This document shows, piece after piece, positions 1 through 64,000 of a stretch of 64,000 bases of DNA (position 1 is its first letter; every line of letters begins with the position of its first letter). Both the position numbers and the translations under genes were made by a program. The stretch is from Opisthocomus hoazin. Taxonomy: Eukaryota > Chordata > Aves > Opisthocomiformes > Opisthocomidae. Location: the NCBI RefSeq assembly GCF_030867145.1, contig NC_134434.1, positions 8,742,001-8,806,000 of the forward strand, written 5' to 3'. The notes beneath the pieces are model-generated. The model did no database searches and had not been told where the DNA came from. It worked only from the letters and a program-made list of their open reading frames with translations.

Positions 1-404
1 GGACATGGCGGCCGACACGTGGGAGAGGTGCGGGGGCTCAGACACACGCACTGGGCAGACGAAGCGGGAGGATCCCCGGCCCCAGCCCGGGCTGTGGTGA
101 GCGTGGTGCAGGGCGGACGGGCTGCGCCGTCCCCCAGACGAACCATCCCGTGGGTGAGGAGAGCAAACGGCCCGGCTGCCCACCGCCCCGCAGACCCCGT
201 GCTGGCGAGGCGAGCGCATCGCTGTGGGAAACCGGAGGTAACAGGTCCCGCTTCCCCATGCCTGCTGTGCTGGACACAGCGCTGCTGTCAGCGGAACGCC
301 TTCTCGATGCATGCCCCGCTCCAGGCGTCCCAGCAAGGCTCCCGGCTGGGCACGGCCGCGCATGGCCAGTGGCCCCAGTGGGGAAGGGGAGGCTGCACCA
401 GGCA

Positions 405-600
405 GGGGCTCTGGGGAGCTCTGGGGGGCTCCGGGGGGGTCACGGGGCTTTGTGGGGGTCATGGGGCTCTGTGGGGCTCCTGGGGGCTCCGGGGGGCTCT
501 GGGGGGGTTGCAGGGCTCTGTGGGGGCTCCGGGGCTCTGGGGGGCTCCGGGGGCCTCTGGGGAGCTCCGTGGGGGTCACGGGGCTCCGTGGGGGTCGCAG
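405..600. repeat. G-rich minisatellite
   Basis: An imperfect tandem array of short units built on GGGGCTC(C/T)GGGGG with interspersed GGGGGTCACGGGGCT. The plus strand is nearly pyrimidine-poor and carries many runs of four or more G, so it could fold as G-quadruplexes. No coding role is supported. Confidence 0.75.
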
Positions 601-1347
601 GGCTTGCAGCCTCTGCAGCCTCCCAGTGCCAGCGCAGCCGGGCACATCTGCCGCAGGCAGCTTCGGCGCAGCGGGCCCGCGTGCAGGCCCTGCCGCCGCG
701 GCGCTGCTTCCCAGCAGCGGCCATCTGCCGTGGGCAGCCGCCAGCCACAGCTGCAGCCATGCTTCCCGGGGGGCTGGGTGATTTGCCTCCCTGCTTTGCA
801 TGCCTGAGGCTGCCCCGGGGACAGGGGACACAGGGTGTGCGGCGTGCCCGGTGCTGGGGACACGGCCACCGCTCCCACCCCATGGCAGAGCAGGCAGGGG
901 GGCATAGCCGCCCCCACCCCAGCGCGCCGAGCCGCCGGCAGCCGCTCCAGGTCTGGGGGAAGGGAGGTGGGGGATGCGGGCATGGATCAGGACACGGCAG
1001 GACCTCGACTCTGGGAAGTTGCTTTATTTTGCTTGACACTTTCTGCCCTTCCTGGAAACAAAGAGCTGGAGGGGCCACTCCGACCTGCCTGCTGGGAAGC
1101 AGCCACGGCCCCCTCGGCCCCGCCCCGCTCCACCCTGCCGGAACGCTCCGAGCCCAGAGGGGCTCCCACGGCCCCCACCCAGCCCTCAGCCCCTGCCCCC
1201 AGCCTGCCCCCGAGCCCGGGAGCGGCTCCTCCAACCGCCCCGAGACCGGGGGGACGTCCACGCGTCGGTGTCGCGGAGCAGCCCCAGCCCCACAGGCTGG
1301 GACGGCTGCACTCGGACCCCCTCTGCTGCGCACAGCGCTGGCGAGCC

Positions 1348-1507
1348 CACGGGCTGCGGTGCCACGCACCGAGGCTGAGCAGCTCCATCACAGCCCCGAG
1401 CTCCCAAGGGCTGCGGTCCCTGCACCCAGGCTGAGCAGCTCCATCGCAGCCCCGAGCTGCCCACGGGCTGCGGTCCCTGCACCGAGGCTGAGCAGCTCCA
1501 TCGCAGC
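1348..1507. repeat. 57-bp tandem repeat, about 2.8 copies
   Basis: The unit begins near CCCACGGGCTGCGGT and contains GAGGCTGAGCAGCTCCAT. Two full copies and one partial copy lie head to tail with few differences, which indicates a recent duplication. Confidence 0.8.
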
Positions 1508-1660
1508 AAGCCCCACGCATTAGCACCGGGTTGATTTATAGAAATCCAATGGCTGGGGCTGCCGGTGCCTCCTGCCAAACCTCATTAACGGCTGGCCTGG
1601 GAGCAAGGCAAACAGCTCGTGCAGCAACAAGGAAATCCTTGTTTAAGCATTTCTGGCCGT
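1508..1660. promoter_or_regulatory. AT-richer island, possible regulatory element
   Basis: A block with much lower GC than its surroundings, with TGATTTATAG, CCAATGG, CATTAACGG and TTGTTTAAGC-type motifs. It has no open frame of note. In GC-rich bird chromosomes such islands are often conserved non-coding elements, but conservation cannot be tested from this sequence. Confidence 0.25.
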
Positions 1661-2389
1661 GTGGGGCCCTTCCCCTCACACCCAGGGGAGGAGGAGGAGG
1701 AGGTGCAGGCCACAAGCCCCAAGCTGGCACCACCTTGGCAGCCATGAGGAAGAAGACACAAGAGGATACAGTGGGGTCTGCACAGGGAGGGATCCCCCCA
1801 GGACAGGCTGGGAGCTGGGAGGGAGTGGGAAGCCACAGGGGCACGGTGAGGGGCAGAGGGCTCCCACGCCGCAGCGCTGGGGTCTGCCCTCCTCGCACCA
1901 CCGCAGCAGCACTCGCGACCGACGGGGACACTGGGGTGGTAGCAACGGGTGACCGAGGGCCAGCTCCGCAGGGCAGCCCTGCTCAGCCGACAGCTTCGGG
2001 CACCCAAGGTGCTTCGGGGCTCGCTCCTGCCCCTCTGCCTGGGGCCACCGGCTGGCCAGCGTGCTGGGCCGTGCTGTGCCATGGGGCAAGCTCTGCCAGG
2101 GCTGGCCCAGAAGCATTCACCCAGCGCAGAGCCGCCTGGAAGGAGCCTCTGCGCGGGGCTGGGGCAGGATCCTGCCTGCCCCTCGGTGCCCCCTGCTCCC
2201 AGCTACGCCGGGTTCCCCGCACAAAGCGCTGGCCGTGGGCGCAGGGAGCTCCAGGCACGCAGGGCTGCCGGGAGGCCGTGGGAGCCGGCATGGCTGCCCC
2301 ATGCCAGGCACCAAGCACCGGCACGGCTGCCCCACGGACCTGGCACCGGTGAGCTCCAGCCCAGCCTCAGCGAACTGCATCCGCCTGCC

Positions 2390-2530
2390 CCACATGTGGC
2401 TCGGGATCTATTTCATCATCTGGAGAAAAGCATTTACTGCCAATAAACGGGCTAATTAATTCTCCTCAAAGACCTCTCAATTATTCATCTCGGGCCACAG
2501 AGAAAACAATTACCGCGCTTACCTCAGCCC
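2390..2530. promoter_or_regulatory. AT-rich island with homeodomain-type sites
   Basis: This stretch contains TAATTAATT near 2453-2461, a second CAATTATTCATC block and AATAAA at 2442-2447, in otherwise GC-rich DNA. The repeated TAATTA/ATTA cores resemble homeodomain binding sites. The AATAAA could also be a poly(A) signal for an unrecognised transcript; no upstream coding exon supports that. Confidence 0.25.
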
Positions 2531-3848
2531 TGGCTCGGCCAGTGCAGCAGCCAGCGCGGGGCCAGGGCTGGCGGCAGGCAGGGCACGGCCGGGGACAGCC
2601 CGGCACAGCTCCCGGCACTGAGTCCCAGCTCCCGGTGCCCAGCCAGCCCTGGCTTTGCCCACTCAGCAGCAGCGGCCCCGCGGAGCTCCGAGGAAGGGCT
2701 GTCGAGCTGGCACAGCCACCCAGCCCAGAGCCGTCCCCGGCGGCCATGCCCTCCCGGGGTGCCCCCGAGAGCTGCCCCCAGCACCAGGGCTCAGGAGGGA
2801 GGGGACCTGCACCTCTCCTCGCCATGGGATGCGTCCCGTGGGTCTGACCCCCATCTGCCCACGTGCAGCCGCTGCATCCCATCCACCGAGACCACAGCAG
2901 TGGGTTGCCCCCTCCTCGCCACCCGCCGCAGCGGCCTCGTCTCCCAGCCCAGCCCAGGGCCGCAGACCTTCGAGCCACGGCCAGGTGGGCGCCCGCTGCG
3001 AGCAGGGGCTCAGTCTGTGCGCCCCGGGAGCCAGCAGCCCCCAGCCCCGCACGGCACGTCGCTGCTGCCCAGCCAGGGACAGGCAGGACCCCATCCCGCC
3101 GGGGCACCCAGCCGCCGGCTGCCCCTCGGCCCCGCACCCCAGGGGCCGCGCTCGGAGCCCCCTTGGACAGGGTCCCTTTTCCCAGGCCGTCTCCATCTCC
3201 GGGGCGCTCGGGATGCTCCTTCTGCCCCGCGGCGGGGTCCAGCCCCGCTCCCTGCATACCCGCTGCACCCGGAGCAGTAAAGCCCCTGCCCCACCGCTTT
3301 GGGGGTCCCTTCCCGCGGCGCGGCCGGACCCCAGCCGGGAGGGTGCGGACACCGAGCCCCCCCGGGGCGGGGGTCGGGGTCCGCGCTCTCCCACCCAGGG
3401 TGGGTCAGGCTGCTCCGCACGGCCGCCCCGCCGCGCCCGGGACCCCCGGACCCCGAGGAGCGGGGGCAGCGCCGACCGGGGGCGGGCAGCCCGAGACCCC
3501 TGCCCCGGCCCCGGGCCCGCAGGCGCCGGGCGGGCAGCGCGGGGGGCCGGGGCGACGGCGGGGCCGGGCCCGCAGGGGTTAAGGGCGGCCGAGGGCGGGG
3601 CTGTCGGGAAGCCGGGATTTCTGCGGTGGTTTTACTGGAAAAGTTGTTGCCGGCGGAGGGAGGGGTCACCCCGGCAGGCTGGGGACGGGGGGACCGGCCG
3701 GCACCGCACCGCGGGGTCCGCCGCGTCTGACGGGCTGCGGGAGCGGGCTGCGGGAACGGGCTGGGCGCTGCGGCGGGACGCGGTGCGGGGCTCGGGGCAG
3801 GGACACCGGGGGCTCTGCCCGCCGCGGCCCAGCCGGGGCCCCGTGGGG

Positions 3849-4096
3849 CACAGCCAGCCCCGCAGCACGGCCACCCCACAGCACAGCCCCGCAGCACGGC
3901 CAGCCCCGCAGCACAACCACCCCACAGCATGGCCAGCCCTGCAGCACGGCCACCCCACAGCACAGCCCCGCAGCACGGCCAGCCCTGCAGCACAACCACC
4001 CCGCAGCACGGCCAGCCCAGCAGCACGGCCACCCTGCAGCACGGCCAGCCCCGCAGCACAGCCACCGCGCAGCACAGCCACCCCGCAGCACAGCAG
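3849..4096. repeat. GCAGCACGGCCA minisatellite
   Basis: About fifteen imperfect head-to-tail units of 16-17 bp around GCAGCACGGCCA(C/G)CCC. Read on the minus strand they give long Cys/Gly/Trp-rich open frames, an artefact of the repeat. Confidence 0.85.
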
Positions 4097-4354
4097 CGGC
4101 AGCCGAGGCTGCTCCGCGCCTGCCCCGGGCAGTGTCCCCCCACTGGCTGCGTCCCAGAGGCCGTCGAGGGTTCGGCTGAGCTCGGGCTCGCTCGGGCACC
4201 GTCTGCGAGCGGAGCAGCTGCCAGCACACAGCCCGCAGTGCCCGGGCCCAACGCCACAATGGTGCCGTCGTGCCAGGACAGCAGCAGGCAGGGCTGGCAG
4301 AGACGCAGCCGTGTCCCTCGGCCGCCTCCGACCCCACACAGCCTGGCACCGGTG

Positions 4355-4465
4355 GCATGGCGCGGCGCGCTGGAGGCCTGGCATGGTGTGCTGCAGGCAT
4401 GGCATGGCGCGCTAGAGGCCTGGCACGGAGCGCTGGAGGCATGGCATGGCGCGCTGGAGGCCTGG
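4355..4465. repeat. 21-bp tandem repeat, about 5 copies
   Basis: The unit is close to CTGGCATGGCGCGCTGGAGGC, with alternating CTGGC/ATGGC starts. Because 21 is divisible by three, the array stays open in frame and yields a spurious periodic peptide. Confidence 0.8.
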
Positions 4466-4794
4466 CCATGCCCCTGGCAGGCTGCGCCAGGAGCCCAGCA
4501 CGTCCCAGCGCTTCCAGGCATCGCTCCACGGTTCCCGACAGCAGGAAATCACTTGGCCGCGCCGCCCCGGCCCCTCCAGGGATGATTGATGGCGGCTCCC
4601 CCCTGCCCGGGTGGGAGCGGGGCCCTCCAGGCCGGCCAGCCCCAGCACGCGGGATGAGCTACGGCAGCTGGCAGCACAGTCACAGCACCCAGGACGAAAA
4701 CACCCCTGAGCCCACGGCGAGCGCGTCGGGGTTGCTGCCAGGCCCTGCCGCCGGTGCCCATCACCAGCACAAGAGACCCACGGCACTGCCTGCA

Positions 4795-5030
4795 CCCCCG
4801 GCAGCCCCATGCCCGCAGCCCCGACCCGCAGCCCCAACCCGCAGCCCTGTGCCCACCACGCTGTGCCCACAGCCCCAACCCGCACCCCTGACCCCCAGCC
4901 CTGTGCCCGCAGCCCCGACCTGCATCCCTGTACGTGCAGCCCCGACCCACAGCCCTGACCCCCAGCACTGTGCCCACCACCCTGTGCCCACAGCCCCGAC
5001 CCCCAGCCCCGACCCTGCCGGCTCTGCGGG
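4795..5030. repeat. C-rich GCAGCCCCGACCC tandem repeat
   Basis: Degenerate tandem units of GCAGCCCCGACCC / ACAGCCCTGTGCCCACCAC. No function is apparent. Confidence 0.7.
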
Positions 5031-5394
5031 GCCGGGAGCAGGGCGCTGGCCCCAGCCCTGTCCCCGTGCCCTGTCCCCGTGTGTGCCGGGCAGGCGGCCG
5101 GGCCCAGCACAGCGACGGCGGAGGGGGCAGCGCCATGCCGGCCCCGACACCCGCGGCACGGCGGGGGCTGCACGGGGGTCCCACCCCTCGCTGGGGGGGG
5201 CCGGGGCAGGGGGAGCCCGGCCGGCTCCGGGAATCGCCCCGGCGGCTGCCAGGCCTGCGGGGGGGCGGGGGGAAACCCGATCCTGCGCGGCGGGGCCCGG
5301 GCTACGCTCCTCGGCCGCGGCTCCGCTGGAGCTTGGCCCCGGGGGGGCTCCGCCGCGGCGGGATCGGACCACAGCCGCCGGCCCGGCCCCGGGA

Positions 5395-5830
5395 GAGCCC
5401 CCGCAGAGCCCCCCAGACCCCAGGCGAGCCCCCCAGCCCCGGGAGAGACCCCGCCGAGCCCCCCAGACAGGGGAGAGCCCTCCCAGCCCCCGGGCGAGCC
5501 CCCCCATCCCGCCGACCCCCCGGGAGAGACCCCGCCGAGCCCTCCAGACCCCGGGCAAGCCCCCGCCGAGCCCCCCAGACACGGGAGAGACCCCGCCGAG
5601 CCCCCCAGCCCCCGGGCGAGACCCTGCCAAGGCCCCCAGACCCAGAAGAGCCCCCCCCGAGCCCCCAGGAGAGACTCTGTTGAGCCCCCCAGACCCGGGA
5701 GAGCCCCCGCCGAGCTCTCTGCCCAGCCTCCCTGCCCCTGGCCGAGCCCCCCCAGCCCCCGCCGAGCCCCCCAGCCCCCGCTGAGCTCTCGGCCCGGCCC
5801 CCCCAGCCCCCACTGAAGCCCCCCAGCCGC
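5395..5830. repeat. About 31-bp C-rich minisatellite
   Basis: The array is made of units like CCGGGAGAGACCCC followed by GCCGAGCCCCCCAGA, with length variation and degeneration toward the right end. The minus strand is strongly G-rich and quadruplex-prone. Confidence 0.8.
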
Positions 5831-6514
5831 TGCCAGGCGCTGCGCGGTCAGGGGGCTCACGGGGTGCCGCAGCCAGGGGAGCCCCGAGACGGTCCCCAGC
5901 CCAGTGCCCCAGGGACGGAGCGGGGAGGGCAGGGTGGGGGGGGCCCTGCCATGCTGCGAGGTCCTGCAGGGGCTGCGGCCGCTCCCCTCAAAGGAGCCCC
6001 CTGCGCCAGTGCAGACCCGGGACCCTGGCCGGGCTGCTGGAGGGGCTGCCAGCCCCGAGGCACCCCCCCGGGGCTCCAGAGCCAGCGCTTGCAGGGCCTG
6101 AGACGAGAGGCACAGCCAGGAGCTGCCCCCACGATGGACGCAGCGGCGGCCGCCATGGCAGCTCCCTGGGGCACCCCGGGGCACCCCTGTCAGCAGCTGG
6201 GCGAGCGGCCGTGGGCCCCAGGCCGGGGTGCTCCGTCCGGCCCTCCCCGAGGCAGCGGGGGAAGCGGCGCTGGAGCCTGCCCTGCCCCGGAGCAGCTGCC
6301 CCGGGCGCTGTGGGGGTCCCCAGGCCCCCACGGCCGCGCTTCCCCCCAGCCCTCCACCTGCGGCCGGGCGAGCGGGCTGCCCGGCGCTTACGGGAGGAGG
6401 AAGCTGCTGGGAAGGCAGCGCGTGCGGCGGGCAGCGCTGGGGAGGCGAGGCGAGGCGAGGCAGCCGGCGCAGCTCGGCTGTCCGTGCTCCCAGGTCCAGG
6501 GCCAGTAACGGGAA

Positions 6515-6720
6515 GCGTCTGCGCTCAGTGACGGTAAATCAGATCGGGGAGATTAGAGGCCTTTTTGCCTAATCATGAGCAGCTTGAAGTTGGAGGACAA
6601 GTTCCTGGAACAAAGAGGAAATGGAGGCAGTAAATAAAGAAAAACTGTTAACATGTGGCCCTGCGTGTGAAAAACGTCTCTGTGAAGGAGTGTTTATGGC
6701 TCGCTCCTCTGCGGGGCAGG
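6515..6720. promoter_or_regulatory. AT-rich island with a STAT-type site
   Basis: A sharply delimited low-GC block in a GC-rich flank. It contains the palindromic STAT/GAS consensus TTCCTGGAA at 6602-6610, GTTAACATG, CTAATCATG and an AATAAA at 6633-6638. There is no coding similarity. It is a candidate enhancer; a relation to the human neighbour SOCS3, a STAT target, is speculative. Confidence 0.3.
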
Positions 6721-7639
6721 CAGCGCCGGAGCAGGCGGTGGGGCCCCGTGCGCAGGGCAGGCGGCCGGGGCAGCCGCGAGGGGTTCCTTGGGGGGGAGGG
6801 CTGGGGGGGCCAGGGCCCATGGCGGTGTGTGGTGGAGCGAGGAGGAGCGCGGCAGCACAACGGGGCCGCGGCGCAGGCAGCCGGACTGGGGCTGTCGCGA
6901 GGCTACGTGCGCGGGGCGGTGGCACAGCACGTGTGAGCGGGGAGGCCAGGCAGCACGCGGCCCACCGGGGAAGGGCCCACCCGACGGCGCCTGCCCCATG
7001 GCTCCCCTGCCAGTGCCTGGAGAGGTGCCGAGCGCTGCGGGGCTGTGCCCCCTCCCCACCCGCAGCACGACGCGTCTGAGCCCGGGCTCTCCCAGCAGAG
7101 CCCCGTGGCCGTGGCCGGGTCTTGCCCCATGGACCACCGCAAGCCCCCAGCCGGTCCGGCCCCACGCAGGGCAGCTGGGGGGGTCTCACCGCTGTCCCGG
7201 GCACGTCCGCTTCCACTCCAGGGGCAGCGGGGATTCCTGCCGGGAGCCGGACACCGGCGGCCCCCTCCCCAGTGCAGGCAGGGTGTCGAGAGCTGTGGGG
7301 CTGCCCACAGCCCGCACCAGCGCGGTGGCAGTGCGTGCCGGCCCGCGGTGCCGCAGGACGCGTGTCAGCTGTTCCCAGGGCAGACGCGGCCAGGAGCTGG
7401 AACCGATCCCCAGCATCAAGGTGACCCCGTGGCATCCCCGCGGGCAGCAGGAGCGGCGTGGCGGGAGCAGCACGGCGGGAGCAGCATGGTGGTAGCAGCA
7501 TGGCGGGAGCTGTCGCGGCTCGGCACGCAGTGCCACGGGCCTGTGGACGGACTTGCGGGTCCCCACGGAGCCACGGCCGAGCGGGCGCCCAGGGCCCTGC
7601 ACCCGCACTCCCTGCGGCACGACGCCCGCCACGGGTGCT

Positions 7640-7859
7640 CCGGCAAGGCGATGGGCTGGGGGGGAGCCGGGGGGGGCCGAGGGGGGGCGGGGGTCTCGGG
7701 GCAGCACCCGCCCGCGTCCCCCCGCGCCCCGCCTGCCCTGCACCGTGGGGGGGGGGGGGGGCCGCGCTGCGGGACAGCCCCGGGCCGCGCTCGGTGCCCG
7801 CGCGTGTCCCAGCCCCGGCGACCCCGCCCCCCCCGCGCGCGCTCGGGGCGGTCCCGGCC
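7640..7859 (+). promoter_or_regulatory. THA1: CpG-rich THA1 promoter region
   Basis: Very CpG-rich DNA, including a long uninterrupted G tract near 7747-7761, lies directly before the THA1 initiator and has no TATA box. The transcription start cannot be fixed. Confidence 0.45.
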
Positions 7860-10800
7860 ATGTTGGCGGTGCGGGGCGCGCGCGCGGCGGGGCGGCTGCC
7901 GGGGGCGGGGGCCGGGGTCCGTGTGCGGACCCCCCCCCGCCCCGCCGCGCGCCCGACGCGCGCCGTGGACCTGCGGAGCGACACGGTGACTCGGCCCTGC
8001 GCGGGGATGCGCCGCGCCATGTCCCGCACCGCCGTGGGCGACGACGACTACGGCGAGGACCCGGCGGTCAACGGTGGGCGGCGGGGACCGGACCCCCCGC
8101 GGCCCCGGGCCCGGCAGAGGCGGGGCCGCACCCCCCCCCAGCCGGGGTGAGGAGCCCGCAGCGGGGCTTCGCCGGGGCTGGGGGCGGCCCGGGGCCGGCA
8201 GCCCCCCCCTCACCCCCCCGGCCCCCGTGCCCGTCCGCCCCGCAGAGCTGCAGCGCCGGGCCGCGGCCGTCCTGGGCATGGAGCGGGCCCTCTTCGTGCC
8301 CACGGCCACGATGGCGAACCTCATCGCCGGTGAGTGCCCGGGGCCGTGCCCCCCCCGCCCCGGGGCCGTGCCCCCGCCCCGCCCCGCCCCGGGGCCGCCG
8401 GGTCGCGACCGGGGGTGGGTTTGTGCCCCCGACCCGTGGAGGGTGCGGAGGGCGGGAGCGGCCCCGCTGCCCCCCGGGGTCCCGAGGAGGGAGAGCTCCG
8501 CTCCCGCTCGGGGAGCGGCCCGGGGAGCGCTGCGGGAGCGCTGCGGGAGAGACCCTGTCCCACCCGGGCGCTGCCCCTCCCCCCCCCCCCCCCCCCCGCT
8601 CTGACCCGCAGCAGCCCGCTCCTCTCGGCCCCGGGGCCGCCCCCCTCTCCGTGCTGCGGCTGAGCCTCCCCCCGCCCCGTTCCGTGTCCCCGGGCCCGCT
8701 CGGGCCCCGCGCTGCTCCCTTCACCTGCACCCGCTTCGCTTCCCCGCGCTCCTGTGTGCGGGGCCGCCCCCCCGCCCCGCTCCCGCTGTCCCGCAGTGAT
8801 GTGCCACTGCCGCTGCCGCGGGGCTCAGCTGCTGCTGGGCCGGGACACGCACCTGCACCGCTACGAGCACGGCGGGGCCGCGCAGGTGGGTGCGGGGGCT
8901 GCGGGGCGGGCTGCGGGGCTGCGGGACGGACTGTGGAGCGGGATGCAGGGCTGCGGGACAGGCGGGCTGCGGAACAGGCTTAGGGGCTGCGGGGCGGCGG
9001 GGCTGCGGGACGGGCTGCAGGACGGGTGGGCTGCGGGACAGGCTTAGGGGCTGCAGGGCGGGCTGCGGGGCTGTGGGGCGGGCTGCGGGACAGGCTTAGG
9101 GGCTGCAGGGCGGGCTGCGGGGCTGTGGGGTGGGCTGCGGGACAGGCTTAGGGGCTGCGGGGCAGCGAGGCTGCGGGACGGGCTGCAGGACGGGTGGGCT
9201 GCGGGGCGGGCTGCGGGGCTGCGGGGCGGGCGGGCTGCGGGTCGCTGCTGCCCTCCGGTGGCTGCCGGTTCCGGTCCGGGCGGGCGGTCCCTTGCTGGGC
9301 ATCAGCCGGTAGCCAGGGCCCGGGGCAGGGGAGGGGGCTGGGCACACCCGGCCCGGGGGAGGCCGGGACCCCCGCGCCCCGTCCCGCTCAGCGCTGCTCT
9401 CCCCCCACCCCGGGCGCAGGTCGCCGGCGTCCACTCCCAGGCGCTGCCGGACCTGCCGGACGGCACCTTGGACCTGGACGGGCTGGAGGCAGCCATCCGC
9501 GAGGCCCACGGCAGCCGGTACCACCCGCGCCCCGAGCTCATCTGCCTGGAGAACACGCACAGCTCGGCGGGCGGCCGGGCGCTGCCCCTCGCCTACCTGC
9601 GGCAGGTGGGAGCCCGCGGCGAGCCCCCCGCACCAGCCCTGGGTGGGATGGCACGGCCGGGTCGCCGGGGCCTGGCCGAGGGGCTGGGAGCACGGCTGGC
9701 CTTGGCGCCGGCCGCCCCGGGGGTCCCCGGCAGCCCGGCTGCTCCTCTGCGTCCCCAGGTGCGGGGGCTCGCTGACCGCTACGGGCTGCGCCTGCACATG
9801 GACGGAGCGCGGCTGATGAACGCGGCAGTGGCCCAGGGTGTGGAGCCGGCTCAGATCGCCCAGCACTGCGACTCTGTGTCCCTGTGCTTCTCCAAGGTGC
9901 TGGGGCAGGGAGGGGGTCCCAGGGGACAGGCGGGACCACCACAAGCCGGGACCTTGCCTGGTTCGGGGGCGTCGCGCTGAGTGCCCGGCTTCCAGGCTGG
10001 GGCATCCCCGCACGTCCCGGCAGGGGCACGGGCAGCCGCCGCGCAGCCCCAGTCACTGTCCCGGTGGCTCGGCAGGGCCTGGGTGCCCCGGCCGGCGCGG
10101 TGCTGGCGGGAGGCAGCGAGTTCGTCGCCGAGGCCTGGCGTGTGCGGAAGCTGCTGGGCGGGGGGATGCGGCAGGCCGGCGTGCTGGCAGCCGCTGCCCG
10201 CGTCGGGCTGGAGCATGCAGAGGCCACGCTGCGCAGAGACCACGACAACGCCCGGCGCTTTGCTGAAGGTATCCTGGGGCCCTCCGCGCGCTCTGCCCGG
10301 CTGCGCAGGCTGCTGGGTCCTGCCCTGCCTGGCAGCTCGGCGTGGGTGCAGCCTTATCCCCCCACCCCGCGCTGGCTGGGCTCAGCGCACCCAGCACCGC
10401 CCGGCACTGCCGCGGGTGGTGGTGGCACGGTCGCCTTCCCTGGGCTGGATCTCCAGCCAGGCAAGGAGGCTGCTGGGGTCCCTGCCTGGCTGGGGTGCCG
10501 GGACAATGCCGTGCCCGTCCCCACGGTGCGCAGGGGGGGAGGGCAAAGGGTCCCTCCGTCAGCCTGGACCTGGGGCAGCGGTGGGCAGCGCTGCAGCCGG
10601 GCACCGGGCCGGCAGCCTCCTGCCCCTGCCTCCCCCAGGCATCCAGGAGCTGAACTCGCCCCTCTGCTCTGTGGACCTCGCGGCGGTGGAGACGAACATC
10701 GTGATGGTGAGCATCAGGGGGGGCTGGCCGTCCCCCGAAGAGCTGTGCCAGCAGCTGCGGGCAGTGAGCGAGGAGGAGCTGGCCGAGACCGGCCAGGCTG

Positions 10801-10976
10801 TCAGCGTCCTGCTGTTCCCCTGGTCGGCACACGCCGTGCGAGCCGTCTGGCACCGCGATGTCTCGGCCCGCGACACCGAGCTCGCAAAGAACAAGCTGGA
10901 GTTTGTGGCCAGGAAGTGCCAGGAGAAGCTGGCCCTGGGGCTGTGCCCGACTCCTCCGAGTGCGGGGGGAGCCTGA
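7860..10976 (+). CDS. THA1: Threonine aldolase (low-specificity L-threonine/allo-threonine aldolase)
   Basis: PLP enzyme that cleaves L-threonine or L-allo-threonine to glycine and acetaldehyde. Seven exons: 7860-8073, 8246-8329, 8797-8885, 9420-9605, 9759-9896, 10076-10268, 10639-10976; all have GT-AG borders and join to 413 residues. The N-terminus is rich in Arg/Ala/Gly and lacks acidic residues, suggesting a mitochondrial targeting peptide. The mature part starts with [11 protein letters not shown] and keeps GEDPAVN, the LENTH segment and [11 protein letters not shown]237, the last codon of exon 5 (CFSK followed by GLGAP), is the expected Schiff-base lysine. In human this locus is the pseudogene THA1P; here the frame is intact, as in mouse. 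It converges with AFMID. The first ATG agrees with the length of animal homologues. Confidence 0.93.
8886..9245. repeat. G-rich minisatellite in THA1 intron 3
   Basis: Imperfect tandem units of GGGCTGCGGGGCGGGCTGC and GACAGGCTTAGGGGCTGC fill most of the intron between coding exons 3 and 4. It is a likely length polymorphism and G-quadruplex source on the sense strand. Confidence 0.8.
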
Positions 10977-11455
10977 GCAGCCCCCAGCCCGGGCAGCCGC
11001 CGTCCCCTGGGTGCCGCAGGCGGGATGGGGCGGCTGTCCCAGCCTGAGCTCCAGGCGTGTTCCCAACCGGCTGCAGCACCACATCCACCCCCGCGTGCCG
11101 CCCTGCAAACCAGCGTGAGCCCAGCCCCGGGGAGACCCCAGCCCAGCCCCGGTGGGAGCACCGCACCCCCCCAGGAGGCAGCACCGTCGCAGGCGTGCCG
11201 GAGGGACGGGGGGAGCCCAGATCTCACACCACCACCCCGACTCCTCCGAGGCAGCGTCCCTGCCTCACTCGTCACCCAGCAAACGTGTCCTCGGAGCACC
11301 CTCTGGTCCTCGACAGAAGCTCTGCTTCCGTACCTCGGGTCCCACAGGCAGCACCCAAAGGCAGAGCCAGACACCCCCACGCCCAGCCCAGGCGCACCAC
11401 ACGTGCGAGGACGCTGCAGCGGGGGGACGGAGCCCGAGGGGTGGTCAGGGCACAA

Positions 11456-11461
11456 AATAAA
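11456..11461 (+). terminator. THA1: THA1 poly(A) signal AATAAA
   Basis: The first canonical AATAAA after the THA1 stop codon; it implies a 3' UTR of about 0.5 kb. Confidence 0.75.
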
Positions 11462-11953
11462 CCCGTTCTGGCAGCACGGTGGCTGTGCAGGCCGTGTTCT
11501 CCTGAGCGTGCTCCTCTGCTGACAGCGCAGCAGGGACATCGCCGCAGCCCGCAGGTCCCCGCTGAGGGACAAGGGCTCCCGAGGACGTGGAAGCATCTCA
11601 CGAGTTGGTGCCTGGCCCGGACTGGCCCAGCCAGCTCCCCTGTGGGCTCCTCCATCACCCCCCGCCCGAAGGCCTGCGCTGCCCAGTCCCACAGCCTCCC
11701 CGCAGCGGCAGGTCGGCTGTCCAGCTCCCCTGCCTGCCGAGCCTCTCGCTTGCTGGTTGGGCTGTGCCGGTGCGAAGAGCCGGGCCAGGCTCGGTGGTGC
11801 GTGCCCCGCTGCCAGCGCCGAGGGGCCGGCCGCCGGATGGGTGCTCTGCGGCGAAGAGCAGACTCTGCCGCAGCCGTGCCCGTGTGTCCTCGCCGGCTCG
11901 GCACAGCCCCAGCTCCCCGGGAAGCCGTTCCGCCCAGGCAGCAGTTACTCCGA

Positions 11954-11959
11954 TTTTAT
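11954..11959 (-). terminator. AFMID: AFMID poly(A) signal AATAAA
   Basis: The plus strand reads TTTATT, about 360 bases beyond the AFMID stop. It lies 0.5 kb from the THA1 signal, so the convergent transcripts probably end without overlapping. Confidence 0.75.
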
Positions 11960-12318
11960 TTTTTCACTGGCGATCTGCAGTTTAAAGGAAATTGAGGGAA
12001 CAAACTTTGCCACCCGGTCGCCCAGACCGCGCGCTGCAGCCCTGCCGGCCCCGCGTGCGCCAGGCGGGCAGGAACAGCCCCGCAGAGGAACACCAGCCCG
12101 GCGAGAAGCAGGGGCAGCCGGTGCTCCTGGCTCCGAGCCCCCCTGCCCGGCTGCAGGCTGGACGGGTGGGGGGCACAGAGGGGTCCACAGGCAGCAGCCG
12201 CCTGTGCTGCAGAGATGGTGCCGGCTGCAGCGCGGGCAGCAGGGCAGGCTGCGGGCAGGCTGCCGGTCGCCGCCGCGCAGGGCCGTGGTTCCAGTCCCGG
12301 TTTGTCCCCGACGCGCCG

Positions 12319-15300
12319 TCAGGCTCTTGAAATCATGTTCAGAATCACCTGGGACAAGGAACCAAGCGCTGTGAGCCCTGCCTGGCCGCGCTCCCACAGC
12401 CCCGAAGCTGCACCCGCACCCGCTCTGCGACGCAGTGGAGCTCGGCTCGGCACGGCCGCCCTGGGCTGCCGGTCCCGGCTCCGCTCACCAAGCGTGGGAC
12501 GACGGGAGCTCTTTCCCTACCTGGGTGAGGACGTAGCTTTCCTCCGACAGCTTCTCAATGATGTCAAAGTGATCCACGCCAGCGAGGTCGAGCAGGGAGA
12601 CGGCCCAGCCGGCGGCACGCAGCGCCTGCGGGGAGAGCGGCGCTGGCAGAATGGACCCCGACCCTCGTCCGCCCGGACACGGCAGCAGGAGCGACGGCGC
12701 GGCAAGGACCAGCGTCCTCCCCCGAGCTGCTGTTGCCCTCTGCAGCAGCCACTGCCACGGCAGCAGAAGCATCGCTCCGACGCTGCACACCAGCTCTTCA
12801 CCCCGCCCTGGGGGGTCCGAGCGGGGCGGCCGCAGCAGCGTCCCCGCAGAGCCGGGCCGGGGGCCCACCTGGCCGTACTCCTGCGACTGCCGGCGAAACT
12901 CCGGGGAGTCGTGCTGGGCCACAGCCACAAGCACCTCGCTGGCCGCAGGCGCTGCGGGGCGGATGCACAGCATGGGGCTGTTCCTCCGGGCGACCTCCCT
13001 GGAAGATATGGCAGCGACAGCCGACGTGGCCCCTCGCTCGGGGAGGCCGTTCTGGCCCGTGCAGCCCCCAGGGCTGGGCAGCGGGGCCAGGCAGTGCCCC
13101 CCAGTGCGGCGGGCTCAGCGGCCAGCGCAGAGCAGCTGCAGGGCTGACGGCGTTCGCCCGCAGCTCGCACCGGCCAAGCACCGCACACATGCACGCAGCC
13201 TGCCGGTGCCGTTCGCAGCTGCCGTCCCCGCGGCGCGCGGGCTCACCGGCTCATGTTCAGCGCATCGTTCACGTAGGTGTGCAGGATGGGCTCGAGGTCG
13301 TAGATGCCGCTCACCAGCACAGCTCCTGGAGGCAGAGGTGCCAGTGGTGAGGGGCCCGGCAGCTCTCACAGCCCTGCCCATGCGAGCCCCCCTTGCACCT
13401 GCATCCCCCAGGCCTCAGTGCGTGGCTGGTGGGTGCAGGGCACGCGCACCCCGGGGGGCTGCATGTCCAGGAGCCCAGAGTCACAGAATCCCAGAATCCC
13501 AGCATGGCAGGGGCTGGCAGGGACCTCTGTGGGTCACCCAGCCCAACCCCCTGCCCAAGCAGGTTCACCCACAGCAGGCTGCACAGCACCGCGTCCAGGC
13601 GGGTCTGGAATATCTCCAGAGAAGGAGACTCCACAGCCTCCCTGGGCAGCCTGGGCCAGGGCTCCATCACCCTCAGAGGGAAGAAGTTCTTCCTCGGGTT
13701 CAACTGGAGCTTCCTGCTTCAGTCTGTGCCCATTGCCCCTTGTCCTGTCACTGGGCACCACTGGAAAGAGTCTGGCCCCGTCCTGCTGACCCCCACCCTG
13801 CAGATATTTAGAGGCATTTCGAAGGTCCCCTCTCAGCCTTCTCTTCTCCAGGCTGAACAAGCCCAGCTCCCTCAGCCTCTCCTCGTAGCAGAGACGCTCC
13901 AGTCCCCTCCTCATCCTCGCAGCCCTCTGCTGGACTCAGTCTCCCGAGTCCTGCACCCCAGCACCCGTGGGCTGCCCGCAGCTGGGGTAACTCATCTCCC
14001 TCAGCTCGGCGGCCCCTGCCGCCCCACACGGCAGCAGAGACGGCCTCGCCCCGGGTGCAGACGCTGTTCTCCTTCGGCCCCCGTGCCTGGACATGGCGGC
14101 GCTACCTCTGATGTCCGGCACCGCTCCGTACTCTGCCCAGTCCGTGGACAACGCCATGGCTGCCAGGTGGGCCCCTGCCGAGTGCCCGCACAGGTAAAGG
14201 CCCCTGGAGAGAGTGAGCCGTGAGGCAGCGCAGGGCGTGACGGCGTGGTGCCTGCTGCCCAGGGACACCCTGCCCCGCGCGCAGGAGCCAGCACGGCCGC
14301 CAGCGCCGCAGCCTGGACGGGTCCGCTCGTTCACACCTCCCAGCCTGCCAACCGACGCCTCGTACAGCGACAAGGGAGCACGGCCACAGCCGAGGCATCG
14401 ACACCTCTGCGACAGCTCGGAGCTCGTCACCTCCTCCTGCTGCGGCCACGGCCACCCCCGCACCCCAGACCGCCCCGGGAGGGAGCTGGGCCCTCGCGGG
14501 GATGCCAGCGGCCATCGCAGCGGGACGGGGGGGACCCCGGGAGCCGAGCGCGGCCCACCTGGCCCCGGAGTACCGCTCTGCCAGGAAGGCGATGCTGCGC
14601 CGCACCTGCCGCACCATGGCGTCCATGTGGCCTGCGCAGAGAGCGGCGTCGGGCACGCGATGGGCAGCGCGGGCAGCCCCCCCCGCCGGGCAGCACCTAC
14701 CGTGGGGGGCTGTGTCGTAGCCCACCGCCACCACCCCCACGCCCCGCGACACCAGGGGCGGGGCTGCGAATCCCGACTCGTCCTTACTGCGGGGAACAGC
14801 AGGTAGCCAGGCTGCGGGCCAGGGTCTCCGGGGCCGCTCAGACCCTGTGCGCCCGGCGCCAGTCCGGGGGTCGGGAGCAGGCGGTGACAGCGGGCCGGGG
14901 GCTCCCTCCCCGCGGGAGCCCCTTTCGGGCAGCCCGCCTCACCTCAGGCACTGCCAGTACCCGCCGTGGATGTAGACCAGGACCGAGAAGGCTGAGCAGC
15001 AGAGCCCGGGGTGAGCAGCGGTCCCCGGCCGCTGCCCGCCCCGCCGCCCGCCCATCACCTACGGCCGGAGGGCTCCGCGGGAAGGTAGATGTCCAGCTGC
15101 TCCCCCGGCCCGGTGCCGTATGGGACGTGCAGCGAGGTCCGTGCGCCGGCCCGGGCCCGCTGGGTGCCTGCGGGGGGAGGGGGACGCGGGGCCTGGGGCA
15201 CGGCCGCGGGGACCGGACACCCGGGGCCGCCCGGCCCCGCCGCCCCCGGCCCGCGCCTCACCCGCCGCCGTCGCCGCGAGGTGCGCCCGGAGCACGGCGT

Positions 15301-15505
15301 CGCTGCCCAGGCGGGGGGACCAGCGGCTGGGGGAGTACTGCCGCTCCAGCGCCTGCCGGGCGACCGGGCACCGGGTGAGGGGGCGACCGGGCACCGGGTG
15401 AGGGCACCGGGTGAGGGCCCCGCCGCTGCCCGCGCCCCGGCCGCGACCGGCCCCTGCCTGCCCCGCGGGCCCCACCTCCGCCGACATGCCCCGCCAGCCC
15501 TCCAT
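12319..15505 (-). CDS. AFMID: Kynurenine formamidase (arylformamidase)
   Basis: Hydrolyses N-formyl-kynurenine to kynurenine in tryptophan catabolism. Eleven exons on the minus strand: 15505-15476, 15352-15262, 15167-15063, 14991-14943, 14786-14701, 14631-14559, 14203-14106, 13325-13247, 12998-12869, 12625-12521, 12348-12319; they give 291 residues (human about 303). Alpha/beta-hydrolase features: oxyanion HGGYW at 84-88, nucleophile elbow GHSAG with S153, catalytic D234 in QHDSPEF and H266 in VDHF. The short last exon encodes VILNMISRA and the stop. The start in the ten-codon first exon ([10 protein letters not shown]) precedes the conserved [10 protein letters not shown]. Exon 3 has two overlapping donors; only the upstream one (C followed by GTAGGT) keeps frame and the family motif PF before the HGG segment. 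A CR1 copy sits in intron 7. Confidence 0.93.
13481..13938 (-). mobile_element. CR1 LINE, 5'-truncated 3' end
   Basis: A chicken-repeat-1 non-LTR retroposon fragment of about 460 bp on the minus strand, in the sense direction of AFMID, inside intron 7. The 3' end shows the diagnostic short direct repeat (GGGATTCTG twice at 13481-13500). Minus-strand translation keeps the end of the CR1 reverse-transcriptase ORF, with segments such as [25 protein letters not shown] and [15 protein letters not shown], in more than one frame. So the copy has small indels and is not functional. It is the only interspersed repeat recognised with confidence. Confidence 0.93.
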
Positions 15506-15965
15506 GCCGCGGCCGCTCCCGCTCCCCGTCCCGGTGCCCGTCCCGGTGCCGACCACCGACCCCTGCCCGTCCCGGTCCCGCCCAGCGCCCGCTGCACTCC
15601 CGGGGGCGGGGCCGGAGCCCGGGGGCGGGGCCACCCCCCATTGGCCGCCCGGGGGGCGAGTACGGGGGCGGGGCACTGGGCGGGGGCCGTCCGGCTCCCA
15701 TTGGCCGTCCGGGAGGCGGGGCCGGGGGGGCACTGGGCGGGGTTATGAGGCCGTGACGTTTGGGCGCGCGGGGCATGCCGGGAAATCGGCGCGGTCGGGT
15801 CCGGGGCGCGAAGAGAAAGACGAGTTTTGGCGCCCGTGCCCCCATTGGCCGGCGGGGCGGCGCGAGCCCTCCTCCGATTGGCGGGCGCGTGGGCGCGCGG
15901 GCGCGGGGCGCGCCCGGATTCGCCGGCGCGGCGGCAGAGGGGCTCGCGCGCGGTCCGGCGCGGCC
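15506..15965. promoter_or_regulatory. AFMID-TK1 bidirectional promoter (NF-Y, E2F, GC boxes)
   Basis: 460 bp separate the two start codons. Four ATTGG pentamers (inverted CCAAT relative to TK1) occur at 15640-15644, 15700-15704, 15844-15848 and 15877-15881. The last two are 33 bp apart, about three helical turns. A perfect E2F-type TTTTGGCGCC is at 15825-15834, and several GGGGCGGGGC Sp1 boxes lie between 15600 and 15745. There is no TATA box. Human TK1 is known to be driven by inverted CCAAT boxes (NF-Y) with E2F control at G1/S; this layout matches. Confidence 0.8.
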
Positions 15966-17676
15966 ATGAACTGCCTGACCGTGCCCGGCGTCCACCCCGG
16001 CTCGCCCAGCCGGCCCCGCGGGCAGATCCAGGTGCGGGCCGGGGGGAGTTGCGGGGCCTGGGGGGGCCGGCCCGAGGCCAGGTTATGGGGGGGGGGAGCC
16101 GGACCGGGTACGGCCAGGGAGGGGTCGGGTCCAGGTACGGGGCCGGGGAGGGGGGGAACGACGTGGGGGGGGTGGTGTTGGGCTGGAGGGGGGGCGCCAG
16201 GCTGGGGCAGTTCGGGACCGGGCCGGGTACTGGGGGCTGGGCCAGGGGGTGCCGGGGAGGGGGCCGGGGCTGGAGGGGGGGGGGCCGGGGCCGAGGCGGA
16301 GGGTGGGGGGGACTGGGCCGGACCGGGGCCGGGTACGGGGAGGGGGGTGCCGGACCGGACCGGGGCGGTGGGCTGCCTGCCCGCCAGTGCCCCCGCCGAG
16401 CCGTGCTCCCGCCCGCTGACCCCCACGGTTCCGCCTGCAGGTGATCTTCGGGCCCATGTTCTCCGGGAAGAGGTAGGCCTGGCGGAGGGGGCGGGCAGGG
16501 GAGGGGGTCGGCCCGGGGCCCGCTGACCGCCCACCGCCTCTTGCAGCACAGAGCTGATGCGGCGGGTGCGGCGGTTCCAGCTGGCCCAGTACCGGTGCCT
16601 GCTGGTGAAGTACGCCAAGGACACGCGGTACGGCCCTGCGGGCGTCTGCACGCACGACAGGTGAGACCCCCCCCTACCCTCCCCGGCCCCCAGCACCCCC
16701 CGCCGCGCCTGGCTCAGCCCCCAGCTCTGCCCCTGCCCAGGAGCACCATGGAGGCCCTGCCCGCCTGCCGGCTCCAGGACGTGTCCCAGGAGGCGCTGGG
16801 CTCCGCCGTCATCGGCATTGACGAGGGCCAGTTCGTAAGTGTGGGGCTGGGGGCAGGGGGGAGTCTGTGTCCCCCAGGACGGGGCGGGAAGCCCTGCCCA
16901 GGGCAGTCTGGTCCCGCTGGACCGCGCTCGGGTCATCAGACCCTTCCCCTGGTCCCCGGGGGCCTGGAGCCTGTTGTGCAGGCCGGCTGCAGGGCTCTGG
17001 TTTCCTTTGTGCCCTGCGTTGCTGTCTGGGCATGCGCCACTGGATCCCGAGCCAAGTGCTGCCCCTTCCTCCCCCCTACGCTTGCTCTGTGCCTCCTCTA
17101 GTTCCCAGACATCGTGGAGTTCTGCGAGGTTATGGCCAACGCTGGGAAAACAGTCATCGTTGCTGCTCTTGATGGGACTTTCCAGAGAAAGGTAAAATGC
17201 TTATTTCTTAGTATGGCAGCTGCTTTGGGATCCTGGTGGAGCCCGTCCAACAGAGCCGCCCCTGCTGTCTTGGCACAGGCTTTCGGGAGCATCCTGAACC
17301 TGGTCCCGCTGGCAGAGAGCGTGGTGAAGCTGAACGCCGTGTGCATGGAGTGCTACCGAGAAGCCTCCTACACGAAGAGGCTGGGAGCAGAGAGGGAGGT
17401 GAGCTCTCCTGCAGCAGAGCACGCTTTGGCAGCGCCGTCTTGCCAATCCTGCTGCTCTGGAGGGGTCCCTGCGGGGAGCGGGGCTCTGCAGCCTCACCCT
17501 CCTGACTTTCTTGCCAGGTCGAAGTGATCGGAGGAGCAGACAAGTACCACTCGGTCTGCCGAGCCTGCTACTTCCGCAAGCGGCCCCAGCAGCCTGGCTC
17601 GGAAGACAAGGAGAATGTGCCCATGGCGGTGAAGCAGCTGGACGCGGCTGCCTCCCGGAAGATCTTCGCTTCTTGA
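15966..17676 (+). CDS. TK1: Cytosolic thymidine kinase 1
   Basis: ATP-dependent phosphorylation of thymidine in the pyrimidine salvage pathway, S-phase specific. Seven exons: 15966-16031, 16441-16472, 16547-16660, 16741-16834, 17102-17191, 17279-17398, 17518-17676; 224 residues, against 234 in human. The P-loop GPMFSGKST is at 26-34, the catalytic glutamate is E99 in GIDEGQF, and the two zinc-binding pairs are in VCMEC and VCRAC. The C-terminal tail keeps a KEN box at 203-205 (EDKENVP), the APC/C-Cdh1 degron that removes TK1 at mitotic exit. Relative to human there is one extra residue before CTHDR and a shorter tail. The start follows a strong Kozak context (GCCATG) and gives the expected N-terminus. 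Confidence 0.96.
16085..16370. repeat. G-rich low-complexity tract in TK1 intron 1
   Basis: The sense strand is a degenerate repeat of GGGGCCGGGTACGGGG / GGGGGGGGCCGGGGC with many G4 runs. It could form quadruplexes in the transcript close to the promoter. Confidence 0.6.
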
Positions 17677-19087
17677 CTGCGGGGCTCCCGCATGGGGAAG
17701 AGTGAGAGGAAGGGAGCTAAATGCTTCGTCTCCCCGACGCCGGATCTGGCTTCCCCTGCTTTTAGCAATTCTATTAAGTGTCTCAGCTCTACTTGCCAAA
17801 CCAGGCTGCCGTTCCTCTGCGCTGAGGGCTGGGGAAAAGAGGAGGATCGGCTGGGCCTGTTGCCGGGGGGAGCTGAAGCGGGAGCCTGACTAAAAGTGAG
17901 TTCCTTCCTCAGACGCTGGAAAAGAGACGGGTGTGGTTACCGGTGCTGCCACACAGACAGGTCCTGGAAAACTGTCGCAGCAGGCCGGGCGGCAGGGTGC
18001 TGTCGCTCGCCGTAGTTCTGGCCTGCTCTCCTGGCCTGTGTGCGTTCAGACTGGCGCTGGTGGCTGGTTCACTTGCCTGTGAACACAACCGTTTCCTTCT
18101 CTTGCGCACTGTTGCTACATTCCAGGTTTCTTAAGACAATGTACAGTAACTTTGTATTTTAAACCCGCTTCCTTTTTAATGCAGTCTGAGGAGATAACCC
18201 ATTCCTTGCTGTAGAGCTGTGGCTCAGCTTCTCACTGACACACGCAGCAGCGGCCTGGCCCTCCGCAGCCTCTGTGACCGACTGCGTGGCCCATCCCTTT
18301 GCCATTACGCCTGCTCGCTGCAACTGTCACATAAATTGTGTTGAAACAGAAGAGGGGGAAAGGAAGGCTTGGCTTGATGGCCTAGCAGTAGGATCTTCCT
18401 GGCTTTTGAACTTAAAAGGACCGGCAGTTGTCCAGTAGCAGTCTGTGTGCTAAGACAGAGCCCTCTGGGGAGAACTAGGCTTCGCTTCGGGAAGGGTCAC
18501 TGCTCCAAAACCAGGGGGGTTTTGCTCAGGACCAAGCTCGGTGCTGCTACGTCTGTGCTTCGTTACCTGTGAAGGGTTTGGAGGCTCAGGACTTAAAGGT
18601 CTGGGCTGCGGCGAAGATCCGGCTGCTTGGAAAAGGGGCCCTGCTTCGAGTGGAAGGTTCTCGACTCTAGTCGTGTGTTGCTCCCTCCTGAGCTGTCCAA
18701 CATTCTGGAGGTTCTATTTCCTCCGCCACAGACTGGCGGAAGGATCCTCTTCCCCCTTTGCTTGACTTGGGTTCTGGAAGGTTTGGGGTTTTATCTTACT
18801 CCTTGCAAAAGTGCTTTTCCCTGTATACCAGCGTCCACAAGCTCCAAGGCGCAGCGCTCGGCTCTGGCCGGGTCAGACCCCCCGTGCAAGTGCAGTGCTC
18901 GCTGTTTGCCTGCACCCACCCGGCAGGAGACGGCCCCTCCCCGGGAGGTCACGAGAGCTGTCTGAAACCTGGCTCCCTCCACACTGCTTGGCGTGACGAC
19001 AGCTGTGGCACTCGAAAGCACTGCAGTGCCAGGCCTGGGCTTTCCCCTCAGGGAGAGGGAAGCCAGCACTGCTGCTGGTTTAGCACT
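17677..19087 (+). other. TK1: TK1 3' UTR
   Basis: The 1.4 kb between the TK1 stop and its poly(A) signal has lower GC than the neighbourhood and contains no coding exon of a second gene. No microRNA site or structured element was identified by eye. Confidence 0.6.
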
Positions 19088-19093
19088 AATAAA
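19088..19093 (+). terminator. TK1: TK1 poly(A) signal AATAAA
   Basis: AATAAA within ACTAATAAATTTAAAAC, the only canonical signal on this strand after the TK1 stop. Its spacing to the SYNGR2 signal on the other strand is about 0.3 kb. Confidence 0.8.
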
Positions 19094-19403
19094 TTTAAAA
19101 CTTCATGAAATTGTCCGTGTGTTGATTACCAGACTGCTCTGAAAAGGCTTCCCGCAGGTCGGGCTGCGCAGACGGGGCCGGCTGGTCGCGTGCAGCAGCA
19201 GCCGGGGCCGGGCGGTGCTGGAGCTCTGCTCAAACCTTTGGCCAAACAGGAGGGCTCGCCTAAAAATAGCCCCTGGCGCGAGCATGCTGTCGGCTGGGGC
19301 AGCTCTGCCGCTTCCCTGCCGGGAACCCCCAGCCCTCGGGCAGGGGGGTAACCCGGGTTTGCGTCCCCAGAGAAGAAAAGCACTTGGTGGCGAGGTGAAA
19401 AAG

Positions 19404-19409
19404 TTTATT
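19404..19409 (-). terminator. SYNGR2: SYNGR2 poly(A) signal AATAAA
   Basis: The plus strand reads TTTATT. This gives SYNGR2 a 3' UTR of about 0.9 kb, convergent with TK1. Confidence 0.8.
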
Positions 19410-20321
19410 CCATCTCTACAGTGACAAACAGCTATTCGAATGCCAGCCCCAGCAGCGACAGCTCGCAGACCACACGCTGCTGCTGGGAGCAGCTTCACAA
19501 CAGCGCAGCAGAAAAACAACCTGAGTTGGCCAAGAGCGCGGGCTGCGCACAGGGCGCTGCGTGAGAGCCGCGGGTGCAACGCGGGATGACGGCCTCGCTG
19601 CTTGGCGCGAGGCCAGCCCAGGGGCCAAGTACCGGGTCAGCAGGGAGAGCGCTCCAGGACCCTCCCTGGGCACCCGGAGCAGCCACAGCCCTGCTGGGAG
19701 ACCCCGAACCCCGTCGTCCCAGCACCGGCAGCTCCAGGGCAGGCTGTCAGCAGGCACAGCGTGGGAGTTTACAGTCAGAAGACAGGGCTTTGGCATCGAG
19801 CTCACCCAGCAGCAGTCGAGGGGGCAAGGCACGGGAAGCCAGCGGCGGGCAGGAGCCGGACCGCTCGGCTGCGCTATGGCAGCGAGAGCCGGCACTCGAG
19901 GGGCTGCAGCTGGGGGGCTGGGAAGGCACCAGTGCCAGGGCAGCAGTCACCAGGGCACAGCCAGGCCAGAGCCGGGGGTGCAAACCACCCCCCCGCCGCT
20001 TCCCCCAGCAGTTCCTTCCCCCAGGGCAGGACGGCGAGGGCAGGGGCTCGGCCGGCCCCGCGCACCCCCCCACCCCCGGAGCCGTGGGGCTGCGCTCGGC
20101 ACCTGCAAAGCGCCCACCGCGCGCGGAACCCATCACCACCGCGTGCCGAACCAGTCACCCATCCCAGGCCGGGCCCCGGGCCCTGGTGGCGCAGAGCTCA
20201 GCTCCAGCACCGAGGCCCGGTGACCGTCCCGCAGCGCAGCCGCCACCCCCCCGCACCACCTGCCCCCTCCCACCCCACAGCAGAGACTGGCACTGGCGCG
20301 GCCGTCCCCGCCGCGCAGGGC

Positions 20322-21658
20322 TCAGTACACCGGCGGGGGCTGGTAGCCCTCCGGCGCTTCCGCCGTCTGGGTGAAGGGCGGCTGCTGGTAGCTGTCGTGG
20401 CTGATGTTGGGGTAGCTGGAGTAGGGAGTTGGGACCTCCGCGCTGGGGTCGACGTAGCTCTGAGCAAAGTCCTCCACCCCCATCTTGTACCTCTTGTAGG
20501 CGAAGGCGATCAGGAGGCCCTAGAGAGACGAGGGGGCTGGTGGCGTCAGGGCGGCCCGGGGAGCCCCTCCATGCTCCCCCCCGCGCGGGGCAGGGCCGGG
20601 CTCCACTGCGGCCTCACTCACCCAGGAGAAGATGGAGAAGAAGCTGAAGGTGATGGCGGCGCGGGCCGAGTCAGCTCCGACGTGCACGTCCTTGGCCTGC
20701 GTCCAGGCCCACTGGTTGGTCAAGAAACAAAAGCCAACGAACCACAAGAAGGTCCAGAGCCCTGCGGGAGGAAGGCGGTGTGAGGGGCCGGGGCCGCGTC
20801 CTGCCGCGCCCGGGCAGGTCCCCACCACATTGCTGCCGCTGCCGTTGCGGGGGGGCCAGGGGCCGGTGCAGACGCCCGCGCCCCGCGGCTCCTCGGAGCG
20901 CGTTCGGCAGGCAGCGCGTGGCCCGTGGGCAGCGCGCCAGGCGGCAGCGACTCCCTTCGCCAGGCACCGGCGGGTGGCCACGTCACGGGACGGGGGCAGC
21001 CATCGCAGCGCGCAGCGGGCAGAGCCCCGCGGCCACCGGCACCTGAGAAGCCGAGGTCGGCCAGGACCAGGTACTTGCGGTCGGTGGCGTTGCTGATCTG
21101 GGGGAAGTAGACGTCCACCATGAAGAAGAAGACGGAGGCGAGGAAGGCGAGGACGCCGATGCCAATGCCGTAGCGGCAGGCGTCCTCGTTGCGGTTGAAG
21201 ATGCAGAAGAGCTCGGAGGAGCTGGGCAGGTTGGTGTAGCCCTCCCCTACCAGGCAGGCGAAGACGATCAGGGCGAAGATCTGCGGGGGGGGAGCGGCCG
21301 TCGGGCGGGGGGCGGCGGGGGGGGGTCCCGACCCCTTCCCGGGCTGCCGGGCCCGGCCAGGCGGGGGGCACCGGGCCGGGTCCCGCTGAGCGCCCGCCCG
21401 CGGGGGGAGGAGGGGGAGGCCGGGCCGGGCCGGGCCGTGCGGGAGGGCGGGGGGAAGGGGAGGGGAGGGGAGGCCGGGCCGTGCGGGCTCGCCCCGGGTC
21501 CCCCTTTGCGGCCCGTCCCGGCGGGGCTCCCCGCGCCCCCCACTCACCGCGCTGGCGATCCGCGCCAGGACCTGCGGCTGCCGCACGAACCGGCCCAGCT
21601 CGAAGGCGCCGCCGGCCTTGCCCGCCCCGTACGCGCCGCCGCCGCCGCCGCCCTCCAT
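20322..21658 (-). CDS. SYNGR2: Synaptogyrin-2 (cellugyrin)
   Basis: Four-pass MARVEL-domain protein of small vesicles in non-neuronal cells. Four exons on the minus strand: 21658-21548, 21280-21043, 20761-20622, 20519-20322; 228 residues, human 224. Exon 2 carries the first two membrane segments and the conserved FNRNEDACRYG and YFPQISNATDRKY stretches. Exon 3 carries LWTFLWFVGFCFLTNQW and the fourth segment. The cytosolic tail is rich in Tyr/Pro and ends in QPPPVY, like human SYNGR2. The N-terminus has a Gly run (MEGGGGGGAYGAGKAGGAF) that matches the human MESGAYGAAKAGGSF except for the extra glycines. It diverges from TMC6 and converges with TK1. Confidence 0.96.
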
Positions 21659-22626
21659 CGCCGCCGCCGCTCCGCGCTCCTGCGCGGCACCGCCCCGGGG
21701 AGGCCGGGCCGGGCGGGGCTGGGGGCGGGGCGGCCGGCGCGACCGGTGTGTCCCCTCCCCCCCCCCGACCCCTCCCGGTGCTGCGGCTGCGCGGCCCCGG
21801 GGAGCGGGCGGAGCCGCGGGCGGAGCCGCGGGGGGGAGGCCCGGCGCGTCCCGGTTGCGGTGTGCCGGGGGGGGGAGAGGGGCTCTGCCGGGGCTGCTCC
21901 CGCCGCCCCTCCGCCCGGGGGGACCGGCCGGGGTGGGGTCGGTGCCCCCCTCCCCCCCGCTGGGCCCGGGGCCGGCCCCGCACCCACGTCGAGCCGCGGA
22001 GCCTGCCCGGTGTGGGCGGCGACAGCCCCGGGACGCGTCTCCCTCCGCCGGTTCCTGGGGTTCCGGGGGGCCGGGAGCCCCGCCGGGGTCGTCGCCTGCC
22101 CGGAGCATCCTCAGTCCGGCCCGGGAGGGGAGGAGGGGGCGGGGGGCACCGGCGGGCGCTGGTGCGGGGGCTCGCCGCGCTCTCCGGTCCCGGCCCGGCG
22201 GGCGGGCGCAGAGCTCCCTGCCCGGTGTCTCCGCCTGGGGCCGCTTCGAGCCCCGCGGGAGCGGGACGGGGCGGCCTCGCCCACCCCGGGGCTGCGGGTC
22301 CCGCCGTGCCCCTCCCGACCAGAGCGCGGGGGGCGGTGCCGGGGCCCGCTCGTCCCGTCCCGTCGGAGCCCGTCCCGTCCCCCCCCGCGGGCAGGGCCCG
22401 CTCGGCAGCGGCTGCACCGCCCCCCCCCCATCCGCCCCCCCGCCCCTTCCTTCCTCCCCGCCCGGCGCTGGGTTCGCACCCGGGTTTGTCCCCGCGGTCA
22501 CTGCCACTCCCCGGGCCCCGCCGCACGATCAGGGCGGTCCCGCGGGGGGAGGGGTGCGGGGCGCTGACGCCCGCCCGGTCGCTGCCGCAGGCGCGGTGTC
22601 GGCGGGACCCGGGCGGCCCCGGCAGG
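21659..22626. promoter_or_regulatory. SYNGR2-TMC6 bidirectional CpG-island promoter
   Basis: Just under 1 kb of very CpG-rich DNA separates the SYNGR2 and TMC6 start codons, which point away from each other. There is no TATA box; GC boxes are abundant near the SYNGR2 end. In human TMC6 instead diverges from TMC8, which is not present here. Confidence 0.6.
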
Positions 22627-25600
22627 ATGGACCGGCCACCGTCCTGCTCCCTCCGCGTCCCCGGGGACACCGAGAGCGACGGGTGAGTGCGGGCCGGCCT
22701 GCCCCGCGCCCTCGGCCCCGGGACCCCGCACCCCCCGCGCCCCGCACGCTCGGCCCCGGCACGCCGCACCGCCCACGCTCGGCCCCGGTACTCCGCACCC
22801 CCCATGCCCTCGGCCCCAGAACCCCGCATCCACGCGCCCCGTACACTGAGCACCGGGACCTCGCGCCCTCCACGCCCCGCACCCTCGGCCCCGGCACCCC
22901 ACACCCCCCGCGCTCCGCACCCTCCACGCTCGGCCCCGGGACCCCGCACCCCCCACAGCCGCCGTGTCCCGCACACTCGGCCCCGGGACCCCGCACCCCC
23001 CGCGGCCGCCGGGCCGGGCTGGGCCGGCGTCGGGGCTTTGCGGCGGTTCCCTCCCGGCCCCGGCAGCCCGCGGCGAGCGGCTCTGTGTCGCGACAGGCAG
23101 GAGCCGAGCCCGGACAGCGAGGGAGCCCTGCACAGCTCCTTCCAGCAGCTGATCCAGCAGCAGAGCAGCGCGGTGCGCGCCGGGCTGCAGCTGGAGATGC
23201 AGGCGAGGGGCAGAGGTGAGGCGCGGCGGTCGCAGCCGGGGTGGGACGGGGACAGCGCGGGTGCCCAGGGCTGTCTGCCACCCCAGACCCTCCTGGGCCG
23301 GCTGGGGCTTGCGCCGAGGCTGCGGCCGAGGGGCTTGTAGGGTCCCGCTGACACGGTCGCAGTGCCGGCAGCGGGGCAGAACCCCCCCCCGGGAAGGGGG
23401 TGCTCCGGGGGAGCACGCAGCGGGGCCGGGCAGTGGGACCACGGGGACTGGAGCCGTGGGCGCTCCGGCTTTCACCGCTCTGCGTCCCACCCTCCCCTCG
23501 CAGAGCACCCGGTCCATCTGGCCCCCCCCGACGCCGGTGCTGCGGCCTGGCCGGAGCCCGGGCAGGGCGAGCAGCGCCCTGGCTACTCCTCCGCTTCCCT
23601 GCGGATCCTCGCCAGCATGCCCAGCCGCACCATCGGTACGTCCCTGCCGCCGTCCCCGGGCCCAGGGCCCCGTGGGAGAGCTCTCCCGCCCGCCCTGCTC
23701 TCCCACAGCCACCCACCCCACCGCCCTGCTCTCGCCCGCAGGGCGCAGCCGCGGGGCCATCATCTCCCGGTACTACAACCGCACGGCCCGGCTGCGGCGC
23801 CGGAGCAGCCGCCCGCCCCTGCAGCAGCTCTGCCGCGCGGCGCGGCCCAGCCTGCGGCAGTACGACCTGGAGACCGACCCCGCCAGGGCCACGCTGGAAG
23901 GTGAGGGACCCCGAGAGCAGGGGCGGGCGGTGCTGGGCACCCTCCCCGGGTTGGGGACTGGCATGCCGTGTCCTGGCCGGCTGCTTCCCGCTGAGCCCCC
24001 CGTGCCCCCAGACAAGCGGAGTCTGCTGGTGAAGGAGCTGCTGAGCCTTTCGCCCACCCAGCGCAGCCACATGCTGCTCGCCATGCCCCTCAGCCTGGCA
24101 GAGAAACGCACCCTCCGGTAGGTCCTCCCCCACCAGCCCGGGCCGGGCAGGGCTCCCACAACCAGAGCCATCCCAGGGCCCGTGACCCCTCTGACGTCCC
24201 TCTCTGCGGGGCAGGCAGGAGCTGAGTGGGCAGAGGGGCCCCCCGAGGCAGCACACCCAGCACCGGGCCCTCTCCTCTCCCTGCGGATGGTCCAAGGACT
24301 ACGTGGTCCTCGTAAGGCTGGGGCACGGGTCTGCACGGCGGCTGCTGGGGGCTCCGGTGAAGGCTCTGGCCCCGGTGCTCTCCCCAGTTTCCCTCTCCCC
24401 AGGGCTGCCGGGGCCTCTGGTACAGGCTCCTCTCCCTGCTCCCCGCCGTGCAGCCCTGGCACTACGCCCTGAAGCAGATCAGCGGCCGCTTCGGCTCCAG
24501 CGTCCTCTCCTACTTCCTCTTCCTCAAGATGCTCATTATGTTCAACATCATCTCACTCCTCATCCTCCTGGTCTTCGTGGTGGCCCTGCAGGCTGCGTAT
24601 CCACCTGCCTCGGCCAGCCCCCAGCCCTTCACCGGCCTCGAGCTCCTCACGGGAGCGGTAAGCACTGCCAGCACGCCGGCGCCAGCACGTCCCCGCGCCG
24701 GGAGCTGCTCCAAGCCTGGGGCCCAGCCCTGTGCCCCCGCTGCGGCGATGCCCCGGTCCCTGCCCTGCATCCCAGCATCCCCCGCCACAGCAAAGTCCCG
24801 GTCCCTGCCCTGCATCCCAGCATCCCCTGCCGCAGCGACGCCCCGGTCCCTGCCCTCGCACCACCAGCGCCCTGGGACTGCCGGTGCTGGGGGTGGAGGA
24901 GGGCGCGTCCGGTGCTGCCCCAGCCGAGGGCTCTGTGTCCCGCGGGCTGGCATAGATGTGCCAGACTGGGCAGGGAGCTGCAGGCACCAGTGAGGTCACC
25001 GTGGGCCGCTTTCCCACAGGGCTACTTCACTCACTCGCTGCTGTACTACGGCTACTACAGCAACGTCACCCTGAACGACCCCTGCGCCTCCAGCCCCAAC
25101 GGCAGCGCGTGTCCCCTCGCAGCCCCCCCTGGCCCTTACAACATGCCGCTGGCCTACATGTTCAGCGTCGGGGTCTCCTTCCTCATCACCTGTGTCCTGC
25201 TGGTGTACAGGTGGGTCGGCAGCGCTGGCGGCACTGCAGCTGTCCCCTCGCCGCCCAGCCCCGATGCCCTGACACCTCCTCCTCGCCGCAGCATGTCCCG
25301 CTCCTTCGGGGAGAGCTACCGCGTGGGCAGCTCCATGGGGGACCTGGCCGTCAAAGTCTTCTGTGCCTGGGACTTCAAGGTGATCCAGAGGCGCTCGGTG
25401 AAGCTGCAGCATGAGAACATCTGCACCCAGCTGAAGGTGAGGAGCCGGGCCAGCGTCGGCCCGGCAGACCCTGGGCCCTGCAGTGGGAGGCAATCAGAGG
25501 AGCCAGTCCAGTCCCAGGGCTCAGCATCCCCCTCCTGCAGCTGCAAATCCCCCCCACCCTGCAGCAGCACTTCTGTCCGTCCGCCCTCGGGGTCCCGCCT

Positions 25601-28600
25601 CAGCGCAGCGGGACAAACCGCGCTCCCGGCACGGCTCTCTTGCAGGAGCTGCTTGCAGAGCGGCGGTCTCGCTCCCACTGCCAGAGCCTGTGCCAGCGCC
25701 TGCGGCACTCCGCTGTGCTCCTCCTGGCCTGGGCCCTCGCGCTGGGCACGGTGCTGGGCTGCGTGCTGGCTGTGCACTACTTCTCGGAGCACATGCACGT
25801 GGTGAGTGCTGCTCGTCGCCGTGGGATCTCCTGCCCTGGCGTCGGGGGGCTGGGGTACCCGTGGCATCTCCTCTCCTGGCATCGGCGTTCGCTGCCCTCC
25901 CCGGGCACGGCGCTGCTGGCAGCCGTGCTCACCCTGCTCCCGGCTCACCAGGTTCAGCAGGAGCATGGAGTGCAGGGCAGCGGCGCGTGGCAGCGGGAAG
26001 CCGTCCTGCTGGTCCTGCCCCTCGGGGTGTCCCTGCTCAACGTGCTGATGCCCCACCTGTACAACTTGCTGGCCGCGTGGGAGAAGCAGGACTCGCCCGT
26101 GGCAGAGGTCTATGTGGCGATCTGCAGGTAGGCTGGCCGGGGCCGGGGCGGGGGGCGCGTCCTGTGCCCCTTCCTGTGGCCCATGGGGAGGCTTTGGGGC
26201 CAGGCACGCTGCCCGCGGCGCTTGGCCCCTCCATCCCCAGGGCTCAGGGGCTCCTGGCCCTGCTCCTGCGCCCCAGGAACCTCTTGCTGAAGATGGTGGT
26301 CCTCGGCCTGCTGTGCTACCAGTGGCTCAGCCGGACAGTCGTCTGCTCGGCAGAGGAGGTCAGTGCCACGCGGGGCCGGGCTCTGCGGGTCGGTGCGAGG
26401 AGCACATGGCGCCCGAGCGAGCCGGCTGGGCCATGCCATGCCATGACGTGCCATGCCATGCCATCCGGACCGTCCCTTGCCAAGGACGCACGGAGCCAAG
26501 CCAAGGCTGCCATCCCAGCACCAGCAGGGGCGGGGGCCTGGCAGTGGGGGGGTCTGCCGGACGGCCGCAGGCACCATCGGCTCCTTTGCTGGGGAGAGGG
26601 GGGCAGCAGCCGGACGAGGGCACCCCAAACGTGGGGTGGCTGGGGAAAGGGGTGCAGGGCAGGAGGAGGTCCCACAGCCCCTCGCACCGTGAGGGCCACG
26701 GGAAAGTCGTGGGGGAGGAGGGGTCCTGCTGCCCGCTTGGTGCCACCTTTGCCTGTCTCCCCAGTGCTGGGAGACGTGTGTGGGGCAGGACCTGTATCGC
26801 TTCGTGGTGATGGACTTCATGTTCACCCTGCTGGACACGCTCTTTGGGGAGCTGGTCTGGAGGTAACGTGCCCCGGGAGGGGTCCCCCGCCAGCGTGGCA
26901 TCCCCGGCACGGCCCTGGCTCTCCGCTGCCCATCGGTGCTGCCCCGGCGCACTCAGGCTCTGCTGCCATCCGAGGGGAAGACGGGGTGCCGAGCGTCCCC
27001 CCCGCAGTGTGGGAGCAGAGCTCTGCTCCTTCCCAGGCTGATCTTGGAGAAGCGGCTGAAGAGGAAGCAGAGGCCGGAGTTTGACATCGCCCGGAACGTG
27101 CTGGGGCTGATGTATGGGCAGACCCTGACCTGGTGAGACATCTCCCGCCCGGCACGTCTCTGCTTGCCACTGCCTGGTGGTCCCCGGCGAGCCCCGTGTC
27201 TGGCAGGGACCGGGCACGGGGAGCTGCTCATCTCGCTGTGCGGGGCCGAGTGAGACCCCCCCAGCCCCGCGTGGGTGGGACGAGGGAGACGTGATGACAG
27301 TCGCTGTTTGAGGGGAGCCGCTGAGGCCCCTGCTTTGCCACCCTCCCACTGCCTTTCTGCAGCCCACGGCCTCGCGTCCCCGGCCTGCGGAGGGGACCCA
27401 CGCGTGTGCCGGTGCTGCGTTCCCACTCGGCACACCTGGGAGCCGAAAGCCCACCGCCGCCCCAGGCTCGGTGGGACCCCAGCCCAGCCCAGGCTGTGCG
27501 GCAAACCCAGCTCAGGGCAGCGTGCGCCTGCTCCTTGCTTTGCGAAAGCCCGGACGCAGCCGGCACCAGGGCCCTGCCGCTGCCCCCAGCGCAGCCCACC
27601 ACCGGCTGCCGCGGGGCTCGCGCCCGGGACGAGCTCGTCTTCCCCCGTCTCTCCCAGGCTGGGCGTTCTCTTCGCACCGCTCCTGCCAGCCGTGCAGACG
27701 CTGAAGCTGCTGCTGCTGTTCTACATCAAGAAGGTGTGAGCTCCCCACGCGTCCCCACGGCTCCCCACGCGTCCCCGCGACGGGCAGCCCTGCATGACGC
27801 CTCTGCCGCAACGGCGGTGCCGCGCAGCGCCAGCCTCGCGGGTGCGAGGGGCTGCTGCTGGGGATGGGGCGTCCCCACGCGCGCCCCGCTTCTGGGATGG
27901 GGAGGGACGGGGTGGCGGGGCGGGGGCAGCCGTCCCGCTCGCACCCCTGCAGCCGCTTCCCGGGAGAGGGCAACATGCGGGACTCTGCCTGTCTGCAGAC
28001 CAGCCTGATGCAGAACTGCCAGTCCCCCAGCAAGCCCTGGCAGGCGTCACGCATGAGCACCGTCTTCATCACCCTCCTGTGCTTCCCGTCCTTCCTGGGT
28101 GCAGCTGTCTTCCTCTCCTACACCATCTGGTCGTGAGTACCCGCCGGACCGCGGCTCGGGGCGCAGAGCCGCTGGCGCTGTCGGCACGCGGAGCACATCG
28201 CACCCGGCGCAGGGCTGCACAGTGCTGCCGCGGGCAGGAGGTGCTGCCCAGCCCTGGTCGTTGCACGGAGCGTAGCAGTGGTTGGCCGGTGCCTGCTTCT
28301 CCCAGCTGTTCCCAGATGTTCCTGGTGCAGGACAAGGGGTTGACACCATGACACCCCCCTCCCTGTCCAGCCCCTGGGCATGGCTGGGGTGGGCGAGGCT
28401 TGGTCCCTGCTGGGCTGCACATCTGAGGCCAGGCAGTGCCCTGGGGGCAGCGGGTGGCTGGGCTGCCCATCGCTCTGACCGACCCCGTCATTCTGTCTGC
28501 TCAGGGTGCGGCCGTCGGAGACCTGTGGTCCCTTCCGGGGGCTGGAAACCATCTACAACTCGGGGAGGACCTGGGTGCAAGTGCTGGAGAAGTCCAACCC

Positions 28601-29136
28601 GAACATCACCTGGCTTTCCTGGGCCCACCAGCACCTGGTGGAGAACACCTTCCTCCTGTTCTTTGTGTCCGGGGTCCTGCTGTGAGTACAGACCCAAGGC
28701 TGAGCCCTGGGGCCACGCTTTGAGGGTCCTGCTGTCACGGCCCCGCACCGGGAGCTGGGTGTCGCTCCAGAGCCCTGCGCCCCAGCACTGCATCCCCCAG
28801 CTTCCCGCCCCGGCTCCACCGTCCCGTCCCGCCTGTCGTTGCAGGGCCGTGATCTACTTCAACATCCAGGTGGTGAGAGGCCAGCGCAGGATCATCCGCC
28901 TGCTGAAGGAGCAGATTGCCAACGTGCGTGAGCGCCGCGCGCTGCCCCGCGCCCCGCGACTGCCGGATTCAGGCTGCAGCCCCGACGGCGCTGCCGCTGC
29001 AGACGTGGGAGAGCCCGTCCCACAGCGGCTCACTGCCCGGTCTCTGCTGTTGCAGGAAGGGGAAGACAAAACGTTCCTCATTCAGAAGCTTCACTCCGTT
29101 TACGAGCAGAGAGAGAGGAGCCTGAGTCGCAGGTGA
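22627..29136 (+). CDS. TMC6: Transmembrane channel-like protein 6 (EVER1)
   Basis: Multi-pass ER/Golgi protein of the TMC family; human TMC6 acts with TMC8 and CIB1 and its loss causes epidermodysplasia verruciformis. Nineteen exons: 22627-22682, 23097-23215, 23504-23635, 23742-23900, 24012-24117, 24215-24311, 24403-24657, 25020-25210, 25292-25436, 25646-25801, 25952-26127, 26277-26358, 26765-26862, 27037-27132, 27658-27733, 27999-28132, 28505-28681, 28845-28923, 29056-29136; 804 residues, human 805. The motif [11 protein letters not shown] precedes a basic segment ([12 protein letters not shown]). The TMC signature [18 protein letters not shown] is at 559-576, and the C-terminal end has [17 protein letters not shown]. 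The stop (AGG TGA) coincides with a good GT donor, so an alternative longer tail is possible. TMC6 rather than TMC8 is supported by sequence, strand and neighbours. Confidence 0.94.
22700..23015. repeat. C-rich minisatellite in TMC6 intron 1
   Basis: Roughly nine imperfect units of about 30-45 bp built on CTCGGCCCCGG(G/C)ACCCCGCA. Several long open frames cross it, which are artefacts. Confidence 0.75.
24736..24862. repeat. 45-bp tandem repeat in TMC6 intron 7
   Basis: Two and a half copies of a unit starting CCCGGTCCCTGCCCTGCATC and ending with a CGCCACAGCAAAGT-like segment. Confidence 0.75.
26438..26465. repeat. CCATG microsatellite in TMC6 intron 12
   Basis: Short interrupted (CCATG)n run. 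Confidence 0.7.
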
Positions 29137-30043
29137 GGCCGGCACGGAGGGCAGGGGGGCTGCCGGGGCGCTTGGCCAGGCGCGCAGACGTGGCTCTGCT
29201 CCATGCCAGAGCGGGGCTGGCAGAGCACCGCTTGCCGGGGAGCGGGAGGGGGCTGGGGGGAGCCCGGCGTGTCGCTGACCCTTGTGCTGTGGGCACGGGC
29301 GGCAGCGGGGCTGGGGCTGCGGGGCGGAATGCGCTGGGGGGCTGTGGGGCTGCCCTGGTATCTGGCCTGTCCCCGGGGACGCTGGGTCCCTGGTGCTGCT
29401 GTGGCCCGGAGACGGCACTGGCTGCCAGCAGAGCTGGCACAGGGATGGGGAACAGGGGAGGATGGGGACGTTTAGAGACCCCCATCTCCGCTCTGAGCAT
29501 GGGGCGGTGCCGCCTGCCCCCGGCAGCAGACCCCGGGGTCTCAGACTGTCTGTCTCCCCTTGGCGTCAGCATCCCCAGGAAGGAGCGGCAGGGGACAGGA
29601 CTCTGCTCACAGCCAGGGACGGGACCCGGCTGTCCCTGAGGGCTGCAGTGTGGCGCTGGAAGCAGCAGGACCGTGGGTGCTGGGGAAGAGCCTCTCCTCG
29701 GGGCTGCAGGGGCCAGGGACCCGCTGGGACACGTCGTCTGGCCGTTCCGCGGGGACGCTGCGACACACAGTGCTCCCACTGCCCCGAGCCGCTGGGGACG
29801 CGGCCGGCGCAGCACGACCGGGGCCAGGACTGCTGCCATGTCCCAGGGCACAGCCCTGCGTGGGGCCGGCTCGCCGGCGGAGCCCTCACTGTGAGCAGAG
29901 ACCAACACTCCCTCCTGCCAGCGCCCCAGCCAGCCGGGGAGCAGCTCTGGGCTCGTTCCAGAAACCCTGGGGGCCAGCGAAGCCTTCTGGATGGAGAGGA
30001 CCCGCAGCCCCCGCGCTGCCCAGGAGCAGCACGGCCGGAGCCC

Positions 30044-30049
30044 ATTAAA
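30044..30049 (+). terminator. TMC6: Candidate TMC6 poly(A) signal ATTAAA
   Basis: The commonest variant signal, 0.9 kb after the TMC6 stop. No AATAAA was seen nearer on this strand. Confidence 0.45.
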
Positions 30050-30985
30050 GTGGAGCTGTGCAGGAGCCCTCCCCGCCTGCGTCTGCACTGTCGGGCTGCA
30101 AGCAGGCCAGCAGATGCGGTGGTTCGTGTTCGCTGGGGGTGGTGGCTGGGCAGCAACGCAGGGAGCCCCTGGCGGCCGTGGCAGGGGTGCTGGGGCTCCT
30201 CGGCACTGCCTGCCCACCCTCGGGCTGCCCAGGGGAGAGCCTGGCACAGCCCACGCTGTGGGAGCGAGACCCCCGGCCACCTCATTGCCTGTGGCCCCGG
30301 GAGCCACTGGCCATCACGGTGCGGCGTCTGCAGCCCCGGCGCCGAGAGCGGCTCTCCACCGCGGCACGCTGCCAGCAGTCCCTGGCACGCCGGCTGTCCC
30401 TGTGCCGGGAGGCTGTGCCATGGCGTGCCAGCCGTCCCCGTGCCAGGAGGCTGTGCCCCGACGCAGCCAGGCCCAGGCAGCCTCCGAGACCCCGGGACCT
30501 GGCACTGGTGCTGCTGGGTGACGCGGCTGCCGGCTGCGCTGGGCTGGGCTGTCAGGGGGACACGGGATGTGCTATCGGTGCAGGCACAGCCCAGGCTCCC
30601 CGCACAGACCCAGCCCTTCCCTGAGCCCGAGTGCCACAGAGCAGCCGTGGGCTGGCACTCGCTGCAGCTCGTCAGACATCCCTGACCGAGGCATCCCCGC
30701 GGCTCAGCCCGCCCCAGCTCCCGACACCCACCCGGCCCCAGCAGCCTTTCTGCCTCCCCCCCAGTCACCCCATGAGCCCACGCTGCTGGCAGGAGCCCCA
30801 CGCGCACTCGGCCTCCACCCCGGGAACCGCCACTGGCGCAGGCACCGCCGCACCCCCACCCCGCTGCCCGTGAGCACCACAACCACTGTGGTCCAGCCCC
30901 GGGGGTCCTGCTCGCCCCGTCCCCCAAAGGCCGCAGTTTCCACCCCAGCACAGCGCAGCCGCCAGCCTGGACAGGACAGTGAAGT

Positions 30986-30991
30986 TTTACT
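30986..30991 (-). terminator. ARL16: Candidate ARL16 poly(A) signal AGTAAA
   Basis: A variant signal (plus strand TTTACT) about 100 bases after the ARL16 stop. Being non-canonical, it is only a candidate. Confidence 0.35.
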
Positions 30992-31090
30992 GCAAAGGCC
31001 GCCATGTTCCCCTGCCGCCGTCCCGTGACGCCGCGCCGGGCCCCGCTCACGGCCCCACGCAGGGCAGCAGGGCTCCCAGCAGCGTCGGGG

Positions 31091-32370
31091 TCAGCGAGGG
31101 TCTCCGAGGGCGGCCCGCAGCCACTGCAGGACGTCACGCAGGCCGGTGCTGTCGCGGGCGCTGGTCTCCAGCGTCGTGATGGGCTGCGTGGCGCAGGAGA
31201 CGATGTCCTGCATGCGGAACAGCGACTTCATCTCCGCCAGCGACATGTAGCAGGGCAGGTCACTGCGGCCGGGGGGGGGCTGCGTTAGCCCACCCGACGG
31301 CTCCCCCACCCGGGGGTCCCACAGAACCCCCGCCCTCGAGGTGCCCCCGCCCCCCTCACATCTTGTTGAAGACGACGAGCACGGGCACGGAGGCGAGCGG
31401 CGGGGCGCAGAGCACGGAGAGCAGCTGCACGCAGGACGAGGAGACCTGGGTGGGGTCCGCGGCGTCGACCACGAACTGCGGGAGCAGACGGGAGGGCGGC
31501 GGTGCGGCGTAACGAGGGACGGCAGGAAACAGCACTGCTGGGGCAGCACCCCGGGCCGCAGCCCACCGCTGCGGGCCGCCCCTCTCCCCGCCCTTGGGCC
31601 GGGGTCCCCGCCGGCGCGGTCACGGCGCGGCGCGGCTCACCATCAGCGCGCGGCCCTCGCCGTAGTAGCTGGGCCAGACAGGGCCCATGCAGCCGCCCAG
31701 CTCCCGCAGCACGGCCACCCGCCGCAGCGCCGTCAGGTCGGTGCCCACCTGCGGGACCGGGGCGCGGGTCGTCGGCTGCGCCTCCCCCCGGGGCCCCCAC
31801 CGCCCGCCCGACCGGGCCCTGCCTACCGTGGGCTGCGTGGCCGGGGGCTCGCCCAGCTCCACTGCCCCCCCCACGGTGCTCAGCTGTGCAGCCGGTCAAG
31901 GGCAGCGTGAGGGGGATGCAGACCCGCCGCCCGTCCCGGGACCCCTGCCCTGCCCGGGAGCCTCCCCTCCACCCCCCCGCCGGGACGCCTCCCGCCCGGG
32001 ACCCCCCGCCCTGCCGGGACCCGACAACCCCCCCCCCCCCCCCTCCCCGTGCCTGGGAGCCTCCCCTGAACCTCCCCACCGGGACCCCTCCCGCCCCCCC
32101 GGGACCCGACACCCCCGCCCCTCCCCGCCTGGGACCCCCAGCCCCGCCGGGACCCCCCCCCGCCTGGAGCCCCCTGCCCCGCCGGGACCACGACACCCCC
32201 CCCCTCCCCGCCCGGGAGCCTCCCCCTCACCCCCCCATCTGAGACCCCCTTCCCTCCCCCCCGCCCCGCGCCCGCCGGATATGACGTAGCCGCTTGGCCA
32301 GCAGGCTCTTGCCGCCACCCGTCGCGCCCAGCAGCAAGCACGTGGGCACGGGCCGCCCCGCGCCCGCCAT
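31091..32370 (-). CDS. ARL16: ADP-ribosylation factor-like protein 16
   Basis: Atypical small GTPase of the ARF/ARL family. Five exons on the minus strand: 32370-32283, 31885-31827, 31748-31641, 31475-31360, 31262-31091; 180 residues, slightly longer than most vertebrate forms. G1 is GATGGGKS at 15-22. The usual switch II WDxGGQ is replaced by ELGGCMGP, as in human ARL16. G4 is NKID followed by LPCYM, and the G5-like segment is ETSAR. Frame between exons 1 and 2 is kept only if intron 1 is removed from ATATCC to CAC, a U12-type AT-AC intron; the junction then reads KRLR-Q-LSTV, aligning with human KRLQ. It shares a 144-bp promoter with HGS. Confidence 0.9.
31886..32282 (-). other. ARL16: U12-type AT-AC intron (ARL16 intron 1)
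   Basis: On the minus strand the 397-nt intron starts ATATCCGG (U12 consensus ATATCCTT) and ends GGCTGCAC. A U12 branch-site match, CCCTTGAC, has its adenosine at 31896, ten nucleotides before the acceptor. There is no in-frame GT donor: the only GT nearby (CTAC followed by GTCATA) with the downstream AG puts exon 2 out of frame. Most of the intron is a C-rich (plus strand) degenerate repeat of CCGGGACCC units with a C run near 32028-32041. Confidence 0.72.
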
Positions 32371-32514
32371 CGCGCCCCGCCCCGCCCCGCCGGAAGAAGC
32401 CCCGCCCCCGCCGGAAGGAGCCCCGCCTCCGCCGGAAGGCGGAAGCGGGAGACGGAAGCGGAAGCGCCCGCGGAGCGGCGGTGGGGCAGGCCCGGCCGGA
32501 GGCGGGGGGACGCG
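32371..32514. promoter_or_regulatory. ARL16-HGS bidirectional promoter with tandem ETS boxes
   Basis: Only 144 bp separate the two start codons. Three CCGGAAG boxes, the ETS/GABP consensus, lie at 32390-32396, 32411-32417 and 32432-32438, each 21 bp after the previous. Further GGAAGCGG half-matches follow to 32465. GC boxes are interleaved and there is no TATA box. Tandem GABP sites are typical of divergent housekeeping promoters. Confidence 0.75.
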
Positions 32515-35500
32515 ATGGGGCGCGGCGGAGGCACCTTCGAGCGGCTCCTCGGTACCGGGCGAGGCGGGGGCCGGGCCGGGGTCCGCAGCGCTCGGCCGCG
32601 GGAGCCGGGGCGGGCGGGCGGTGCGGGGCCGGGGCGGGCGGTGCGGCGTCGCGGCGTCGCCGAGCGCCCTGGGCCGTCTGCGGGGGCCGAGCTGCCACGG
32701 TCCGGGAGGAACCGGGGCTGCCGTGCCCGGGTGTGGGGGCTGGGGCGTCGCCGGGTCCGGGCGCGCTTCCCGGTGGTGGCAGAGCGGGGCCGAGGGTGCT
32801 GCGCTGCTCTCAGCCGTGCTGCTGGGTTCGTCCCTCCAGATAAGGCTACGAGCCAGCTCCTGCTGGAGACGGACTGGGAGTCCATCCTGCAGATCTGCGA
32901 CATGATCCGGCAGGGAGATACGCAGTGAGTGCCCTGGGCGTGGGAGCCCGCGGTCGCACGTCTCTCGTCGTCCCCCTCCCCAAAGGCGTCGGAAGGGCGG
33001 GACAGCAGGCCCTGGGGACTGCAGGCTGCCCCTGGCCTGGACCCCTCAGAGAAACTCTAGCTGGAATGTGCTTGTTTCCTTCCGTTCCTGGGTTAACCAC
33101 ATGCTGCGTGTACCCTTGTGTTGGGGTGGGGGCTGGCAGGTTAGCGGCAGCTGGAATCTCCCCTCGGATTCTTGTTTGCCTGAAGACGTGCCCTCTCTTT
33201 CCTTACCCAGAGCAAAATATGCCGTCAACGCTATCAAGAAGAAAGTCAACGACAAGAATCCCCACGTGGCACTCTACGCACTGGAGGTAATGTCAGCCCA
33301 AGCTGCGAGCACCGCCGGGCCCAGCTCGCAGGCCAGGGAGCTTCCCGGCTTTTATAATCTTTCCTGCGGGGCTGCGCAGCGTGCCCTGCCCTGTCCCGGG
33401 AGCGGCGGAGCCGCAGGTTGGAGTTTTCCTGCGCCCGGCTCTAGCACAGGGGTTCTGTGACTGACCAGCAGGTCACGGTTTTCGTTGGCATTCCATCTCG
33501 GAGTTACTAGCAGACACAGCTGGAGTGTGAGAGGCTGTCCCGGGGGGGTCTGTCTTGTGCAGCAGCGGGGCAGAGGCTGCCGTGCAGCTGACACATAGCT
33601 CGCTCTCCAGCGTGGCGGCGTGGTCTTCTCTGGCTTGACTGACACTGCCCTGGTGTGACTCCTTGCCTAAGTCGTGTCCCTGTCCTGCTGTGATGGCTGC
33701 AGTAGCCTGTAACGTTTGCTGGGACTCCTCGCGGGCCACAGAGGAGGAGGAGAGCGGCAGGCTAATGCTGTGCTTTGCCCTTGCAGGTCATGGAGTCAGT
33801 GGTCAAAAACTGTGGCCAAACAGTCCATGACGAGGTGGCCAATAAACAGACCATGGAAGAACTGAAGGAAATACTCAAGGTAAATACATCCTATTTTACT
33901 GTCGCTTTTGAATGGGCTTGTGAGAGAAGCAGCAGGAGGAGAAAACGTGCACGTCCTCTCTTTCATTCCTTTTTTGTAAGGAATAGAAGTGCAGGAATAG
34001 AAGGGAACTGTTTGGAAATGTATTTCATAAAAGAGCAAACTGTATTGCGTGGTGTGAAGGGATGAGTGTGGGGAGCTAAGGAGCAGGGAGCGGGGAGAGA
34101 AGATACCGTGATATCAACAGTAACGTTTGGCTGTACTGTGAAGTGGGGTAGGAACGTGCTGCAGAGGCTTGGACCACTTTGTGGCTAATGCTGCTGGGTG
34201 CGATGCTTCGCTTGGCTTGAGGCAGCGAAGGAAAACAGAGGCGATGGTCTGGCAGTTGCACCAAGGATCTGAGCAGCGGTGCGGTGAATTCCCTTCCCGT
34301 AGTACAGCATGAGACCTGCAGGAAGGTAAAGCAGCAGGGTGAAAACAGGCAGAAGCTTCCTCTTTATCGTGGCCATTTCACTGGCCTGTGGCATTGTCTG
34401 AAGAGCGTTGCAGGACGCGAACCTGGCTGTTCTCACGGACAAGTTGTCGCAAGCTGTCGCTTGCCAGTTTGGTGCAACGTGATGCCTGCAGGAGCTCCAT
34501 GTGTCCTTGGACTGGAGCATTCCACAAGTGAAGTGGAAACGGGAACTTCTGTCTCCAGCTCCCATCCCCAGAATGGCAATGGCCAGACAAGAGCTTGCTA
34601 GAGTAGTGCTGTTCCTTCCTCACAGCCTCCGTCTTCCGCCAGAAATAGACGACCGGATGACCCAGATACTTGCTGAACGAGCTGTGCGAGTCCCGTCACC
34701 TCGCACGCCGTCGCAGGGCGTCTCACTCCTGTCACCTCCCTGTTAGGGCTGACTCAGTCTCCGTGCGGGATCTCCTGCTGAGATGGGAGCACTGCCGCAG
34801 TGCGATGGACGGGTGCAGCCGCTCCAAGCGCTGAGGAGATCAGATCGAGAGGATTTTGTGGTTCTCTCCCGTCCTTGTCTGTCTCGGTAGTTTCGTAACT
34901 GCCGCAGACCCCTTCTGCTCCCACACGTGGAGCTTTGCTGCTTGTGAATGCCCAGTGCTGGTAAACTGGTCTTAGTTCTGATGAGGTTCAGGGCTGCGAA
35001 TTCAGAGTTTGTGGAATGCAGGATTTTGCCAAATATTCTAGAAGTTTGGAGCTCCAGGAATTGTCAGCAAGTCACGCTGTGTGTGCTGAAATAGGAGCTT
35101 GACAACGCTGCTCTGCTTCCTGGGGCATTTCTGGAGCAGCCGGTCATGTGAATGCGCGATGACTCGGTCAGCTGATGACAGGGCTGCTCTCGGAGGCTGG
35201 CTGGGATAGGAACAAGCTTGCCAAGTTTCCTCTGGCTCCTTGAACCGTGATACAAGCACCCCTACCTCCAAAGGGCAGTCTTCGCAGCTGTCCTTACTGC
35301 GTCACGTCCCGAGGTAGCTTTGGGTGTTCGTGGGTGGGAGTCTCGGGGCTGGAGGTGCTGACAGCCGGGCACCAGCACCCCCGGCTGTGAGCCTCTGGCA
35401 CCCGGTCTGTGCTGAGCTGAGGCGGACCGTGCTGTCCGTGCTGTTCTGCCTGCTGGCTCGCTGTGGGTCCCGCATGTTTCTGAGTGCAGTCTGAGCAACT

Positions 35501-38500
35501 CTTGTGAGGAGGTGACCAAGGGTGTTGGGCAGGCCAGCGCTCGTGCCGGCCCCGGGGCGCGACTGTGCGAGTCTCTACGGACATTTTCTCAAAGCATCGT
35601 AACCTGCTCCATCACCTGCTCTGAAGGACACTTTCTTGTTCGTGCTGGAGGGGGGAGGTGGGGAAGCTGAAGGAGGCTGTAGTCCTTGCTGTGAATGGTC
35701 CTTACTGCAGCTTTCTGACAGCTCTTACCTTGCGCAAGTGCTCTAAAGTCTCTTTCCACGCATGGTATTTCTGGCTTCTCTTTGGGGGGCTCACACCATC
35801 CTTTGGGTTTCAGGGCCTTTTTCTCAGATTTTTGTTTTATTTCCCCTCCTCCCTTTCTGTGCAGAGGCAAGTGGAGACAAGCGTCCGCAGTAAGATCCTG
35901 TACCTTATCCAGGCCTGGGCTCACGCCTTCCGCAATGAGCCCAAGTACAAGGTGGTGCAGGACACCTATCAGATAATGAAGGTTGAAGGTGAGGAATCGG
36001 CGGGCGAAGGTGGGTGGGCAGGCAGCTGAGCAGCTCTGTGCCGGAGGAGCCTTGCAGGAGAAGGAATGGGTGTCAGGACCCTGCCTTCCTTTAGTGAAAT
36101 TCTGGACTTGCGATACTGAGTTTTTTCTTGGTGCCCGATACCCGATGAACCTCTTGGCCTGAGTGTGTCCTGCTGCACAGAGAGGACAGCCCCGTTGTCC
36201 CGGGATCGGGGATGCCTTGCTCTGGGCCTCCAGCCCCGCCAGCAGCTAAGGGTTGGCAGTGAGACCTGAAAAGCAGCAGCTGCGAATGCTCTTCAGGAAA
36301 CTGGCAGCAAATCCGTGTGTCCTCTGGGAAGGGATTTACAGCAGGGTGGTTCCTTCCTCCCAGGCTTTCATTAGTACCTGGGTCCAGGCTCCCGCTTTCT
36401 GACAGTGCCAGTATGGCGCTTCCTCTGTTGTCCCGGGGACGGCAGCGTTCACCGTGGGGGAAGGGACACGCTGCTGTCTCTGCGTCTGTCTGTGGAGCAG
36501 AACCTCCACAGGCAGTGGCACAGCCTGGAGGTCCCAGTTCCCTGCTGAGCCAGCGTTGCCGCACTCTTGCCACACAAGGGGTGAGACTCAAAGCCCTGCC
36601 TACCCACACAGGGGGCTTTTTTCTCCCCCATGCTGAGTTCAAGGTCTTGAGAAATAAGCCTTTTCCAAAGGGCCCTGATGTCCCTTACGGGTGTGTAAGG
36701 GAAACCAGTAGGGGATTGTCCTGCACATTCGAGAGCGTGGCTGAGAGCCCAGTGCTTCACTGGCAAGATAACGGGCAGGGCAGGTGTATGGAGCTGGATC
36801 TGACGCGTGTGGCTGGGACCTGCAGCACGAGGCTGTGGGCACCACGGCCTCGCTCTGCGGAGGAGCCCTTCACAACGGGACTCTCGCTTCTCCTGCAGGT
36901 CACGTGTTCCCCGAGTTCAAAGAGAGCGATGCCATGTTCGCTGCAGAAAGGGTGAGCTCTGCTGGTGGGGACGGAGTTGGCGCTGCAGGACGGACCTCGC
37001 TGTCCTGTCCCCTTCCTGCTAACCCTTGCGTTCTTGCATTCCTCATTTCATGCAGCTTAGAGACCTTGCGGGGTGCATGCAGCTCCCAGCTGTCGCGCGG
37101 GCAGTTGTGGGGTGGTGTACAGCAATTTAGCCTTAAACTGCCAGAGAGAGGGGAGACTTGATCAGGACAGGGAGTTAGTCTCCTCATAGCCTGCTCAGTG
37201 GCCTTCCTGCAGCCTGGCAGTCTGAACATGGCAGCAGAGCACTGCTAAAGCGATGGCTGTGCAGGCGTGTTCCTAGGAAATCTCTTGCTGATCGGGAAAG
37301 CATCCCCATCTCTAGTAACATGAGAGGAGATAACTTGTGGGGATTAATATGTCCTGTTGAGCAACAAATGCTTTCGGTATCCCCCATTCATGAGAGTGCC
37401 TTGGTTGGCTGTAGGAGCTCCCAAAATGCTCTGTGGAGACACTCCTTGAGGCCTTTCTTCCCTCCTCACGCAAGTTTCCTTAACCTGACAGGCTCCAGAC
37501 TGGGTCGATGCTGAGGAGTGTCACAGATGTCGCGTGCAGTTCGGTGTTGTGACGAGGAAGGTGGGTGCTTCTCCTGCCCCTCTGGGTTCCCTGGTCCTGT
37601 GCAGCCCTCCAGGACTTGCAGGACTCCGGAGCCTGCGTGGGAGCGTGTCGGGGCTGCACCGCGCTCCCTGGCCACTGGCAGGGAGGTGCCAGGAGTGACT
37701 GAGTGGTGGGGTGTAACGGTGAAGGAGCGTCTTGCTGCTGCACTGATGTCTCTCATGCTTTGCAGCATCACTGTAGGGCCTGCGGGCAGATCTTCTGTGG
37801 CAAGTGCTCCTCCAAGTATTCCACCATCCCCAAGTTTGGGATTGAGAAGGAAGTGAGAGTCTGCGAGCCCTGTTACGAGCATCTCAACAAGTCAGTACCC
37901 TTTGTGCTGTGTTTCTGCGCCTGCAGCAGCGGGGACTGAGGGGAGAGGCTTGGTGCGGAGCCACCTTTCTGCAGACCGGAGCTGGGCTGGGTTCCCTTCG
38001 TTCCTGGGAACAGGGCTTACAGCTGTGGTGGTGTGCAGGGCTGGGGCTCCAGTGCGGAGGAAGGAGCACTCAGCCTGCACCGTCGTCTCTTTCTGGCTAC
38101 AGGAAAGCGGAGGGTAAAGCTGCTGCCACCTCCGAGCTGCCCCCCGAGTACCTGACCAGCCCCCTCTCCCAGCAGTCCCAGGTGAACGGCTGCGCTGCCG
38201 GTGATCCAGTGACCCCGACCCGCTTGTCGGTCCCTGTGCTGACCCCCTCCCCGTCTGTCCGCTTGCAGCTGCCTCCAAAGCGCGACGAGACAGCTCTGCA
38301 AGAGGAGGAAGAGCTCCAGCTAGCTATTGCCTTGTCTCAGTCAGAGGCTGAGGAGAAGGAGAGAATGGTTCGTGCCCTGCTTGGCATCTGGGAGTGGTTG
38401 TTGCCATACAGCCCCGATGTGCTGGGCATCTTCTGGCTGTGCGGTAACAGATCTCTAGGCATGTCCTGGTGCAAGTGAGAGAGGGTGAAAGCGGAGCCAG

Positions 38501-41500
38501 GCACATGCTGTGTTGCAGCCCCGAATCCTGGGAGCAGGCTGTGCCCAAGCAGCAAGCCCTGGGGCACGCTGGCCAGCAGGAACCACACCAAGCGTGAGGC
38601 TGGGTCTGCCGGCCATGCCTGGCCCTGGCGGGGAGCCTCGCCCACCCGGTGTGCCCGCTCTGTTGCTGACTGGGCAGTTCGGAGCAGTCTGGACAGTCCT
38701 CCAGTTGACTCTTCTTGTTCTCTTTTGCAGAGGCAGAAGACAAGCTACTCCATGTACCCAAAGGCTGAGCCCACACCTGTCACCTCATCAGCTCCCCCGG
38801 TCAGCACGCTCTATTCCCCACCCGTGGTACGTTCACGGGACCCCTGGCTGTGAAGTGGCTGGATGCAGGCCACCTCCCTAGCGCAAGCCTGCTCTGCTTG
38901 GGTCAGACTTAATCCCTGTTCTGAGAGAAAAGATCTGCCCCGTTCGATCCCTCGCTCTGTCACAGCACTGCTGTATTTTCAGCAAGGTCCATAGTCAGCC
39001 GGCATTTCGGTGCCTCCCCTGCTGCCGGTCGCTGCAGCGTGTGTCTGGCCGAAGGAGATGGCCGTCGCCTTTCGGTCTCTTGCTGGCGCTCGGCACGGGT
39101 GGTTGTGCGGGGCCAGGGCCGAGCAGCACGTCTGTGTGGGAGCTGTGGGTCTCTGCTTTCTCTGAACCGGATTTTGCTGTTTGTCTCTTTCCAGAATTCC
39201 TCTGCTCCCTTGGCTGAGGACATTGACCCCGAGGTAAGGATCCAGGCCTTACTAGGCCATGGCACAGGCTCACTCCCAGCAGGGCTGCGATGCTCATCTT
39301 CCTTCTCTCCCTGGCAGCTGGCTCGGTACCTGAACCGCAACTACTGGGAGAAGAAGCAAGAGGAAGTTCGCAAGAGCCCCACGCCGTCAGCACCTCTGTC
39401 CCTCACAGAGCCAGCCGCTCAGCCCGGGGAAGCCCACGCCGCCCCGCTCGGCGTTGTTGAGGTAAGAGGGGGCCTGAACCTGTGTCTGGCAGCTTGTGGT
39501 GAGGAGCGCCCAGCTCCTTCCTTCAGCCCGGCCACGCAGCTCTGCAGGCTGGCTGCTGGCTCTCGGCACTGGGGAGTTGAGGCTGCCCGGCTGCCCTGTC
39601 CTTCCAGCAGCAGTACCAGAACGGCGAGTCTGAGGAGAACCACGAGCAGTTCCTGAAGGCGCTGCAGAACGCGGTCACCACGTTTGTCAACCGCATGAAG
39701 AGCAACCACATGCGGGGCCGCAGCATCACCAACGACTCTGCTGTGTTGTCCCTCTTCCAGTCCATCAACAACATGCACCCTCAGCTGCTGGAGCTGCTCA
39801 ACCAGCTGGACGAGCGCAGGCGTACGTGGGGGCTGCCCGGCCGGGACGGGCATCCCGGGGGGAGCAGGTGGCTGCTGGGACTTTCCCAGCCCCGATGTCT
39901 GGGTGCCTGTGACAGCCTCTCCAGAGAGAAGCCGGTGCGGTGCGCGGGGGGGGTCTGAGTGCTCTGCCCCGCAGCTTCCCTGAGGCCGTCTCCTCCCTCC
40001 CCAGTGTACTACGAGGGCCTGCAGGACAAACTGGCGCAGATCCGGGATGCGCGCGGGGCTCTGAATGCGCTGCGTGAGGAGCATCGGGAGAAGCTGCGCC
40101 GCGCGGCGGAGGAGGCAGAGCGCCAGCGCCAGATCCAGCTGGCCCAAAAGCTGGAGATCATGAGGCAGAAGAAGCAGGTGAGGCAGGGAAGCGCTTCCCG
40201 GCTGTCCAGGGCCCCATCAGCCAGCAGGCCTGCCTGCACCTCGGGCCCTGGCAGGAGGGGATGCTGCGGTGTCCCGGCTTGTAGCCGTCACGGCCCTGTT
40301 CCCACAGGAGTACCTGGAGATGCAGCGTCAGTTGGCCATCCAGCGACTGCAGGAGCAGGAGAAGGAGAGGCAGATGCGCCTGGAGCAGCAGAAGCAGACG
40401 ATCCAGATGAGAGCTCAGATGCCGGCCTTCTCCCTGCCTTATGCCCAAGTATGGCCACTGGGCCGGAGACCCTCCTTCCAGGTGCCAGGGGACATGGCCT
40501 AGAGCTTGCTTTTCCTTCCCTCCACAGCTCCAGGCCATGCCCGCGGCCAGTGGGGTGATCTACCAGCCCTCCGGGCCTGCCAGCTTCCCTGGCACCTTCA
40601 GCCCGGCCGGCTCTGTGGAGGGCTCTCCCATGCACAGCGTGTACATGAACCAGGCCGCGCAGGGGGGCACGGGGCCATACACCACAATGCCCGTCACGGG
40701 GACAGGTACGTTGGCCAGCCGATCCCGCGCGGGGGGAGGCCGAGCGCGAGGTGGCTGCTTCAACCCCTGCCCTCACTGCCGCAGATCCCAGCATGGTGAA
40801 CGCCTACATGTACCAGCCGGGGGCCAGCAGCGGGCCGGCGGCGCAGCAGGGGCCGGCAGTGCCCACCACCACGCCGGCGTACTCGTCCTACCAGCCCACC
40901 GCGACGCAGGGCTACCAGGCAAGCGAGGGCAGGCTGGGGCACTCGGCGGGGCTGCCGCGGTTCACCCGTCCCCGGGGGAGGGAGAAAGGGCTGGTCCGTC
41001 CCTGATCTCTGCGCTGCTGCTGCTTTTGCTGTGAGGGTGGGGGGGTCAGAGCCGGTTCCGGGCTGCCCGTGGCGCAGAGGGGAGGAGACGCGATGGTCCC
41101 AGCGGAGCAGGGAGTGCCCCGGAGCTCCTGGGGCGTTGGTTTGCGGGGAGCCATCGCTGCCCGCGCCCCCCGCTCAGCCGCCGCCTCCTGCAGAGCGCAG
41201 CCTCGCAGGCGCAGAGCATCCCGGCCATCTCTCAGGCCCCGCAGTCGGGCGCCATGGGCTACCTGGGCAGCCAGTCGGTCTCCATGGGGTACCAGCCCTA
41301 CGGCATGCAGGTGAGCCCCGCCGCCCCTTCCCGGGCACCGCGGGGACGGGCTGCGGGTGGGCTCCAGCCCACGGAGCCTCCCCCGGCCCGTGCGTCCCCC
41401 TCCCTGCTGACGGCCCCCTCGCTCCCGCAGGGCCTCATGTCCGCGCTACCGGGACAGGACGCGGCGCTGAGCAGCCTGCCCGCTGCGCAGCCCTACCTGC

Positions 41501-41720
41501 CTGGGCAGCAGCCCCTCTACCAGCAGGTGAGTGCCGCCCGCCCGGGGGCTGCGGCCTGGCCCCGCGCCCGCTGACCGAGCCCCCTCCTCTCTTGCAGATG
41601 GCCCCGGCCGCAGCAGGAGCAGCTCCCCCGCCGCCGCCGCCGGCCCAGCCCCAGCCGGGGCCCGCGGCCCCGCCCCAGCCCCAGGGCGGCGGCGAGGCCC
41701 AGCTCATCTCCTTCGACTGA
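32515..41720 (+). CDS. HGS: Hepatocyte growth factor-regulated tyrosine kinase substrate (HRS, ESCRT-0)
   Basis: Sorts ubiquitinated cargo on early endosomes with STAM. Exons: 32515-32551, 32840-32924, 33211-33286, 33787-33879, 35865-35988, 36899-36951, 37492-37560, 37766-37890, 38103-38181, 38269-38367, 38731-38826, 39196-39234, 39318-39461, 39608-39821, 40005-40177, 40308-40448, 40528-40705, 40785-40918, 41194-41310, 41431-41526, 41598-41720; 764 residues, human 777. Order: VHS domain (about 1-143), FYVE finger with RKHHCRACG (about 160-220), ubiquitin-interacting motif EEEELQLAIALSQSEAEE, TSG101-binding PSAP, coiled coil (DERRLYYEGL to QMRAQMP), Pro/Gln/Tyr-rich tail and terminal clathrin box LISFD. 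Exon 18 ends at a GC donor (CAG followed by GCAAGC). The linker encoded in human before the QFHNGE segment is missing or unspliced here. Confidence 0.95.
33880..35864 (+). other. HGS: HGS intron 4
   Basis: The longest HGS intron, lower in GC than the surroundings. No repeat, snoRNA box pair or second gene was recognised on either strand. Confidence 0.6.
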
Positions 41721-41947
41721 CCTGGCCGCAGGGCGCGGCCCCCGTGCAACACTACGGCTGCCCCCGCCCCCCGGCTCTGGGGCCGGGCTGGCGGCCCCGC
41801 CCCGCTCCCGGGCCCCGCCCCTCCGGGATCTCCCGGGGCCGCAGCTCGGCCCGTGGGGCCTGCAGCCCCGCCCCCCGGGCTCAGCCCCGCCCCTCCCCTC
41901 CACCCCGTCCCCGCGGCCCCGCCCCTCCGCGCGCTCTCGGTGACTCT

Positions 41948-41953
41948 AATAAA
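41948..41953 (+). terminator. HGS: HGS poly(A) signal AATAAA
   Basis: AATAAA about 230 bases after the HGS stop, within CTCTAATAAAGTGTTGG. Confidence 0.85.
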
Positions 41954-42134
41954 GTGTTGGGAACGAGGCGCGGCCTGCTCTGCTTGGGGGCGGGGACTGT
42001 CGGGGTGAGCGAGCTCGGCGGACCCGGCGGCTAGAGCGCCCGCTCCTCTCCGCCGACCATCGAGACGCGGCGCGGGGGCCGCCGGGACCATCGAGCGCGG
42101 GGGGCAGAGCGCCGCCGTGTCCTCTGCGGCCGCC
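41954..42134 (+). promoter_or_regulatory. MRPL12: MRPL12 promoter/5' UTR interval
   Basis: Only 180 bp separate the HGS poly(A) signal from the MRPL12 ATG, so the MRPL12 promoter must lie in or overlap the HGS 3' end. The DNA is CpG-rich and has no TATA box. Confidence 0.5.
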
Positions 42135-45100
42135 ATGCTGCCCGCCGCCCGCGCGCTGCTGCCGCGCCGCCCGCCGCCCGCGTGGCGCTGGGCCGGGCCT
42201 CCCCGCGCCGGGCTGCGGGCGCTGGGCACGGGCCGCGCGCGGCGGTCGGAGGCGCTGGCCGGGGCGCCGCTGGACACGGCCGCCAAGGAGTACTCGCCCA
42301 AGGTGCGGCAGCTGGTGCGGGACATCGCGGGGCTGACGCTGCTGGAGGTGGCGGACCTCAACGCGCTCCTGAAGGTGGGTGCGCGGGCGGGAGGCCCGGC
42401 CCGGCCCGGCCCGGCCCCGGGCGCCGCCTGACCGGGCCCCGGGGCCGCTGCTCTCCCCGCAGGAGACGCTGAAGATCCCGGACGTGGCGGTGGTGCCGGC
42501 GGCCGGCTCACTCCTGCCCTCCCAGGCGGCTCCGCAGGTACCGGGCGGGTGGGGGCGGGGGCCGGGCCCGGGGGCTCCGCGTCGGCCTGGCGGGGCCCCG
42601 CGGCCTGGGGCCGGGCCGGGCGCCTGAGCCGAGCTGCGGGCGCTTCCAGGAGGAGGAGGAGGAGGTCCCGCTCAAGAAGGAGAAGACGCATTTCACCGTC
42701 CGGCTGACGGAGCTGAAGCCCGCCGACAAGGTGAAGCTCATCAAGGAGGTGAAGAACTTCGTGCCGGGAGTGAACCTGGTGCAGGTGAGGAGGGGACTGC
42801 CCGCGGTTCCGGCCCTGGGGCCCGCACGGCAGCTGAAGCACGCTGCGAGCGGCAGCCGTGACTCCCGGTTTAGGTGGGAGCCCGGATTGCTGCATTTGGG
42901 AGAGCGCTCTGCCTGTGTGCACACCTCGGTCCGGAGGTGGGGGCGAGGTCTGGAGTAGGAGTCAGTCTGTCCATCTGTCCGTCTGTGTGTCTGTCATTTC
43001 TTGGGGAAGGCTTTTCCCTCCCCGCTCTGCTGTGTGTCGAACAGCTGAGCCCCTAGCAGCAGTGGTGGGATGGAGGAGGAGGCTCCGAGCAAGAGCGTCA
43101 AAGTCTTCCATGCCAGCCTCCGCTGCTCCAAATCTCAGAGCTGCTGCGAGCTTTGCTGCAGAACTCGGGGGCAGCCAGAATTCTTCACTGCTGCTGGATT
43201 CGCCATGCCTTCCCCTTGGCTTTTTCGAGGCCAATGTATTTCTGAATTTAGACATGTTTCTCTAATTCACATGTCTTGCAATCTGTGCTTCCCATGCTTG
43301 TCAGAGCTCCTCTTTTTGTAGGTGATGCTTTCTCTTTTTTCGTCGGAGGAGCCGGGCCTCTGGCAGTGCTGTGCAGCGTCTGAGCTCTTGCCCTTGAGCA
43401 GTGCTGTAGGCTCAGAACAAGGAACGGGCGATACAGCTGCTGCTGTGGAAGTATTTAACGTGATTCAGTTTCCCACTGGGTGATGCTTCCATATCGCAGG
43501 GATAATAATAGCACTTTCTGTTGCAAGGAGGAAACGTTGAGCATTGTAAAATCTGCTCTTCTTTGTAGCCCGGGGCATCAGAAGGGTTTGCAGAAAATCT
43601 CCTGACCCATTTGTATTGACACATTACATGGCAAGTAATTCAACAACAGGAACTCTGGTAGCAGAAACGTGAGTTTCGTTGGCCCGCTGGGATAATTAAC
43701 TGACTGTCAGCTTGGTTACTCCAGCAGTTGTTTATCCAGTATCAGTCCCAAGCAAAACCCTGTAACGGACATGATCAGCGGATAGTTAAAAGTTGTCTAG
43801 GGAACTAATGCTAAATCAGCCTGACTCAGGATGTGGAACCTGTCAAACAAGCTGGTTACGGTTCTGATGCAGTTACGAGGTTGGTAGGCACAGGTTATTG
43901 CGGGTGAACTTTGTCAAGTGTGCCTTACCCGACCTGGTGTGTTGGTTAAAACACCCACAGAACACAAGCTGCTGCTGGGGGTTGGTTCTCTCTGCAGCGG
44001 TTGGATTCAAAGTGTAGCTGACACGTTTTTATTGCAAATTTTATTGCCATCCAGCTGAGGCTTTTGTAATGAGCTCTGTGGGGAGTCTGTTCTTGGCCTG
44101 TAAGGCTGTTAACGATTTGGAAGAAAGCATCGCTAGGAAAGTCTGTGGACGTTGGGTGCTGATGTGACTCGAACAGGTCAGCCCAGCAGAAACGGCTGCT
44201 TGACGAGACAGGCGCAAGCCGGGCTTGAGTGCGTGTGCAGCTCCGGAAGGTTGTTCAGAGCTGGCTGACAAGACGCTCACCTCACGTCTCCACCAGCCCT
44301 GGGCCAGCGTTCTCGCGTGCTCCGGCTGGGACTGGAAGCGCGTTGCCTCTCTGCCCCATGGCTGCTACTGTGCAGGTCCAGCTCTCCTCCGGCTGGGAGC
44401 TCTCAACAGCGGCTGCCTTTGACCGAGGCTGCTTTACAACAGGAGTTAAGCATTAGTGAGCAAGGCTTGAATGAATAACCTTGATTGTGTTGCCCGTCCT
44501 CATCACGGCAAGCCGGAACAGGCTCCGTTCCGGATGCTGTCCTGGGCTCTGGAGGCGTGCCTGCCCTGCCGAGCGTCGCCTGCACAGCGGCTCCTTCTTG
44601 TCCCAAGCGAAAGAGCATTTTCTGCCACCACAGACACTGCATCGCTGTGCCCAGCATGTATTAAAACAACCAGACATTTCTGTCAGCTCTGGTCGATCTG
44701 TTGGGCGCCGAATACCGGCGGTGCCACACGGCAGAGAGCGGGCAGCGGCTCTGCACCTCCCCAGGCTGTGCTCGTAAGGAGCCGAACAGCTTTGTGGCTG
44801 CTGCTTGGTGTAAGAGCACAAGCACCTGACCGCAGCAGGGGCTTCTCCTGCCGGCTCTCTTCCCTCGCTGTGCAGCAGAAGTCCCTTGAGGTTGGTTCAG
44901 CCGCTTTTCAACTTGCCTTAAATGCTGCTCTATTGCATAGTGCCAGTAGGTTTGTGTAAAAAGTCCTGAAACTCGGGATCATGTTGTTGAGCACAGGCTG
45001 TGCTGGAACTCATTTTTCACCCGGCACAGTGGACTCCTGCGCAGCCGTGCGCAATCGCTGCGGCAGCCTCTTCTCGCTGCCGGCAGAGGTATCTGAACCA

Positions 45101-45591
45101 GAACATTCACACTGAAATAAGTGGGCCCGAGGAGGCGAGTCGCTGCCTCGGCAGGCCGTGGCGCGGTGGCTCTGCGTGCGTCCCAGGCTTCGCAGACCAG
45201 GACTGCACATCTGGGAGCACCGTGCATGTGGCGGGAGGAATCCACGGGCAGTCACTTGCTGGGCGAGGTCTCCCAGGCTCTGGTGGCTGCGCCGTCAGCC
45301 GCAGCCAGGCTGGGAAGTCTTCCGGCAGGATGTGCTGCAGTTCCAGTCCTGGGTGTTAGACCAGTCGGTGGGTTTCCCTGGTCTGCGTAGGCAGAGGTCG
45401 GGCTCATGGCTCCAAGTCCGTTAGTCCGGTTTGTGAAAGCCAGTTTACGAGTCTCGTTCGTTGTCCTTCTGCAGGCGAAGAAGCTGGTGGAGTCCCTTCC
45501 GCAGGAGATCAAGGCGAACGCCTCCAAGGAGGAAGCGGAGAAGATCAAGGCGGCGCTGGAGGCAGCAGGAGGGACTGTGGTTCTGGAGTAG
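42135..45591 (+). CDS. MRPL12: Mitochondrial ribosomal protein bL12m (L7/L12 stalk)
   Basis: Stalk protein of the large mitoribosomal subunit, which recruits translation factors; human MRPL12 also binds mitochondrial RNA polymerase. Four exons: 42135-42374, 42463-42537, 42650-42784, 45475-45591; 188 residues, human 198. The Arg/Ala-rich N-terminus ([12 protein letters not shown]) looks like a mitochondrial presequence. The N-terminal dimerisation region is [20 protein letters not shown], followed by an acidic linker of five glutamates and the C-terminal L7/L12 domain from [18 protein letters not shown] to [12 protein letters not shown]. An in-frame GTG lies upstream, but the ATG at 42135 gives the conserved MLPAA start. 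Confidence 0.95.
42785..45474 (+). other. MRPL12: MRPL12 intron 3
   Basis: A 2.7-kb intron, exceptionally long and AT-rich for this window; the other two MRPL12 introns are near 90-110 bp. No interspersed repeat or hidden gene was recognised. It separates the two halves of the L7/L12 C-terminal domain. Confidence 0.6.
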
Positions 45592-45812
45592 GCAGCCCTG
45601 TCTCGCCGCGGAGGGACTGGCGTGACGGCAGCTCTCCCCGCTGCTGCCTGCCCACGCGCCGGCCGCTGCCGGAGCCAGAGTCCGGACGTTTCCGAGTGCG
45701 CGACGTCCCCTCGTCATGCGGTGGGGACGCTCTCGAAGCGATCTGGCGCGACGACGCCGTCGGGTTTGGTGGCGCCGCTGTCGGCTTCCGTCGCCGCAAT
45801 GAACTCTACCTT

Positions 45813-45818
45813 CATAAA
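45813..45818 (+). terminator. MRPL12: Candidate MRPL12 poly(A) signal CATAAA
   Basis: A variant hexamer about 220 bases after the stop. No AATAAA is present between MRPL12 and SLC25A10. Confidence 0.35.
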
Positions 45819-45980
45819 CGTCCTGAAAAACAAAAAAGCAACGCCGTAAAATGCTTCATCTCTCCAAAATCAGCCCCAACCCCTGCCTCTGCCTGGTTGT
45901 CCCTTGGGTTCCACACGCGGACCCCGGTACCGGTGCGGACCCCCTGCTTCCGCTCTCCTCGAGCTTCCGCGTGGTTTGAC

Positions 45981-46019
45981 CTCCCCGTTAATAACTCGCG
46001 GTTAATTATTAACGGGGAG
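45981..46019. promoter_or_regulatory. SLC25A10: Palindrome containing a perfect HNF1 site upstream of SLC25A10
   Basis: GTTAATTATTAAC at 46001-46013 is an exact match to the HNF1 consensus GTTAATNATTAAC. It sits in a 14-bp perfect inverted repeat: CTCCCCGTTAATAA at 45981-45994 and its reverse complement at 46006-46019, with an 11-base loop. A second partial HNF1-like GTTAATAAC is in the left arm. The block is an AT-rich spike in CpG-rich promoter DNA, 158 bp before the SLC25A10 ATG. Confidence 0.75.
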
Positions 46020-46102
46020 AGGCGCCTGCCGCGGTCTCCGGGGCCGGTTGCGGGGTTGGAACCAGACTCCCGGAGCCGCGGGGTCCCCGTTGCTGGTATC
46101 GA

Positions 46103-46150
46103 GGGGGCGTGTCCTGCGAGAGGGGGCGTGGTTCCGTCCGGGGGGGCGTG
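46103..46150 (+). promoter_or_regulatory. SLC25A10: Three GGGGGCGTG boxes in the SLC25A10 promoter
   Basis: GGGGGCGTG occurs at 46103-46111, 46122-46130 and 46142-46150, spaced 19 and 20 bp, ending just before the 5' part of the coding exon. These resemble Sp1/KLF sites. Confidence 0.55.
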
Positions 46151-46171
46151 GCCTCGCCCAGAGCGGCGCCG

Positions 46172-49100
46172 ATGGCGGAGCGGCGCGTGTCGCGCTGGTA
46201 CTTCGGCGGTCTCGCCTCGTGCGGGGCCGCCTGCTGCACCCACCCGCTCGATCTGCTGAAGGTGACCGGGACGGGGGGCTGGAGGGCGGCTGCGGGGACC
46301 GGCTCTGAGGGGCCGGTTCTGAGGGGCCGGGGGGCGGCTCTGAGGGGACAGGGAGCGGCTGTGGGGGGACGGATCTGCAGGGCCGGCTGCGAGGGGCCGG
46401 GGGGCGGCTGGCTGTGGGGCCGGCTCTGAGGCACCGGGGACCGGCTGTGAGGGGCCGGTTCTGAAGGGGCCGGTTCTGAGGGGCCGGGGACCGGTTCTGA
46501 GGGGACTGATCTTCAGGGCCGGCTGTGAGGGGCCGGGAAGCCGCTCTGAAGCGCCGGGGACCAGCTGTGAGGGGCTGGGGAGCGGCTGTGGGGCCGGCTC
46601 TGAGGGGACGGTTCTGAAGGGCCCGGCTCTGAGGGGCCGGGGAGCGTCTCTGAGGGACTGTGGGGCCGGCTCTGAGGGGACGGAGCTGCAGGGCCGGCTG
46701 TGAGGGGCCGGGAACCGGCTATGAGGGGCTGGGGAGCAGCTGTGGGGTCGGCTGTGAGGGGAGCGATCCGAAGGGCCGGCTTTGAGGGGCCAGGAAGCCC
46801 CGCTGAGGGGCTGGGGAGCGGCTGTGGGGGTCTGGGGAGCGGCTGTGAGGGGAGGGATCCGAAGGGCCGGCTCTGAGGGGCTGGGGAGCGGCTGTGGGGC
46901 CGGCTGTGAGGCACCGGGAACCGGATCTGCAGGGCCGGCTCTGAGGCGCCGGGCAGCCGCTGTGGGGGGCTGGGGAGCGGCTGCGGGGGGCTGCGGAGCG
47001 GCCGTGGGGCCGGCTGTGAGGCACTGGCGCCCGGCTGCGGAGGGACCGGCGCTGAGGAGACGGAGAACGGCGGCGGGAGGGGCGTTGAGGGGACGAATGG
47101 CTGCGGGGGGGCCGGGAGCGGCTGCGGGGGGCGGCTCTGAGGGGCCGGGAGCGGCCGTGGGGGGACCGAGGCTGCGAGGCCGCGGCCCTGGGCCCGGGGA
47201 GGAGGCTGGCGGCTGCGGGGCCTGGCGGCTGCGGGGCCCGGCGGGGGGAGACAGGGCCGGGGGGGCCGCGGGGACAGCGCTGAGGGGCCTAGCCCAGGGG
47301 CGGGGTCAGGTGTGGGGAGGGACACGGCTCGGGGCTGAGGGCTCTGGGGGGGCCCCCGGGGCGTGGGGGGCTCCCGGGGGTGGGGGGCTCCGGAGGGGGG
47401 GGGGGGCCGTGGAGGCCAGCCCTGCCTAGGCGCCTGCGTGCGGCACGGTGGTGGCTCCGGGGCCCGTGGTGTTGGACACGGGCCCACTGGGCCCTGTGTC
47501 CTCGGGCCAAGATGTCACCTAGGCGCCGCGGGCGGCCTGGCATCCCCGCTCCTGCACAAAGAGCGCCGCGCGCAGCCCCGCGCTGCCAGCACCCACGGAC
47601 GGGGCGAACGCCAGCGCTGCCTGGAGCCTTGTGCGCCGGCCAAGCAGTGACGAGCCTGGCAGCCGGGCCGGCTGTGGCGGGGGAGCGGGAGAGCGAGCCC
47701 GGGCCAGGCCCTGCCGTGCCGTGCCCGGGGCCTGCCCGTGGGTGAGACTCGGGACAGGCAGCCCCTTCCCACCCCACCGCATGGAGAGAGGAGAAGCTGC
47801 ACCGGGCACAGGCGCAGGAGAGGAGCCAGCGCTGGCAGGGAGATGCCACGGCCCCAGTGCTCGGCCGGTGCCCAGCAGGCCGCGTCTGCCCAGCGGAGGT
47901 GGCTGGCAGCCCGTGGGAGCTCGTGTGGGATGCCCTGGCAAGGTGCTAAGAAGGGGAATTAGTCTGGCACATGCCTCTAGGCCTGTCTCTGTCTCTGCGC
48001 CAGCATGACGGGTGTGACTTTCAGGCTGTGTCCCCACGCACTGTCCCGTGCGGGTGCATAGCCCCCGCATGCCCTGCAGCCGTGAGCAGCCCAGGCCAGC
48101 CGGCTGTATTTGCTAGAGGGTTCATGCCTGAATATTGGAACGCGGACGTGCCTTTGGCCCAGAGCTCCCCTGCAGTGGGGGCTGGTGCCAGGCGTAGGGA
48201 AGGACGAGAGGCGGGGGGCCAAGGGCACTTCACCAACCTCTGGACCTTGGCCCCGGTGGGAGGCCGCAGCCAGCCTGGCCAGAGGGTGCTCACACAGCTG
48301 CCGACCCCCCACGCCGGAGCTGCATGGCCACTGGCTGTCCACGGGCCACCTGCCCTGCGGCAGTGCCCACAGCGCTGGCCAGCCCCGCTGCTGCCCGCCT
48401 GCCTGCCCGCTCCCTCTGCCCCAGCTGCCCGGCAGCTGCTCACCCGGCTCCCCGGCACGCCCTGAGCTCCGGTCCCCAACGTCTGAAATCCGCCCACCGG
48501 GGTCAAAGGCAGGCCCCTTCCTTGCACCCTGGCTGCTGCCCTGCACGGGACACAGAGCCTGTTCCCAGCGTCCTGCTGCGTATCCCACGCCCTGGCCCTG
48601 CCGGGGCTTCTGTAACGGGAGCCAGGCCTGGTCCCCTGCCAGCGGCCCTTTGCTCTCTTCAGTTTTATCTGCCAGGGTCTTTGACCCACACGTGATCTTC
48701 ACCGTGTGGGGTCCGGTGGGTGCGCTCGGAACATGCTCCGGCACTGGCCAACGCGGCTGCCGTGTCCCAGCCAGCCCGTGCAGCCCCACTGCCGCTTCCT
48801 CTGGTGATGGTGGGCAGCACTGGGCTGCTGCGGGTGGGAGGGGAGCGCCCAGGCTGTGCCTGGCCATGGCAGGGAGCGGTTCGGAGCTGGTGAGCGGGGC
48901 TGCAGGGTTGTCTTCCTGCCTCTGCGATTCCTGTGGCTGGGGAGCAGGGGAAGTTCCTCCTGCAGGCCTGTGGCCTTGCGTGGCAAGGCTTCAGGGCAGC
49001 AGGAGGTCGTGAATTCACCAGCCCTGTCATCGTCCCTCCAAGCAAGCCTGTGCTGGTTGCTCGCTCGCTCATGTGCTTCTGGATCCTCCCCACTCCGGCG

Positions 49101-52100
49101 TGGCCTGGGGCCTTTCCTGGAGGAGCAGGCGCTGCCACTTCATCTTGGGGCGTGCTGCTGAGGCCACCGAGCTGGGCAGGCGCCTGGGAGGGACGGTGAG
49201 CTGGTGCCCCGCACTGCCCCTGCTCCTGCCAGCCTCCACCGCCCTGGTACTGCGCCCGTTTCCCGGTATGGCTTAGGTGTGGGCAGCCGGGAGCTGCCTG
49301 CAGGGAAGCTCCTGCGTGAGCTGACGAGTGGCTCTGACAAGCACTGGGAGCGGCCATCCCCGCGCTGCTGCCCTGCGCTCTCCGGGGTGGGGGGCTCCGC
49401 CGCGCCAGGCCGCTGCTCTGACGCTGCCGGACTCTGCCCCAGGTCCACCTGCAGACGCAGCAGGAGGTGAAGATGCGGATGACGGGGATGGCGATGCGTG
49501 TGATCCGCACCGACGGCTTCCTGGCTCTCTACAACGGGCTGAGCGCCTCGCTGTGCCGGCAGGTGAGCGCTGCCAGCCCGCGGGGCCAGCATGGGGGTCT
49601 TGCGGCGCTGCCCCCCGCCTCTGGCCGCTGGGCTGGGGCTGGCTGGCTGCCCGGAGCCGCGGGGGACAGGCGCGCAGCGGGACACAGCGGCTCCTCTCCC
49701 GCTCCAGATGACGTACTCCTTGACCCGCTTTGCCATCTACGAGACCGCGAGGGACCGCTTGGGCCAGGGCAGCCAGGGGCCTCCCCCCTTCTACCAGAAA
49801 GTGCTGCTGGGCGCAGTGGGAGGTGAGCGAGGGTCCCTCAGCCCCGGGCTCCCTCGGGCTGGAGGAGCCCCCTGACCCCAGCTCTGCTTTGGCCGCAGGT
49901 TTCACCGGCGGGTTCGTGGGCACCCCGGCAGACATGGTGAACGTCAGGTCAGTTGGTGCTGGGGGGGGCTGGGGGCTGGCGTGCGGCGCCAGGGGCGCGG
50001 TGGGGCCCTGCCCGTGCTTCCGTTGTCCCTCCGGACCCGCTGCCCCGCGGTCAGCGGCCCTGCGCCCCAGGGCCCCGGGCTGCTCCGCCACTCGGTGCGA
50101 TGGCCCCCGGCCCCGGCGTGGCCCCCGGTTTGGGGCTGGACGCGGCTCTGCGGCCCTTCGCAGACAGGCGATGCCGCTGGGCGCAGGGCAGCCCTGGGCC
50201 CCGGGGCTGGGGGGGCAGCGGGGCAGCGGCCCCCTCCTCACCCCGCGGTGCTCTGCCCTGCAGGATGCAGAACGACGTGAAGCAGCCGCCCGCCCTGCGG
50301 CGAAAGTGAGTGCGGGGCCGGGGGGAGCGGGGGTCCCTGGGGGGATCGGGCGGGGGCCGGGGGGAGCGGGGGGAGCGGGCGGGGCCGGGGGTCCCGGGGG
50401 GAGCGGGGCGGGGGGCGGGGGGCCGTGCGGCCGCGGGAGGGCAGCACCGCGCCGGGGTCGGGAGCGGGGCCGGGAGCGGGGCGGTGGCGGGAGCTGCGGG
50501 TGCCCGCTGGGGGCCGCGGTGCTGCCGCGGTGCGCGGGAGCCTCGGACCCTGACACCCTCCCGTCTCGCTCCCCGCAGCTACTCCCATGCCCTGGACGGC
50601 ATGTATCGCGTCCTCCGGGAAGGTGAGGCTGTGCCAGCCCGGGTGGGGGGGGCCTGCCCGCCGTGACCTCCCGGACGCCGGGCGGGAGCGGCCCGGGGGG
50701 CTCAGCCGGGGCAGGGAGGGGGGATGGGGGGTAGCCGCGGTGCCCGTGGGGCCGGGTGAGCTGAGGGTTGCCAGGGCCCAGCATCTCTGGCTGGGGCACG
50801 GGCCGGGCAGTGCCTGGCAGCCTGCCTGCGGGCTGGCGGAGAGGAGAACCTGCTGGGAGCCGCTATAAAAAGCACAGGAGGGTGGAGCAGGTGGGGAGGG
50901 GGGTGAACGGCAGCAGGAGGAGGTAGGGCTGTTCCGAAGGATTTCCTGTGGCCTGTTGGCTGTTGCATGTTTTAAGCGGTGTAGCGTGAGGACTCTGGGA
51001 CGCAGACTGGGCAGGGAAGGAGGCTCCCCGGGGGGGGGAAAGGAGTGTGAGCAATGTCCCAGGACTGTGCTGATCCCGATCTGTCTGTCCACAGAGGGCT
51101 TGAAGAAACTCTTCTCAGGAGCTACGATGGCATCCAGCCGAGGGGCCCTAGTCACCATTGGGCAGGTAGGACAGCCCTGCTGGGCAGTGGGTGCCCAGGG
51201 TGGGGACAGGAGTAGTCGCTGGCACGGCATGGAGGGGGGATGTGTCACTAATATGCCATGTCTCCACAGCTCTCCTGTTATGACCAGGCCAAGCAGCTGG
51301 TTCTTACGACTGGGTTGCTGTCAGACAACGTCTTCACTCACTTTCTGGCCAGCTTCATCGCTGTGAGCAGGGCTGGGACTGGTTTTGCCCGCAGCTTGGC
51401 TCAGGACCCCAGGCTGGGGCTCCCAGAGCTGCCTCTCAGGATGCTGACGAAGCGGGGCCGGGCACAGAGGCTCCTGTGGGGCTCCCGGCCTGGGGTCGGG
51501 CTCAGGCCGGGCTCCGGGTCTGCCCAGTGACCATGGCAGTCGCTGGCAGCTGGGTCTCCTCCGTGAGCCGCAGCTGCTGACCCCTGCTGCCTCTCCCCAG
51601 GGCGGATGCGCCACATTCCTGTGCCAGCCGCTGGACGTGCTGAAGACGCGCCTCATGAACTCCCAGGGCGAGTACCGGGTGAGTAGCCTGTGCTGCCTGC
51701 CTCGCTGCTGCCGGCCTCTGCCTCTGGCACCTCATCTCTCCCCCTCTCCTGCCAGGGCGTGACCCACTGTGCCATCGAAACTGCCAAGCTGGGACCCCTT
51801 GCCTTCTACAAGGTACCGAGCTGGGGCTGCGGGGGGTGGGCGCGTAGGCTGGAGCGTGGGCGGCTGGGCCGGGCTGGGCGCAGGGGGGAAGGTCCAGAAC
51901 AGATCTGGGGCAGGAGCCTTTGGGGCTCTGCTGCCGGCAGCCTGTGTCAGGCCTTCGTCCGCCTGTCCCTGGCTTGGCCCTGGCCTGCTGCGAGCCTTGG
52001 CCTCTTCTGGGCTTGCCGCCTGGGTCCGGGCACCGCAGCAGCTGCCGCACTGCACCCGTTGGGCTCCCAAACGGGAATGCGGGTGTGGGCAGTGCTGCTC

Positions 52101-52750
52101 GGGCACTCGGACCTTACTGACCAGCAGACACTGCTCAGCTCTTGGGCCCTGCGTGCCCAGGCTTGGTGCAGTCACCCGTATGTTCAGTCTCACTCCTGGG
52201 AGGGCCCCTGAAAAGGGGTTTCACACCCGAGGTTTCTTCCAGATGCTGCCAGTCAGGCATCTTCCCTGTCTGCTCATCTTCCCCAGGCAGCGTGCCAGCC
52301 CCTTCTGAGCCAGGGGCTGTGGGATCTGACCCGGGCTCCTACCGAGATTCTGCCTACGTAGCGGTGATGCGGCACTGATGTGTTTGGGGGCAGAGGGGTT
52401 GGTGCATGATGCTGCGATCTGTGTGCACAGCGATGGCTGCGGTGCCGCCCTCACCGCTGTGGCACTCTGCCTGCCACCACGGCCCCGGCTCCTCGGAGCT
52501 CGCGCTGCATGCCCAGCCGGCCGCTCCCCCATGCTTGCACGCTGGTGCCGCTCCCCGCGGGTTGGGCTGCTGGGCACCCCGGGCCCCGGCGGGGAAGCCC
52601 AGGGCCAGGCACATGTTGATTCTCCCCATTTTCGCTGTCCCCTTCCAGGGCTTCGTTCCTGCTGCCATCCGGCTCGTTCCTCACACCGTCCTCACCTTTG
52701 TCTTCCTGGAACAGCTGCGCAAATATTTTGGGATCAAAGTGGTCGCCTGA
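46172..52750 (+). CDS. SLC25A10: Mitochondrial dicarboxylate carrier
   Basis: Inner-membrane antiporter exchanging malate or succinate for phosphate or sulfur anions. Eleven exons: 46172-46261, 49443-49562, 49708-49822, 49899-49947, 50264-50305, 50579-50622, 51095-51165, 51270-51362, 51601-51678, 51756-51812, 52649-52750; 286 residues, human 287. The three carrier signatures are visible at the expected spacing: HPLDLLKVHLQ, TPADMVNVRMQ and QPLDVLKTRLM. Each starts one of the three tandem two-helix repeats. The C-terminus is LRKYFGIKVVA. The start MAERRVSRWYFGGLAS aligns with human MAAEARVSRWYFGGLAS. Intron 1 (3.2 kb) holds a large minisatellite. HNF1 and GC-box motifs precede the gene. Confidence 0.96.
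46290..47250. repeat. Large G-rich minisatellite in SLC25A10 intron 1
   Basis: Nearly 1 kb of imperfect units around GGCTCTGAGGGGCCGGGGAGC and GGCTGTGGGGCCGGC, with periods near 20-45 bp and higher-order duplications. The sense strand is dense in G4 runs. The minus strand gives a long Pro/Ser/Arg open frame, which is a repeat artefact. Confidence 0.85.
50300..50480. repeat. G-rich tract in SLC25A10 intron 5
   Basis: Degenerate repeats of GGGGGGAGCGGG and GGGGCCGGGGG on the sense strand. Confidence 0.65.
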
Positions 52751-53655
52751 GCAGGAGGGACGGGACCCTGCCTCGCCCCGGGGGGGTGAGCGTGCGGGTC
52801 ACCGCTGAGATCCCAGAACCTCTCTCGCCTGTCTGGGGTCAGCGCTGCTCCCCCTGCCCCTCGTCCCCACTGCCGTGCCTTGCCAGTGCCTGTGGCCAGC
52901 CCGTCCCAGACTCACTGGTCCTCTGTCACCCTGTTCTCAGCATCTCCGTTACCTCTGGGACCCTCTTGGGCCTCTTGCCCCCCTGCACTGTTGGTTTGGG
53001 GTTCTTCTTGCTGTGTTCCCACTGCCCACGAGTTCTGCCCTTGCCTCCCTCCGCCCTGTCCTGTGCGGGCCTCCGGGAGCGGAACACTGCTGTCCTGTGG
53101 GGCGGGGGGCTTGGGGGGCTGGGGGGCCAGCAACCGCGCTGCACCAGGGCAGGGGGCCGGCCTGCTCCCAGCCTCCCCTGCCCCAGCGAGGCAGCCGCAG
53201 GCTGGGCGCAGCCGGGCCCTGCGCTCCGGCCGTGCCTCTGGCCCCGCGTGCTCCGCGCTGCTTCCCAGCCTCGCCAAACACCCCCTGCTTCTGCTCGGCC
53301 AAAGCTCACCAGCGCCCGACGGCTGCTGGGCTCTTCAGGGACGGCGCCTCGTACCAATGATGACAGAGACCGGACCCCGGGGTGAGGGGCAGCCCCCTGG
53401 ACCCCTGGCCAGGCACCGGCTGATGCCCTGCCCGCCTGCACTGCCCTTGCGCGGGGCATGGCTGCCCGCTGCTCCCCTGGCACCAGGCAGTGGCGAGAGG
53501 CGGCCTCGTGGGGGGTGTCCGTCCAGCACCGCGGCCTTGACACCCCCTGCCCCTCGCACCGCCGCCGGGGCAGACCCCAGCCCCTCGCCCTGTGCAGCCC
53601 TGTGCTGGTGGCCCCGAGGGATCAAAGGACTGGAAGATCTGTGACCTGAAAGTGT

Positions 53656-53661
53656 AATAAA
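53656..53661 (+). terminator. SLC25A10: SLC25A10 poly(A) signal AATAAA
   Basis: AATAAA in GTGTAATAAACAGTGG, about 0.9 kb after the stop, preceding a GTG-rich downstream element. Confidence 0.85.
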
Positions 53662-54999
53662 CAGTGGAGCAAGCACAGGGCCTGGTGTCCTTCCGGGGGG
53701 TGGGGGCTGTGTCCCCTCCTGCTGCGGGGGGGCTCAGGCCGGGGAGCAGCGGCCGTGGAGCGAGGCTCGTCCCCTCGGCACCGCACCGGGCTGCGGTGTC
53801 CACCCCGGTCTGTGCCCGGCCCCGAGGGTGTGTGTGCCTGGCGTCCTGTGCAGCAGGGAGCTGTGGGCCGGGTGCCCGCGCCAGCGCCGCTCCGAGCTGT
53901 GCCCGCTCCCAGTGGAGCCGTGCCCCGGGCGCCGGCCGCCTCTGCCTCCTGGCGCGAGCGGCCGCCTGCATGTGGCACTAATTGGGCTCCAGCCGTGGAA
54001 CGGAGCCAGCCCGGGACAGCAGAGAGTGAAAGCTCGTCACCCTAACGAAGTCTAATGATGCTGGCGGGCACGGCTGCTTTGTTCCTGTGCCTGGCCCCGT
54101 GTCAGGGCGAGCGGACCCCGTCCTCCCCGGGGCTGGGGCTGCCTGGCCCGGGCCCGGCTGTGGTGGCTCATGCCCCAGCTGCCCCGGCACCGCTGCCTGC
54201 ACTGACGGGTGCTGCGCGGCGATGAGGGCCAGCGTTGAGCAGGAGGGCAATGGAGCCGCAGGGCCCTGCCGCGGTCCGGTGTCCCCCTGCAGATGCACAG
54301 AGCCCTGCTCAGCCCCTCGCTGGCCACCCGCAGGGACGTGCCAGCCGCAGGGATGTGCCAGCCACAGGGACGAGGGCCAGCCGCAGGGACGTTCCAGCCA
54401 GGCCCCGGGTGCCAGCCCTGCCTTCGCGGTGCCCACTCACCCTCTTCCCGCCGGCAGGCCAGTGTGTGCCGGACACAGGCCGGAGCACGGCGCGTCCGGC
54501 AGCCGCACGGTGCGGGAGCATGCTGTGTCCCTGCGCATCGAGACCGCGGGGCCTTGGGCCTGCGGGCAGCCACTCGCCGGCAGTGTGGGCACTCGCTGCA
54601 GCTGGGCAGCCCCCCGGCCTCACCCTGCCCCCTGCCAGGCCCCCTCCCGCCTGACCACCTGGGACCCTGTGCCCGTGGGGGTCCCACGGGTCACCCCGCT
54701 GCCCGCGTCAGGCAGGGCTGGGGGCTGCCGGCCCCCCCCCAGCCGCCTCCCGGCCTGGAGAGGTGCGAGGGCTGTGTGCGGGGGTACCCCGGAGTCCGAC
54801 CCCCCCCTCAGCACTGCCGAGGCACCCGGGGAGCGGGCGGCCGAGCAGGGCGGGACCCCGGCAGGGGGCTCCGCGCTGCAGCCGGCCCCGGGGCTGGGCT
54901 GGCCGGGCTCGGGGCGGGGGGGGGGGACACAAGCTCGGTGTCCCCGAGCTGCTGCCGGCCCGGTGTGACGATGTCTGCGCCGGGGGCCGGGGCCGGGGG

Positions 55000-56350
55000 G
55001 CGGCTGCTGGCATCGCCGCGGCAGGGGGGTCCTGCCGGGGCCGCGGCCCAGCCCCAGGCCAGGGGTTGCGGGGGGGGCCCGGGCTGTGTTTACTGGTTGC
55101 GCTGCGGCTGCACCGCGCGCGGCAAACCCGGACCCGCCGCCGCCAGCCGCGACCGGAGCCGGGAGGCGGCGGCAGCTCCCGGCGGGGGTTGTGTGGGTCC
55201 GCGGGGGAGGGGGGGGTTCGGCGCCCGGACGGGACCGGGGCACGGGGCTGGCCCGGGGGGGCCGGTGCCGGGAAGCCCCCGGGGACCGCAGGAGAGCCCC
55301 GAAGCCGCGCCGCATCGCTGGGGTCCCGCCGCCCCCTCCCCGGGGGACCGCGCGGCTCCCAGCGGGGGCTGCACCGGTCCCCCGCAGTCGCGGGCACCCC
55401 GCCCCGCTCCTGCAGGGGCCGGTGCGGTGCAGCTGCCCCCGCCGCTCGCCCGCCCCGTCCCCGCCGGCGAGCCGAGCCGGTGCCCGGGAGCGGGGCGGGG
55501 CGGTGGAGCCGACGGCGGGGACCGGCGGCGGGTGACGAGCGCCGGGGCCCCCTCAGCTCCCGGGCGCGGTGATGCGGGGCCGCGCGGGCAGGGCGCAGCG
55601 CCGAGCACCCGGGACCGGCGGGAGGAGCGGGGCGGGGGGCACCGGGCTGCGCCCCCGCCGCACCCCGTGCCGGCGGGAGGAGCGGGGCGGCGGGACGCGG
55701 CTCCTCGCCCGGGGTCCCTCCCCCCGCGCCGGTCCCTCCCCCCGAGCCGCCACAGCCGCCGCCGCCGCGGCTCCGCCAAAAGTTTTCGCCGGGGCGGCCG
55801 ATCCCGCCGGTCCCGGTGCGCGTCCCCGCCAGCACCGCGATGCGCCCGGGAGCGGCCGCCAGCGCAGCCCCGACAGGTACCGGGGAGCGGGGGGTGGGGG
55901 GGGGAGCGCCCGTTCCCGCGGCCCCGGGGCTCCCCGCCCGGCGGGATGCCGCCCGCCCCGCGCCTGGATGCGGGTCCGAGCATCCCCGGGGCCGCGGCTC
56001 GACCCGGAGTCCGGAGCCGTCCCGGGCGGGGCGGACCCCCTCGGCAGGGGGGTCTCGGGCGGGGGTCCCAGCTGGGCTGCGCCCGCTCCCTGCCCGCGCC
56101 GCTGCCGCTGCCGTCGCCGGGACGGGGCTCGGCGCCCGTGGGTGGTGCCGGGGCGGCTGCGAGCCCCGGGCGAGCGGTCCCAGCCGGGCTCTGGCGCGCC
56201 GGGAGCGTCTCCCCGGAGCAGCCCCTCGCCGGGTCCCGCTGCGTGGGCGCGGCGGTGCCGGCAGCTTTCGGAGGGGAGAAGCAGGGGACCCTTCCCCACC
56301 CTGCGCAGCCCCAAGCTCCGCGGGAGTCGCGGGGCCCGCTGCGAGTGCCC
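55000..56350. promoter_or_regulatory. CpG island with a possible first-exon donor
   Basis: The densest CpG stretch of the interval, with GC boxes and a GCCGCC/CCGCCG run near 55750-55780 like a 5' UTR. An in-frame ATG at 55840 is followed by a good donor, CGACAG then GTACCGG at 55877. It could be a promoter and leader exon for GCGR, 6 kb downstream, or for a non-coding RNA. No protein similarity supports coding. Confidence 0.4.
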
Positions 56351-56734
56351 TTTGTGACTCTGTCCCGAGCTCTGCTGTGTCAACACGGGGTTGGTAAATG
56401 GCTTTGTTTAACCAGGACATGTTGGGTATGTGACCTTGCCGCCCTCCTGGCTCAAGCGCATCTCCAAAGCCGCTGCCGAGATCACCTCTGCCCGGCGCCG
56501 TGCTCCCCAGCCCGGCTGCGTCCTCGAGGGAGAGCGGGGCGTGCGGGTGTCAGGCCGGCTCCCCTCGAGCCGCGGCGACTGGACGGGCAGGGCACGGGGC
56601 ATCTGCTGCTGCTGCCCAGCCCGAGCTGCCGAGCCTGCGGCCGCCCGGCACCTCGCCATGCGCCCCGTAATGCACCCGCTTCACCCCACGCAGCGCCCGG
56701 CAGCGCGTTGTGGGTGCCCTGACCCATGCCAAAT

Positions 56735-57000
56735 TCACTGGTTGCCTCTGTGATTTCCCCAGCTTTATCTGTGCATCAGCAGGAAAATGTAGGGCCCGCA
56801 GGACCCCTCCTCGGCATGTTAGTGCCGCCCCAGCTGCCAGCTCCTGTCCTTCCCACCAATCCCTGCTCCGTTCTGCACGCTGCGGTGCGGGCGTTTTTAT
56901 GTTCTGTTGCCTGGAGAGGGGAAAATAAGGCTGAATGGAGAAAAGGCAAAATGTGGATTAAAAATAGTTAATGAAAAAATGTGACCGCAAGCCCTGATCA
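56735..57000. promoter_or_regulatory. AT-rich island with a MEF2-type site
   Basis: Low-GC block with TTAAAAATAG at 56958-56967 (MEF2 consensus YTAWWWWTAR), adjacent GTTAATG (HNF1 half-site) and GGAAAATAAGG. No coding signal is seen. It is a candidate enhancer upstream of GCGR. Confidence 0.3.
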
Positions 57001-57589
57001 GCAGCGCAGGGCTGAGACCAGCCGCCGAGCGCAGCGCGGTGCACCTCGCTGTGCCAGGCAGCGGCAGCGGCAGCGGCAGGCTCTGGGCGAGCTGGGTGGC
57101 GGGGAGATGGGATGGCTGCTCTGCTCCATCCCGCTGTGCTCCTCCATTTCATCCTGCCTCGTCCTGCATCCCCCACAGCCAGACCCCCTGTCCTTGTCTG
57201 CCTACCCCAGCCCAGGGCGTTGGGGGAACTCGGCTGCAGGCGGCAGGCAGCAGCGGGCGGCTGGGCACGAGTGCCACCCTGCAGCACCGGCTGCCACCAG
57301 CACGGCCGGTGAATGGCCATGCCCAGGCGCTGCCGGTGCCCAGGGACAGGCAGGGACCCTGCCAGGACCCCCGCCAGAATGGGCAGCTGTGTGCAATGTC
57401 ACCTCGGCAGGGCAGGGTTTGAGCTGGCTCCTGGGTGAGGTACCGGGAGGGTGCCCCAGCTCCGTGGTGACCACAGCGTTCATTCGTGACCCGAGCTGCT
57501 CTGGGGAGGTGGGTGCTGAGCTCCCGGTGCAGATGTGCGTGCACACATGCCCGCCTGCACTGACCTTTTCCTAGGCTTTTCCCAGTCCT

Positions 57590-58110
57590 GTGCTTCCCCT
57601 GTGACATGCTAACCACACATGTCACACCGTGTCGCTCATGCTGTGCTCCTGGATTTCGTGGGTTTTCATGCAATGCAATGAGCAAGAAAAACCCATTTCC
57701 CTGAGCCAGGACCGAGACGCTGTATGGCTCAGCAGCTCCTCGCCAGAGCCTGCCGGGCAGCAAGGTTATTCTGCGACTGCCCGGCCGTGTGTGCAGACCC
57801 CACACTCCCTCTCTGGTACTGGGCAGCTGTGGAAGACGCCCTTGGCTGTCCCTCTCGGTCGCCGGGCAGTCGTGGAGGTGATGCGAAGAGCAGAGGGGCG
57901 AGTGCCGGTTGTTTGCATCCTGTGTTGCTGTTGACGAAAACACTGCCAGGGTTGGTTTAGGTTTTCTTGGTCCAAAGTGCTACAGAATCTGACATTGTCG
58001 GTGCCTGGTGACGTCGGCTCGCTCCGTGTGCTGCTGCTCGGTGTTTCCACGCTGATGTAGCTCTGTGCAAATGAGCTGTGGTCTTGCAGTGTGAGGGCTG
58101 CTCCAGGCCG
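57590..58110. promoter_or_regulatory. Moderately AT-rich block upstream of GCGR
   Basis: The GC content drops here relative to both sides. A CRE-like TGACGTC lies at 58009-58015, and GGTCCAAAGTGC near 57969-57980 resembles a nuclear-receptor half-site. The matches are short and could be chance. Confidence 0.2.
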
Positions 58111-60149
58111 TTCAGCTGTTCCTCTGCTGCCCGTGTTCCTTGGACTCGCTTCACGGGGGGGACTGGGGCAGTTGTGGGTTGCAGGTGGGGGGCGGGAGGC
58201 ACCCCCAAGCTCGGGGCAGGGACAGAGGCAGCGACAGCACAGGGTGCAGGCTGGATCTCCTGGGGCTCCGTCTCCCCCCACCGCTTGTCCTGCTTGCCCT
58301 GGTCCTGGGTGGAAAGTGGAGCAGCATCTGCCGGGCCAAGCTCACGCTGGCATTGCATCAGCTCTGGCCCCGCACCGTCCCCTCCCCTGCCAAGTGCTGA
58401 AGCCCCCGCTGCGCTGGCTTGTAGCTCTGAGCTCAAAGCCAAGCCAGCCGTGGAAAGCGCTGCACTAGGGCGCTGGGGGCTAATCCCTGTGTCTGGAGGG
58501 CGTGCAGCCCCCACCGCTGCCTCCTGAGCCAGCGGTGCTGTGCCGGGCACAGGGCTGCGCTCGCGGGGCCAGGCTGCGGTGGGCTGTGCCAGCCTCCCGG
58601 CGCGTGTGCGGGGCCGTGGCTGTGCCGCGGTGCTCCTGGGTCACGTTGCAGATGCCCATGAGTGTCCCCGTGGAGGCTGCACCGAGCCGCTGATCCATGT
58701 GTGATCGGCCGCAGCGATCCCAGATGTGGAGCTCGTTCCCTCGCACGTGTGGTGGCAGCCGGAGCCGGGTGCCAGACAGGGTGGCAAAATCCTTGGGGAG
58801 GGGGCAAGTCTGGGGCCCACAGAGGAGGTGGTCCGGGGGGAGAGGGGGTCCTTTCCCTGCCCCCGCCACTGCAGGGGTTGGCACTGCTGGCTCGGGAAGG
58901 GGTCAGCATGCCAGCGCAGGTGCCGGTGGCTGCCTCGCTCCCCGCGCGCCGAGGGCAGATGATGGTGCCTGGGTCTGATGTCTCTGGCCCCCAGCACTGA
59001 CCCCTTCCCCGCGTGGGCGCAGCCGTCCCGGGACTGCCTCCTCTTTCCTCCTCTCCGGGTGCGGGTGCGAGGTCTCCTTCTCCAGCTCCGGGTGTTCGCA
59101 TCCTGGCCTCCGCGGGGGTCAGCAACCGCAGAGCCATGACACGGGAACAAGCCGTGTTGCCCAATGCCAGCGTGGGGCAAAAGTCCCCTGTGTGCCCATG
59201 GCAGCACACAGCAGCCCCCGCAGACGCACCCGCCGGCGTGCTGTGCGCCCACGGCTCGTCACGGCCGAGGGTCCCCCAAAGCCTGGCCCCGGCTGGTGGT
59301 GAGATGCCCGGGCAGGGAGAGGACGAGGTGATGTGGAGCCGGGTCCTTCCCGCGGTGCTGCCTCTGGCAGCCGTGGACACAGCACAGAGGGGCTCCCAGC
59401 ACTGGCGGCCATGGCACGTCCAGCCAGCAGTGACGGCTGCTCTGAGCACTGCGGGCACCGATGCTGGGCAGCACCAGCTCCTGGGAAGGTGCTCGGTGCT
59501 GCCGGTGGTCTGCGCCGCCCCAGACCCCGGCATCGCAGCTGCGCAGGGGCCACTGCTCCTTCCCTGCCACTGCCCATCTGCGATGAACCACAGACCAGTG
59601 GTCCACAGCTACTCCTGCCTGCCCACGTGCCTGCTAGAAATAGCCTGCGTCCCCAAGAGCGCAGCGCGGGGTGGCTGAGCTGCCGGGGGTCCCTGGCACC
59701 GTGGGGAGCAGGGGACCGGGCGGCGCTGCGGCTGCGGGGCACTGCAGGCGGCTGGGGCAAAGGGCCTGGGCAGGGCCCCGCTGCGCCGTGGGGAGCCCCG
59801 TGCCAGAGGCGAGGAGCCCCGTGCCGGAGGCGAGGAGCGTGACTGGCCCCACGTGCCAGGACCCCTCACCCAGTGCAGTCTGCCCAGCTTGGCTGCGGCG
59901 GGGCCCCGGGGCCGGGGCAGCGGCTGCCAGCCCGGGGGGAGTCTAGGGCAGAGGCCTCCCCACTGCTAAATCCCATCGCAGGCAGCTAAAAATAGAGGCA
60001 CCTCTGCCCCAAAGCTCTCCCCGGCCGCGGAGAGGGGCTGCCAGCTTCGCAGCAGCCCGCCGTGCCTGGGGATGCTCGGAGCAGGGGCCGGGCACGGGGA
60101 GGTTCCCACGAGGACTGGCCACGGGCGGTGGCAGAGTGGGGCGGGGGGT

Positions 60150-60440
60150 GCTGGGGGGGACAGAGGTGCTGGCATGGGGACAAGGACAGGGATGCTGGTG
60201 AGGGGACGAGGACAGGGGTGCTGGGGGGGCTGATGGGGGGACAGGGATGCTGGTGAGGGGACGAGGACAGGGGTGCTGGGGGGGCTGATGGGGGGACAGG
60301 GATGCTGGTGAGGGGACGAGGACAGGGGTGCTGGGGGGGCTGATGGGGGGACAGGGATGCTGGTGAGGGGACGAGGACAGGGGTGCTGGGGGGGCTGATG
60401 GGGGGACAGGGATGCTGACGAGGGGATGAGGACAGGGGTG
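60150..60440. repeat. 55-bp VNTR upstream of GCGR
   Basis: About five head-to-tail copies of a 55-bp unit containing GATGCTGGTGAGGGGACGAG and GGGGGGGCTGATGGGGGGAC; the central copies are virtually identical, a sign of recent homogenisation. As 55 is 3n+1, the minus strand is open in all three frames across the array and gives repeated His/Pro/Ser peptides that are not genes. Confidence 0.92.
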
Positions 60441-61772
60441 CTGGTGTGGGCAGGTGCCCAGTGGGCGCCCACGGAAGGTCCCCATTCCCAGCGCCCGCCT
60501 GGCGCGGTCTGTCCCAGCACACAGGTCCTTCTGGCCTGGGACCGTCTCAGCAGGGCAGGTCGGGCTCCCCGCGCCGCATCTGGAGCCCTGCACGCTGATT
60601 AATGAGCTTCTCAGGCGGCCGCCTGTGACAGGGCGAGTGGGTCTGCGTGGAGGAGACGCGACTTTCCCAGGGATAAAAATAGTCCCGGGCAGAGCAGCGA
60701 GCCCTGGGAGCGGTGGCTGGTCGGGGCGCGCCGGCCAGTGCCCGGGGGGAGGCCAGGGTGGGGGGCTGAGGGGGGCTGGGGGGAGGTGTCTGACGCCGCA
60801 GCGTCTGCCGTGGCACCGGCACTGCCCCCCGTTCTGTCCCCGCGTCCCCCTGCACGGCCGTGGGGCTGCCGGCCCCGTGTTGGGTGAGCTGGAATCCTGC
60901 TCGGGAGTGCGTAACCGGCTTAGGGGGATGGAGGGCATTACGGCGCCTCGTGAGCCGGGCTTTGTGGGAGCCCCGGGCCGGGGGCCGTGACCCGCAGCCA
61001 TGCTGAGCCGGGCCCGGGCCACGGCAGCCCTGTGAGCCCGGGTCCCTGCGGGGTAACAGCCCCGGGGCTGGCAGCCATCCCTGCCCACCGCCCTCCCGGG
61101 TGGGTGCTGTGGCCAGGGAGACCATTGCGGGACAGGGGTCTGCTGCGGGTGGGGGCACGGGGGGAGGCAGCCCCTGCCCCAGAGGATGCTGAGGCATGGG
61201 GAGGGGTCCTGGCTGCTGCCAGAGTCCTGGGCTCATGGGGCTCGGCACTGCTGGCCACCGGGACTGGCGCTGGGGGGGGGGGGGCCCAGCCCAGGTCCGT
61301 GTGTGGGGGGTCTGGAGGCGGCGTTGCGTGGTGATGTCCCGCACGGCGCTGCGCCGCAGCCAAGCTGGGGCTGGGGAGGGGGCGAGAGCCAGGGGCTGGG
61401 GGGAGTCTGGCCTTGGCAGAGGGTCTGATGCTGCCCGGGGGAGGAGCTGGCGGGTAGGGGCAGCTCTGCAGCCTGGCGGGAAGACGCATGGACGAGCAGC
61501 TGAACACGGGAGCCCGGCCGGCTTGGGCGAGGACGGGACTGTGGTGTCATGACCAGGGCCGGCTCCGTGCGGGGCAGACCCCCCCGCGCCCACCTGCCCC
61601 CAGCCACGTGTCCCCCAGCTCTGCCCCGGGACGGGCCCTGCCACCCGCATCCCCGTGACCTGGCGTCTCGCGCAGGGTCTCCGCCATGCCAGTGCCGTCG
61701 CCGAGCTGCCAAGGGCCGGTAGGAGCCGGGCGCCCGCGCTGCTGCCCATGCGGCTGGTGGCCTGGCGGAGGG

Positions 61773-64000
61773 ATGTCCCAGCCGCGACGCCTCGGCCGCC
61801 TGCTGCTGCTGCTGCTCTGCTGCCAGGTAAGGACGGGCCGTGCTCACCCCGCGCCCAGCCTCGCGCTGGTTCCCGAGCTGCCACCGAGCCACCCCTGCCC
61901 GCGGTAGCCGCACAGCATGGCACGGCACGGCATGGCACAGCATGGCACGGCACGGCACAGCACGGCGTGGCACGGCCTCTGCTCGCCCGTGGCCATCCCC
62001 AGCCGGGGTCACTGCTCTGCCCGGCGTGGCGGCCCCGCGGCAGCTGGTGGGTGACAGCTCCCTGGTGCCCCAGGGCCCCTCCGCCCAGATCACGGATTTT
62101 GTCTTCGAGAGCTGGAAGGCGTACAGCGAGGAGTGCCACCGCAACATGAGCCGCCTGCCCGCGCCCGCAGGTGGGGGACGGAGCGGGACGGGGAGTGGGG
62201 CGGGGGGCTGGCGGGGGCTGGCGGGGGCTGGGCAGGGCGGTGGGCTGGCGGGGCCCGGCTGAGTGCGAGGCCGAGCACCGCCGTGTCCCTTCCGCCCGCA
62301 GAGCCAGTCTGTAACCGCACCTTCGACAAGTTCTCCTGCTGGCCCGACACGCTGCCCAACAGCACCGCCCGCGTGCCCTGCCCCTGGTTCCTGCCCTGGT
62401 ACCAGAAAGGTAACGGCCCGGCGGGTGCGTGTGTGTGCGTGTGTGTGCGTGTGTGCACATGCGTGTGCGCGCTGCTCCGGGCAGTCACGCCCGCGCCGTG
62501 CACGGAGCCTGCGGCGGCTCCTGGCCCCTGCAGACCCCGCCGGCCGCTCCCCGCAGTGAAGCACAGACACGTCTTCAAGACCTGCGGGCCGGACGGGCGG
62601 TGGCTGACGGGGCCCCGGGGACAGTCCCTGCGCGACGCCACGCAGTGCGAGCTCGACGCCCAGGACCTGGCGGCGCAGGTGGGCAGAGCCGGGGCACGGG
62701 CGGTGCAGGGCTCCCTGCCTGTCCCTGCCCCGTCCTCACCTGCTGCCTCCCGCCCCAGGAGCAGTTTGCCAAGACCTACGGCAGCTTCAAGGTGATGTAC
62801 ACCGTGGGCTACTCCGTGTCCCTGGGCGCGCTGCTCCTCGCCCTGGCCCTGCTGCTGGGCTTCAGGTAGGGACGCGGCACGGCTTCCCGGTGCGGGGGGC
62901 AGGCGGGGCGTGCCGGGGTCTGGCTGCAGCGCTGATGGCGGCTGCCCACCTCCGCAGCAAGCTGCACTGCATGAGGAACTACATCCACATGAACCTCTTC
63001 GCCTCCTTCATCCTGAAGGGCGTCTCCGTGCTGGTCATCGACGCCCTGCTCAAGACCCACTACAGCGACAAGATCGACGACTACCACGTGCACATCTGGC
63101 TGAGTGACGAGGTGAGCCGTGGGGCGGAGGGGCTGGGGCTGGGCGGCACAGCGCGCTGACCACTGCCCGCAGGCGGCTGCGGGCTGCCGGGCGGCCACGG
63201 TCTTCATGCAGTACGGCATTGTGGCCAACTACTGCTGGCTGCTGGTGGAGGGCATCTACCTGCACAACCTGCTGGTGGTGGCCGTCTTCTCCGAGAGGAG
63301 CTACTTCACCCTCTACCTGTGCATCGGCTGGGGTGAGTGCGGGCGGGCTGGTTCCCCCACCCTGTCCCCATCGCCGTGCCCAGCCCCGTCCCCGCTGTGC
63401 CTCACCTGCCCCCTGCCCACCTCCCCTCAGGTGCACCCCTGCTGTTCCTCATCCCCTGGGTCGTTGTCAAGTTCCTCTACGAAAACGTCCAGTGAGTAGC
63501 AGCCGCTGGAGCAGGCCGGTGAGCGGTGCCGGCGGGGGCACGGGGCGTGGGCAGGGTGTGTGGGACACGCTGAGGGACAGCGGGGACAGTGTGACAGCCC
63601 TGGAGCGGCTCCACGCCACTGTCCCGTGCCCCCGAGCGTGTTGGGCCATCGCACTCACTCGGCTGGGGCTGCCGAGGCCACGCCAGGCTCTGGCAGCCGC
63701 CCGCTTGAGGGGCTGCCCAGCAGGCCCCCTGCCCTCCTCTGCAGGTGCTGGACCACCAACAACAACATGGGCTTCTGGTGGATCCTGCGCTTCCCCGTGT
63801 TCCTGGCCATCCTGGTGAGTCCGGGGCTGCCGCTCTGCCCACCACAGCCCCTCGCTCCACATCTGCCCGGCCCCGGGCCAGCTGCCACAGGGCTGTGCCG
63901 GGCAGGGGAGAGCGCTGCCCTGCCTGCCCTGCCTGCCCGCCCTGCCTGCCCTGCCTGCCCTGCCCCGCCTGCCTGCCCTGCCCTGCCCTGCCCCGCCTGC
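61773..64000 (+). CDS. GCGR: Glucagon receptor, 5' part (runs off the window)
   Basis: Class B1 G-protein-coupled receptor for glucagon. Nine exons seen: 61773-61826, 62074-62170, 62302-62409, 62557-62678, 62759-62865, 62958-63111, 63173-63332, 63431-63491, 63745-63814; 311 residues so far, the rest beyond the right edge. There is a signal peptide with a Leu run, followed by an ectodomain with six cysteines (EECHRN, PVCNRT, FSCWPD, VPCPW, KTCGPDG, TQCELD) and N-glycosylation sites NMS, NRT and NST. TM1 is near [23 protein letters not shown]3 holds [20 protein letters not shown], and [19 protein letters not shown] leads into TM5. The position after SLC25A10 favours GCGR over GLP1R/GIPR-type paralogues. 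An in-frame ATG at 61686 would add 29 residues; the ATG at 61773 gives a normal signal peptide. Confidence 0.93.
61912..61985. repeat. GGCAC/GGCAT microsatellite in GCGR intron 1
   Basis: Interrupted pentamer run (CATGGCACGGCAC type), likely polymorphic. Confidence 0.85.
62424..62475. repeat. GT-rich microsatellite in GCGR intron 3
   Basis: (GTGTGTGC)n-type alternating purine-pyrimidine run immediately after the exon 3 donor; potential Z-DNA. Confidence 0.85.
63905..64000. repeat. CTGCC/CCTG repeat at the right edge
   Basis: Tandem (CCTGCCCTGC) units in GCGR intron 9 that continue beyond the window; the boundary is therefore unknown. Confidence 0.85.

Follow-up and report, generated by a model that had tools for sequence, protein, structure and literature searches.

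The first intron of the gene taken here to be ARL16, in a 64,000-nt stretch of the Opisthocomus hoazin genome, is very probably a U12-type AT-AC intron, most likely inherited from the vertebrate ancestor and orthologous to the human ARL16 minor intron. This class assignment, which had been proposed in an initial annotation of the same DNA, is supported at the sequence level by the donor, branch-like and acceptor motifs, by the reading frame that their use restores, by chance tests, by a C at donor position +5, by the poor quality of the competing GT-AG pairs, by matches to four minor-spliceosome snRNAs in the same genome and by the listing of human ARL16 as a minor-intron gene (PMC13216214, available text), all of which make an ordinary conserved U12 intron the most likely reading. 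Considering that human ARL16 is already listed in this way, a U12 intron in ARL16 is expected, and the find is as such an ordinary one; the part of interest is the donor, a candidate U12 donor which departs at positions within a site that is called nearly invariant in the available text of PMC2831892.

The window analyzed (the whole stretch, C21:8742001-8806000 of a genome of 1.48 Gb comprising 415 contigs) contains ARL16 on its minus strand, with five exons running from an ATG at 32370 to the stop at 31091 and specifying a product of 180 aa. The features concerned, in window coordinates, are the following:

32283..32370, minus strand: ARL16 coding exon 1 (88 nt), with the ATG at 32370 and the P-loop GATGGGKS
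31886..32282, minus strand: proposed ARL16 intron 1 (397 nt, phase 1, AT-AC, 82% GC)
32275..32282, minus strand: proposed intron 1 donor ATATCCGG, matching the U12 consensus ATATCCTT at +1 to +6, with GG at +7/+8 (32276-32275)
31895..31902, minus strand: branch-like CCCTTGAC, whose A, at 31896, has 10 intron bases after it
31886..31887, minus strand: terminal AC of intron 1, which ends in CAC
31827..31885, minus strand: ARL16 coding exon 2 (59 nt)
31641..31748, minus strand: ARL16 coding exon 3, with GT-AG introns on both sides
31360..31475, minus strand: ARL16 coding exon 4
31091..31262, minus strand: ARL16 coding exon 5, including the stop
32515..32550, plus strand: start of a divergent HGS-like gene, MGRGGGTFERLL, its ATG 145 nt from that of ARL16

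Introns 2, 3 and 4 are all GT-AG. In a profile search the 180-residue product is matched by Pfam Arf (E 7.9e-18), and Arf/Arl structures match it as well; the name ARL16 is that given in the initial annotation, and it agrees with the human ARL16 protein. The start of a human ARL16 primer, MCLLLG, is also in agreement with this naming (PMC13216214). When the genome was queried with the 180-aa protein (19 candidates scored, E <= 0.001), ten matches were obtained, five of which, on C21 and with 73-97% identity, are the window gene itself, while the other five (30-37% identity) are remote relatives; neither a retrocopy showing the spliced join nor a second copy was found by this search.

Intron 1 begins ATATCCGGCGGG and finishes CCCTTGACCGGCTGCAC. 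The donor, the acceptor CAC and the branch A ten bases from the acceptor that had been put forward for it were all located at the positions given above, and the claimed CGT-C/AG-CTG join was reproduced: the predicted exon 1/exon 2 junction reads ...CTACGTC + AGCTGAGC, which would yield ...KRLR|QLST... and restore the 180-residue frame over the five exons, whereas retention of the intron leads to a stop after 47 aa. The Q produced by this join had been placed where human ARL16 has KRLQ; the residue is indeed found at the join, but, relative to the human sequence, it lies one residue past the Q of KRLQ. The KRL-to-LGEP spacing that results from AT-AC removal is equal to that in human ARL16.

The donor agrees with the U12 consensus ATATCCTT at six of eight positions (+1 to +8), and CCCTTGAC, close to the 3' end, differs from TCCTTRAC by one mismatch. 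The 10 nt that follow its A fall, depending on the manner of counting, just under or inside the optimum of 11-13 nt between branch and 3' end quoted in the available text of PMC6717393. On the minus strand of 32370-31060, [AG]TATCC and CTT[AG]AC occur once each. The probability of such signals arising by chance was gauged by requiring [AG]TATCC close to one of the ends set by homology and a U12-like branch with A[CG] close to the other, and, these criteria having been fixed after the site was seen, the resulting counts are guides. When the first 600 nt of the gene were shuffled 4000 times with dinucleotides preserved, no shuffle had both donor and branch/acceptor, two had the donor alone and two the branch and acceptor alone; among 29,160 overlapping windows taken from a shuffled 25-kb background, both were present in 2. 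The donor octamer ATATCCGG is found 1526 times on the forward and 1538 times on the reverse strand genome-wide, which is uninformative on splicing.

Matches to minor-spliceosome snRNAs above the Rfam cut-off are present in the genome for U11 (3), U6atac (3), U12 (1) and U4atac (1), the best U11, U6atac and U12 copies being standard in appearance. Seven U12 donors identified in the same genome, namely those of PROX1, a PROX2-like gene, STX6 and four matrilin genes, were used as yardsticks; all seven read ATATCCTT, a number too small to provide a rate. Those of STX6 and the matrilin genes, the latter being known to carry an AT-AC intron, were taken as [AG]TATCC no further than about 11 nt from where a Pfam match ends, while PROX1 and the PROX2-like gene were placed by means of the reading frame and the known protein. 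This choice does not constrain +7/+8, but donors lacking [AG]TATCC are invisible to it. Both AT-AC ends were seen for PROX1 only (donor ATATCCTTTTCG, acceptor TTTTCCTTTACTAATTCAATCCTAC, AC at the far end), with STX6 and the matrilins contributing donors only. PROX1 and STX6 are both included in the U12 AT-AC table of PMC2831892. The PROX2-like gene (C7, L025-L028) exhibits a ATATCCTTTG donor, a TTTCCTTGAC branch-like motif and an AG-like acceptor (GGCAG|ATGCAG), and possibly contains an AT-AG U12 intron.

Other [AG]TATCC matches in the yardstick loci (L025/L026/L028, L027, L029, L030, L035, L036), several of them without TT, were dropped as lying away from match ends and not at exon ends, and a GTATCC in L040 was rejected as being located in coding sequence directly ahead of GTAA. 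Searches with Band_7 for PHB2 (5 matches) and with Na_H_Exchanger for SLC9A6/7 (27 matches) allowed no U12 intron to be recognised. Three [AG]TATCC occurrences near Na_H_Exchanger matches, none with TT, were discarded: that of L050 lies within the match, that of L067 is 51 nt past it, and that of L054 adjoins the match end but is part of GTGAGTATCC, an ordinary U2-looking donor.

PROX1 and ARL16 share AT-AC termini, an ATATCC donor and a branch-like motif near an AC acceptor; PROX1, however, combines the donor ATATCCTTTT with the branch TTCCTTTAC at 15 nt from the end, whereas in ARL16 the donor carries GG at +7/+8 and the distance is 10 nt. The deviation of GG for TT, to which the initial annotation had drawn attention, stands, and sets ARL16 apart from the yardsticks, 7/7 of which carry TT at +7/+8. 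Donor positions +5 to +9, which U11 is expected to contact (PMC10853781), read CCGGC in ARL16 and CCTTT in PROX1. The sequence ATATCCTT is termed the nearly invariant U12 donor in PMC2831892, and the rule RTATCCTT with one tolerated C-to-T change, as quoted in PMC2846911, is violated by the ARL16 donor.

Predicted duplex energies are naked-RNA estimates and weak evidence: pairing of the donor with U11 amounts to -3.1 for ARL16, -5.8 for PROX1 and -5.3 for PROX2, pairing with U6atac to -3.5, -8.0 and -6.6, and pairing of the branch with U12 to -5.0, -10.6 and -8.2, respectively. With U11, the U2 donors of ARL16 introns 2 and 3 pair off register at -6.8 and -7.7, and because they outscore the PROX donors, U11 energy by itself cannot separate the two classes; with U6atac the same two donors give -0.7 and -1.9, weaker than the -3.5 of intron 1. 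The donor of intron 1 is read as a weak U12 donor.

We tentatively consider that the minor intron of ARL16 may, in this lineage, have lost the donor segment from +7 to +9, normally paired with U11 and U6atac, and may yet still be spliced, although we would not call this the expected outcome. If true, splicing would rely on the +1 to +3 contacts, on CC at +5/+6 and on the branch site, and the weak donor would throttle a ciliary GTPase. The loss may have been caused by GC-biased drift, the segment being very GC-rich.

Alternatively, though this is unlikely, GG at +7/+8 may stem from an error in the assembly or from a rare allele, the common donor being ATATCCTT; such an explanation bears solely on the letters of the donor and leaves the U12 reading intact. 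Errors may be commoner in intron 1, whose sequence is 82% GC and contains tandem arrays as well as long G runs, and TT is present in every yardstick donor; this explanation would, however, require two neighbouring changes outside a homopolymer, and a single ARL16 copy was returned by the genome search.

Very improbable is the removal of intron 1 as a U2-type GT-AG intron. It had been claimed that the only GT-AG alternative shifts the frame, which proved incorrect, since within the enumerated ranges the downstream frame is preserved by 12 GT-AG pairs, two of which, 32285/31861 and 32245/31878, are stop-free. The first, TAC|GTCATA (32285) with GGGGGGGGCAG (31861), would cost the protein ten residues and add one L, and the second, GGG|GTCTCA (32245) with 31878, would add residues. 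Both have weaker sites than introns 2-4. For pairing with U1 over -3 to +8, the donor at 32285 has a predicted duplex energy of +0.5 and that at 32245 one of -3.8, against -7.9, -8.1 and -4.9 for the other three ARL16 donors, while the upstream pyrimidine content is 24% for acceptor 31861 and 53% for 31878, against 71%, 82% and 71% for the other acceptors. Furthermore, the motifs ATATCC and CCTTGAC would be left unexplained by either pair. Other stop-free in-frame pairs comprise 9 GC-AG, 3 AT-AG, 3 GT-AC, 4 GA-AG and 6 GT-GG, together with 2 AT-AC pairs of which the proposed intron is one; the AT-AG pair 32280/31883 gives a product of equal length in which H replaces Q. Of the stop-free GT-AG, GC-AG, GA-AG and GT-GG pairs, those scored for site strength were the two GT-AG rivals.

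Removal of genuine AT-AC termini by the major spliceosome, the route taken by sodium-channel AT-AC introns, which share these termini with ARL16, is scarcely credible, for even though the predicted U11 and U6atac pairing of the ARL16 donor is weaker than that of yardstick donors, the sodium-channel U2-type AT-AC introns all carry G at +5 according to the available text of PMC2831892 whereas ARL16 has C, pairing of the AT donor with U1 is predicted at -1.1 over -3 to +8 (-3.4 with a longer segment, off the usual register), and a U12-like branch site is present at roughly the right distance.

The U12-type reading is in keeping with what has been reported for other vertebrates. Human ARL16 is counted among minor-intron genes in a 2026 paper, in which ZCRB1-heterozygous human cells exhibit ARL16 intron retention along with other splicing changes (PMC13216214); the likeness to the present case is one of gene, as the available text of that paper gives neither donor letters nor the number of the minor intron and does not equate the retained intron with it. 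In chicken, AT-AC introns represent 18% of U12 introns versus 0.01% of U2 introns (PMC7367187), and PMC10639083 cites a figure of 94% for the human minor introns that are conserved in chicken. ARL16 is absent from the main text of PMC6717393 and of PMC10853781. A literature search combining ARL16 with minor/U12 intron terms gave, among the matches listed, PMC13216214 alone as relevant, and one combining ARL16, HGS and chicken gave nothing useful.

For a U12-type intron 1, the U11/U12 di-snRNP would recognise the 5' ATATCC together with the CCCTTGAC branch site, at the donor U11 would then give way to U6atac, and the 3' splice site would be the AC that lies ten bases past the branch A, generating the 180-residue ARL16 frame. 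In the absence of TT at +7/+8, U11 and U6atac would lack their usual pairing at +7 to +9, and because of this loss removal of the intron is expected to be correct but slow, with some retention producing a protein truncated after 47 residues. The sequence elements, the frame, the chance level and the presence of the four snRNA genes are direct results of the analysis, to which actual use of the AT-AC sites, orthology of the intron to that of human and slow splicing are added by inference.

With this intron, a gene already known to contain a minor intron gains a probable ortholog in a bird, and, if its splicing is confirmed, it would provide a natural test of the need of the minor spliceosome for pairing at +7 to +9. 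Gene finders that accept GT-AG introns only would put the end of ARL16 exon 1 in the wrong place.

Intron 1 is also repetitive (31925-32189), with many GC-rich tandem arrays of periods of 16 to 60 nt, and it contains long G runs; on its sense strand, a simple pattern picks out eight G-quadruplex-like stretches. Upstream of ARL16, the first exons of the plus-strand HGS-like gene read MGRGGGTFERLL..DKATSQLLLETDWESILQICDMIRQGDTQ..RAKYAVNAIKKKVNDKNPHVALYALE, and this gene is presumably HGS, which lies next to ARL16 in the human genome. The two genes are divergent, their start codons being separated by 144 bases (32371-32514), which probably constitute a shared promoter.
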